Shown here: in pieces, positions 1-41,528 of the stretch
Position numbering within the stretch: position 1 is the first letter of the stretch
How the letters are laid out: every line of letters starts with the position of its first letter
Translations under genes and position numbers: made by a program
The notes under the pieces: model-generated
What the model was told of the DNA's origin: nothing
The model's input: the letters and a program-made list of their open reading frames with translations, nothing else
The model's database searches: none
Assembly (NCBI GenBank): GCA_029936815.1
Contig: JAPYRX010000009.1
Span: 24,682-66,209, forward strand
Length of the DNA stretch: 41,528 nucleotides
Direction of reading: 5' to 3'
DNA from: Dehalococcoidia bacterium
GTDB lineage: Bacteria > Chloroflexota > Dehalococcoidia > Lucifugimonadales > GCA-002694895

Positions 1-360
1 AAACTAAGTGACAGAACTAAAAATATCATTAGTGAAGATGAAATAAATTTAATGAAAGCTAGCTCTTACATTATTAATACGTCTAGAGGTCCCATAATAG
101 AAGAAAAAGCATTGGTAAATGCACTTAATTCTAAAAAGATTGCAGGAGCGGCCATAGATACTTTTGATATAGAACCATTACCAAGCAATCATCCTTTGTT
201 ATACACTCCAAATACATTGTTAACACCACACATTGGCTACGTAACTTATGAAGCTTATGAAGCTTATTATGAAGGGATAATTGACAATATTATCTCATTT
301 TTGAATAACAATCCGATCAGAGTTCTAAATCCAAATGTATTAAAAAGATTGTATGATTAA
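1..360 (+). CDS. D-isomer-specific 2-hydroxyacid dehydrogenase, C-terminal part (5' truncated by window edge)
   Basis: The frame is open from base 1, so the gene starts upstream of the window. The last 119 residues are present. They match the C-terminal part of the NAD-binding domain of 2-hydroxyacid dehydrogenases (phosphoglycerate/glyoxylate/hydroxypyruvate reductase family). Visible landmarks are INTSRG, the AAIDTFDIEPLP segment carrying the catalytic Glu, and TPHIG carrying the catalytic His. The family reduces 2-oxoacids or oxidises D-2-hydroxyacids with NAD(P). Substrate cannot be told from this fragment. It ends with TAA, and the 77 bp after it are very AT-rich. Confidence 0.9.
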   Translation, partial: KLSDRTKNIISEDEINLMKASSYIINTSRGPIIEEKALVNALNSKKIAGAAIDTFDIEPLPSNHPLLYTPNTLLTPHIGYVTYEAYEAYYEGIIDNIISFLNNNPIRVLNPNVLKRLYD

Positions 361-423
361 TGTTGTTTATAAAATTTTTTTTATTAAATATCGACAAATT
401 ATTTTATGTTTATATTTTATGTT

Positions 424-429
424 TATAAT
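424..429 (+). promoter_or_regulatory. TATAAT -10 element close to the next start codon
   Basis: A perfect TATAAT lies 8 nt before the ATG at 438. There is no convincing -35 box at the right distance and no Shine-Dalgarno before this ATG. If used, it would give a leaderless or nearly leaderless transcript of the GIY-YIG gene. In DNA this AT-rich, chance matches are common. Confidence 0.4.
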
Positions 430-437
430 AGTGATAT

Positions 438-689
438 ATGGAAAATGAAAACTGGTTTGTTTATATTTTACTATGTATAGATGGGACACTTTATACTGGA
501 ATAACTAACGATATTAAAAAAAGAATGTTGGCTCATGACAAAGGTAAAGGTGCGAAATACACGAAAGGCAGAGGGCCGTTCAAATTGATATATAAGGATA
601 ATTTAAATACATTAAGTTTAGCTATGAAAGAAGAAATCAGAATAAAAAAACTAAAAAAAATTCAAAAATTAAAATTAGCAAACAAATGA
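438..689 (+). CDS. GIY-YIG domain protein (UPF0213/YhbQ-like)
   Basis: This 83-residue protein is a minimal GIY-YIG nuclease-fold domain. It begins with VYIL (the GIY equivalent), followed by LYTGITNDIKKRMLAH, which holds the YIG equivalent and the conserved Arg. KGAKYTKGRGP, typical of the UPF0213 family, and a Lys-rich tail follow. Free-standing members of this size are common in bacteria; proposed roles are in DNA repair or structure-specific cleavage, but most are uncharacterised. No ribosome-binding site is visible before the ATG. The stop codon lies 9 bp before the next gene's ATG, suggesting co-transcription. Confidence 0.88.
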   Translation: MENENWFVYILLCIDGTLYTGITNDIKKRMLAHDKGKGAKYTKGRGPFKLIYKDNLNTLSLAMKEEIRIKKLKKIQKLKLANK

Positions 690-698
690 GGTTTGATT

Positions 699-965
699 AT
701 GGAAGAAAATGATTTGTTTAATAATGTGAAAAGATTTCTTGATAATGAAAATACAGTTAACCATGAATTTCATAATTTTGCTAAAAGATTTTTTCATGAA
801 TCAAATTTTAGCTGGGAGCAAGATACAATCGGTATTGTAGTGGCTTATTTGATTGAAAAATATGGTAATGATTGGATAAACATGCATAATGACTTCAAGA
901 GGATTATTTTAGAGCCATTAATAACATTGTCTCGTAAAGAAAAAGAATTAGAAAACAGTTTTTAA
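699..965 (+). CDS. Small hypothetical protein (88 aa)
   Basis: I do not recognise this protein. The ATG at 699 is chosen because GAGG at 688-691 sits 7 nt upstream; a TTG two codons earlier (693) is the alternative start. The product is soluble-looking, rich in Asn, Glu, Phe and Lys, has no signal peptide or membrane segment and is probably helical. It is in line with the GIY-YIG gene upstream and the alpha/beta hydrolase gene 12 bp downstream, so it is probably in the same transcript. Coding character is supported by the tight packing and the ribosome-binding site. Confidence 0.65.
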   Translation: MEENDLFNNVKRFLDNENTVNHEFHNFAKRFFHESNFSWEQDTIGIVVAYLIEKYGNDWINMHNDFKRIILEPLITLSRKEKELENSF

Positions 966-977
966 AAAGGAAAGATT

Positions 978-1772
978 ATGCCAACAATTGATCTGAATGA
1001 TATTAAAATAGAATACCAAGAATTCATTCCAAATAAAGATAATTATGAAACAATAATTTTCATGCATGGTAGAGGAGGGAATCTTTTATCGTGGTTTCAA
1101 CAAATTCCTTATTTTTCTAAAGATTATCGATGCATTGTTTATTCACAAAGAGGTTTTGGACATTCTTATGATAATGATGATAGCCCTGGATTACTAGCAT
1201 TTCCTAAAGATTTAGAGGGCATTATGAATGAATTGAACATTGAAAAAGCTCATTTAGTAGCTCAATCAATGGGTGGAGTATCAGCCTTAGGGTTTGCAGT
1301 GGATAATCCCGAAAGAGTTTCAAGCATAACATTTGCTGATACTACTGGAGGCATGGGGGAGCCAAAATTGGAAAAAGAAATGATTAAATGGAAAGATAAC
1401 AATCCTAGAACCAGAGGAGGATTAGAAGCTATATCTGAAATATTTGTAAAAGAAAACCCTGGCATGGCAAATTTATATTTACAAATAGGATTAACTAACC
1501 CTAAACTAACTAATCCCGAAATGTCTTTAGGTAAAATAAATTTACTTGGGGGGCCTGCAGGAAATAGTTTGGAATCTTTGACCATGCCTGTTTTATTTTT
1601 AGTAGGTGAGCATGATACTTTAATGCCTCCTAAAATAATAAAATTAGCGTCTTCATATATAAAAGGCTCCAAATATGTATACGTGCCTGGCTGTGGTCAT
1701 TCGATATATTTCGAAAAACCTGATGTCTTTAATTTTGAGGTTTATAAATTTTTAAAATCGACTACTATTTAA
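978..1772 (+). CDS. Alpha/beta hydrolase
   Basis: This 264-residue protein has the alpha/beta-hydrolase fold. HGRGG near residue 30 forms the oxyanion-hole region. The nucleophile elbow AQSMGG gives Ser97. GEHDTLMP gives Asp213 and GCGHSIYFEKP gives His241, completing the triad. Length and cap region fit the esterase/C-C bond hydrolase/haloperoxidase group. The substrate is unknown. The ATG is preceded by AAAGGAAAG. No signal peptide is seen, so it is probably cytoplasmic. It seems to end the small operon starting at 438. Confidence 0.9.
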   Translation: MPTIDLNDIKIEYQEFIPNKDNYETIIFMHGRGGNLLSWFQQIPYFSKDYRCIVYSQRGFGHSYDNDDSPGLLAFPKDLEGIMNELNIEKAHLVAQSMGGVSALGFAVDNPERVSSITFADTTGGMGEPKLEKEMIKWKDNNPRTRGGLEAISEIFVKENPGMANLYLQIGLTNPKLTNPEMSLGKINLLGGPAGNSLESLTMPVLFLVGEHDTLMPPKIIKLASSYIKGSKYVYVPGCGHSIYFEKPDVFNFEVYKFLKSTTI

Positions 1773-1843
1773 TCGATTTCATTTAACATGATTTTCTCCT
1801 TACATACATATTTGTTTCCTTTATAAATCTTAGAGATATTAAT

Positions 1844-1872
1844 TTGACATCATATCTATCTAAAGATAAAAT
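1844..1872 (+). promoter_or_regulatory. Sigma70-type promoter of the amino-acid ABC operon
   Basis: TTGACA at 1844-1849 and TAAAAT at 1867-1872 are separated by 17 bp: a perfect -35 box, optimal spacing and a -10 box with one mismatch. The expected start near 1880 would leave a leader of about 45 nt before the ATG at 1925. The TTG inside this -35 box could be mistaken for the start of a longer reading frame. Confidence 0.75.
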
Positions 1873-1924
1873 TACGATAAAGATAACTAATGAAGCATTA
1901 TTAAACAATTTTAAGGAGAAACTT

Positions 1925-3022
1925 ATGAGAAAATCTAAGTTATTTCTTCTCTTTTTATCAGTTATGTCTTTAACTTTAATCCTTGCGTGTAGCTCGGAAA
2001 CTGAAGTTAAAGAAGTAGTGAAGGAAGTAGAAGTAATGATCGAAAGACCATCTACATTAAAAACAGTTCAAGACCGTGGTACGCTTAAATGTGGAGTTAA
2101 CGATAACCTAACAGGTTTCGGAGTTCTAACATCAAGTGGAGCATTTGAAGGTTTTGACATTGATTATTGTAAAGCTGTTGCAGCTGCAATTTTCGGTGAT
2201 GCAAGCAAAGTGGAATATGTTCCATTAACTGCATCAGCTAGATTCGAAGCTCTTGGATCTGGTGAAATAGATTTATTAATCAGAAATACTACTTGGACAG
2301 CTAGTAGAGATAGAGATTTAGCTAATGATTTTACAGCTACTACTTTCTATGATGGACAAGGAATGATGGTATATGCTGATAGTGGATATCAAACAATTGA
2401 AGACATGGAAGGCGCAACTGTTTGCGTATTACAAGGCACAACAACTGAGTTGAACCTTGATGATAGATTTATGTCTGCAGGATTGAAATATACTCCATTG
2501 ACTTTTGAAACTAACGATCCTTTACAAGCAGCTTTTGAAGAAAAAAGATGTGATGGTTGGACAACAGATAAATCTGGATTAGCATCTAAAAGAGCAGAAT
2601 TTCCTGCTTCAGCGGGGGGCCCTGATTCATTAGTGGTTTTGGCAGAAACTCTATCAAAAGAGCCTTTAGGTCCTTTAACTAGAGATAACGATAGTAAATT
2701 TTATGACGTTGTTCAGTGGGTTGTGTTTGGATTAATTCAGGCAGAAGAAAGCGGAATAACAAGTTCTAATGTTGCTGCAATGGCTGCTAGCCCTAAAGAC
2801 CCTGGTATGGCACGATTATTAGGTGTTCCATATAGCGGTGGAGAAGTATCTGATTTTCAATTTGGTGTTGACCCTACGTTTATTCAACACGCGATTAAGG
2901 CAGTTGGAAACTATGGAGAAATCTATGAGAAGCATTTAACTCCTTTAGGATTGACCAGAGCTGGTTCATTAAACGCTTTATGGACTGACGGCGGATTAGT
3001 TTACGCACCTCCGTTCAGATAA
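1925..3022 (+). CDS. aapJ: Amino-acid ABC transporter substrate-binding lipoprotein (AapJ-like)
   Basis: This 365-residue protein binds amino acids outside the membrane for the importer encoded downstream. The start at 1925 is set by AAGGAG at 1913-1918 and by the signal sequence, which ends in a lipobox (LILAC, Cys at about residue 22). An in-frame TTG at 1844 would bury the lipobox and coincides with a promoter -35 box. A Glu/Val/Lys linker follows the lipid-anchored Cys. The mature part matches family-3 binding proteins: GTLKCGVN, GFDIDYCKAVAAAIFGD, FEALGSGEIDLLIRN and CVLQGTTTELNL. The length and the two long permeases downstream fit the general L-amino-acid (AapJ/BztA) subgroup. Confidence 0.93.
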   Translation: MRKSKLFLLFLSVMSLTLILACSSETEVKEVVKEVEVMIERPSTLKTVQDRGTLKCGVNDNLTGFGVLTSSGAFEGFDIDYCKAVAAAIFGDASKVEYVPLTASARFEALGSGEIDLLIRNTTWTASRDRDLANDFTATTFYDGQGMMVYADSGYQTIEDMEGATVCVLQGTTTELNLDDRFMSAGLKYTPLTFETNDPLQAAFEEKRCDGWTTDKSGLASKRAEFPASAGGPDSLVVLAETLSKEPLGPLTRDNDSKFYDVVQWVVFGLIQAEESGITSSNVAAMAASPKDPGMARLLGVPYSGGEVSDFQFGVDPTFIQHAIKAVGNYGEIYEKHLTPLGLTRAGSLNALWTDGGLVYAPPFR

Positions 3023-3049
3023 ACTATTTTTGTAAATAGTAAATTAAAT

Positions 3050-3079
3050 AAAATGTCGGGCATTTTTGCCCGACATTTT
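3050..3079 (+). terminator. Intercistronic hairpin, attenuator or mRNA-stabilising element
   Basis: A perfect 12-bp inverted repeat (AAAATGTCGGGC / GCCCGACATTTT) with a 6-nt loop is followed by an AT-rich stretch. It lies between the binding-protein gene and the permease genes of one operon. Such hairpins usually raise binding-protein mRNA over permease mRNA, by partial termination or by protecting the upstream 3' end. Confidence 0.8.
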
Positions 3080-3103
3080 ATTTATTAAGGTATATTTAAA
3101 ACT

Positions 3104-4300
3104 ATGAATCTTTTTATTGACAAATTATCTAAATGGAGTAGATCTCAAAGAAATAGAAATTTGATTTATCAAATTATATTTCTATTGTTTATTGGACTTT
3201 TTGTTAATTATTTAATTGCAAAAGCTTCATTACTCGAACTTACACTCAATCATTTTAATAGTAGAGCTGGATTCGGTATCAGTCATACATTTTTAATTGA
3301 CTATTCTAGTAATAATGATAGATGGTCTGCGTATTTTACAGGTGTAATTAATACTATTAGAGTTTGTTTGGTTGCTATAGTTATAGCAACCTTAATTGGC
3401 ACTCTAATGGGCGTTGCAAGATTATCCAAAAATATTTTATTTTCTACAATTGCTTTCCTTTATGTAGAAATATTAAGAAACACTCCATTATTGATTCAAA
3501 TTATTTTTTGGCAAATAATATTCTTAAAACTTCCGAGAATCTCTGAGGCATTAACATTAGGAAGTACTGTTGTTATTTCTAATAGAGGAATTCTTCTTCC
3601 TTACGCTAAAGCATCTGAAACTAATAGTTCAAATATATTTTTATATATAATCTTATTAGCAATAATTTTGGCATTTTGTATTAGTTATTACTTAAATAAA
3701 AGAGAAGATATCGATGGCATGAAATTTAAACTATTTAATATTAATTTAAATGGAAATTTAACTGGAACACTCATATTTTTGATTATTTCTGTTTTTGCAT
3801 ATTACATACTTCAAAAACCATATATTATAGATCTTCCATCTCTTTATCAAAATTCGAAAGGTACATTTCTACAGTCAGGCGGATTTGAATTTTCCCCTGA
3901 ATTTGGAGCGATTTTATTTGCGTTAGTTATATATACAGGTACTTTTATTACCGAAATTGTAAGAGGTAGTATACAATCTCTCCCAAAAGGCCAAACTGAG
4001 GCAGCATTGTCATTAGGTTTGTCAAATTATCAAACTATGACAGTCATTCTTCTTCCACAAGCTTTAAGGTCAATTATTCCTCCTTTGACGAATCAATTTT
4101 TAAACCTTACAAAAAATTCTAGTTTAGCCGTTGTAATTGCTTACCCTGAGCTATTTATGGTTTCAAGAACTATCATGAATAATTCTGGCAGAGCTTTGCC
4201 GGTATTTTTCCTTATTTTATTTACCTATTTAAGCCTAAGCTTATTTATTTCTGTTTTTATGAATTTGATTAATAGAAGAGTTACTAGGATAGGCACATAA
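3104..4300 (+). CDS. aapQ: Amino-acid ABC transporter permease (AapQ-like)
   Basis: This is a 398-residue membrane protein, the first of two permeases of the importer. It has an N-terminal membrane segment at about residues 20-42, then the His/Glu/Gln-type permease domain: GVINTIRVCLVAI, YVEILRNTPLLIQI, a long inserted loop with further membrane segments, and the C-terminal EAA loop (EAALSLGLSNYQTM...ILLPQALR), which docks on the ATPase. The extra length relative to ordinary HisQ-type permeases is typical of AapQ. The last base of its TAA is the first base of the next gene's ATG (4298-4302), implying translational coupling. Confidence 0.93.
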   Translation: MNLFIDKLSKWSRSQRNRNLIYQIIFLLFIGLFVNYLIAKASLLELTLNHFNSRAGFGISHTFLIDYSSNNDRWSAYFTGVINTIRVCLVAIVIATLIGTLMGVARLSKNILFSTIAFLYVEILRNTPLLIQIIFWQIIFLKLPRISEALTLGSTVVISNRGILLPYAKASETNSSNIFLYIILLAIILAFCISYYLNKREDIDGMKFKLFNINLNGNLTGTLIFLIISVFAYYILQKPYIIDLPSLYQNSKGTFLQSGGFEFSPEFGAILFALVIYTGTFITEIVRGSIQSLPKGQTEAALSLGLSNYQTMTVILLPQALRSIIPPLTNQFLNLTKNSSLAVVIAYPELFMVSRTIMNNSGRALPVFFLILFTYLSLSLFISVFMNLINRRVTRIGT

Positions 4301-5463
4301 TGTTAGATAAAAAATTAAAATGGATATTTAACACATTTTCAGGATCAGTGTTTAATACTGTTATTTCTACTTTTTGTATAGTATTACTTTTTTTCGTGAT
4401 TAATAATTTACTTGGATTTATATCTAATTCTGAATGGGCAGTTGTTACTGAAAATAGAAGACTACTATTAATTGGGAGGATGCCTCAAGAAGAAGAATGG
4501 AGAGCTTGGAGTATATTATGGATATCTTCATTTTTAATATTTTCATCTCTTAAATCTTTTATATCACCATCTAAAAAGGAATTGACGTTTATTTTCTTGA
4601 TAGTAATGATTTTATGTTTGATTTTTACTACTGAATCATCAATTTTCAAAGTAATCATTACACTTATGATTTCTTCTTTTTCATATCTTTTGACTAAATA
4701 TATTTCTGATACTCCTATCATCCATAAATTCAATAAATTTTTGATTTTCCTATGGATATTCCTTGTACCTTTGGTTTTTTGTTTATTACTAATTGCAGAT
4801 GGTCCAAAGCCTACATTGTGGGGAGGATTTTTATTAAATATTATTTTAGCTTCCGTAGCCATAGGAATAGGATTTCCTTTAGGTCTTTTATTCGCACTCG
4901 GGAGAGCTAGTTCTCTTCCTGCAATTAAAATTGTTTGTACTGTTTATATTGAAACGATAAGAGGAGCACCTTTAGTCGCTTGGTTACTTTTAGCTTGGTT
5001 TGTTTTACCTAAATTTTTACCTGAATTTTGGGGATTAAATGATATTAGTGTTGTGGTGAGAGCAATGATAATTTTATCAGCATTTACTAGTGCGTACACA
5101 GCTGAAGTAATCAGAGGAGGACTTCAATCAATCCCTAAAGGACAAATTGAAGCTGCGGATAGTTTGAATCTGAATGTTTTTACAAAAACATCAATAATTA
5201 TTTTACCTCAAGCAATTCGTGTTGTTATACCAGCTTTAATTAGTACTTTTATTGGCGTCTTTAAAGATACTTCTTTAGTATTTATACTCGCACTAACTGA
5301 TTTATTACAAGTTGGAAGAATTATTCCCGAACAAGATCCAGAATTTTTTGGTAAAGCTTTAGAAGCATTATCTGTTGTGGCATTTATGTTTTGGATCGTT
5401 TCTATTGCACTTTCAAATTTAAGTTCAAGAGTGGAAAAATCAATGGGTATTGGAACCCGATAA
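4300..5463 (+). CDS. aapM: Amino-acid ABC transporter permease (AapM-like)
   Basis: This 387-residue polytopic membrane protein is the second permease of the Aap-type importer. Long N-terminal hydrophobic segments precede the core permease domain (YIETIRGAPLVAWLLLAW; EVIRGGLQSIPKGQIEAADSLNL; ILPQAIRVVIPAL). The EAA-like loop EAADSLNLNV is clear. The start overlaps the preceding stop by one base. The gap to the ATPase gene is 20 bp and contains AGGAG. It probably forms a heterodimer with the upstream permease. Confidence 0.93.
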   Translation: MLDKKLKWIFNTFSGSVFNTVISTFCIVLLFFVINNLLGFISNSEWAVVTENRRLLLIGRMPQEEEWRAWSILWISSFLIFSSLKSFISPSKKELTFIFLIVMILCLIFTTESSIFKVIITLMISSFSYLLTKYISDTPIIHKFNKFLIFLWIFLVPLVFCLLLIADGPKPTLWGGFLLNIILASVAIGIGFPLGLLFALGRASSLPAIKIVCTVYIETIRGAPLVAWLLLAWFVLPKFLPEFWGLNDISVVVRAMIILSAFTSAYTAEVIRGGLQSIPKGQIEAADSLNLNVFTKTSIIILPQAIRVVIPALISTFIGVFKDTSLVFILALTDLLQVGRIIPEQDPEFFGKALEALSVVAFMFWIVSIALSNLSSRVEKSMGIGTR

Positions 5464-5483
5464 AATTATATTAGGAGTTAATT

Positions 5484-6242
5484 ATGAAAAACAAGTCTAA
5501 AAAGCAAATCGGGAATGAAATTATATCGACTGATAATATAACTAAATCTTTCGGGAAATTTCAGGCTTTAAAAGGAATAACTTCTAAAATTTATGAACAA
5601 GAAGTTGTAGTTGTTTTTGGTCCTTCGGGGTCAGGTAAATCAACTTATATCCGTACTCTAAATAGGTTAGAACCTCATGACTCTGGGAAAATAATTGTTG
5701 ATGGAGTTGAAATTACAGATGATGTAAAAAATTTACAACATGTTAGATCTAATGTTGGTATGGTATTTCAACAATTTAATTTATTTCCTCATTTGTCAGT
5801 TTTAAGAAACATTACCTTAGCACCGCAAAAAGTTAAAGGCCTGAAAAGAAGTGACGCTGATGAAGTAGCGATGAATTTGTTAAAAAGAGTTGGAATTCCT
5901 GAGCAAGCTAGCAAATTTCCTAGTCAATTGTCTGGTGGACAACAGCAACGATTAGCAATAGCTAGAGCACTTGCGATGCAACCAAAAATTATGTTGTTTG
6001 ATGAACCAACTTCAGCATTAGACCCTGAAATGATTAAAGAAGTTCTTGAAGTTATGACTGAATTAGCCGAGTCTGGCATGACAATGATTTGTGTAACGCA
6101 CGAAATGGGATTTGCTAGAGAAGTTGCCGATAGATTTCTTTTTTTTGATGAAGGGTTAATTGTTGAAGAGGGTACTCCTGATCACTTTTTTAATAATCCT
6201 CAAGAAGATAGAACTAAACTATTTTTAAGTCAAATTCTTTGA
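5484..6242 (+). CDS. aapP: Amino-acid ABC transporter ATPase (AapP/GlnQ-like)
   Basis: This 252-residue ATPase powers the importer. Walker A GPSGSGKS is at 46-53, the Q-loop ([11 protein letters not shown]) near 93-103, the signature LSGGQQQR at about 149-156, Walker B IMLFDE ends at Glu174, the D-loop SALDPE follows, and the H-loop His is at 206 (THEMGF). The sequence is of the polar amino-acid (PAAT) class. The start is preceded by AGGAG. It completes a four-gene operon with no missing subunit. Confidence 0.96.
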
Positions 6243-6250
6243 AAAATAAA

Positions 6251-7141
6251 ATGGCTAAATATATTTTAATTGTTAATCCTTTCAGTGGGAAAAAGAATGG
6301 ATTACAAATATTGAAAAAATTAGAATCGATATTTGAAAATCACAATATTGAATTAGATACTTTTATAACAAAAAGACCAGGGCATGCCTTTCAATTAGCT
6401 AATGAAAAAAACCTTGAAAATTATAAAGGCTTACTTTTGATAGGCGGAGATGGAACTTTTCATGAATTAGTAAATGGAATGATGATGAGAGATGATAAAC
6501 TCCAACTCCCTATTGGCATTATACCTGGAGGTACGGGGAATTCTTTTTTATTAGATTTAAACATTACAAATCCATCACAATCTATTGATAAAATTCTGTC
6601 TAATAAAATAAGAAAAATTGATATTTTAAAAACAGAATTTGATAATAATGTTAAATACTCTATTAACTTAGTAGGTTGGGGAATGATTACAGATGTGGGA
6701 TTAACTGCAGAAAAATTTCGATGGTTTGGATACACAAGATATACTATTGCTGCAATTGTTGAAATTTTATTTAAAAAACCTAGAACTGCAAATTTGACTA
6801 TTGATGGTAAAAGTATTGATGGAAAATTTATGTTTGTTATTGCTTGTAACTCACAACATGTTGGAAAAGGTATGAAAATGGCACCCAAATCCAAATTAGA
6901 TGATGGTTTGATGGACGTGATCATAGCAGAAGGTAATATACCTAGACTCAGATTATTAAAGGTTTTACCAAAATTGTTTGACGGCACTCATATTAATGAA
7001 CCAGAAATTAAATATTTCCAATGCAAAAAACTCCTATTGGATTCTAAAACCAACGATAATTTAAATATAGATGGTGAAATGATAGGTACTAGCCCATTTG
7101 GTATTAATATTTTGAAGCAACAAATAGAAATTTTTGGTTAA
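6251..7141 (+). CDS. Diacylglycerol/sphingosine kinase-family lipid kinase
   Basis: This 296-residue protein has the DAGK catalytic domain: IVNPFSGKKNG at the N-terminus, then the nucleotide-binding GGDGTFHELVNG, then GIIPGGTGNSF. The C-terminal half has the second beta-sandwich domain ending in NIDGEMIG. The family phosphorylates diacylglycerol, ceramide or related lipids using ATP; the substrate here cannot be assigned. The ATG at 6251 gives the standard N-terminus. A TTG at 6239 overlapping the previous stop would add four residues and is an alternative. It directly follows aapP on the same strand and may be read through from it. Confidence 0.88.
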   Translation: MAKYILIVNPFSGKKNGLQILKKLESIFENHNIELDTFITKRPGHAFQLANEKNLENYKGLLLIGGDGTFHELVNGMMMRDDKLQLPIGIIPGGTGNSFLLDLNITNPSQSIDKILSNKIRKIDILKTEFDNNVKYSINLVGWGMITDVGLTAEKFRWFGYTRYTIAAIVEILFKKPRTANLTIDGKSIDGKFMFVIACNSQHVGKGMKMAPKSKLDDGLMDVIIAEGNIPRLRLLKVLPKLFDGTHINEPEIKYFQCKKLLLDSKTNDNLNIDGEMIGTSPFGINILKQQIEIFG

Positions 7142-7159
7142 ATATTTTCATTAGAAATT

Positions 7160-8638
7160 TCATACCCAATTCATTGATCTTTTTACAGCATTATTCCAAT
7201 TTTCAAACAACTTATTTATTCTTTCTTTATCAAATGTAGGTTTGAATTCAGTATTAATATCATTCAAACTTTGTAAATGACTCAAATCCCAAAAAGAATT
7301 TTTTAATCCAGCAATAAATGCCGCTCCCAAAGCTGTCATTTCTGTATTTAGAGGCCTCTTTAAAATTATGCCTAATATATCAGATTGAAATTGCATTAGA
7401 TAATTATTATTTGATGCTCCCCCATCTACTTTAAGAACTTTAATATCATCATCTATGTCATCTTCCATGCTTAACAGAACATCTTTTGTCTGATACGCAA
7501 TCGAATTTAATGTTGCTTTAATGATATCTGATTTGTTTGTGTCTCTTGTGATACCGATGATTAGACCTCGTGCATTCATATCCCAATGAGGAGCACCTAA
7601 ACCATTAAATGCGGGAACAACATATAAATTGTTTTCTATTGAAGATTTTAATGCTTCATATTCCGATTCATTTGATGATTTTATTAATCCCATCTCATCT
7701 CTCAACCATTGAATGCCGGCTCCTCCAATAAATATACTTCCTTCTAGTGCGTATGAAATTTTGTTATCTATACCCCAAGCAATTGTAGATAACAATCCAT
7801 TTTTACTTCTTAATATTTGATCGGAAGTGTTCATTAACGTAAAACATCCAGTCCCATATGTGTTTTTTGTAGAGTATTTTTCAAAGCATTTATGTCCAAA
7901 TAGTGATGCTTGTTGATCTCCTAATACTCCAAGGATTGGAATATTTTGCCCACTTAAGTTTAAAGTACCAAAATTATCAGAAGAGTTTTTAACTTCAGGA
8001 AGTATTGATAACGGGATATTTAATTCTTTCAATATCTCAATGTCCCACTCTAATGTATTTATGTTATATAGCATTGTTCTTGATGCATTGGAAAAATCAG
8101 TTAAATGATATTTTTCTTTAGTAAGATTCCAGATTAACCATGAATCTATTGTTCCAAATAATAATTTACCTTCTTTTAATTTTGATTTTGCGGTTTCATT
8201 GTTATCTAATAACCATTTGACTTTTGTTGCTGAGAAATATGGACCTATTAACAATCCCGTTTTTGAAGAAATTTCTTTCTCTAAATTTTTTTGTTTTAAA
8301 TCTTTACAAATATTTGCTGTACGAGTATCTTGCCATACAATTGCATTATGGATTGGAATTCCTGTTTCTTTATCCCATACAACGGATGTTTCTCTTTGGT
8401 TGGTAATTCCTATTCCAGCAATGTTTTTATGATCAATATTATTTTCATTAATTACATTTTTTATAACTTCTTTAATAGAGTTTAAGATTTCAATTGGATC
8501 ATGTTCAACCCAACCCTCTTGTGGATATATTTGAGTTATCTCTTTTTGAGATATAGCAACAATATTTGCTTTTTCATCAACTAAAATGGCTCTTGAACTA
8601 GTTGTTCCTTGGTCTAAAGATAGAATATATTTTTTCAT
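7160..8638 (-). CDS. glpK: Glycerol kinase
   Basis: This 492-residue FGGY-family kinase converts glycerol and ATP to glycerol-3-phosphate. The N-terminus LSLDQGTTSSRAI is diagnostic for glycerol kinase. So are GWVEHDPIEI, the GITNQRET loop, WQDTRTANIC, TYGTGCFTLMN, the hexokinase-like LEGSIFIGGAGIQWLRD and PAFNGLGAPHWD. The C-terminal ATP-binding KVDGGASNNNYLMQFQSDIL is intact. Length matches the family. No glpF or glpD is next to it. It is convergent with the lipid-kinase gene and divergent from the NIPSNAP gene. Confidence 0.96.
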   Translation of the reverse strand: MKKYILSLDQGTTSSRAILVDEKANIVAISQKEITQIYPQEGWVEHDPIEILNSIKEVIKNVINENNIDHKNIAGIGITNQRETSVVWDKETGIPIHNAIVWQDTRTANICKDLKQKNLEKEISSKTGLLIGPYFSATKVKWLLDNNETAKSKLKEGKLLFGTIDSWLIWNLTKEKYHLTDFSNASRTMLYNINTLEWDIEILKELNIPLSILPEVKNSSDNFGTLNLSGQNIPILGVLGDQQASLFGHKCFEKYSTKNTYGTGCFTLMNTSDQILRSKNGLLSTIAWGIDNKISYALEGSIFIGGAGIQWLRDEMGLIKSSNESEYEALKSSIENNLYVVPAFNGLGAPHWDMNARGLIIGITRDTNKSDIIKATLNSIAYQTKDVLLSMEDDIDDDIKVLKVDGGASNNNYLMQFQSDILGIILKRPLNTEMTALGAAFIAGLKNSFWDLSHLQSLNDINTEFKPTFDKERINKLFENWNNAVKRSMNWV

Positions 8639-8705
8639 GATTTTACTTTAATTGAGGTAGATTTATTTCTCAATATTTAATTAACTTAAATAAAGGAGTT
8701 TATTT

Positions 8706-9032
8706 ATGGATGCATTTTTTGAATTAAGAATATACAAAACACTACCTGGAAAAATGAAAGAATGGTTAAATTTTATGGAAGGCTCCATAATACCATTCCA
8801 AATTTCTAAAGGAATGGTGATTCATGGAAGCTTTACTGTTGAAGAGGATGCAGAAACTTATATATGGATCAGGAGATTTAAAAGCGAAAAAGATAGAGAA
8901 ATTCTATATAAAAATGTTTATGAAAGTGATGAATGGCTTAATAACATGGCTGAAAGAGTTGGGGAATTAATTGATAGAAATGCTACCGTTGTCCATCGTT
9001 TGAAATCAACAGATTTGTCTGTAATGAAATAA
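8706..9032 (+). CDS. NIPSNAP-family protein
   Basis: This 108-residue protein has the NIPSNAP fold (dimeric alpha/beta barrel). It opens with ELRIYKTLPGKMKEWLNFME, the family hallmark, and carries YIWIRRFKSEKDRE in the second half. The function of bacterial members is unknown; many sit beside catabolic oxidoreductases. AAAGGAG at 8692-8698, 7 nt before the ATG, fixes the start. It is convergent with the SDR gene, with only 4 bp between them. Confidence 0.88.
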   Translation: MDAFFELRIYKTLPGKMKEWLNFMEGSIIPFQISKGMVIHGSFTVEEDAETYIWIRRFKSEKDREILYKNVYESDEWLNNMAERVGELIDRNATVVHRLKSTDLSVMK

Positions 9033-9036
9033 TAAT

Positions 9037-9801
9037 TTAATGGAGTAAGATTCCACCATCTATAATTAATTCAGTACCTGTTATAAATGAAGAAGCTTCT
9101 GATAGTAAGAATAGAACTCCATCAGCCATATCGGCTGGAGTTCCTAATCTTTTCAAAGGTATATATTCAGCCATTTTGTCTTTTGAATCATTATCATTTT
9201 CCCATCTTTTTTGCAAAGGTGTCATTGTCATTCCAGGGACAATAGTATTTGAACGAATGTTGTCTTTAGCAAATTGCATAGCAATTGATTTTGATAAATT
9301 TAACACAGCAGCTTTAGATTGAGAGTATGCATCTTGAGGCAAAGGGTCACCTCTATACGCTTGTACTGATGAGAAATGAACCATTGATCCACTGCCAGTT
9401 TTTAACATTAATGGAATAGCCTTTCTTGTCATGTACATTGACGCTTTTAGATTTATATCCATTACACGATCGTATACATCCATATCGATATCAACTAAAG
9501 ATTTATCTTGATCAAAAAGTAGTACTCCTGCTACATTTGCTAGATAATCAAGCCTTCCTGTTTCATTGTAAGCTTTGTCGAATAGAGTATCTATAAATTT
9601 GTAATTTGTGATATCTTCCTGAAAATAAGTAATTTGTTTATTTTCATATTCTATAGGTTGTTCTTTTAAGTCGATAGCATATATTTGTGCTCCATATGAT
9701 TCAAGAGCAAGACATATTTCTTTTCCCATTCCACCACCTGCTCCTGTAACAACAGCAGTTCTGTTATTAAAATTATAAATTGGCTTGGTGCTTACTGACA
9801 T
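9037..9801 (-). CDS. Short-chain dehydrogenase/reductase
   Basis: This 254-residue classical SDR has the cofactor motif TGAGGGMG at 19-26, an NVAG segment at 89-92, the catalytic Ser in HFSS near 144-145 and the YxxxK pair Tyr159/Lys163. The C-terminus IIDGGILLH is typical. The acidic residue after beta-2 (YAIDLKEQ) favours NAD over NADP. The substrate is unknown. AAGAGA lies just upstream of the ATG, and TATAAT-like sequences lie further up in the spacer shared with the divergent M20 gene. Confidence 0.93.
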   Translation of the reverse strand: MSVSTKPIYNFNNRTAVVTGAGGGMGKEICLALESYGAQIYAIDLKEQPIEYENKQITYFQEDITNYKFIDTLFDKAYNETGRLDYLANVAGVLLFDQDKSLVDIDMDVYDRVMDINLKASMYMTRKAIPLMLKTGSGSMVHFSSVQAYRGDPLPQDAYSQSKAAVLNLSKSIAMQFAKDNIRSNTIVPGMTMTPLQKRWENDNDSKDKMAEYIPLKRLGTPADMADGVLFLLSEASSFITGTELIIDGGILLH

Positions 9802-9890
9802 TTGTCTCTTAATTTTTTATGATTGATATTATACTCATTATACTAGTATCATTGTATTAATATACACATGAAAATAATTAAGAGTTTTAT

Positions 9891-11102
9891 ATGAAAGAAA
9901 AAATTGAACAATTATATACAAAAATAGACGAATTGCAAAATGATTTAATTGATCTAAGTAAAATTATTCATGAGAATCCTGAAATTAAATGGCAGGAATT
10001 TAAAGCAGTCGAAAATATTAAATCCTTATTGAGGGTGCATGGCATTAAAAGATTCAAGTCACCTACTTCATTACCTACTGCATTTACTGCTTCTATAAAA
10101 GGAAAATACGAAGGCCCCACAATAGCATTTTTAGCGGAATATGATGCCTTGCCGGCAATAGGCCATGCATGTGGTCATAATTTGATTTCGATGACAAATG
10201 TAGGAGCCTTTCTTTCATTCTTATCTCTTGAAAATGAATTTCCCGGTGAAATTAGATTAATTGGAACGCCAGCAGAAGAAGGAGGAGGTGGAAAGATTTC
10301 TTTATTAGACAAAAATGTTTTTGATGATATTGATATATCTATTTCTTCTCATGGTTCATCTAATAATACAATTTTATGGGAAGAAGTTCCCATGGGAGAA
10401 GGTATGAGTTTAGCTACATCAAAAGCTGTATATAAGTTTCATGGCAAAGCTTCACATGCAGCTATAAATCCAGACCAAGGTGTTAATGCTTTGAATTCTG
10501 TAATAATGCTTTTTAATGGAATTGATTCATTGAGACAACATTTAAAAGATGATGCAAGAGTACACGGTATAATAACAGACGGTGGCCAGGCAACTAATAT
10601 AGTCCCGGCATATGCTGAGGCAGATATCTTGATCCGATCAAAAAGTTCTGATTATGTTAACTATATAAGAGAACAAATAGACAATATTGCGAAAGGTGCG
10701 GCATTAATGACTGGAGCTGAATTAGAAATAGCTGAAGATGAGCCTGGCTACAAGCATGTTATTCCAAATACCACCATAGGTAAATTAGCCAAATCGTTTA
10801 TGGCTAACTTAGATATAAAATTAACTGAACAACCCAAAAATAAATTTGGCAGTGGTGCTTCTACAGATTTCGGAAATATTAGTCATGAAATGCCTTCGTA
10901 CGCTTTCCATTTTGGCGTTTCGGAAACTCCTGTTGCCGGGCATTCTATAGAAATGGAAAGAGCCTCTATTAGCGATATTGCTCATAATAATGCAGTTGAA
11001 ATTACCAAAGGAATGTCAGCAACAGCTTACACTCTTTTGTATGAGAAAGAAAAATTTGAAGATTCAAAATCAGAATTTAATAATAGAAAAAAATATAAGT
11101 AA
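9891..11102 (+). CDS. M20-family amidohydrolase (AbgB-like aminoacylase)
   Basis: This 403-residue metallohydrolase belongs to the M20D amidohydrolase group, which cleaves N-acyl or p-aminobenzoyl-amino acid bonds. It shows AEYDALPAIGHACGHNLI with metal ligands, GTPAEEGGGGK with the catalytic Glu pair, a dimerisation domain (KFHGKASHAAINPDQGVNAL) and AGHSIEM near the C-terminus. No signal peptide is seen. Only 1 bp separates its TAA from the ATG of the glutamine-synthetase-like gene, so both are probably translated from one mRNA. Together with that gene and the PHP gene it suggests processing of an amide or conjugated amine. Confidence 0.92.
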   Translation: MKEKIEQLYTKIDELQNDLIDLSKIIHENPEIKWQEFKAVENIKSLLRVHGIKRFKSPTSLPTAFTASIKGKYEGPTIAFLAEYDALPAIGHACGHNLISMTNVGAFLSFLSLENEFPGEIRLIGTPAEEGGGGKISLLDKNVFDDIDISISSHGSSNNTILWEEVPMGEGMSLATSKAVYKFHGKASHAAINPDQGVNALNSVIMLFNGIDSLRQHLKDDARVHGIITDGGQATNIVPAYAEADILIRSKSSDYVNYIREQIDNIAKGAALMTGAELEIAEDEPGYKHVIPNTTIGKLAKSFMANLDIKLTEQPKNKFGSGASTDFGNISHEMPSYAFHFGVSETPVAGHSIEMERASISDIAHNNAVEITKGMSATAYTLLYEKEKFEDSKSEFNNRKKYK

Positions 11103-11103
11103 C

Positions 11104-12480
11104 ATGAATAAAAAAAATAAAATTACTAGAGATAGTCTTGTTGATCTTGTTAAAAACGATCAAATAGATACCATTATTACTGCTTTCCCTGATATGTATG
11201 GAAGACTAGTTGGAAAAAGATTTGAAAGTGATTTTTTCATCAATAATATTATAGATGAAGGTACTCATGCTTGTGACTATTTGCTAGGAGCAGATATAGA
11301 TATGGAAACTATTCCTGGATACGAAATAACTAGCTGGGAAAAAGGTTATGGAGATTTACATTTAAAATTAGATTTGGACTCAATTTTAATTGCTGATTGG
11401 TTGGACAAAACTGCAATTATAATTGGAGATGTTGAAAAAGATCATAAAGAAATTAATGAAGCACCAAGATCAATATTAAAAAGACAAATAGAAATTGCTA
11501 AATCAAAAGGATTTAGCATCAAATTAGCTTCCGAATTAGAATTTTATGTTTTTGATAATTCTTACCAAGAAGCAAAAGACAATTCATATATGAATATGAA
11601 TCCTGGTAATAGATTTAGAGCAGATTATAATTTGTTGAATACTACTAAAGAAGAGCATCTTTTATCACAATTACGTTCTTCGTTAAAAAACTCAGGAATA
11701 ATAGTCGAGTGCACAAAAGGTGAATGGAGTTTAGGTCAACAAGAAGTAAATGTTAAATATACCGATCCTCTACAGATGGCTGATAATCATGTGATTATTA
11801 AACAAGCATTAAAAGAAATTGCTTATCAAAATGATATGTCTGTTACTTTTATGTCAAAATGGGATGAGAACAGTGCAGGTTCTAGTATGCATATTCATCT
11901 TAGTCTTTGGGATGAATACGGTAATAAGAATTTATTTTATGATAAAGAATCATCTAACAATTTTAATTTCTCTGAACATTTCAATAATTTTCTTGGTGGT
12001 TGGATGAAATATACTCAAGATATTTTTATGTTTTATTCTCCATATCCGACTTCTTTTAAAAGATTTGTAACAGAATCCTTTGCACCTACTAAAATCAGTT
12101 GGAGTATTGATAACCGAACTTCAACTTTTAGAATTGTTGGAGAAGAATCAAGTTTACGTATTGAATGTAGAATACCGGGATCAGATGCTAATCCTTATTT
12201 AGGTTTTGCCGCGAGTATTGCAGCTGGAATTAAAGGTATTGAAGAAAAAATAGCCCCACCTGAAATGTCAGTAGGAGATTCATATAATAATACTTCATTA
12301 TTATCATGTCCTAATAACATAGAGAAAGGTATAAAATTATTTACCGAAAGCTCATTTATATCTGAAGTGTTTGGTAAAAATGTTAAAGATCATTATAATC
12401 ATTTTTTTAATATTGAAAAATCATTCTATGATAGAGCAGTTACTGATTGGGAAAAAAATAGATATTTTGAACGATTATAA
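11104..12480 (+). CDS. Glutamine synthetase family protein, probably gamma-glutamylamide synthetase (PuuA/GlnT-like)
   Basis: This 458-residue protein has the GS fold. The start is placed at 11104 (MNKKNKITRDS); an upstream in-frame extension overlaps the M20 gene and lacks family character. Visible are the beta-grasp N-domain with FPDMYGRLVGKR, SELEFYVF with the metal-binding Glu pair, the GSSMHIHLSLWD ligand segment, an NRTSTFRIVG-type Arg region, and a C-terminus ending TDWEKNRYFERL. That ending is typical of GlnA-like enzymes (PuuA, IpuC, GlnT) that glutamylate amines. I see no adenylylation-site Tyr loop of classical GlnA. A role in amine catabolism with the neighbouring hydrolases is inferred. 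Confidence 0.87.
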   Translation: MNKKNKITRDSLVDLVKNDQIDTIITAFPDMYGRLVGKRFESDFFINNIIDEGTHACDYLLGADIDMETIPGYEITSWEKGYGDLHLKLDLDSILIADWLDKTAIIIGDVEKDHKEINEAPRSILKRQIEIAKSKGFSIKLASELEFYVFDNSYQEAKDNSYMNMNPGNRFRADYNLLNTTKEEHLLSQLRSSLKNSGIIVECTKGEWSLGQQEVNVKYTDPLQMADNHVIIKQALKEIAYQNDMSVTFMSKWDENSAGSSMHIHLSLWDEYGNKNLFYDKESSNNFNFSEHFNNFLGGWMKYTQDIFMFYSPYPTSFKRFVTESFAPTKISWSIDNRTSTFRIVGEESSLRIECRIPGSDANPYLGFAASIAAGIKGIEEKIAPPEMSVGDSYNNTSLLSCPNNIEKGIKLFTESSFISEVFGKNVKDHYNHFFNIEKSFYDRAVTDWEKNRYFERL

Positions 12481-12482
12481 GT

Positions 12483-13415
12483 ATGAACCAATGGTATAAA
12501 GGTAATATCCATACACACACAAATGAATCTGATGGAGATTCAGATCCTGAAGTTGTTGTAGATTATTTTGTAGAAAGTAATTATGATTTTTTAGTTTTAA
12601 GTGATCATAATCATTTAACTATCTTAGATTATGGAGAAAATGAGCTTGGGATATTACTTATTCCTGGAGAAGAAGTCACTGTTAGAGAACCATTTAATAT
12701 TCACCTTGGAGCTATTGGTATAGATTCATATGTTGAACCTATATATGGAACAGATTCTTTTGATACTATAAAATCTAATGTTGAAGCTATCGAAACTGCA
12801 AATGGTATCGCTATACTAAACCATCCAAATTTCAGATGGGCAGTTAATGATGAACTGATTAAAAATGTAGATCGATTAAAATTTTTCGAGGTATTTAATG
12901 GTGGTACGCATAGTAATGACTTAGGTGATTTGGGGGAAGGAGAAAGAAAAAGTACAGAAAATATTTGGGATTTAGTTTTAAGTTCTGAAAAAATGATTTA
13001 CGGCGTAGCTGCTGACGATTCTCATCATTATAAATATTTTCATCCAAGCTTTTCTAATCCTGGTAGAGGATGTGTGATGGTAAAAGCGGAAAGTAACAAT
13101 CAAGATGACATACTTAATAATTTTTCAAAAGGTAATTTCTATTCTTCAACTGGTATCTACATCTCAGATTTTTTGATGAATAAAAATGAAATCAGTTTTG
13201 ACATAGATCTAGATCCTATTAAAATACATTTTCAAACGCCTAAAATATCAGATGCTGTTTTTAAGACTCAATTTATAGGAAATAACGGTATAATTCTTGA
13301 CGAAACATTTGATTTATCTCCTAGTTATAAAATCAAAGGTACAGAAAAATATGTTAGAGTTGTTATTTCCAATTCAGATGGTTTTAAAGCTTGGTTACAA
13401 CCTTATTTTATTTAA
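12483..13415 (+). CDS. PHP-domain metal-dependent hydrolase
   Basis: This 310-residue protein begins with the PHP signature GNIHTHTNESDGDSDPE and LVLSDHNHLT, which supply His and Asp metal ligands. Further ligands lie in PGEEVT, LNHPNF and GVAADDSHHY. PHP proteins are phosphoesterases or other hydrolases with a trinuclear metal site. It starts 2 bp after the glutamine-synthetase-like gene, so it belongs to the same operon. The C-terminal 90 residues form a beta-rich extension seen in free-standing members. The substrate is unknown. Confidence 0.87.
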   Translation: MNQWYKGNIHTHTNESDGDSDPEVVVDYFVESNYDFLVLSDHNHLTILDYGENELGILLIPGEEVTVREPFNIHLGAIGIDSYVEPIYGTDSFDTIKSNVEAIETANGIAILNHPNFRWAVNDELIKNVDRLKFFEVFNGGTHSNDLGDLGEGERKSTENIWDLVLSSEKMIYGVAADDSHHYKYFHPSFSNPGRGCVMVKAESNNQDDILNNFSKGNFYSSTGIYISDFLMNKNEISFDIDLDPIKIHFQTPKISDAVFKTQFIGNNGIILDETFDLSPSYKIKGTEKYVRVVISNSDGFKAWLQPYFI

Positions 13416-13417
13416 TA

Positions 13418-14629
13418 TTAATCATTTCTCTTTCTTGGCATTTGGCTAGGTTGCATATTAGGAGATCTAATCCTTGATCTGGGTTGTATACTTTGATTTC
13501 CTTGAGTCTTATTTGGATTATTGTTTGTTTGTATATTTTCTATAATTCCTTTGTAACATCCTATGATATATGGGAATGTTTCAGTAGAATGATAACGATA
13601 TATACCATCGCTATCAACTTTTCCATTACACTTATCTAAATCTCCAGATCCTTCTACAAATTCATGTGCTTCCCATGCTGAAACTGCAGTGGAAGTTTTT
13701 TTCCAACTACTTTTAATATTTTTATTTGGAGAAAGGATTTCATAGCCATCTAATGCATATCCAATTACTATAGGATTGTAGTCTTCTATTATACATGTTG
13801 GAACTGCATGATAATGATATTCACCCTGAGGAGCAGTATGCCCATTACAATAATCTAAGATTTCATCAAGAAATGGGTCAGCATATCCTTGGAGAGGCTC
13901 TTCATTTGCTCCAAAGAATGGTAATCCATCTATAGCTACCGCAACGGTACCTAATAATGGAATAGATGTTATAGATTTAGCTATCGATGGATTTAACGGG
14001 ATTGACCATTTAAATGATTGTTCTTTGAGTGGGTTCGGAGTAATACTTTTAAATTCAAAAGTGGGTATTCCATTACTTGTTATGTACAAATAATTGTCAT
14101 CACATTCTACATTCAAATACGGATCTTCATAGGATGAATTTTGTTTATTTGCTACTAATTTCAAAAAATTATCTGCTTGGTTACATTTACTTTTTGAAGA
14201 TAAATTATTATTACTTGAATTAATTATCGATTTCGCAGAGTTTTTTGATAAAGTGTTTTGGACAGGAGAATTTGCCGATTGCCCAGAGTTTTGTGTTAAA
14301 GATTTAGAATTGTTTAGATTGAGGGAAGATATATTTTCGAGTGTATTTTTTTGAAGAATGTTTGTATTATTATGGACAGTAATTGAATTGTTGTAATTCT
14401 CTAAATTAGTATTGTTTAAATTGATGATACCATCAATTTTTTCTGATTGTAATTTTATATTATCATTGATTGTTGTTAAAGTTTTTTCGTGGGAATTTAT
14501 TCGTTCATAGAGTGTGTCTATTCTTGTTTGGGAAACATTTTGTTGATTAATTAAATATCCTATTACACTAATAAGAGAAATTGTGATTATTGTTAAAATT
14601 GAAATGTATAAATACTTTGTACTACTCAT
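13418..14629 (-). CDS. Membrane-anchored YHYH-domain protein
   Basis: This 403-residue protein has an N-terminal membrane anchor (about residues 7-27), a coiled-coil-like stretch (about 33-70), a long Asn/Ser-rich low-complexity linker to about 150, and a C-terminal YHYH domain. The domain signatures are CNGHTAPQGEYHYHAVPTC and DSDGIYRYHST. Conserved Cys residues suggest an extracytoplasmic fold with disulfides or metal. YHYH proteins are mostly uncharacterised and often sit near oxidases or metal proteins. The tail is rich in Arg, Pro, Gln and Met. It is convergent with the PHP gene, with 2 bp between stops. Confidence 0.85.
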   Translation of the reverse strand: MSSTKYLYISILTIITISLISVIGYLINQQNVSQTRIDTLYERINSHEKTLTTINDNIKLQSEKIDGIINLNNTNLENYNNSITVHNNTNILQKNTLENISSLNLNNSKSLTQNSGQSANSPVQNTLSKNSAKSIINSSNNNLSSKSKCNQADNFLKLVANKQNSSYEDPYLNVECDDNYLYITSNGIPTFEFKSITPNPLKEQSFKWSIPLNPSIAKSITSIPLLGTVAVAIDGLPFFGANEEPLQGYADPFLDEILDYCNGHTAPQGEYHYHAVPTCIIEDYNPIVIGYALDGYEILSPNKNIKSSWKKTSTAVSAWEAHEFVEGSGDLDKCNGKVDSDGIYRYHSTETFPYIIGCYKGIIENIQTNNNPNKTQGNQSIQPRSRIRSPNMQPSQMPRKRND

Positions 14630-14774
14630 TGATACCCTTTTATTAAAATTATTACAATTACTTAAATTTACTCTATGACCGTCAAGATATTATTAAGAGT
14701 ATATAAATAATAGTTAATATACACAATTTTTTTTGATAAGATATTAACTTACAATAATTTGAAAGGACTTTTGA

Positions 14775-16052
14775 TTGGAAATTATAATTATTACGATTTT
14801 TACACTTGGTTATTTATTAATAGCTTTTGAACATAATCTTAAAATTGATAAAGCGGCTGTTGCTCTTGTTACAGGCGTACTTACTTGGGCAGTATTTGTT
14901 TTTTTTGGAGATCATCATAATATCGAAGAAGAATTATCGCATCATTTGATTAATATAGCAGAAATTGTTTTTTTCCTTCTTGGGGCGATGACTATTGTTG
15001 AATTAGTAGATTCACACCAAGGATTTCGAGTTATTACTGATAAAATCAAAACTACAAATGCAATAAAACTTTTGTGGATTATTTCTTTACTAACATTTGT
15101 ATTTTCAGCTGTATTAGATAATTTGACTACTGCAATAGTCATGGCAGCTCTTCTATCTAAATTAATTAAAGACAGAAAACAATTGTTATTTTTTGCGGGG
15201 ATGATGATACTTTCTGCTAATGCCGGTGGCGCTTGGTCACCTATTGGAGATATTACAACTATAATGCTATGGGTTGGTGGTCAAATATCTTTGAATATAA
15301 TACAGGCAATTATTCTACCTAGTTTAGTTTGCATGATTGTGCCTCTTATCTATGTTTCATTTAAATATAGAGGGATAATGATTGCACGACCTGATATGAA
15401 GAGTATGGAAAAGATAGTAGAAGTAATCCCTTATGAGAGAAATATTATATTTGCACTAGGCGTTGTAGGATTATTATTTGTTCCATTGTTTAAAATAATC
15501 ACACATCTACCTCCGTATATGGGGATGTTACTTAGCTTAGGTGTTTTGTGGGTAGTAACTGAAATAATTCATCAAAACAAAGATAAAACCCACAAGCATT
15601 CTCTAACAGTTGCTGGAGCTTTATCTAAAATTGAAACTTCTACAATATTTTTCTTTTTGGGCATTCTCTTAGCAGTAGGAAGTCTTCAATCGACAGGAAT
15701 ACTTAATTCATTGGCTGAAATATTAGATAAATTATTTGATGGTAACTTATATTTGATAAATATATTTATTGGATTTTTATCTTCTATTCTTGATAATGTT
15801 CCTTTGGTTGCTGGCGCAATGGGGATGTATGAAATTTCTACTGTAGGTGAATTTGCTGTTGATGGAATGTTTTGGGAATTTTTGGCATACTGTGCGGGGA
15901 CTGGTGGTAGTCTTTTAATTATAGGATCAGCAGCAGGTGTTGCTGTTATGGGAATATTGAAAATTAATTTTATGTGGTATATAAGAAATATTACAATTTT
16001 AGCTTTGATTGGTTATCTGTCAGGAGCTATTACTTTTATTTTGATTCAGTAA
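14775..16052 (+). CDS. nhaD: NhaD-type Na+/H+ antiporter
   Basis: This 425-residue polytopic membrane protein belongs to the NhaD branch of the ion-transporter superfamily. Diagnostic segments are VLDNLTTAIVMAALLSKL, SANAGGAWSPIGDITTIMLW and FLSSILDNVPLVAGAMGMY, plus a second GTGGSLLIIGSAAGVAVMG repeat. It exchanges Na+ (or Li+) for H+, which suits a marine cell. The start is a TTG at 14775 with AAAGGA 7 nt upstream; no in-frame ATG or GTG fits better. Confidence 0.93.
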   Translation: MEIIIITIFTLGYLLIAFEHNLKIDKAAVALVTGVLTWAVFVFFGDHHNIEEELSHHLINIAEIVFFLLGAMTIVELVDSHQGFRVITDKIKTTNAIKLLWIISLLTFVFSAVLDNLTTAIVMAALLSKLIKDRKQLLFFAGMMILSANAGGAWSPIGDITTIMLWVGGQISLNIIQAIILPSLVCMIVPLIYVSFKYRGIMIARPDMKSMEKIVEVIPYERNIIFALGVVGLLFVPLFKIITHLPPYMGMLLSLGVLWVVTEIIHQNKDKTHKHSLTVAGALSKIETSTIFFFLGILLAVGSLQSTGILNSLAEILDKLFDGNLYLINIFIGFLSSILDNVPLVAGAMGMYEISTVGEFAVDGMFWEFLAYCAGTGGSLLIIGSAAGVAVMGILKINFMWYIRNITILALIGYLSGAITFILIQ

Positions 16053-16062
16053 AAAATGAAAT

Positions 16063-16236
16063 ATGAATAAGAACTTCAAAAATTTTGTATCACCTATATT
16101 TGTTTATATTATGTTGAAATATATATCAGGAGTTCGTATTTTAGAAGAAAGAACAGATTCAAAATGGGCTAATGACAAAAACTATCAAAAATATAAAAAG
16201 AATACCCCTGAATTATTTCCATTCAAAATAGGATAA
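16063..16236 (+). pseudogene. C-terminal fragment of a DUF1295 (steroid 5-alpha-reductase-like) membrane protein
   Basis: A 57-codon frame runs from ATG at 16063 to TAA. Its product (VSPIFVYIMLKYISGVRILEE...YQKYKKNTPELFPF, ending KIG) looks like the last ~55 residues of DUF1295 proteins, whose full length is about 250-290 residues. The N-terminal four or five membrane helices are missing. The upstream sequence in the same frame has a stop at 16057 and then belongs to nhaD. It is most likely the remnant left by a deletion, though an expressed single-helix protein cannot be ruled out. The TAA lies 4 bp before the next ATG. Confidence 0.7.
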
Positions 16237-16240
16237 TATA

Positions 16241-17302
16241 ATGTCTAAATTATTTGAACCAATACAAATCAGAGATGAAAATATTAAAAATAGATCTTGG
16301 GTAAGCCCAATGTGTACTTACTCATCTGAAGACGGAATGGCAAATGATTGGCATTTAGTTCATTTAGGTTCTAGAGCTATGGGTGGAGCAGGATTAGTTA
16401 TGATGGAAGCTACTGCTGTTTCTCCAGAAGGGAGAATTAGTCCATGGGATATGGGATTGTGGAAAGATGACCATATTATCCCAATGAGAAAAATAACAAA
16501 TTTCATTACTAATTCAGACTCAACCCCAGCTATTCAATTAGCGCATGCAGGTAGAAAGGCTTCAACAAACCGACCATGGTCGGGTGGTGGGAATATTGAT
16601 ATAACATTAGGTGGATGGGAGCCAGTTGCTCCAAGTAAAATTCCTTTTAGTGAAAAATCATTGATCCCAAATGAATTGAATTCAAATGAAATTTCTAACA
16701 TAATTGATGACTTTGTAAATGCTTCACAAAGAGCTATAGAATCAGGGTTTAAAGTCATAGAATTACATTTTGCACACGGATATTTAATTCATGAATTTTT
16801 ATCTCCGATATCAAATTCGAGAGAAGATTCTTATGGTGGTAATTTTGATAATAGAACTTTATTAGCTAAAACAATTGCTAGAAAAGTTAGAGATGCAGTG
16901 GGAGATGATGTTCCTATTTTTGCAAGACTTTCTGTGACTGAATATTTCCCCGGAAATGGATGGGACACCAATTCTTCTATTAAACTTTCGGAGAGCCTCA
17001 AATCATGTGGCGTTGATTTGATTGATTGTTCATCTGGCGCAAATTACTCTGAGCAAAAAATTGAATTAAAACCTGGATATCAAGTAGGATTATCAGAAGC
17101 TATAAAAAATCAAGTTGACATTCTTACAGGAGCTGTTGGATTGATAACTGAATATGAACATGCTGAAGAAATACTAAATAATAATCAGGCTGATGCAATA
17201 TTCATGGCAAGAGAATATTTAAGAAACCCTTATTGGGCTTTAAATGCTGAACAAAATAAAAATTCTTGGCCTTTACAATATCAAAGATCAATTAATCTTT
17301 AA
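16241..17302 (+). CDS. NADH:flavin oxidoreductase, Old Yellow Enzyme family (YqjM-like)
   Basis: This 353-residue FMN enzyme has the YqjM-type N-terminus: SPMCTYSSEDGMANDWHLVHLGSRA includes the Cys that tunes the flavin. HAGRKA, ELHFAHGYLIHEFLSP with active-site residues, NSREDSYGG, and the C-terminal GLI/AREYLRNPYWALNAE phosphate-binding region follow. It reduces activated C=C bonds with NAD(P)H. The physiological substrate is unknown. The distance to the downstream phosphatidylcholine synthase gene is 6 bp. Confidence 0.95.
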   Translation: MSKLFEPIQIRDENIKNRSWVSPMCTYSSEDGMANDWHLVHLGSRAMGGAGLVMMEATAVSPEGRISPWDMGLWKDDHIIPMRKITNFITNSDSTPAIQLAHAGRKASTNRPWSGGGNIDITLGGWEPVAPSKIPFSEKSLIPNELNSNEISNIIDDFVNASQRAIESGFKVIELHFAHGYLIHEFLSPISNSREDSYGGNFDNRTLLAKTIARKVRDAVGDDVPIFARLSVTEYFPGNGWDTNSSIKLSESLKSCGVDLIDCSSGANYSEQKIELKPGYQVGLSEAIKNQVDILTGAVGLITEYEHAEEILNNNQADAIFMAREYLRNPYWALNAEQNKNSWPLQYQRSINL

Positions 17303-17308
17303 TATTCA

Positions 17309-18037
17309 ATGTATTTTTTCCCTAAATTAAACAAATTTGTTATCAGAGCCTACTTAGTTCATGTATTTACTACTACAGGAATAATTTGTGGAATACTGGC
17401 TATTCAATCAGTATTTAATGAACAATTGAACTTTGCATTTGTTTGGCTAGGAATAGCACTTGTAGTAGATGGTACTGATGGATTTTTTGCGAGAAAATAT
17501 GAAGTTACTAAATTTGCTCCAAGAATAAATGGGGTAATATTAGACGCAATTGTGGATTTTTTTAATTATGTAATATTGCCTGTAATTATCATATTAAGAT
17601 TTGATTTTCTTCCTGAAAAATTCGAATTGTTAGCCGTAATTATGATTTTAATAGCTTCATGTTTTACTTTTTCAAATTCAAAACAAAAAACAAAAGATAA
17701 TTATTTTGAAGGATTCCCAGCGATATGGAATGTTTTGATATTAGATTTTTTCATTTTAAATACTTCGATGATTTTGAATTTAATTATTGTTTTACTTTGT
17801 GTGGTATTAACGTTTATTCCAATTAAATATGTACATCCCTTAAGAGTACAATCCTTGAGATCTTTAGCAATAGTGAGTTTTCTTTTGTGGGGTGTGTCAT
17901 CTGTGTTTTTATTGTTTTTAGAAAAAGAAACTCTAATCAATGATTTTATTTTATTAATTTGGATTGTTTCAAATTTAATGATTTTACTTTTTACTATAAA
18001 GAGAACTTTCAAAAAACCTTTAATAGATATTTATTAA
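17309..18037 (+). CDS. pcs: Phosphatidylcholine synthase
   Basis: This 242-residue integral membrane protein belongs to the CDP-alcohol phosphatidyltransferase family. The catalytic motif is complete: DGTDGFFAR, then G-x3-D-x3-D in GVILDAIVD. The later GFPAIWNVLIL and KYVHPLRV segments are hallmarks of bacterial Pcs rather than PgsA or PssA. Pcs condenses CDP-diacylglycerol with choline to make phosphatidylcholine directly, so the cell would need a choline source. About seven membrane helices are visible. Its 3' end overlaps the convergent unknown gene by 18 bp. Confidence 0.9.
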   Translation: MYFFPKLNKFVIRAYLVHVFTTTGIICGILAIQSVFNEQLNFAFVWLGIALVVDGTDGFFARKYEVTKFAPRINGVILDAIVDFFNYVILPVIIILRFDFLPEKFELLAVIMILIASCFTFSNSKQKTKDNYFEGFPAIWNVLILDFFILNTSMILNLIIVLLCVVLTFIPIKYVHPLRVQSLRSLAIVSFLLWGVSSVFLLFLEKETLINDFILLIWIVSNLMILLFTIKRTFKKPLIDIY

Positions 18038-18457
18038 TGACTCTATCCCATAATTTTGAATTATAGTGTCTGTCTTTTCATCTTGATCACTTAATCTATA
18101 TTCACACTTATACCAATTGTAAAAATCACTTAATTTTAAATATTTATGCCCTTCCTTTGAGTAATATATCTCTATTTCTAATTCGATTTTATTAATTTCA
18201 ATTGCTAAATGTTTATGAGAATCAATGATTTGCCTTTCGTCTTTTCTTAACAATACGGGATTGTTGTAAACATCTTTGGTATTAACTTTTAAATTCTTTG
18301 ACCATTCAACATGTTTCCATTTTTTATGCGCTTTGAAACATGATTTGTCTTCGTGTGATTTCCAAGTGAATTGCTCAATTAGTTTCAGAAATTCCCATAA
18401 GATGATTTCTGAATCTTCTGAAATTGAATTTTCTATTAATTTTATTCGCGATTTCAT
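18020..18457 (-). CDS. Hypothetical protein (145 aa)
   Basis: I do not recognise this protein. The first ATG is at 18457; a TTG at 18484 would add nine residues, and neither has a clear ribosome-binding site. The product is hydrophilic and rich in Lys, Glu, Ile and Trp, with no signal peptide or membrane helix. Segments such as WEFLKLIEQFTWKSHEDKSC suggest helices. It overlaps the 3' end of pcs by 18 bp. The open frame is long for this AT-rich DNA and the amino-acid composition is protein-like, so it is probably real. Confidence 0.6.
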   Translation of the reverse strand: MKSRIKLIENSISEDSEIILWEFLKLIEQFTWKSHEDKSCFKAHKKWKHVEWSKNLKVNTKDVYNNPVLLRKDERQIIDSHKHLAIEINKIELEIEIYYSKEGHKYLKLSDFYNWYKCEYRLSDQDEKTDTIIQNYGIESLINIY

Positions 18458-18584
18458 TTTAGTATTACTATAGAACCTAGACAAAAATTTATTGATAAGT
18501 ATATTCGTCTATTAAATATTATAAAAATAGTATAGAATTTTCCTTAATAATAGTACCATTTGTCTTGATTTAACGGAGAAATTT

Positions 18585-18761
18585 ATGGAAAAATTGGCAG
18601 AACATATGGAAAAATTAGGAAAAAAAATTGGTTTATGGGATATATCTGAAGTTGGATTAGAAGCTATTCCACTTACCATTCTCTCTTTATTTGGAGGGAT
18701 GATTACTATAATAATATTATTTATTATTTTAGCTGAAACTTATTATGAATTACCATTTTAA
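18585..18761 (+). CDS. Small single-pass membrane protein (58 aa)
   Basis: This short gene has ACGGAGAA just upstream of its ATG. The N-terminal ~27 residues are amphipathic and charged (two MEKL/AEHMEKLG-like repeats), followed by one strongly hydrophobic segment at about 30-50 and a short acidic tail ending ELPF. I do not recognise the family. It is 14 bp upstream of the DUF1330 gene on the same strand and probably heads the DUF1330-TPP enzyme operon. Confidence 0.7.
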   Translation: MEKLAEHMEKLGKKIGLWDISEVGLEAIPLTILSLFGGMITIIILFIILAETYYELPF

Positions 18762-18775
18762 TTACTGGAAATATT

Positions 18776-19078
18776 ATGAAAGTTTATGTGATAAGTGAAA
18801 TATTTGTTATTGATGAAGATCAGTACAAAAAATATATGAAATTAGTTCCTGATACCATAAAAAAATATGGAGGAAAATATTTAGTTCGAGGTGGTGATAT
18901 TTTAAATAACAATCTTGATTGGACCCCTAAAGGAAGAATCATTGTGTTAGAATTTCCATCAATCGAAAAACTTAATTTGTGGCAAAATTCCGATGAATAT
19001 AAACCTGTTAAAAAAATTAGATTAAATTCGTCTACTTCACAATCAATTACTATAGAAAGCGGAGGTGTTCCTTTTTAA
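18776..19078 (+). CDS. DUF1330 family protein
   Basis: This 100-residue protein has the DUF1330 dimeric ferredoxin-like fold: YVISEIFVIDEDQYKKYMKLVPDTIKKYGGKYLVRGGD, then the IIVLEFPSIEKLNLWQNSDEYKPVKKIR segment. The family is thought to be related to antibiotic-biosynthesis-monooxygenase-like barrels; no activity is established. Only 2 bp separate it from the TPP-enzyme gene, so the two may act on the same metabolite. Confidence 0.87.
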   Translation: MKVYVISEIFVIDEDQYKKYMKLVPDTIKKYGGKYLVRGGDILNNNLDWTPKGRIIVLEFPSIEKLNLWQNSDEYKPVKKIRLNSSTSQSITIESGGVPF

Positions 19079-19080
19079 TC

Positions 19081-20721
19081 ATGAATGTATCAGAAGCAAT
19101 TGCAGCTATATTGCAAAAAGAGAATATTGATTGGATTTCCTGTTTTCCTAATAATCCACTAATTGAAGATCTATCTAAAATTGGAATAAGACCAATCATG
19201 TTCCGCCATGAGAGAGGAGCGATGATGGCTGCTGATGGATTTAGCAGAACTAGTGACAGAGAAAGAATCGGAGTTTTTTCAATGCAAAGCCAAGCTGGTG
19301 CAGAGAATAGTATGGGAGGAATTAGTCAAGCTTACGCAGATAATATCCCTGTATTAATAATACCTGGGGCACCACCTTTAAATCAGATGTCTATCAGACC
19401 TAATTTTAATGCTTCTATGAATTATAAAGGTATAGTTAAAAATGCCGAATGCATTACGCAAGCAGATCAGGTGATTGACGTTATGAGAAGAGCTTTCCAT
19501 AATATTAAAAATGGTAGACCTGGACCTGTTGTTGTAGAAGTTCCTGCTGATATATCTGCATCTGAAATATCAATAGATATTAATTCTTACAAACCGCCTA
19601 TTAAAGGCTATCACGCACCTTCAGACTCAGATGTACATAAAGCGGCAAAAAAATTACTTGAAGCAAAAAACCCTTTGATAATCGCTGGACAAGGAGTTTT
19701 GTTTTCTCGATCAACACAGGAACTTCAAAAATTAGCTGAACTTACTAATATTCCTGTTTATACAACTATGCCGGGAAAATCTTCTATTAATGAAAATCAC
19801 CCACTTTCTTTAGGAGCTGGCGTTCAAACAACTACCCTTCAGGCTAGGACCTGGATGGATGAATGTGATGTAGTTTTAGCTTTAGGATCTAGTATGACCA
19901 ATACACCTTATGGACAAGATATTGATACTAATTCAAAGTTTTTAATTCATAATGCTGATAATTATGAAGATATAAACAAAGATCATTATGCTGATATTAT
20001 ATTGAATGGAGATACAAAATTGACCATTGAGTTATTATATGAGCAAATTGCTGATATTTTGGGAACCACAAAAAAAAACACTGACAATACGAAAATTGAA
20101 AAAATATCTAAATTGAAAAACAAATGGCTTAATGAGTGGAAAACAAATTTGAATTCAAATGAAATTCCAATTAATCCTTATAGAGTTATAAATGAAATCA
20201 ATAAAAATATTATTCCTGAACAATCCATTGTTACTCATGATGCCGGTGCGCCAAGAGATCAAATGGTTCCATTTTTTAATTCTACTGTCCCACATAGTTA
20301 CATAGGGTGGGGGAAGACTACGCATTTGGGTTTTAGTATTCCCTTAATGATAGGTGCCAAAAAAGCAAATCCTGACAAATTTTGTTTAAATTTAATGGGT
20401 GATGGCGCATTTGGTATGTCTGGATTAGATATAGAAACAGCCGTAAGAGCTGAATTACCAATAACTACTATAATCTTAAATAATGGAGGCATGGCTACAT
20501 ACCCAGGAGGATTCCCAAATGCAAGAAAGAATTTTGGGATGTCATACATGAAAGGTAACTATGCTCAAATAGCTGAAGGCATGGGAGCGAAAGGTATAGT
20601 TGTAAAATCTATAGATGAACTTGGCAAAGCTATTAAAGATGCTCAAATAGAAAATATAAATGGTAATACAGTATTGATTGACATACATACAGGATATGAT
20701 GACAAAAGATCGAAGTGGTAA
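19081..20721 (+). CDS. Thiamine-pyrophosphate-dependent enzyme (acetolactate synthase/decarboxylase superfamily)
   Basis: This 546-residue protein has the three-domain TPP enzyme layout. The N-terminal PYR domain has RHERGAMMAADGFSR with the cofactor-activating Glu44. A central domain (about 190-330) follows. The C-terminal PP domain has the GDGAFGMSG...N motif that binds Mg-diphosphate. The sequence resembles generic ALS-like 'thiamine pyrophosphate-requiring proteins' rather than IlvB: no regulatory-subunit gene is nearby. The substrate is probably a 2-oxoacid or acyl compound, unassigned. The gene downstream starts inside its last 23 bases. Confidence 0.9.
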   Translation: MNVSEAIAAILQKENIDWISCFPNNPLIEDLSKIGIRPIMFRHERGAMMAADGFSRTSDRERIGVFSMQSQAGAENSMGGISQAYADNIPVLIIPGAPPLNQMSIRPNFNASMNYKGIVKNAECITQADQVIDVMRRAFHNIKNGRPGPVVVEVPADISASEISIDINSYKPPIKGYHAPSDSDVHKAAKKLLEAKNPLIIAGQGVLFSRSTQELQKLAELTNIPVYTTMPGKSSINENHPLSLGAGVQTTTLQARTWMDECDVVLALGSSMTNTPYGQDIDTNSKFLIHNADNYEDINKDHYADIILNGDTKLTIELLYEQIADILGTTKKNTDNTKIEKISKLKNKWLNEWKTNLNSNEIPINPYRVINEINKNIIPEQSIVTHDAGAPRDQMVPFFNSTVPHSYIGWGKTTHLGFSIPLMIGAKKANPDKFCLNLMGDGAFGMSGLDIETAVRAELPITTIILNNGGMATYPGGFPNARKNFGMSYMKGNYAQIAEGMGAKGIVVKSIDELGKAIKDAQIENINGNTVLIDIHTGYDDKRSKW

Positions 20722-20977
20722 TATTAAAAAATCAATAAATTACTTATTAATTATATTTGGAATTAATGGAGTGATTTGTGTTAGCACTTCTGTAATAGGA
20801 TTAGCAACTGACAAAAGATTATTAGGCTCGTATGACATTGATTTTATTACTGCTTTTAATAACTTTATATGGAATGTACAATTTTTTTCTTTTTGGATTT
20901 TAGTTTTAGGGATTGTGGTAGGGTCGTTTTTAATTATGATTTATACAATTATTTTTGATAAAAACCCTTCTAGATAA
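20699..20977 (+). CDS. Small two-helix membrane protein
   Basis: This frame starts within the end of the TPP-enzyme gene: tandem ATGs at 20696 and 20699, with AGG at 20691-20693. The 92-residue product has two hydrophobic segments, about residues 10-30 and 60-85, separated by a polar loop. I do not recognise the family. The overlap with the TPP gene suggests translational coupling. Its last bases overlap the stop of a convergent small gene by 8 nt. Confidence 0.65.
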   Translation: MTKDRSGNIKKSINYLLIIFGINGVICVSTSVIGLATDKRLLGSYDIDFITAFNNFIWNVQFFSFWILVLGIVVGSFLIMIYTIIFDKNPSR

Positions 20978-21104
20978 AAATTACTAATAATATATAAATC
21001 AGCAATGTAAAGCCTAGAAATATTGCAATGACAAGGCTAAATTTTTTAAACACTTCATTTAGCTTGTTTTTCATACTTATATTTATATTTTTGTCATCTT
21101 CCAT
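20970..21104 (-). CDS. Very small single-pass membrane protein (44 aa)
   Basis: AAGGGG (21112-21117 on this strand) sits 7 nt before the ATG, a strong ribosome-binding site. The product has a charged N-terminus (MEDDKNINISMKNKLNEVFKK), then one hydrophobic helix to the C-terminus. No family is recognised. It lies 28 bp downstream of the selenoprotein gene on the same strand and could be co-transcribed with it. Confidence 0.6.
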   Translation of the reverse strand: MEDDKNINISMKNKLNEVFKKFSLVIAIFLGFTLLIYILLVIFI

Positions 21105-21132
21105 TTATTTTCCCCTTAGTATGAAATGTAAA

Positions 21133-21903
21133 TTAATTATTTTGGTTATCAAGCCATGCTTGTAGTTTTTTCCCCATAGCTTTCCCTAGGCTCGAATTTG
21201 ATTGCACAGGGCCAGTGTAATTATTTGCAGAAGCTATAAAATCTTTGATAGCTTTGGGTCCTGCATCATTTAATAATATTGTCATAAATTCCTCGGAATC
21301 ATTTTTTCTCATAGGTTGCCATTCAATATAATACGGAGTGACTCTTATTTTGTTTTCCATCATTTTTCGTTCATCCCCATAATGATCTAGAGCCATTTTT
21401 ATTGTTGATGGATCAGTCCAATCAGATTTGTAAATAACATTACCGTATCTGTTAACTATATAAGTCATGTTTGGCAATCTTCCGTAAGCATGATGAATAT
21501 CACCTTCCAGAGAGTCTATTAACATGGTTCTATTAATATATTTTTTTGTCATCAATTTTGCGTGTTCAATTTTTTGTTCGAAAGAAGTTAGGTGGGGTAT
21601 TTTTTCACCAGGGTGAGCTTCACGAGTATAGATAAATATAAAATTAAATATATCTCCAAAATCTTCTACTAATTTGTTGAAACCTGGCGCCGCCAGGGCA
21701 CATTCTGATCAGGTTATAGACCCAAATTCGATAATAGTTGTTTTCTCTTTCCAATAAGTAGACAGTTCTTCCCAAATTTCTTCTTTTAGATTATAAACTT
21801 TACCATCAGGAGCTTTTGTACCTGCGTTAGCAATATTTGGAAAATCGATAAATGCTTGCATATCAAAATCTAATGGAAATGTATCGTAATTATAAGAATT
21901 CAT
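21133..21903 (-). CDS. Iodothyronine-deiodinase-like selenoprotein (Sec65, in-frame TGA read as selenocysteine)
   Basis: Read through one in-frame TGA, the frame gives 256 residues with a thioredoxin-like fold. Before the TGA: TIIEFGSIT. The TGA is residue 65. After it: SECALAAPGFNKL, VEDFGDIFNFIFIYTREAHPG. This matches the deiodinase active site (FGS-x-T-Sec, then an IYxxEAH segment), with Sec exactly where the animal enzymes have it. Cys68 makes a Sec-x-x-Cys pair, suggesting redox rather than strictly deiodinating chemistry. There is no signal peptide. A promoter, an AGGGG site 5 nt before the ATG and a SECIS-like hairpin are all present. Taken as two genes, the halves would be a 64-residue stub and an N-terminally truncated piece, which is less likely. 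The substrate is unknown. Confidence 0.88.
21683..21697 (-). promoter_or_regulatory. Bacterial SECIS-like hairpin
   Basis: On the minus strand, CCTGGC-GGC-GCCAGG forms a perfect 6-bp stem with a 3-nt loop starting with G. It begins 11 nt after the TGA at 21711-21709, placing the loop about 18-20 nt downstream, in the range known for bacterial SECIS elements. Thirteen of 15 bases are G/C, unlike the surrounding AT-rich gene. A GAA/TTC pairing could extend the lower stem across a bulge. It would recruit SelB with Sec-tRNA. Confidence 0.82.
21709..21711 (-). other. Selenocysteine codon (UGA recoding site)
   Basis: The TGA is in frame with strongly deiodinase-like sequence on both sides, at the position of the catalytic selenocysteine. 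TGA is an ordinary stop elsewhere in the window (for example at 687-689), so general reassignment of the codon is excluded. Confidence 0.85.
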
Positions 21904-21929
21904 TTTTACCCCTGATTATTTACAATATT

Positions 21930-21959
21930 AATATACATTATCTGATTTTGATATGTCAA
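21930..21959 (-). promoter_or_regulatory. Promoter of the selenoprotein gene
   Basis: On the minus strand, TTGACA (21959-21954) and TATATT (21935-21930) are 18 bp apart, a near-consensus sigma70-type promoter. The expected start leaves a leader of about 20 nt containing AGGGG before the ATG at 21903. This argues that the gene is live rather than decaying. Confidence 0.65.
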
Positions 21960-22030
21960 AGTAAAATCAATTTACTTTTAAAATATTTTGTTTCTCTTTG
22001 TTAGATTTGTTTAAAAAATCATCAAATTCT

Positions 22031-22225
22031 TTATAGAATTCTGACGGCGTCATGTTTATCTTGAGCATCTTTATCTTTCTGTAAATCTTCAAATTCATTT
22101 AGAAGTATTTGTTTTTCAAGTTCAGGTACTTGATTTGTCAATTCCATAATTTCTGTATTATTGTTTTGAGAACATGAGAATATCAGGAGAGAAAATAATA
22201 CAGATGCAATTATTGTTTTATACAT
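22031..22225 (-). CDS. Small lipoprotein (64 aa), possibly frameshifted at its 3' end
   Basis: The protein starts with a lipoprotein signal: MYKTIIASVLFSLLIFSC, with Cys at about residue 18. A short polar, coiled-coil-like tail follows. No family is recognised. At the 3' end another frame takes over: an open stretch from 22053 down to 21967 encodes MTPSEFYKEFDDFLNKSN and a further ten residues. The original protein may therefore have been longer and been split by a frameshift, or there is a tiny overlapping gene. It is just downstream of the MFS gene, 21 bp away. Confidence 0.6.
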   Translation of the reverse strand: MYKTIIASVLFSLLIFSCSQNNNTEIMELTNQVPELEKQILLNEFEDLQKDKDAQDKHDAVRIL

Positions 22226-22246
22226 ATTATAATTTTATTTTATTAC

Positions 22247-23509
22247 TTATATTTTAATTAATTTTTTGTGGGCCGTAAATGTTATAGCACCGATTAGTGC
22301 ACACATGAAACCACAAAAAAACATACCATAACTGATACTAATCAAATCTGTTATTCTTCCAGCAACTATAGAAGCCAATGATGCTACTCCCATATCAAGC
22401 ATTGTCATACTAATCATTCTACCTCTATATTTTTTTTCACTTATACTAACTATTGTACTAGTAATACAGGTCCTGAAAACAGACTGTGATGCACCGATAA
22501 ATATTGCAATTATAAACGCATAAAATATTATATTTGTAAATCCCATAATCATTACACCAATTCCATAAACCATTGTTGTTAGTAACAATAATTTTCCTTT
22601 TATTCGAATATTTCCAGAAGAAGCAAGTAATGAAGTACTTATAAGCGCTCCAATAGATGATATTGATTGAATTCCACCAAAAGCATCAGCGCCTAATCCT
22701 AATTTTATATCCACATAAACAGGTAAAAGACTAATATAACTAAATCCGAATGCTAAAGGGCCTAATGCTAGAATAACTAACCATAATATAGACCGGTTTT
22801 TATAAACCATATATTTAATACCATCAGTGAAATCATTGAAAGCTGAATTTTTATGTTCTTCTAAAGGGTTTCCTCTATTATTAATCATTAATGTTGTTGA
22901 GATTACGAATATATAAGAGAATGTTGAAACGAAATATGCTGGCGCAACGTTGTTATTTGATATAGCAATGATATATCCAATAACAGCTGGCCCAATTAAT
23001 CTGGTGACACCCATTGCCATAGAATTTAAAGACAGAGCATTAAGCATGTATTTTTCATCTATCATTTGAGGTATGAAAGATGTACGAAGAGGTTGGTTTA
23101 TCGCCATTCCTAATCCTAGGCAAAATGCTGTGGCATAAATATGCCATAATTGGATTAGATCTTTTGAAATTAATAATAGCATCATTATATATATAGATAG
23201 CGTCCAAAATTGAATGAACATAAGTGTTTTTCTTTTAGGAAATCGATCAGCTATCACTCCTCCAAACATTCCTACAGTTACAAAAGGAATAGCTCTGAAA
23301 AGATTTACAATACCTATAGCTTGAGCAGATCCTGTTAATTGATAGGTTAGCCAGTTTCTAGCAATCATTTCTGACCACATAGCAAATCCTTGTCCTCCTT
23401 GCCCTAACCAAAGGTATTTAAAGTCTCGACTTAAATTTACAGATAATAGAGGATTAGAAAAATTTGGTTTGGATTTTGGGATTTGTGTAGATTTTTTTAT
23501 ATGTTTCAC
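22247..23509 (-). CDS. MFS transporter (enterobactin-exporter-like, MFS_3)
   Basis: This 420-residue membrane protein has about 12 hydrophobic segments. The N-terminus contains FKYLWLGQGGQGFAMWSEMIARNWLTYQLTGSAQAIGIV, and GGVIADRFPKRKTLM is the loop 2-3 motif of the major facilitator superfamily. KKYRGRMISM repeats it in the second half. The sequence resembles the MFS_3/EntS-type drug or siderophore exporters. The start is a GTG at 23509, chosen because no earlier in-frame ATG exists and the predicted N-terminus precedes helix 1. It is divergent from the PEP-mobile-domain gene. Substrate unknown. Confidence 0.88.
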   Translation of the reverse strand: MKHIKKSTQIPKSKPNFSNPLLSVNLSRDFKYLWLGQGGQGFAMWSEMIARNWLTYQLTGSAQAIGIVNLFRAIPFVTVGMFGGVIADRFPKRKTLMFIQFWTLSIYIMMLLLISKDLIQLWHIYATAFCLGLGMAINQPLRTSFIPQMIDEKYMLNALSLNSMAMGVTRLIGPAVIGYIIAISNNNVAPAYFVSTFSYIFVISTTLMINNRGNPLEEHKNSAFNDFTDGIKYMVYKNRSILWLVILALGPLAFGFSYISLLPVYVDIKLGLGADAFGGIQSISSIGALISTSLLASSGNIRIKGKLLLLTTMVYGIGVMIMGFTNIIFYAFIIAIFIGASQSVFRTCITSTIVSISEKKYRGRMISMTMLDMGVASLASIVAGRITDLISISYGMFFCGFMCALIGAITFTAHKKLIKI

Positions 23510-23593
23510 TCAAGATAGGATACCTACTATTAATGAAATTATCAAATACAAATGATTGATGTAGTATAATGATTTTTTCTATTCAAATATCAT

Positions 23594-25120
23594 ATGACTA
23601 ATAATATATTTTTACCAGAATCTTTGCGAATTTTTTTTTCTGAAGAAGAAAAAATATTAACATGGGTATGGGAAAATGGTCATAACCCAATGCCAATTAC
23701 TCCTCTATCACAAGACATACAAAAACTTACCACTGAAATGGGAGCAAATAAAGCAAATGAATATTTTGGTCGTACAAACAAATCCTTGAAAAAAATTATT
23801 AATGGTTATACTTACTATGCCACGAAAAACAAAAACACTTCAAAAACTAATTTAAATGTTTCATATTCTGAAAATTTAGCCCAAAAATGGGAGCATGATT
23901 TTTTACCTGGAATTCTTAAAGATTTAGAAAACATGAAATCTAAATTAAATCAAATTCAAGATATAGAATCAGGATTGAAAATAATTAATGAGTTAATAAC
24001 AATCAATCAACATCATTGGGACATTCATATGCAAATTGTAATCCCATTACATGAATACACAGATGATTTTTTTCAATTCATCAAATCATTTAATCCTAAT
24101 TATAAACTTTCGAATTTATATGATTTATTTAGAGGTATTAATAATAAAACAGTCGAACTAGATGAAAATTTATATGAATTGAAAAAAAAATATGATTTAT
24201 TAACAAATACAAATTCCGAAGAACAAATCATAGTGGAGATTGAAAAATTCAATGAAAAATATGGATATAGAGCGGTAGGATTTGATTTGGCTGATGATAT
24301 TTGGAAAGATAATAAAAATATTGTTTTGAATATATTGAAAAGTTTACCATTATCAGTGTTTGAGAATAAAATTTCTGAATTTTCTAATACTAGCGAAGAT
24401 AAATTTCTAAACGATGTATTGAATTTTATTAGTGATGAAACTAATGAAAACAAATTTCATAATATGTATTTAACCCTACATTCAATATGGAATTTAAAAG
24501 AAGATCATTCTTTTTATATTGATCAATATAGTTCTTCATTAATTAGCTTAGCATTCAGAAAACTCGGTCAAATATTAGTTGAAAAGAAATACATACAATA
24601 TAACACAGACATTTTTTACTTAAATTTTGAAACAGTTAAATCATTAAACTCGGATATTATAATTGATGATATTTTAAAATCTGTTAAAGAAAATAAAACA
24701 TCAATTGAATATCACAAAAATACGACACCTCCTAAATACTTAGGACTTCTTCCATCTACTCATGTTGAAGAAAACACCAATGAATTTTCTGAGAGACTAA
24801 AACAATTGAAAGGAACTTCAGCTTCTTCCGGAAAAATCACAGGAGTGGCTAAAATAATTAAAAGTTTTGAGGATTCATATAAATTAGAACAGGGTGATAT
24901 TATGATTTGTATTAGTACTAATCCAAGCTGGACTCCTTTATTTGGCATAGTATCAGGAATAATATGTGAAAATGGGGGAACTCTTTCACATACCGCAATA
25001 GTTGCAAGAGAGTACGAAATACCAACGGTACTAGATGTTAATAATGCAACAAACATAATTAAGGATAATGATCTAATAGAAATTAATGGCGATACAGGAG
25101 TAATTAATTTTATTAACTAA
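23594..25120 (+). CDS. PEP-utilizing-enzyme mobile-domain protein lacking the ATP-grasp domain
   Basis: The last ~105 of 508 residues form the swivelling phosphohistidine domain of PEP synthase, PPDK and rifampin phosphotransferase: KGTSASSGKITGVAKII, then ENGGTLSHTAIVAREYEIP with the catalytic His. The first ~390 residues are helical, hydrophilic and not recognised by me. They lack the PPDK N-terminal ATP-grasp and the PEP-binding TIM barrel. The protein therefore probably needs a partner for phosphotransfer, or works as a regulatory or binding protein. TATAAT lies at 23565-23570 in the divergent spacer. Confidence 0.82.
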   Translation: MTNNIFLPESLRIFFSEEEKILTWVWENGHNPMPITPLSQDIQKLTTEMGANKANEYFGRTNKSLKKIINGYTYYATKNKNTSKTNLNVSYSENLAQKWEHDFLPGILKDLENMKSKLNQIQDIESGLKIINELITINQHHWDIHMQIVIPLHEYTDDFFQFIKSFNPNYKLSNLYDLFRGINNKTVELDENLYELKKKYDLLTNTNSEEQIIVEIEKFNEKYGYRAVGFDLADDIWKDNKNIVLNILKSLPLSVFENKISEFSNTSEDKFLNDVLNFISDETNENKFHNMYLTLHSIWNLKEDHSFYIDQYSSSLISLAFRKLGQILVEKKYIQYNTDIFYLNFETVKSLNSDIIIDDILKSVKENKTSIEYHKNTTPPKYLGLLPSTHVEENTNEFSERLKQLKGTSASSGKITGVAKIIKSFEDSYKLEQGDIMICISTNPSWTPLFGIVSGIICENGGTLSHTAIVAREYEIPTVLDVNNATNIIKDNDLIEINGDTGVINFIN

Positions 25121-26322
25121 ATAGTTAATTCTGTCATTAAATGTTCTGCGATTTTAAGAGATGAGGTAGCTCCAGGTGAAGGCGCGCTAAGTACGTGCAA
25201 AGAATTGTTTGTCTTTACAATACTAAAATCTTGAAGTAAGTTCCCGTTTTTATCTATTGCTTGCGCTCTTACTCCAGCTCCTGGATTTGTCAAATCATCT
25301 GATGATATACATGGTATCAATTTTTTTAAAGAATCTACAAATTTGAATTTGTTAATAGATCGGTACTGTTCACTTATACCTGTTTTCCAATTTGATTTAA
25401 CCATTTTCCAAAATCCTGGATAGGAAAATGATTCAAACATATCTTTTAAATTAATCTCGGATTTTTTATACCCTTCTCTTGAATAAGCCATAACTGCATT
25501 TGGACCAGCTTCAACTTCACCATTTATTCTTTTAGTAAAATGTACTCCTAAAAATGGTAAATCAGGGTCGGGGACAGGGTATATAAGCCCATTTACCATT
25601 TTCTCAGACTTATTAGTTAAAGTGTAATACTCACCCCTAAAAGGTACGATTCTTACATCAAAATCTAAATTCATCATTTTAGCTACTCTATCAGCATACA
25701 ATCCTGCGCAATTAATTAAATACTTTGTTTCGTAATCGTCATTATTCGTTTCTAATATTATATTGTTTTGAGTACTATTTATATTTAAAAGTTTATGGTT
25801 TTTATATACTTTTCCTCCATCCTTTTTAAAAATATCTGCATAAGATTCAGTTAATTTTTTGTAATCAATAATGCCTGTATTTGGACTCCAAAGACCTTTG
25901 ACAGCTTTGACATAGGGTTCGATTTCATGAATTCTTTTTTGATCTACTAATTCTAATCCAACTACGCCATTTTCTTTACCACGTTCATACAAATCATTCA
26001 ATCTTTCAATCTCTGATTCATCAGTGGCGATGATTAATTTCCCACACATTTCATATTTAATCTTATTTGAATCACAAAATTCCCTCAGCATCAATGAGCC
26101 GGGCCAACAAAATTTAGCTTTTTGAGATGTTGGTTGATAATATATTCCAGCGTGTATTACTCCACTGTTGTTTCCTGTTTGATGATTAGCAAGACTGTTT
26201 TCTTTCTCAAATACAGCAATTTTTTTGTTGTTATATTTTTTTTGAGCAGACATTGCAGTTGCTAATCCTACAATACCTCCGCCAATTATTGCGATATCAA
26301 ATTTTTCCATCATAGATTCCAT
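25117..26322 (-). CDS. lhgO: L-2-hydroxyglutarate oxidase
   Basis: This 401-residue DAO-family FAD enzyme oxidises L-2-hydroxyglutarate to 2-oxoglutarate and passes electrons to quinone or oxygen. The FAD motif is DIAIIGGGIVGLATA near the N-terminus; NHQTGNNSGVIHAGIYYQP is highly characteristic of LhgO. RIVPFRGEYYTL, LPFLGVHFTKRINGEVEAGPNAV and GAGVRAQAIDKNG follow. The start may be the ATG at 26322 or 26310, the latter giving MEKFDIAII; neither has a strong ribosome-binding site. Its stop overlaps the 3' end of the convergent upstream gene by 4 bp. Confidence 0.92.
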   Translation of the reverse strand: MESMMEKFDIAIIGGGIVGLATAMSAQKKYNNKKIAVFEKENSLANHQTGNNSGVIHAGIYYQPTSQKAKFCWPGSLMLREFCDSNKIKYEMCGKLIIATDESEIERLNDLYERGKENGVVGLELVDQKRIHEIEPYVKAVKGLWSPNTGIIDYKKLTESYADIFKKDGGKVYKNHKLLNINSTQNNIILETNNDDYETKYLINCAGLYADRVAKMMNLDFDVRIVPFRGEYYTLTNKSEKMVNGLIYPVPDPDLPFLGVHFTKRINGEVEAGPNAVMAYSREGYKKSEINLKDMFESFSYPGFWKMVKSNWKTGISEQYRSINKFKFVDSLKKLIPCISSDDLTNPGAGVRAQAIDKNGNLLQDFSIVKTNNSLHVLSAPSPGATSSLKIAEHLMTELTI

Positions 26323-26369
26323 TTATAATAATATTATAGAATATGTTTATTAATTTATTTGGAGAATAT

Positions 26370-27074
26370 ATGAATATTTTATGTTACAAAGATAGTTATT
26401 TGAAAGAATGTAAATCTACCGTTATTGAAGTCAATGAATTAGGGATTGTCTTAGATCAAACAGTTTTTTATCATGGAGGGGGAGGTCAACCCTCTGATAC
26501 AGGAAAACTAATATATAATTCTATTGTCTATGAAGTGAAAAATATAAATAAAATAGACGGTAAAATCTTTCATGTAATTGATGGAGAAAAACCCGAAGTC
26601 AATTCAATTGTAGAAGTTTTTATAGATTGGGAAAACAGATATAAATTGATGAGAACTCATACAGCTTTACATATCTTATGTGGAGTGATTTGGAGAGATT
26701 ACGGAGCTTCTGTTACTGGTGGAGATATGAAACCATTATCCGGTCGAATGGATTTTGAACTCAATGAAATGTCAGTAAATTTTTCTAAAGAAGTAGAACA
26801 AAAAATTAATTTCGAAGTTAAATCATCAAGAAATATCAAAGTATATGATTTACCAAGAGAAGAAGCTTTTAAAATTCCTGATTTGATTAGAACAAAAATC
26901 AACCTACTGCCAAAAGGAATAGAATCAATTCGTATTGTTGATATAGAAGGATTGGATTTACAAGCTGATGGAGGAACTCATGTTCATAACACTTCGGAAG
27001 TTGGATACATAAAAATGGTTGGTCATGAAAGTAAGGGTAAAAATAACAAAAGATTAAGAATTGAAATTATTTAA
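26370..27074 (+). CDS. alaX: AlaX-type alanyl-tRNA editing protein
   Basis: This 234-residue free-standing editing domain hydrolyses Ser- or Gly-tRNA(Ala). The GGAG at 26361-26364 before the ATG at 26370 decides the start; an ATG at 26343 would add nine residues. The N-terminus has TVFYHGGGGQPSDTG (beta-barrel domain of AlaRS-like proteins). Zinc ligands are His97 and His101 in RTHTALHIL, and the later DGGTHVHNTSEVG segment supplies another ligand. Length fits AlaX-M. It is convergent with fdhA, with 1 bp between them. Confidence 0.9.
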   Translation: MNILCYKDSYLKECKSTVIEVNELGIVLDQTVFYHGGGGQPSDTGKLIYNSIVYEVKNINKIDGKIFHVIDGEKPEVNSIVEVFIDWENRYKLMRTHTALHILCGVIWRDYGASVTGGDMKPLSGRMDFELNEMSVNFSKEVEQKINFEVKSSRNIKVYDLPREEAFKIPDLIRTKINLLPKGIESIRIVDIEGLDLQADGGTHVHNTSEVGYIKMVGHESKGKNNKRLRIEII

Positions 27075-27075
27075 A

Positions 27076-29775
27076 TCAAATTTTCCCAATTTTTACTGAA
27101 CATACTTTATATTCAGGAATTTTCGAATCGGGATCGACTGCAGGATTAGTTAAAAAGTTTGCAGCGTGATTTTGTAATTTTACAAATGGAACAAAAATTT
27201 CTCCATTTGACATTTTGTCTGTCACGTAGGCTCTTGCTTCTAGTTTTCCTCTTTTAGATTCAACCGAAATCCAATCACCGTCATTTATACCGAATTTATT
27301 ACTATCATGCGAGTTGATAGAAACTTCCAATTCACTTGCTTTTGAAAGTAAATATTCTGATCTTTTTGTCATAGTTCCACCATGCCAATGATATAAAATC
27401 CTACCTGTAATTAAAGTTAACGGATATTTTTTATTTGGAATCTCATCTGATCTAGGCCCCTGGCTATATCCAAAGAATTTAGCTCTAGCTCCTCTTGGAA
27501 AATCGGTTTCGTATAAATATCGTGTTCCAGGATGCTTTGTATCTGGGCAAGGCCATTGAATCCCGCCTTCATTTTCAAGTCTTTCATAATTAATACCAGA
27601 TATACTTGGAGTAAGTTTAGCCATCTCTTCCCATATTTCGGATGGTGAATTATATTCAAATTGTGAATTTAAATCTAATGATAATTTTTCAGCTACTTTA
27701 TTTGCAATTAATTGAATTATTTCCCAATCAGGCTTAGATTTTCCTATAGGGCTAATTGCAGCTCTGACTCTTTGTACTCTACGTTCACTATTAGTGAAAG
27801 TTCCATCTTTTTCTGCAAAACTAGCAGCTGGTAACACAACATCAGCAATTTGTGCTGTTTCATGTAAAAACAAATCTTGAACCACAAGAAATTCCAATTT
27901 TTTGAAAGTTTTTTCTGCGTGATTCAAATCTGGCTCACTTAGCAAAGGGTTTTCGCCAGTAATATACATTGCTTTTACTATGCCTTCTTCAATCTTTTTA
28001 ACCATATCTGTTACTACATAACCATGAGTGGTAGGTAAACGTTCTGTTTGCCATGCATTATTAAATTTTTTCACAGTATTATCGTCTATTACTTGATATC
28101 CAGAAAATGAATTAGGTAAGCATCCAGCATCACCGCATCCCTGTACATTGTTTTGACCTCTAAGAGGAGATATTCCTGATCCTGGTTTCCCTAATTCCCC
28201 AGTCACCAATGATAAATTCAATAACGAATGTGCATTGGCTGTCCCATTAATATGTTGTGTTATCCCCATTCCCCATATGAGACATGATCCTCCAAATTTT
28301 GGCTTTGCATAATATTTGGCTGCTTGAATTATATCTTCAGATTTAACACCTGTAATACTTTCTACTTTTTCAGGAGTGTATTCATCTATTATTTTTTTCC
28401 ATTCTTCATAACCTTCTGTTCGAGATTCTATAAATTGAGTATTTTCTAATTTTTGATCTAAAATTGATTTTGCTATACCATTTAGTAAAGCAACATCAGT
28501 CCCTGGTTTTGGTCTTAGCCATAGATCAGCATAATCGCACATTTCAATTCGCCTAGGATTTATAATTATTAATTTAGCGCCTTTTTCTATAACTGCTCTT
28601 CTCATTCTAGACGCAGCAACCGGATGATTTGAATTTGCATCTGATCCTGCAATTATTAGGCATCCAGATTCCTCGTAGTCAATATATGAGTTGCTAGTAG
28701 CGCCACTACCTAAAGATTTTAACATTGCTTCTACTGAAGGTGAATGACACAATCTAGTGCAATGATCTATATTATTGCTTTTCATAACAAGTCTTGAAAA
28801 TTTTTGTTGAATGTATCCATCTTCATTTGTAGCTTTAGCAGAACATAAAGTTGCAAATGAATTTCCAATGTATCCACTAAATTTATCCGCTATAAGGTTG
28901 ATTGCTTCATCCCAAGAAGATTCCACAAATATTCCATCTTTTTTTATCAAAGGAGTTTTAATTCTATCTTTATGTTGAACAAATCTATATCCAAATCTAC
29001 CTTTTATACATAACATTCCCAAACTTGATTTATTCTTTGGATCATCAGATACATTAATCATATTATCATTGTTATCTAATTCTATATTTATCCCACAGCC
29101 GACTCCGCAATATGGACAAGTAGTTGTTACACTTTTTGCTATGTTTCCAGGTTCTGGTTTCTTTTTTATTGCCCCAGTTGGGCAAACAGATAAACATTGA
29201 CCGCAGGTTGTGCAAACAGATTCTACTAAAGGTTCATCATTAAAAGTTCCAATCCTGGTATCGTTTCCTGTGCCCAGCATATCAATTGCGCCTATAAATT
29301 GTGCACCTTCTTGGCAGCCTGTTGTACAACGCCCACATAATATACAATCTTCCATAGAAATATCAAAAACTGTGTTGCTAGTGTCTGCTTTGCTTCTTTC
29401 CCTAGGAATAAATTTATTTTTTTCTACACTATAATAATTTAATGCAGTACTTAGATCCTTATAGTCTTTACCGGATTTATTTTTGCTTAACATACCTGAT
29501 GTGAGAGATAAAACATTGCTGCGAATTTTATCTAAATTTTCACCCGTTGTTTTTATATTCATACTTTCACTTACAGGAACTGAGCATGATGCTGGCAATC
29601 CTCGAATCCCTTCAATTTCTACTAAACAAGTTCGGCATGCTCCAAGTGCGTTCATTTCTTCATCTTTGCATAATTGAGAAATATATTGCTTATTCTGATT
29701 TATTGCATCAAGTACAGAGAAATTAGAAGGTACTTTTAAATTTTTGCCGTCAATAATGATGTTTGTATTTTTCAT
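27076..29775 (-). CDS. fdhA: NAD-dependent formate dehydrogenase catalytic subunit (Cys type)
   Basis: This 899-residue protein oxidises formate to CO2. From the N-terminus: a 2Fe-2S ferredoxin domain (Cys36, 47, 50, 64), a His/Cys-type linker, two 4Fe-4S clusters (Cys144/147/150/154 and Cys188/191/194/198), and the Mo/W-bis-MGD domain with its own 4Fe-4S site (Cys220/223/227/256). The metal ligand is Cys343 in HCTRLCHSPSV, so no selenocysteine is used here. The C-terminal dinucleotide-binding domain is complete (LITGRILYHWHGGTMT). The next gene upstream in the operon encodes the NuoE/F-like diaphorase, its likely electron exit to NAD+. No signal peptide: a soluble cytoplasmic complex. Confidence 0.95.
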   Translation of the reverse strand: MKNTNIIIDGKNLKVPSNFSVLDAINQNKQYISQLCKDEEMNALGACRTCLVEIEGIRGLPASCSVPVSESMNIKTTGENLDKIRSNVLSLTSGMLSKNKSGKDYKDLSTALNYYSVEKNKFIPRERSKADTSNTVFDISMEDCILCGRCTTGCQEGAQFIGAIDMLGTGNDTRIGTFNDEPLVESVCTTCGQCLSVCPTGAIKKKPEPGNIAKSVTTTCPYCGVGCGINIELDNNDNMINVSDDPKNKSSLGMLCIKGRFGYRFVQHKDRIKTPLIKKDGIFVESSWDEAINLIADKFSGYIGNSFATLCSAKATNEDGYIQQKFSRLVMKSNNIDHCTRLCHSPSVEAMLKSLGSGATSNSYIDYEESGCLIIAGSDANSNHPVAASRMRRAVIEKGAKLIIINPRRIEMCDYADLWLRPKPGTDVALLNGIAKSILDQKLENTQFIESRTEGYEEWKKIIDEYTPEKVESITGVKSEDIIQAAKYYAKPKFGGSCLIWGMGITQHINGTANAHSLLNLSLVTGELGKPGSGISPLRGQNNVQGCGDAGCLPNSFSGYQVIDDNTVKKFNNAWQTERLPTTHGYVVTDMVKKIEEGIVKAMYITGENPLLSEPDLNHAEKTFKKLEFLVVQDLFLHETAQIADVVLPAASFAEKDGTFTNSERRVQRVRAAISPIGKSKPDWEIIQLIANKVAEKLSLDLNSQFEYNSPSEIWEEMAKLTPSISGINYERLENEGGIQWPCPDTKHPGTRYLYETDFPRGARAKFFGYSQGPRSDEIPNKKYPLTLITGRILYHWHGGTMTKRSEYLLSKASELEVSINSHDSNKFGINDGDWISVESKRGKLEARAYVTDKMSNGEIFVPFVKLQNHAANFLTNPAVDPDSKIPEYKVCSVKIGKI

Positions 29776-29784
29776 GATATGTAT

Positions 29785-31425
29785 TTATTGGTTATAAAAA
29801 TATTTCAAGTAACTAATTATAGGGTTTCCTGCAGCTTGCCCTAAACCACAAAGAGAGGCTACATTAACAGTTTCAGCTAGTAGATTTAAATCGTTTATAG
29901 AATTGTTATTAACCGAGATGTTTTTCAATTGTTCTAATTGTTTTACCATTCGTGGAGTACCTTCTCTACACGGCGTACATTTTCCACATGATTCTGACGA
30001 ATTATATTTTGCCAAGTTAATTACAACATCTATAGGATCTATAGTTGAATTTATTCCTATGAACCCACCTGCCCCAAGCATAATACCATTTTCATTTATT
30101 AATCCACCTTTTAATTTCGTATGAAATTCTGACTTTGGTAAAAGACCACTAGATGGCCCTCCTATAGCTAGAAATTCAATTTTATTTTCCAAATCTTCAA
30201 TTTGAGTATAATTAAACAATTCACTTATTTTAATTCCCATCGGAATTTCAAGTATCCCAGATTTTTTAAAGTGCCCGCTTATACTTAATAATTTTGTTCC
30301 TGGGAAATCTTTATCTCCAATTTTTTTAAATTCATTAATTGAATTATTTAATATAAATGTAATATTACATAATGTCTCTGCGTTATTTATGATTGTAGGA
30401 AGGCTGAAAACACCTTTTTCAGTAGGGAAAGGAGGTTTCAATCTAGGTTCTCGTCTTTGTCCTTCCATGGTGTTTAACAATGTAGTTTCTTCTCCGCATA
30501 CATACCCTCCAGCTCCTGACTCAAGTTTTATTTTTAATTTAAAATTAGAATTGTTAATCTTTCCGTTCTTTCCAATAATTCCATTTTTTTCCATTTGTGA
30601 TAAAGCATTTTTCAAGCTATTGAAACCATTCTCAGCTTCTCCATTAATATAAAAAACTAAGTTACTACAATTATTAGCATAAGAAGCTATTAAAGCTCCT
30701 TCTATTAATTTAAATGGCATATGTTCCATAATTAATCTATCTTTAAATACACCAGGTTCGCCTTCTTCACAATTAACAATTAGATACTTTTGAATAGAAG
30801 TTTTTGTAGATGCCATTTTCCACTTCGTTGCAGTTGGAAAATATGCCCCTCCTCGTCCTTTCAATCCTGATTCTTCAACTAATCGAATGATTTCTTCTGG
30901 TGATTTATTTAAAGCTTCTTTTAAAGCATTAAATTGATATATCTTATTGTAAGAATCAAAAGTTCCATCTTTAATTTCGTTTATATTTTCTAATAATACT
31001 GGTCTACTAAGAATTTCAGAAGAATCAATAATCGGAGTTATCAATTCGTTATTTTTTTTGTACTCTTTTTTTTCAATAGAGTACGTTGAATGACTTTGAA
31101 ATCCGATTGGAGCATTAAAGCATTTAAATTTACAATCTGTTGGATTTGTTATTTCATTTTTATTGTTTATAAAACAAGAAAGGCCAGAGCATTCTTTAAA
31201 ATCATTATCAATAGATAATTGAATTTCAGGGTAGGTAGTAATAGATCCAAATATTTCACTTTTAGCTACTTTCAAATATCTAGATAAAGTAATCATGTCT
31301 TCTTGAGAAATAAATCCATTTATATTTTGAATCATATGTAATGCTTGTAGAAGAGAACTTTTTTGCGGCTCAAAATTATCAACTAATAATTCTTTTGTAT
31401 TTTTATATGATTTGTTTAATTGCAT
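29785..31425 (-). CDS. fdhB: NuoE-NuoF fusion, diaphorase subunit of formate dehydrogenase
   Basis: This 546-residue protein joins two complex-I-like domains. Residues 1-~120 resemble NuoE, with 2Fe-2S ligands Cys79/84 and Cys98/102; the spacing between the pairs (13 residues) is shorter than usual. Residues ~160-546 are NuoF: GLKGRGGAYFPTATKW (NADH/FMN site), NCEEGEPGVFKDR, GAGGYVCGEETTLLN and the 4Fe-4S site SCGKCTPCREGTPR (Cys480/483/486, with Cys526). It would pass electrons from FdhA to NAD+. Its stop lies 9 bp before the fdhA start codon (ATG at 29775). Symbol by analogy. Confidence 0.9.
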   Translation of the reverse strand: MQLNKSYKNTKELLVDNFEPQKSSLLQALHMIQNINGFISQEDMITLSRYLKVAKSEIFGSITTYPEIQLSIDNDFKECSGLSCFINNKNEITNPTDCKFKCFNAPIGFQSHSTYSIEKKEYKKNNELITPIIDSSEILSRPVLLENINEIKDGTFDSYNKIYQFNALKEALNKSPEEIIRLVEESGLKGRGGAYFPTATKWKMASTKTSIQKYLIVNCEEGEPGVFKDRLIMEHMPFKLIEGALIASYANNCSNLVFYINGEAENGFNSLKNALSQMEKNGIIGKNGKINNSNFKLKIKLESGAGGYVCGEETTLLNTMEGQRREPRLKPPFPTEKGVFSLPTIINNAETLCNITFILNNSINEFKKIGDKDFPGTKLLSISGHFKKSGILEIPMGIKISELFNYTQIEDLENKIEFLAIGGPSSGLLPKSEFHTKLKGGLINENGIMLGAGGFIGINSTIDPIDVVINLAKYNSSESCGKCTPCREGTPRMVKQLEQLKNISVNNNSINDLNLLAETVNVASLCGLGQAAGNPIISYLKYFYNQ

Positions 31426-31426
31426 T

Positions 31427-33202
31427 TTATTTTATATTTAATTGTTTTAATTTCTTAGTAGGTATATTACCATTCTTATCCCAATCTCTGAAATAATAAT
31501 AATTATCTATCATAGAATCCAAGAAGTTATTTGATATGATTTGATTTTTTTCAGATTCGTTTTTCAATAATCTCTCTGGTAAATTATCATCTTTTCTTAC
31601 CCATCCATTATTGATATTAAATAATTTTTTCAAATTATTAATCCTTTCTCCAGCAATTTTTAATTTTCCCGGGCTAATTATTTCTCCAGTTAAATGAGAA
31701 TAGATATGTGAACTTTCGTAATAAAAATCATCAAACGATTTTCTTAAAAATTTACACCAAATCATAGAATCTAATACTGCTGAATAATCTTCGCTGTCTT
31801 TTGTTTTTTTTGCAATTATTTGTGGGTCTATAAATATTTCTTTGTTATTAAAATCAATGTCATAAGCGCTTGCTCTGTTATGGCATGCTCCTTTTGTACT
31901 TACCGAAAGTGCTAATGCAAGAGCAGGAAGATTCCTTGGATCATACGATGGAATTTCCAACCCTTTGACGTGCATTGCATACAAGTAAGATTTATTTCCT
32001 ATCGTTTCGGATGCTATTTTACTCCCTTCTGCAAGAAGATTTCCAATTGAATTTCTATACGCTATATTCTTTATTAATTCAAGTAATTTTTGCTCTGTAC
32101 TTATGTCAATGGATTCTTTTAGATGTCCATTATTAGATGCTTCTATGGCCCAAGAAATAGTAACTCCAGTACTGATTGTATCCATTCCTAATTCGTCACA
32201 TAAATTAGATGCTCTAATAATCCAATTAGGGTCACTTATTCCTAAATTCGATCCTAAACTCGCAGTCGTTTGGAATTCTAGCCTTGAAGTTATTGGCTCA
32301 TTATTATCATTTGTGATAAAAATCTTTTCACAACCTATAGTACAATTTGCACAATGAGCTTTTTTGGAAAAATGATTTTTAATTAAATTTTCCCCCTCTA
32401 TTTTTGTAGACTCTTTAAATGTTGATTCTGAAAAATTTTTTGTTGGCAACATTTCCAATCTGTTTAGCAATGACATATTTATTGTTGTTCCGGTTGTTCT
32501 ATATTTTTCTGTGGAATCCCCAAGACTTTTAATTGATAATTCTTTTCTAATTTCATTGAGTTTTTGAGGGTTATATATTTTGATTTTTTGATTTCCATTA
32601 ACTGCAATTGCTTTAAGATTTTTCGACCCCATTACAGCCCCGACTCCTGTTCTAGCGGCCATTCGACCACCATCATTTTTGATCCCGGCAAATCTTACTA
32701 AGTTTTCACCAGCAGGCCCAATTGTTGCAAAAGAAAAGTCACTACCTAAACTTGTTGAAAGTAGTGATTCTGTTTCAGAAGTGGTTTTCCCCCAAATATT
32801 TGTTGCATTTAAAAACTCTACTTTGGAATTTGTTATTTTAATTAATCTATACTTGTTAGATTTGCCTCTTATTACTAAAGCATCAAACCCTGTCTTTTTT
32901 AATTTGTCCGCAAAATAACTCGAAGACATAGAGTCTCCAATAAAATTTGTAAGAGGGGATTTAGTTGCGATTGAATATTTACTTGTGGTTGTTAATCTTG
33001 TTCCCGTTAGGGGACTTGAACAAAAAACTAAAGGATTACTTGGGCTAAGAGGGTCGCTTTTCGAAGAATATTTGTTAAGAAGATATGTACTTAAACCTGT
33101 ACCTCCTAAATAATCATAAAGAATTTGATCTTCAATTTTTTCTTCTTCAAATGTAAGATCATCTAAATTTATCAATAAATATTTATTGTTATATCCTTTC
33201 AA
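31427..33202 (-). CDS. Aldehyde ferredoxin oxidoreductase family protein (tungsten/molybdenum)
   Basis: This 591-residue AOR homologue oxidises an aldehyde to the acid, or runs in reverse, using a tungsto- or molybdo-pterin and one 4Fe-4S cluster. The N-terminal domain has YLGGTGLSTYLL and FCSSPLTGT. GVGAVMGSKNLKAI is the pterin-binding motif. Cluster ligands are Cys284/287/291 in HCANCTIGC and Cys483 in DSMIWCKFLRK. The substrate is unknown. It sits between MobA-MoaD and the NuoE/F-like diaphorase in one tight operon, so the diaphorase could serve it as well as formate dehydrogenase. Confidence 0.92.
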   Translation of the reverse strand: MKGYNNKYLLINLDDLTFEEEKIEDQILYDYLGGTGLSTYLLNKYSSKSDPLSPSNPLVFCSSPLTGTRLTTTSKYSIATKSPLTNFIGDSMSSSYFADKLKKTGFDALVIRGKSNKYRLIKITNSKVEFLNATNIWGKTTSETESLLSTSLGSDFSFATIGPAGENLVRFAGIKNDGGRMAARTGVGAVMGSKNLKAIAVNGNQKIKIYNPQKLNEIRKELSIKSLGDSTEKYRTTGTTINMSLLNRLEMLPTKNFSESTFKESTKIEGENLIKNHFSKKAHCANCTIGCEKIFITNDNNEPITSRLEFQTTASLGSNLGISDPNWIIRASNLCDELGMDTISTGVTISWAIEASNNGHLKESIDISTEQKLLELIKNIAYRNSIGNLLAEGSKIASETIGNKSYLYAMHVKGLEIPSYDPRNLPALALALSVSTKGACHNRASAYDIDFNNKEIFIDPQIIAKKTKDSEDYSAVLDSMIWCKFLRKSFDDFYYESSHIYSHLTGEIISPGKLKIAGERINNLKKLFNINNGWVRKDDNLPERLLKNESEKNQIISNNFLDSMIDNYYYFRDWDKNGNIPTKKLKQLNIK

Positions 33203-33205
33203 TAA

Positions 33206-34099
33206 TCAACCTCCCGATTGACTGCTAAATATTAATATAGAGTCGTTTTGTTGCAAAGAAATCTTTTTGTCTGAAATATTTTTTATTCCATTTATACCTA
33301 AATTGTAACTTTTTTTTAACTCATTTGTATCTTTTTTAATTATTTGACCAATCAAATCAGGCTTAGCTTTACTTATTAATTTTATCAGTTCAGTTTCAGT
33401 AACTTGTTTTTTGGTGTAAAGATGAATAAAATCTTGTTTTGCAATCAACTTAGCTGTCCCAAAAAATTCAATTTTTATTTTGATTTTACACATCTCGCTA
33501 AAAATTTGATTAGCTTTATCTAAATCTGATTCGTTATTAATATTGAAAAAACTTTTTGAATTTGGTTCGACTTCGTCAATCTCATTTTCTGTGATAATTA
33601 TTGTTTTACATTTAGAGAAAATTTTTGAAATCTTATATACGTTTTGTTTCAATTGTTGATCAATCGCTTGCAAACAATTTTTATTATAAATCGCATGAGT
33701 TGAATGTTTATACCCCTCTGTTTCTGGTATGACTATGTCAATATTAGATCCCATTCTGTTTTTCATTGCATTAATTATATTTTTTGATACAAATGGCATA
33801 TCACAAGCCAATACGATTGCATTACTATTTTTAGATTCTAAAAGTCCACTGTATATACCCCCAAGAGATCCGGAATCACAATATTTGTCTACTACGATTT
33901 TGACATTCTTTATAAATGCAAATTCTTTTTTTCTAGCTTCATCATTAACAATTATAATAATTTCATCAACTGAACTTCGAATTGCGTCTATTACTGAATA
34001 TATTAATGGTCTCTCATTGAATAATTCTAAAGCTTTATCTCTACCTAATCTTCTACTTTTCCCTCCAGCTAATATAATACCTGTTAATAAATCATTCAT
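33206..34099 (-). CDS. mobA: MobA-MoaD fusion, molybdenum cofactor guanylyltransferase plus sulfur carrier
   Basis: This 297-residue protein has two parts. Residues 1-~200 are a MobA/MoCF-type nucleotidyltransferase: GIILAGGKSRRLGRDKAL, then GSLGGIYSGL, then LACDMPFVS. Residues ~203-297 resemble MoaD (ubiquitin fold): IKIEFFGTAKLIAK near the start and ILIFSSQSGG at the C-terminus, with the terminal Gly-Gly needed for thiocarboxylate formation. MobA attaches GMP (or CMP) to molybdopterin and MoaD delivers sulfur to precursor Z; joining them in one chain is unusual. The gene is flanked by MoeA-PBP and AOR; its start overlaps the MoeA-PBP stop by 4 bp. Confidence 0.87.
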   Translation of the reverse strand: MNDLLTGIILAGGKSRRLGRDKALELFNERPLIYSVIDAIRSSVDEIIIIVNDEARKKEFAFIKNVKIVVDKYCDSGSLGGIYSGLLESKNSNAIVLACDMPFVSKNIINAMKNRMGSNIDIVIPETEGYKHSTHAIYNKNCLQAIDQQLKQNVYKISKIFSKCKTIIITENEIDEVEPNSKSFFNINNESDLDKANQIFSEMCKIKIKIEFFGTAKLIAKQDFIHLYTKKQVTETELIKLISKAKPDLIGQIIKKDTNELKKSYNLGINGIKNISDKKISLQQNDSILIFSSQSGG

Positions 34100-36015
34100 T
34101 TGATTTCTTGTCCGGTTTTTGAAGTTGAATATCCGCCTATTTTATTAATAGAATTTTTAAATTCTTTGGAATTTATTATTTCTATTAATATTTGTATATG
34201 TTTCTCATTAATAATATTTTCAGGTATAACGATATCAAAGCTTTCTTCTTTAATTGGTACAAATCCCAAATCATAAGCTTTTGCAGCTGACATGATTCCT
34301 AATCCATAATCTGCATTACCTGATTGAACTGCATAAGACACTGCTAAATGTGAGTTTTTTTCATTATTATAGCCATTAATATTTTTTGAATTTATATTGG
34401 AAGTTGATAGTAAATAGTCTAATAATATTCTTGTCCCTGATCCTTTTTGTCTGTTAACAAATATAAGGTTTTCATTATTAAAATCATTAATAGATTCTAT
34501 TTTAGATGGATTGTTTTTTTTTGTTATTATTCCTTGTATTCTATCAACTAGATTTATAGCTTTAACTTTATTGTTTTTTACGAATTTGTTTATGAATGTG
34601 ATATTGTATTGTTCTGTTTCAGGATCAAAAATATGTGTTCCTGCAATATGGCATAAATTTTGGTCAATAGATAATAATCCGCCCAAACTCCCTATGGGAT
34701 TTATCGCCATTTGATATCCTAATCCTTTTTTTAAAAGAAATGATTTAAGTATATCTAATACTAAATCATGACTACCACTGCATATGATTGTATTATTTAT
34801 ATTTTGTAAACTAGTTAAAGGATTTACATTGATTATTTCATGTTTTTGATAGCCTTCTTTGTTTCTGGGTATTTTGATTAAACAATTCGCTTTTTGAATT
34901 GAGCTAATTACACCTGCTCCTCCAGGTAAGGGTACCGCAATATATTCTTTATTTATCTTACCTACTGTAGCTCTTATATATTCATCTTCACCCATTGTAG
35001 AATTTAATTTCCTTGCTAATTTAGCTTTAATAGGCGGGATCGCTAGTGTTTTGTATTTGATTTTCTTTTCTATTAGAGGCTTAATTATTAGTTCATTTAT
35101 TAATATTGCTGAAACAGGATATCCTGGTAAGCCTATGACTGGTTTGTTTTTAATTTTACCCAATATAACTGGATGTCCTGGTTTTATAGAAACTCCATGC
35201 ACTATAACTTCCCCTAGGCCAGATATTATTTCTTTTGTGTAATCTTCTGATCCTGCTGAAGAACCAGCACTTACAATAATCAAATCATATCTCTCCACAG
35301 CATTTAAGATTTCATTTTTAATATCAGATTTGTTATCTTTTATGATGTGTGAAGTATTAGTTATCACACCTAAATCATTTAACATTCCATTTATAACAAA
35401 ACTATTAAATTCTATTAAATCTCCCTTATTATGATTTTCTCCTAAATGTATTAATTCGCTTCCGGTTGGAATGAATTTAGAAGTAAGAGGTTTTTTCACT
35501 TTTATTTTATCAACACCACCTGCTAAACAGACTCCAATATCAAAATGATTTATTTGAGAGTTTTCAGGTAATATCATTTCAGATTGTATTAAGTCTTCTC
35601 CAATTTCTCTTATATTATGCATTGGTGGAACGGACGAGAAAATTTTTACTTCTTTTAAATTTGATTTAGATATATCCTCTATCATAATTACAGAATCATA
35701 TTCATCATCAATTGGATCACCAGTATCCACCCAATCGAAATCTTTTTCAGATAATATTTTAGGAGATGTTTCAGTAGCTCCAATTGCTGATTTATGATTG
35801 ATTGATATTCCGTCCATTGCGGCCAAATTAAAATTTGGAGATGAAATTTTCGCAAAAATCGGTTCGTAAGTTATCTTTTGATTTGATTGAGTTACTTCTA
35901 TTTCTTCGAAATTTATGGTTTTAAAATAACTTTCAAGAGAATTGAAATATTTACTTATTGCTTCTTCAATAGGGATATCACTAAGATAATAATTTCTTGA
36001 TTTTTTATCATTCAT
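34096..36015 (-). CDS. moeA: MoeA fused to a periplasmic-binding-protein-like domain
   Basis: This 639-residue protein has MoeA at residues ~1-390: NLAAMDGISI, the IVSAGSSAGSEDYT segment and VIGLPGYPVSAILI. A PBP-like domain (PF12727 type) follows at ~400-639: SGSHDLVLDIL, IAGTHIFDPETEQYN, VNRQKGSGTRILLDYLL and YAVQSGNADYGLGI. MoeA inserts Mo or W into adenylylated molybdopterin; the appended domain probably binds the oxyanion or acts as a sensor. The start at 36015 gives an 8-bp overlap with the upstream moeA (ATGAATGA); a longer frame to 36072 would overlap it more without added homology. Confidence 0.9.
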   Translation of the reverse strand: MNDKKSRNYYLSDIPIEEAISKYFNSLESYFKTINFEEIEVTQSNQKITYEPIFAKISSPNFNLAAMDGISINHKSAIGATETSPKILSEKDFDWVDTGDPIDDEYDSVIMIEDISKSNLKEVKIFSSVPPMHNIREIGEDLIQSEMILPENSQINHFDIGVCLAGGVDKIKVKKPLTSKFIPTGSELIHLGENHNKGDLIEFNSFVINGMLNDLGVITNTSHIIKDNKSDIKNEILNAVERYDLIIVSAGSSAGSEDYTKEIISGLGEVIVHGVSIKPGHPVILGKIKNKPVIGLPGYPVSAILINELIIKPLIEKKIKYKTLAIPPIKAKLARKLNSTMGEDEYIRATVGKINKEYIAVPLPGGAGVISSIQKANCLIKIPRNKEGYQKHEIINVNPLTSLQNINNTIICSGSHDLVLDILKSFLLKKGLGYQMAINPIGSLGGLLSIDQNLCHIAGTHIFDPETEQYNITFINKFVKNNKVKAINLVDRIQGIITKKNNPSKIESINDFNNENLIFVNRQKGSGTRILLDYLLSTSNINSKNINGYNNEKNSHLAVSYAVQSGNADYGLGIMSAAKAYDLGFVPIKEESFDIVIPENIINEKHIQILIEIINSKEFKNSINKIGGYSTSKTGQEIK

Positions 36016-37240
36016 ACTGATTAACTTTAACATTTGTATGTTTATAAAGCCCTCTTTTTTCTGAAGGTACAACTATATACCCATCAGATTGTACAAGTGT
36101 ATTGATTAAATTAGATTTGCCTAATACTGGCGAAGCAAACAATTTGTTGTTTTGGCTAATTATCTTGACGGGTATATAATCTACTCTTCCCGTTTTAGAA
36201 CTGATATTTTCATCTAATTTACAATTTAAATAAGATTTTAAAGATTTATGATTGTAAAGTTGTTCTATAATTGGCTGCACAATATTTATAAATATCATAA
36301 CTGCAGACACTGGATTACCAGGCAATCCTATTATTAACTTCTTATCACATAACCCTAAAATAGTTGGTTTCCCGGGTTTAACAGATATACCGTGAATTAT
36401 GATTCCTGGGTTGCCCAAGTTTTTAATAACTTTTGCAGTAGTATCTCTATAACTTATTGAACTTCCAGCTGAAAAAATTAAAATATCACATTCTTTATAA
36501 GCTTTTTTTGATTGAATCAATTGCTTATTAAAATCATCTGGCATAATAGGATAATTTTTTACATTACTTCCAGTTTTTTTTATTAAATTAGATATTGTAT
36601 ATGTATTAATGTCCCTGATTTTTCCAGGTGTAATATTCTGATGGGGATTTATTAACTCATCACCCGAAGAAAGAACTCCAATATTGAGTTGTTTATAAAC
36701 TTTGATTTGGGTTATACCTGATTCTAATAAACTTCCTATCTCTTGCGATCTTATTCTTTTACCGTTAACAATTATTATCTTATTTTTTTTAATTTCCTCT
36801 CCTTTGTATATAATATTTTCTCCTATTGATATAGATTTTTTAATTTCTATAAAATTATCAGAAAGTTCTTCGGTATCTTCTTCCATAATTATTGAATCAG
36901 CTCCTATGGGCAACATTCCACCTGTAAATATTCTTGAAGCTTCGCCGGATTTTATTGATTTTGATGGCTGAGTTCCCATTTTTATTTCTTCAATTACTCT
37001 TATATAGTTAGGAGAAGATTCAGATACACCATTAGAATCTTGAGATCGTATAGCGTAGCCATCCATAGAAGATCTGTCAAAATGAGGTAAATCGATGTCT
37101 GATATTATATCTTCAGCGATAATTCTATCTAAAGAATTAATAGTTTTGATTAAATCCTTTTTTAAAGACGGGAATTCTCTATTTGATGTGATTTTAGATA
37201 TTGCGATAGAAGGACTGTGAACGTTAAAAAACTCAGACAT
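36008..37240 (-). CDS. moeA: Molybdopterin molybdenumtransferase MoeA
   Basis: This 410-residue MoeA inserts metal into molybdopterin. Signatures: IDLPHFDRSSMDGYAIRS, FTGGMLPIGADSIIMEED, IFSAGSSISYRDTT (MPT-binding loop), GISVKPGKPTILG and IIGLPGNPVSAVMIF, then domain IV. It is the second MoeA-type gene in tandem with the MoeA-PBP fusion. Tandem MoeA paralogues often reflect separate Mo and W insertion, which would fit the presence of AOR and formate dehydrogenase here. It starts 2 bp after the small unknown. Confidence 0.94.
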   Translation of the reverse strand: MSEFFNVHSPSIAISKITSNREFPSLKKDLIKTINSLDRIIAEDIISDIDLPHFDRSSMDGYAIRSQDSNGVSESSPNYIRVIEEIKMGTQPSKSIKSGEASRIFTGGMLPIGADSIIMEEDTEELSDNFIEIKKSISIGENIIYKGEEIKKNKIIIVNGKRIRSQEIGSLLESGITQIKVYKQLNIGVLSSGDELINPHQNITPGKIRDINTYTISNLIKKTGSNVKNYPIMPDDFNKQLIQSKKAYKECDILIFSAGSSISYRDTTAKVIKNLGNPGIIIHGISVKPGKPTILGLCDKKLIIGLPGNPVSAVMIFINIVQPIIEQLYNHKSLKSYLNCKLDENISSKTGRVDYIPVKIISQNNKLFASPVLGKSNLINTLVQSDGYIVVPSEKRGLYKHTNVKVNQYE

Positions 37241-37242
37241 AT

Positions 37243-37572
37243 TTATACCATTTGAATTATTTCTTTTATTCTTGTTATTAGCTTTAAGTCATTTAATCCA
37301 GTAATAATTCCGTTTATTTCAGATTTCAATTCTAATTTTTCTATAGAGTTTATTTCCATATTCTTGATCATCAAGTATATTCGTTTCTTTGATTTTGATA
37401 TTTTGTTGATTACTTTATCAATACTCTTTAAATCTTCGACTGACTCTCCAAATATATAATAAGAAGTATAATGTGAGGTGTCAAAAAATTCAGTTGAGTT
37501 TATTACATCTAATAATTCATCCTTGATTTCCAAATTGTTTCCAGAAAAATTTATTATAAGTTTTTTTTCCAT
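37243..37572 (-). CDS. Small hypothetical protein (109 aa)
   Basis: Not recognised. The product is a mixed alpha/beta-looking protein with KLIINFSGN at the N-terminus and a Lys/Ile-rich second half (DKVINKISKSKKRIYLMIKNMEIN). It has no Cys, no signal peptide and no membrane helix. Its start overlaps the end of the Hyi-like gene by 19 bp and its end is 2 bp from moeA, so it is in the operon. A role linked to cofactor assembly or to the isomerase cannot be told apart. Confidence 0.6.
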   Translation of the reverse strand: MEKKLIINFSGNNLEIKDELLDVINSTEFFDTSHYTSYYIFGESVEDLKSIDKVINKISKSKKRIYLMIKNMEINSIEKLELKSEINGIITGLNDLKLITRIKEIIQMV

Positions 37573-38324
37573 TTCAATCCTGATTCTGTATTGTTTTTTG
37601 GAATATATTCACATCCAATATAGCCACTATACTTTAATGCTTCTATGTACTTAAAAAGAAAATCGTAATTTATTTCTCCTGTTCCGGGTTCATTTCGACC
37701 AGGATGATCAGCAATTTGTATATGGCGAATTAAGTTTAAGTTTTCTTTTATGGTTAAAGAAATATTACCTTCCATTATTTGCATATGATAGATATCGTAT
37801 TGAAGAAATAAATTGTTAGAATTTACTTGTTCGATTATGTTTTTTGATTGATTAGTTGTATTCAAATAAAATCCAGGGATATCAATAGTGTTAACAGCTT
37901 CGATTAACAATTTGATATTAGCTTTTTTTAATTGATTTGAAGCAAATTTCAAGTTTTCAATAACAGTAGAATTTATTTCTGAAAGAGCAAATTTTTTGTC
38001 TGGAATGCCTATAAGGCAATTTAATTGTGTACATTCGAGAGTTTTTGCGTATTCAATAGCTGTTGTAACTCCTTCTTTAAATTCATCTACTCTTTCAGGA
38101 TTACAAGCTATTCCTCTATCTCCTTTTTCCCAATCACCTGCTGGTAAATTATGCAAGACTTGTGTCAACTTATTATCATCTAATATTTTTTTTAATTCTT
38201 TTGGGTTGTACTCATAAGGAAATAAAAACTCTACTGCATTAAAATTGTTTATTCTAGCTTTTTCAAATCTGTCTAAAAAATTATATTCATTAAATAACAT
38301 TGTAAGATTTGCTGAAAATTTCAA
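37554..38324 (-). CDS. hyi: Hydroxypyruvate isomerase-like TIM-barrel protein
   Basis: This 256-residue xylose-isomerase-like TIM barrel matches the Hyi/OtnI group: KFSANLTMLFNEYNFLDRFEKA at the N-terminus, VEFLFPYEYNPKEL, LHNLPAGDWEKGDRGIACNPER (strong hallmark), LLIEAVNTIDIPGFYLNTT, QYDIYHMQIMEG and HIQIADHPGRNEPGTGEINY. The metal ligands Glu, Asp, Gln/His and Glu are present. It interconverts hydroxypyruvate and tartronate semialdehyde or a related substrate. The start is TTG at 38324 with AGGGGG 5 nt upstream; this is the first gene of the 11-kb minus-strand run. Confidence 0.92.
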   Translation of the reverse strand: MKFSANLTMLFNEYNFLDRFEKARINNFNAVEFLFPYEYNPKELKKILDDNKLTQVLHNLPAGDWEKGDRGIACNPERVDEFKEGVTTAIEYAKTLECTQLNCLIGIPDKKFALSEINSTVIENLKFASNQLKKANIKLLIEAVNTIDIPGFYLNTTNQSKNIIEQVNSNNLFLQYDIYHMQIMEGNISLTIKENLNLIRHIQIADHPGRNEPGTGEINYDFLFKYIEALKYSGYIGCEYIPKNNTESGLKWKKNL

Positions 38325-38433
38325 TTCGACCCCCTATTTTCATTTTTTTTAACTTTTATTATTTACTATTATTTAATAAGATTTGAAAATAAACAATTCA
38401 TAATATAAATTCTAATATGATTAAAAGAGAATA

Positions 38434-39489
38434 ATGATGAATGAAATGATAAAAATTGGAATTATTGGAGCAGGCGAAAATACTAAAAAATTTCATATCC
38501 CTAATTTTCAAAAAATCTCTAATGTTGAAGTTGTAGCTGTTTGTAATAGATCTTATGAGTCAGGAAAAAAGGTTTCAGAGGAGTTTTCTATTCCAAAAGT
38601 ATATTCCAATTGGAAAGATCTGATCGAAGATGAAGAAATTAATGCCGTGTGTATTGGAACATGGCCTTACATGCATGAAATTCTTGTTAATGAATCTCTT
38701 AAAAACAAAAAACATGTGATGACTGAAGCTAGAATGACTCATGACTTAGACAGTGCAAAAAGAATGTTGGAGTTTTCAAAATCTTCGCCAGGATTGATTT
38801 CTCAAATCGTACCATCCCCGATGACTCTGAAGTTTGATAAGTATATACGTAAAATGATTTCTGAAAAGAAAATAGGAGATATCATTCAAATTGACATACA
38901 TATTAATCATCAAACTCCTATAAGCTTAACAGGTGGATATCCTGATTTTGATTCTGATGCTCACTGGAGAACTGATATTGAATTGTCTGGAATGAATTCA
39001 ATGCAATTAGGAATATGGTATGAAGCAATGATGAGATGGGTTGGACCAGCAAAAAATGTTATGGCTGTTTCAGATACGATTGTTAATATAAAAAAGACAT
39101 ATGATGATTATTCTTTTGTTAAAATTCCTGACAATATTAATGTTATAGGCGAACTTGGTATCGGAGGTTTGTATAATATTCAGATGAGTACAGTTAAAGG
39201 AAATGCCCCTAAAGATTCTGTTTGGATTTATGGCACAGAATCAACTATTAGAATGGATTGTGTGAATTACGAATTGTATGTAACTAATAAAGAAAAATCT
39301 TTTCAAAAAATATCGATTCCCAATGAATTTCAGTCTTATTGGAGAGTTGAAGAAGAGTTCATAAATGCTATAAATGGTGACGAGCAAATTTCTCATACTA
39401 CATTTGATACAGGTTTAAAATACATGGAATTTGTAGAAGCGGTAAGAAAAAGCAGTATTAATGGGAATAGGGTAGGGTTGATTTATTAA
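38434..39489 (+). CDS. Gfo/Idh/MocA family oxidoreductase
   Basis: This 351-residue NAD(P)-dependent enzyme has the Rossmann motif IGIIGAGENTKKFHIPNF at the N-terminus, VCNRSYESGKKVSEEF, and AVCIGTWPYMHEILVNESLKNKKHVMTEA, with the family's E-x-P-like catalytic region altered to TEARMT. The C-terminal alpha/beta domain has HWRTDIELSGMNSMQLGIW. It oxidises or reduces a sugar or inositol-like compound. It is divergent from the hyi-headed run, so the two may share a regulatory spacer and sugar-acid metabolism. The start may be the second of two close ATGs (38434 or 38437 register). Confidence 0.88.
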   Translation: MMNEMIKIGIIGAGENTKKFHIPNFQKISNVEVVAVCNRSYESGKKVSEEFSIPKVYSNWKDLIEDEEINAVCIGTWPYMHEILVNESLKNKKHVMTEARMTHDLDSAKRMLEFSKSSPGLISQIVPSPMTLKFDKYIRKMISEKKIGDIIQIDIHINHQTPISLTGGYPDFDSDAHWRTDIELSGMNSMQLGIWYEAMMRWVGPAKNVMAVSDTIVNIKKTYDDYSFVKIPDNINVIGELGIGGLYNIQMSTVKGNAPKDSVWIYGTESTIRMDCVNYELYVTNKEKSFQKISIPNEFQSYWRVEEEFINAINGDEQISHTTFDTGLKYMEFVEAVRKSSINGNRVGLIY

Positions 39490-39497
39490 TCAATTGA

Positions 39498-40031
39498 TCA
39501 AGGGATTAAGTTTTTTATTTTATCTTTAGTTAAATTCCCGGAAACTCTTGATATTATTTGCCCATTTTGATCAATAAAAAATGTTTCCGGAATTTTAGAT
39601 ACGCCATATTTTATGGTAATAAAATCTTCATCTATAACAGACATAAAAGAAATATTATATTGATCAATGAACTTTTCTGCATCTTTTATATCGCCATCAA
39701 TATTTACACCAATTATTCTAACATGTATGTTCTCATTGTTGATTTCGTCTAAAATTGGCAATTCTTTTCTGCAAGGTGGGCACCAAGAAGCCCAAAATGT
39801 AATAATAGTTGAATTTGAATTATTAAATTGAAGATTGAATTCTTCACCCTTAATAGTTTTTGTGTTAAACGTAGGCGCTAATTCTTCGCGTATTTTTTGA
39901 ATTTCATTAGCTTCTTCACTAGAAAATTGATTCCAAAATAAAAAGAAAATCAGAAAACTAAATAAGCAAAAAATCAATATAAAATATATTGATTTAACCG
40001 TTATTATTTTTTTATTCATCATATTGCACAT
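39498..40031 (-). CDS. TlpA/ResA-like membrane-anchored thioredoxin
   Basis: This 177-residue protein has an N-terminal membrane anchor at about 14-32 and a periplasm-facing thioredoxin domain. FWASWCPPCRKELP gives the redox pair Cys84/Cys87, and KIPETFFIDQNGQI includes the cis-Pro. TlpA/ResA proteins reduce disulfides in exported proteins, often for cytochrome c maturation; no ccm gene is nearby. The ATG at 40031 is used; ATGs three and four codons later are possible. It is convergent with the Gfo/Idh/MocA gene. Confidence 0.88.
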   Translation of the reverse strand: MCNMMNKKIITVKSIYFILIFCLFSFLIFFLFWNQFSSEEANEIQKIREELAPTFNTKTIKGEEFNLQFNNSNSTIITFWASWCPPCRKELPILDEINNENIHVRIIGVNIDGDIKDAEKFIDQYNISFMSVIDEDFITIKYGVSKIPETFFIDQNGQIISRVSGNLTKDKIKNLIP

Positions 40032-40049
40032 TTTGATATATTATTATAA

Positions 40050-40079
40050 TTGACAACTAGGTTTAATAGTATCTATAAT
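40050..40079 (+). promoter_or_regulatory. Consensus promoter of the 5S rRNA gene
   Basis: TTGACA (40050-40055) and TATAAT (40074-40079), both perfect, are 18 bp apart. The predicted transcription start is at or next to the 5' end of the mature 5S RNA (40087). It drives the 5S gene and perhaps rpsA. Confidence 0.8.
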
Positions 40080-40086
40080 TTTTATT

Positions 40087-40202
40087 CCTGGTGATTATGG
40101 CGAAGTTGACCCACCCGTTCCCATCCCGAACACGGAAGTGAAACGCTTTTGCGCTGACGATACTGTATTGGCAACGATATGGGACAATAAGTAATCGCCA
40201 GG
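40087..40202 (+). rRNA. rrf: 5S ribosomal RNA
   Basis: About 116 nt. The ends pair as helix I (CCTGGTGA with TCGCCAGG, one G-T pair). The conserved internal block CCCATCCCGAACACGGAAG is present (40120s), as is the 3' domain with GGCAACGATATGGGA. No 16S or 23S gene is beside it; neighbours are a thioredoxin gene and rpsA, so this is an unlinked 5S. Confidence 0.93.
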
Positions 40203-40304
40203 TTTAAAATCATCCATGATAAATATCCCCATTAGGTATTTACTTCAGAGCTTTGTATACATATAATATATCTCGCAATTTTTAAATTTTCGAGGGAAAA
40301 GCCA

Positions 40305-41528
40305 ATTAATAATCAAGAAGAATTAACTAAATTACTTGAAGAATACGAGAAAGATGTAGTAAAGATAAACCGAGGTCAAGTTCTTTCCGGAATCGTGATG
40401 GAACTTAATTATGAAGGTGTACTAATAAATCTAGGTGGAAAATCAGAAGGTTTGATACCTAAATCAGAAATGAGATACATTGAACAAGAAAAACTTGACA
40501 ACCTAAAGGTTGGAGATGAATTGATTGTTATGGTTTTGAAAACAGGATTTTCTCGAAACGCTGATGTAACACCAATATACTCTTTTGATAAAGCACTAGT
40601 CAGAGAAGGATGGGACATACTTGAAAAAGCACAAAATGGTGATGCCCCTGTTGAAGGTATTATAATGGGATCAAACAAGGGTGGAGCAATGATTGATATA
40701 AAGGGCGTACAAGGATTTATCCCTTCATCTCAACTTATGAGCTATTTTGTACCTGATGATAGCGTTGAAGACTCGTCCGTTGAAGTTGATGTAACTGGGA
40801 GAAAAAATTTAGAAAAGAATCTTAATGGAAAAATTTCTGTAAAAGTACTTGAAGTAGATCAAACGAGAAACAGAGCGATTTTATCAGAGAGAGCTCTGAT
40901 GCAAGAGCTAAAAGATAAAGCTAAAACTAAAGTCATGACTGATCTTGTTGAAGGTCAAATTGTTAAAGCTAAAATAATTGGATTAAGTTCTTTTGGAGCC
41001 TTTGTTGATATCAATGGAGCTGATGGTCTTATTCATATTTCGGAACTATCATGGAATAAATTAAACTCTCCAAGTGAAGTTGTTGAAGTTGGGCAACAAT
41101 TAGATGTGTATATTCTTAACTTAGATAGAGAAAATAAAAGAATTGCTTTGAGTATTAAAAGATTAACTCCTGGGCCGTGGGATAAAATTAGTACAAATAT
41201 GCCAGTGGGCTCTAAAGTTCAAGCCATTATTACAAGAATTGTTGAATTTGGAGTGTTTGCAAGAATAAACGAAATGGGTGTCGAAGGACTCATTCATATA
41301 TCAGAATTATCTGACACTCCTGATATTAATCCTGCTGACATTGTTAAAGTGGATGAAGAATTAGAAGTTACTGTAGTATCTTTGGACCCAGAGCGAAGGC
41401 GTTTGGGATTAAGTCTTAAAGATAGTTCGAAATCAAAAACAGAGGAACCAAAAGCAGCAACAGAAGAAGTTGTAACAGAGGAACCAAAAGCAGCAACAGA
41501 AGAAGTTGTAACAGAGGAACCAAAAGCA
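40305..41528 (+). CDS. rpsA: 30S ribosomal protein S1 (3' truncated by window edge; apparent ATT start)
   Basis: The frame is open from 40236 to the window end. GAGGGA at 40292-40297 sits 7 nt before an ATT at 40305, giving M-NNQEELTKLLEEYEKDVVKI, the usual short helix before the first S1 domain. No ATG, GTG or TTG lies in frame between the upstream stop (40233) and 40398, where an ATG would cut into the first S1 domain. Four S1 domains are visible: GQVLSGIV...SEGLIPKSE; GIIMGSNKGGAMI...GFIPSSQL; GQIVKAKIIGLSSFGAFVD...LIHISELSW; GSKVQAIITRIVEFGVFARI...LIHISELSD. An acidic Glu/Ala/Val repeat tail follows, running to the edge. S1 helps mRNAs bind the 30S subunit. Confidence 0.9.
   Translation, partial: MNNQEELTKLLEEYEKDVVKINRGQVLSGIVMELNYEGVLINLGGKSEGLIPKSEMRYIEQEKLDNLKVGDELIVMVLKTGFSRNADVTPIYSFDKALVREGWDILEKAQNGDAPVEGIIMGSNKGGAMIDIKGVQGFIPSSQLMSYFVPDDSVEDSSVEVDVTGRKNLEKNLNGKISVKVLEVDQTRNRAILSERALMQELKDKAKTKVMTDLVEGQIVKAKIIGLSSFGAFVDINGADGLIHISELSWNKLNSPSEVVEVGQQLDVYILNLDRENKRIALSIKRLTPGPWDKISTNMPVGSKVQAIITRIVEFGVFARINEMGVEGLIHISELSDTPDINPADIVKVDEELEVTVVSLDPERRRLGLSLKDSSKSKTEEPKAATEEVVTEEPKAATEEVVTEEPKA
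41439..41528 (+). repeat. 36-bp tandem repeat in the rpsA 3' region
   Basis: Two complete, nucleotide-identical 36-bp units (41439-41474, 41475-41510) and the first half of a third at the window edge encode TEEPKAATEEVV repeated in frame. The array makes an acidic, flexible C-terminal tail after the fourth S1 domain; its full length is beyond the window. Confidence 0.9.

Follow-up and report, generated by a model that had tools for sequence, protein, structure and literature searches.

The minus strand of the window (the whole 41,528 nucleotide stretch of DNA that was analyzed) encodes a deiodinase-like protein with a selenocysteine (Sec) codon at position 65, and it is very nearly certain that this is a genuine selenoprotein. 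The DNA belongs to a marine bacterium of the Chloroflexota, in an order of SAR202 type. Its function is best explained, with a probability of roughly 60%, as that of a soluble cytosolic selenol-thiol reductase or peroxidase on a deiodinase scaffold, which would cycle via a Sec65-Cys68 selenenylsulfide; this figure overlaps with the estimate for a narrower peroxidase function, as peroxide is among the substrates included here.

Proteins of this kind are already known. Bacterial deiodinase-like proteins containing Sec or Cys were described from the Sargasso Sea in 2005, and a redox role was suggested (PMC1088965). The GOS data contain 22 Sec and 21 Cys proteins of this type (PMC2398784), and a "Deiodinase-like protein, PF00837, UxxC" was tabulated in 2022 (PMC9312934) and 2026 (PMC13188914). 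The window protein shares with them the Pfam family, the place of Sec, the Cys at +3, the SECIS-type hairpin and an occurrence in marine bacteria. It differs in displaying USEC at the active site instead of the common UPYC or UPPC; among the homologues examined, USEC is confined to the genus of the window. The present analysis adds the host organism, a division into subfamilies and the placement of the relay residues in the sequence. No report of a tested function for any bacterial deiodinase-like selenoprotein was found in the literature, and a text search found no paper linking SAR202 with a selenoprotein or a deiodinase.

The gene and its reading frame

The first-pass annotation described a 771 bp frame with one TGA and left the strand unstated. 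This frame is present on the minus strand, where it starts with ATG at 21903 and ends with TAA at 21133. The principal features are the following.

21133..21903, minus strand: gene of the deiodinase-like selenoprotein, 256 codons and a TAA, Sec at codon 65 (read-through translation; Pfam T4_deiodinase 48.6 bits, cut-off 27; homologues aligned over the full length)
21709..21711, minus strand: in-frame TGA, selenocysteine 65 (codon also TGA in relatives, both within the genus and farther away; Sec machinery encoded by the genome)
21700..21702, minus strand: TGT codon of Cys68, three residues after Sec, which is a candidate for the resolving thiol in UxxC (invariant in the aligned subfamily)
21683..21697, minus strand: SECIS-type hairpin within the coding sequence, 6 bp stem CCUGGC/GCCAGG, apical loop GGC (stem position kept across relatives; covariation)
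21613..21621, minus strand: codons Glu95-Ala96-His97 (EAH), putative equivalents of the deiodinase proton-relay/substrate Glu and His, mouse Dio2 Glu160 and His162 (alignments; residue roles from PMC11592359)
21466..21477, minus strand: codons Leu143-Pro144-Asn145-Met146 (LPNM), Pro before strand 147–150 (alignments, predicted model)

The TGA is the only one in the 256 codon frame and lies in the context TTIIEFGSIT-U-SECALAAPGF. The read-through protein continues downstream with YTREAHPGE, in which EAHPGE occupies residues 95–100. The list of open reading frames made with translation table 11 shows just the 140 aa part that follows the TGA. A plus-strand reading of 21133–21903 was rejected, as it contains many stop codons.

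Decoding of the TGA codon

The genome to which the window belongs, as contig C31, comprises 35 contigs with 1.46 Mb in total and is about 90% complete; the sel genes were searched for individually in it. All four components are found: a tRNA-Sec gene (61.3 bits; called as tRNA-SeC by ARAGORN, with anticodon TCA, i.e. UCA in the RNA), SelA (420 bits), SelB (274 bits, cut-off 242) and SelD (311 bits, cut-off 125). The computed evidence shows UGA-65 to be decoded as Sec by this machinery of the genome itself, with a hairpin that lies directly downstream of the codon. The selD gene of the same genome (G000:C11:107327-108253, L016) has an in-frame TGA itself, and its product is likely to be a selenoprotein too. 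Across the order, SelA is present in 51 of the 59 genomes with a TGA-containing PF00837 match, a co-occurrence that does not discriminate, since SelA is present in 202 of 250 genomes anyway.

Copies of the gene in three metagenome-assembled genomes (MAGs) of the same genus (G027, G028 and G029; loci L061, L060 and L059, respectively) are 82%–87% identical to that of the window. In these copies the codon in question is likewise TGA, within the motif SIT/SVT-U-S-x-C. A TGA at the matching codon is also seen in dozens of separately assembled genomes of relatives; a read error that changed TGG, CGA or TGC to TGA is therefore excluded. In comparisons among the window gene, L060 and L059, dN/dS is 0.034–0.059 for the 64 codons before the TGA and 0.053–0.065 for the 191 codons after it; these ratios are rough, as synonymous sites are near saturation. 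Purifying selection is clear on both sides of the TGA.

An alternative reading has the TGA as a real stop codon or as an error, in which case the locus would be a pseudogene or would yield a 140 aa product started from an internal TTG. This is supported by automatic calling of open reading frames, which shows just the downstream 140 aa frame, and it is highly improbable in view of the same codon recurring in independent assemblies, the dN/dS of about 0.03–0.065 on either side, the Sec machinery, the covarying hairpin and homology that is unbroken across the TGA. The functional selenoprotein proposed in the first-pass annotation is thus borne out, and homologues with either Sec or Cys at this position do exist.

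The SECIS-type hairpin

Counted from the U of UGA, the hairpin occupies nucleotides 15–29 and has a G in its apical loop. In an alignment of 31 distinct sequences from the order, 94.1% of the stem cells are paired. The same 31 sequences show 40 double-change cells in the stem compared to 9.4 in shuffles, a count to be read with the fact that the alignment mixes two subfamilies coded differently at this location and that part of the double changes separates the two clades. The stem pairs vary inside each of the two clades as well. The covariation score is 0.601 vs. 0.181 in shuffles; none of 500 shuffles is as high, nor does any shuffle attain the double-change count, and the signal is lost when the partner is shifted by one to three columns.

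Taken by itself, the window hairpin is no more stable than shuffled sequences (z of −0.2 to −0.7). The case for a SECIS-type element rests on the covariation because the stability comparison is uninformative. In another set, 16 of 40 sequences show a hairpin in the same register with 5 or 6 of the 6 pairs, and these are mostly from Chloroflexota, Thermomicrobiota and Acidobacteriota. Proteobacterial copies display other foldable arrangements.

Protein family and fold

The PF00837 profile search, which the first-pass annotation had suggested as a check, places the read-through protein well above the family cut-off. The peroxiredoxin families stay below theirs, i.e. AhpC-TSA (PF00578) at 25.0 vs. 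26 and Redoxin (PF08534) at 17.4 vs. 26.6. The match to the NCBIfam model NF038285 (deiodinase_rel), at 52.8 bits, is far under its cut-off of 250. A profile of 18 relatives searched against the PDB finds mouse DIO3 (1.2e-21) and DIO2 (8.2e-18), followed by ResA/TlpA-type reductases.

The AlphaFold2 model has a mean pLDDT of 81.2 and a pTM of 0.77. Its first Foldseek match is mouse DIO3 (E-value = 5.7e-9, TM 0.54/0.71), with ResA next and peroxiredoxins also among the matches. Computation thus shows a predicted thioredoxin fold of the deiodinase/peroxiredoxin/ResA type, in which Sec opens the first active-site helix of the model. Sec65 aligns with the Sec of DIO2 and DIO3, in agreement with the deiodinase position that it had been given from the sequence.

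With thiol-disulfide oxidoreductases of the ResA/TlpA type the window protein shares the thioredoxin fold, an xxC active site and a Pro before the following strand. Unlike these, it has Sec in place of the first Cys and the deiodinase EAH, and no export signal or membrane anchor is seen in its sequence. The Prx-like thiol:disulfide oxidoreductase selenoproteins (PF00578), which are common in ocean metagenomes, display UxxC in a peroxiredoxin-like fold; the window protein differs from them in its placement under the PF00578 cut-off and well over that of PF00837.

Subfamilies and relatives

A search of 250 genomes of the order with PF00837 gives 60 genomes above the cut-off; in almost all of these, the match has a single in-frame TGA. 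Sorted by the residues that follow Sec, the homologues fall into three main kinds, UPPF, UPPC and the UPYC/UPFC/USEC group to which the window protein belongs (e.g. L140 is UPFC and L120 is UPYC). The 104 distinct sites with Sec include 73 of the UxxC type and 28 in which Phe is at +3. The named relatives of the window's group are from Chloroflexota including SAR202, Thermomicrobiota, Acidobacteriota, Myxococcota and Pseudomonadota, with one from Actinomycetota. The subfamily of the window protein is of the Sec-x-x-Cys type and occurs in Chloroflexota, Acidobacteriota and Proteobacteria.

The UPPF proteins of the same order (L029–L058, from the order-wide PF00837 search) have the superfamily, Sec and EAHP in common with the window protein. 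They differ in the UPPF motif and in a D-loop-like insertion, DGWQTDSN. They are without LPNM and have UPPF, EAHP-[ST]-DGW and the insertion in common with animal deiodinases. The tree groups them with the mouse DIO fragments (support 95/77, with long branches) and places the window protein on the opposite side, where the UPPC proteins are united with the UPYC/USEC group in one clade (97/90) that contains the window's group (100/97). The tree is midpoint-rooted and the animal branch is long, and the kinship of the UPPF proteins with animal deiodinases is suggestive, not proven.

Several homologues have other residues at the Sec position. Cys is found in L078, L079, L143 and L152, which display CPMT in place of UxxC and are without the +3 Cys. 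Five proteins from Planctomycetota MAGs (L149, L153, L155, L157 and L158) have Glu (FGSLTEPAF) and keep E-S-H and LPNM; these are probably catalytically changed or inactive paralogues. A Deltaproteobacteria MAG (L114) has several adjoining deiodinase-like genes at 2884–7480, i.e. one with UPYC, a second (3861–4583) in which Trp takes the place of Sec (FGSITWPPF), and another TGA-containing frame from 6714 onward.

The active site compared with animal deiodinases

The proton relay proposed for Dio2 consists of Ser127, Thr129, Tyr157, Glu160, His162 and His182 (PMC11592359). By alignment, the first five correspond to Ser62, Thr64, Tyr92, Glu95 and His97 of the window protein, and the EAH segment pointed out in the first-pass annotation has Glu95 and His97 opposite the deiodinase Glu and His. 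In the column of Dio2 His182 the window's genus has Leu104, with His103 adjacent, and most relatives have His. The annotation had also regarded a Cys at +3 as unexpected in animal deiodinases, and the alignment does show Phe in them at that position.

Animal DIO1–3 (structures 4tr3 and 9h48) and the window protein are alike in the thioredoxin fold, Ser-x-Thr-Sec, Tyr and Glu-x-His, at about 20% identity. Unlike the animal enzymes, the window protein is without the omega-loop or D-insertion and its conserved Trp and Asp, which the alignment shows in animal DIO and, shortened, in the bacterial UPPF proteins. In Dio3, Trp207 and Asp211 of this loop help to form the thyronine site (PMC11592359). 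Alignment with animal deiodinases also shows no PPF segment and no Phe before beta-3, and the proximal Cys found at −2 in DIO1 and DIO3 is replaced by Ile63. Inspection of the N-terminus, MNSYNYDTFPLDFDMQAFIDF, finds no hydrophobic stretch and so no N-terminal transmembrane anchor. Instead of the Phe before beta-3, the window protein has the Pro of LPNM, and it has extra C-terminal helices. Pro144 aligns with the position of the cis-Pro of thioredoxins, where animal deiodinases are without Pro.

Gene neighborhood

The local gene order is kept within the genus: one flank has genes for a DUF1330 protein, a TPP enzyme and a small hydrophobic protein, and the other has an MFS transporter gene. The selenoprotein gene is convergent to the TPP enzyme gene and stands alone. 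There is no obvious redox or dehalogenation partner among the neighbors, and no adjoining thioredoxin, reductase or peroxide-stress gene. Synteny outside the genus likewise shows no functional partner and no tellingly shared neighbor. Apparent large clusters of neighbors were rejected as partners, as they turn out to be the selenoprotein gene, antisense frames or families of a generic kind. Elsewhere in the window, at 26343–27074 on the plus strand, is a gene for a free-standing alanyl-tRNA-synthetase-like editing domain protein of the AlaX type (tRNA_SAD and part of tRNA-synt_2c).

Proposed function and alternatives

From the Cys three residues past Sec, a thioredoxin-like redox reaction appears to be the most likely chemistry. 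The Sec65 selenolate would be activated by Ser62, Thr64, Tyr92, Glu95 and His97 as in the deiodinases, and would attack an oxidized small-molecule or protein substrate such as a peroxide, a disulfide or a similar electrophile. Cys68 may then resolve the oxidized selenium to give a Sec65-Cys68 selenenylsulfide, and regeneration would be by a general cytosolic thiol reductant, either thioredoxin or a low-molecular-weight thiol. This cycle is proposed because Cys68 at +3 and Pro144 of LPNM are present and a proximal Cys of the DIO1 type is absent. In DIO1 the oxidized Sec is resolved by the nearby proximal Cys as a selenenylsulfide (PMC9141512), and by analogy a resolving Cys at another place is plausible in the window protein.

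As a special case of the reductase or peroxidase, the protein may be a narrow peroxiredoxin- or GPx-like peroxidase, in which Sec65 would reduce H2O2 or organic hydroperoxides for protection of the cell with Cys68 resolving. The peroxiredoxins among the Foldseek matches and the peroxiredoxin motif in the deiodinases themselves (PMC11592359) are consistent with this, as are the AhpC-TSA and Redoxin matches, which are weak and below cut-off. However, Sec-containing peroxiredoxins have TxxU, and UxxC is the thioredoxin-like arrangement (PMC1088965); the AhpC-TSA match is also much weaker than that to T4_deiodinase. The narrow function is thus a tentative one and on the unlikely side.

The strong conservation of EAH, which is common to the deiodinases, counts against the redox reading and leaves room for a possible dehalogenase. 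The missing redox or peroxide-stress neighbors and the Leu104 of the genus in the Dio2 His182 column, where most relatives have His, also count against the redox reading. A reductive dehalogenase of marine organohalogens would have the selenolate take X+ from an iodinated or brominated organic compound, as animal deiodinases do, with Glu95 and His97 giving the proton and Cys68 recycling the selenenyl halide. The Sec position, Ser-x-Thr-Sec and the Tyr, Glu and His of the relay are conserved, DIO3 is the best structural match, and SAR202 and other marine MAGs are among the named relatives. Against this, the substrate-side features of deiodinases, i.e. the omega-loop Trp and Asp, PPF, the Phe before beta-3, the proximal Cys and the anchor, are absent, the neighbors are not genes of halogen metabolism, and the +3 Cys and the LPNM Pro are typical of ordinary thiol-disulfide oxidoreductases. 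The halogen-organic substrates raised in the first-pass annotation are thus not supported, and this activity appears improbable for the window protein.

Significance

Deiodinase-like selenoproteins of bacteria have been on record for 20 years, and the window gene provides a member that is clean, conserved and expressible and has a defined subfamily. The UPPF type, which is closer to animal deiodinases and occurs in different families of this order, forms a contrast to it. It is rather doubtful that the UxxC deiodinase-like clade as a whole represents soluble bacterial selenol dehalogenases of marine organohalogens, with Cys68 replacing the animal proximal Cys as the recycling thiol; if this were true, the chemistry of deiodinases would be older than thyroid hormone and widespread among Chloroflexota of the deep ocean. 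The UxxC and UPPF pair bears on the question of whether deiodination is an ancestral activity or one that animals evolved on a redox scaffold.
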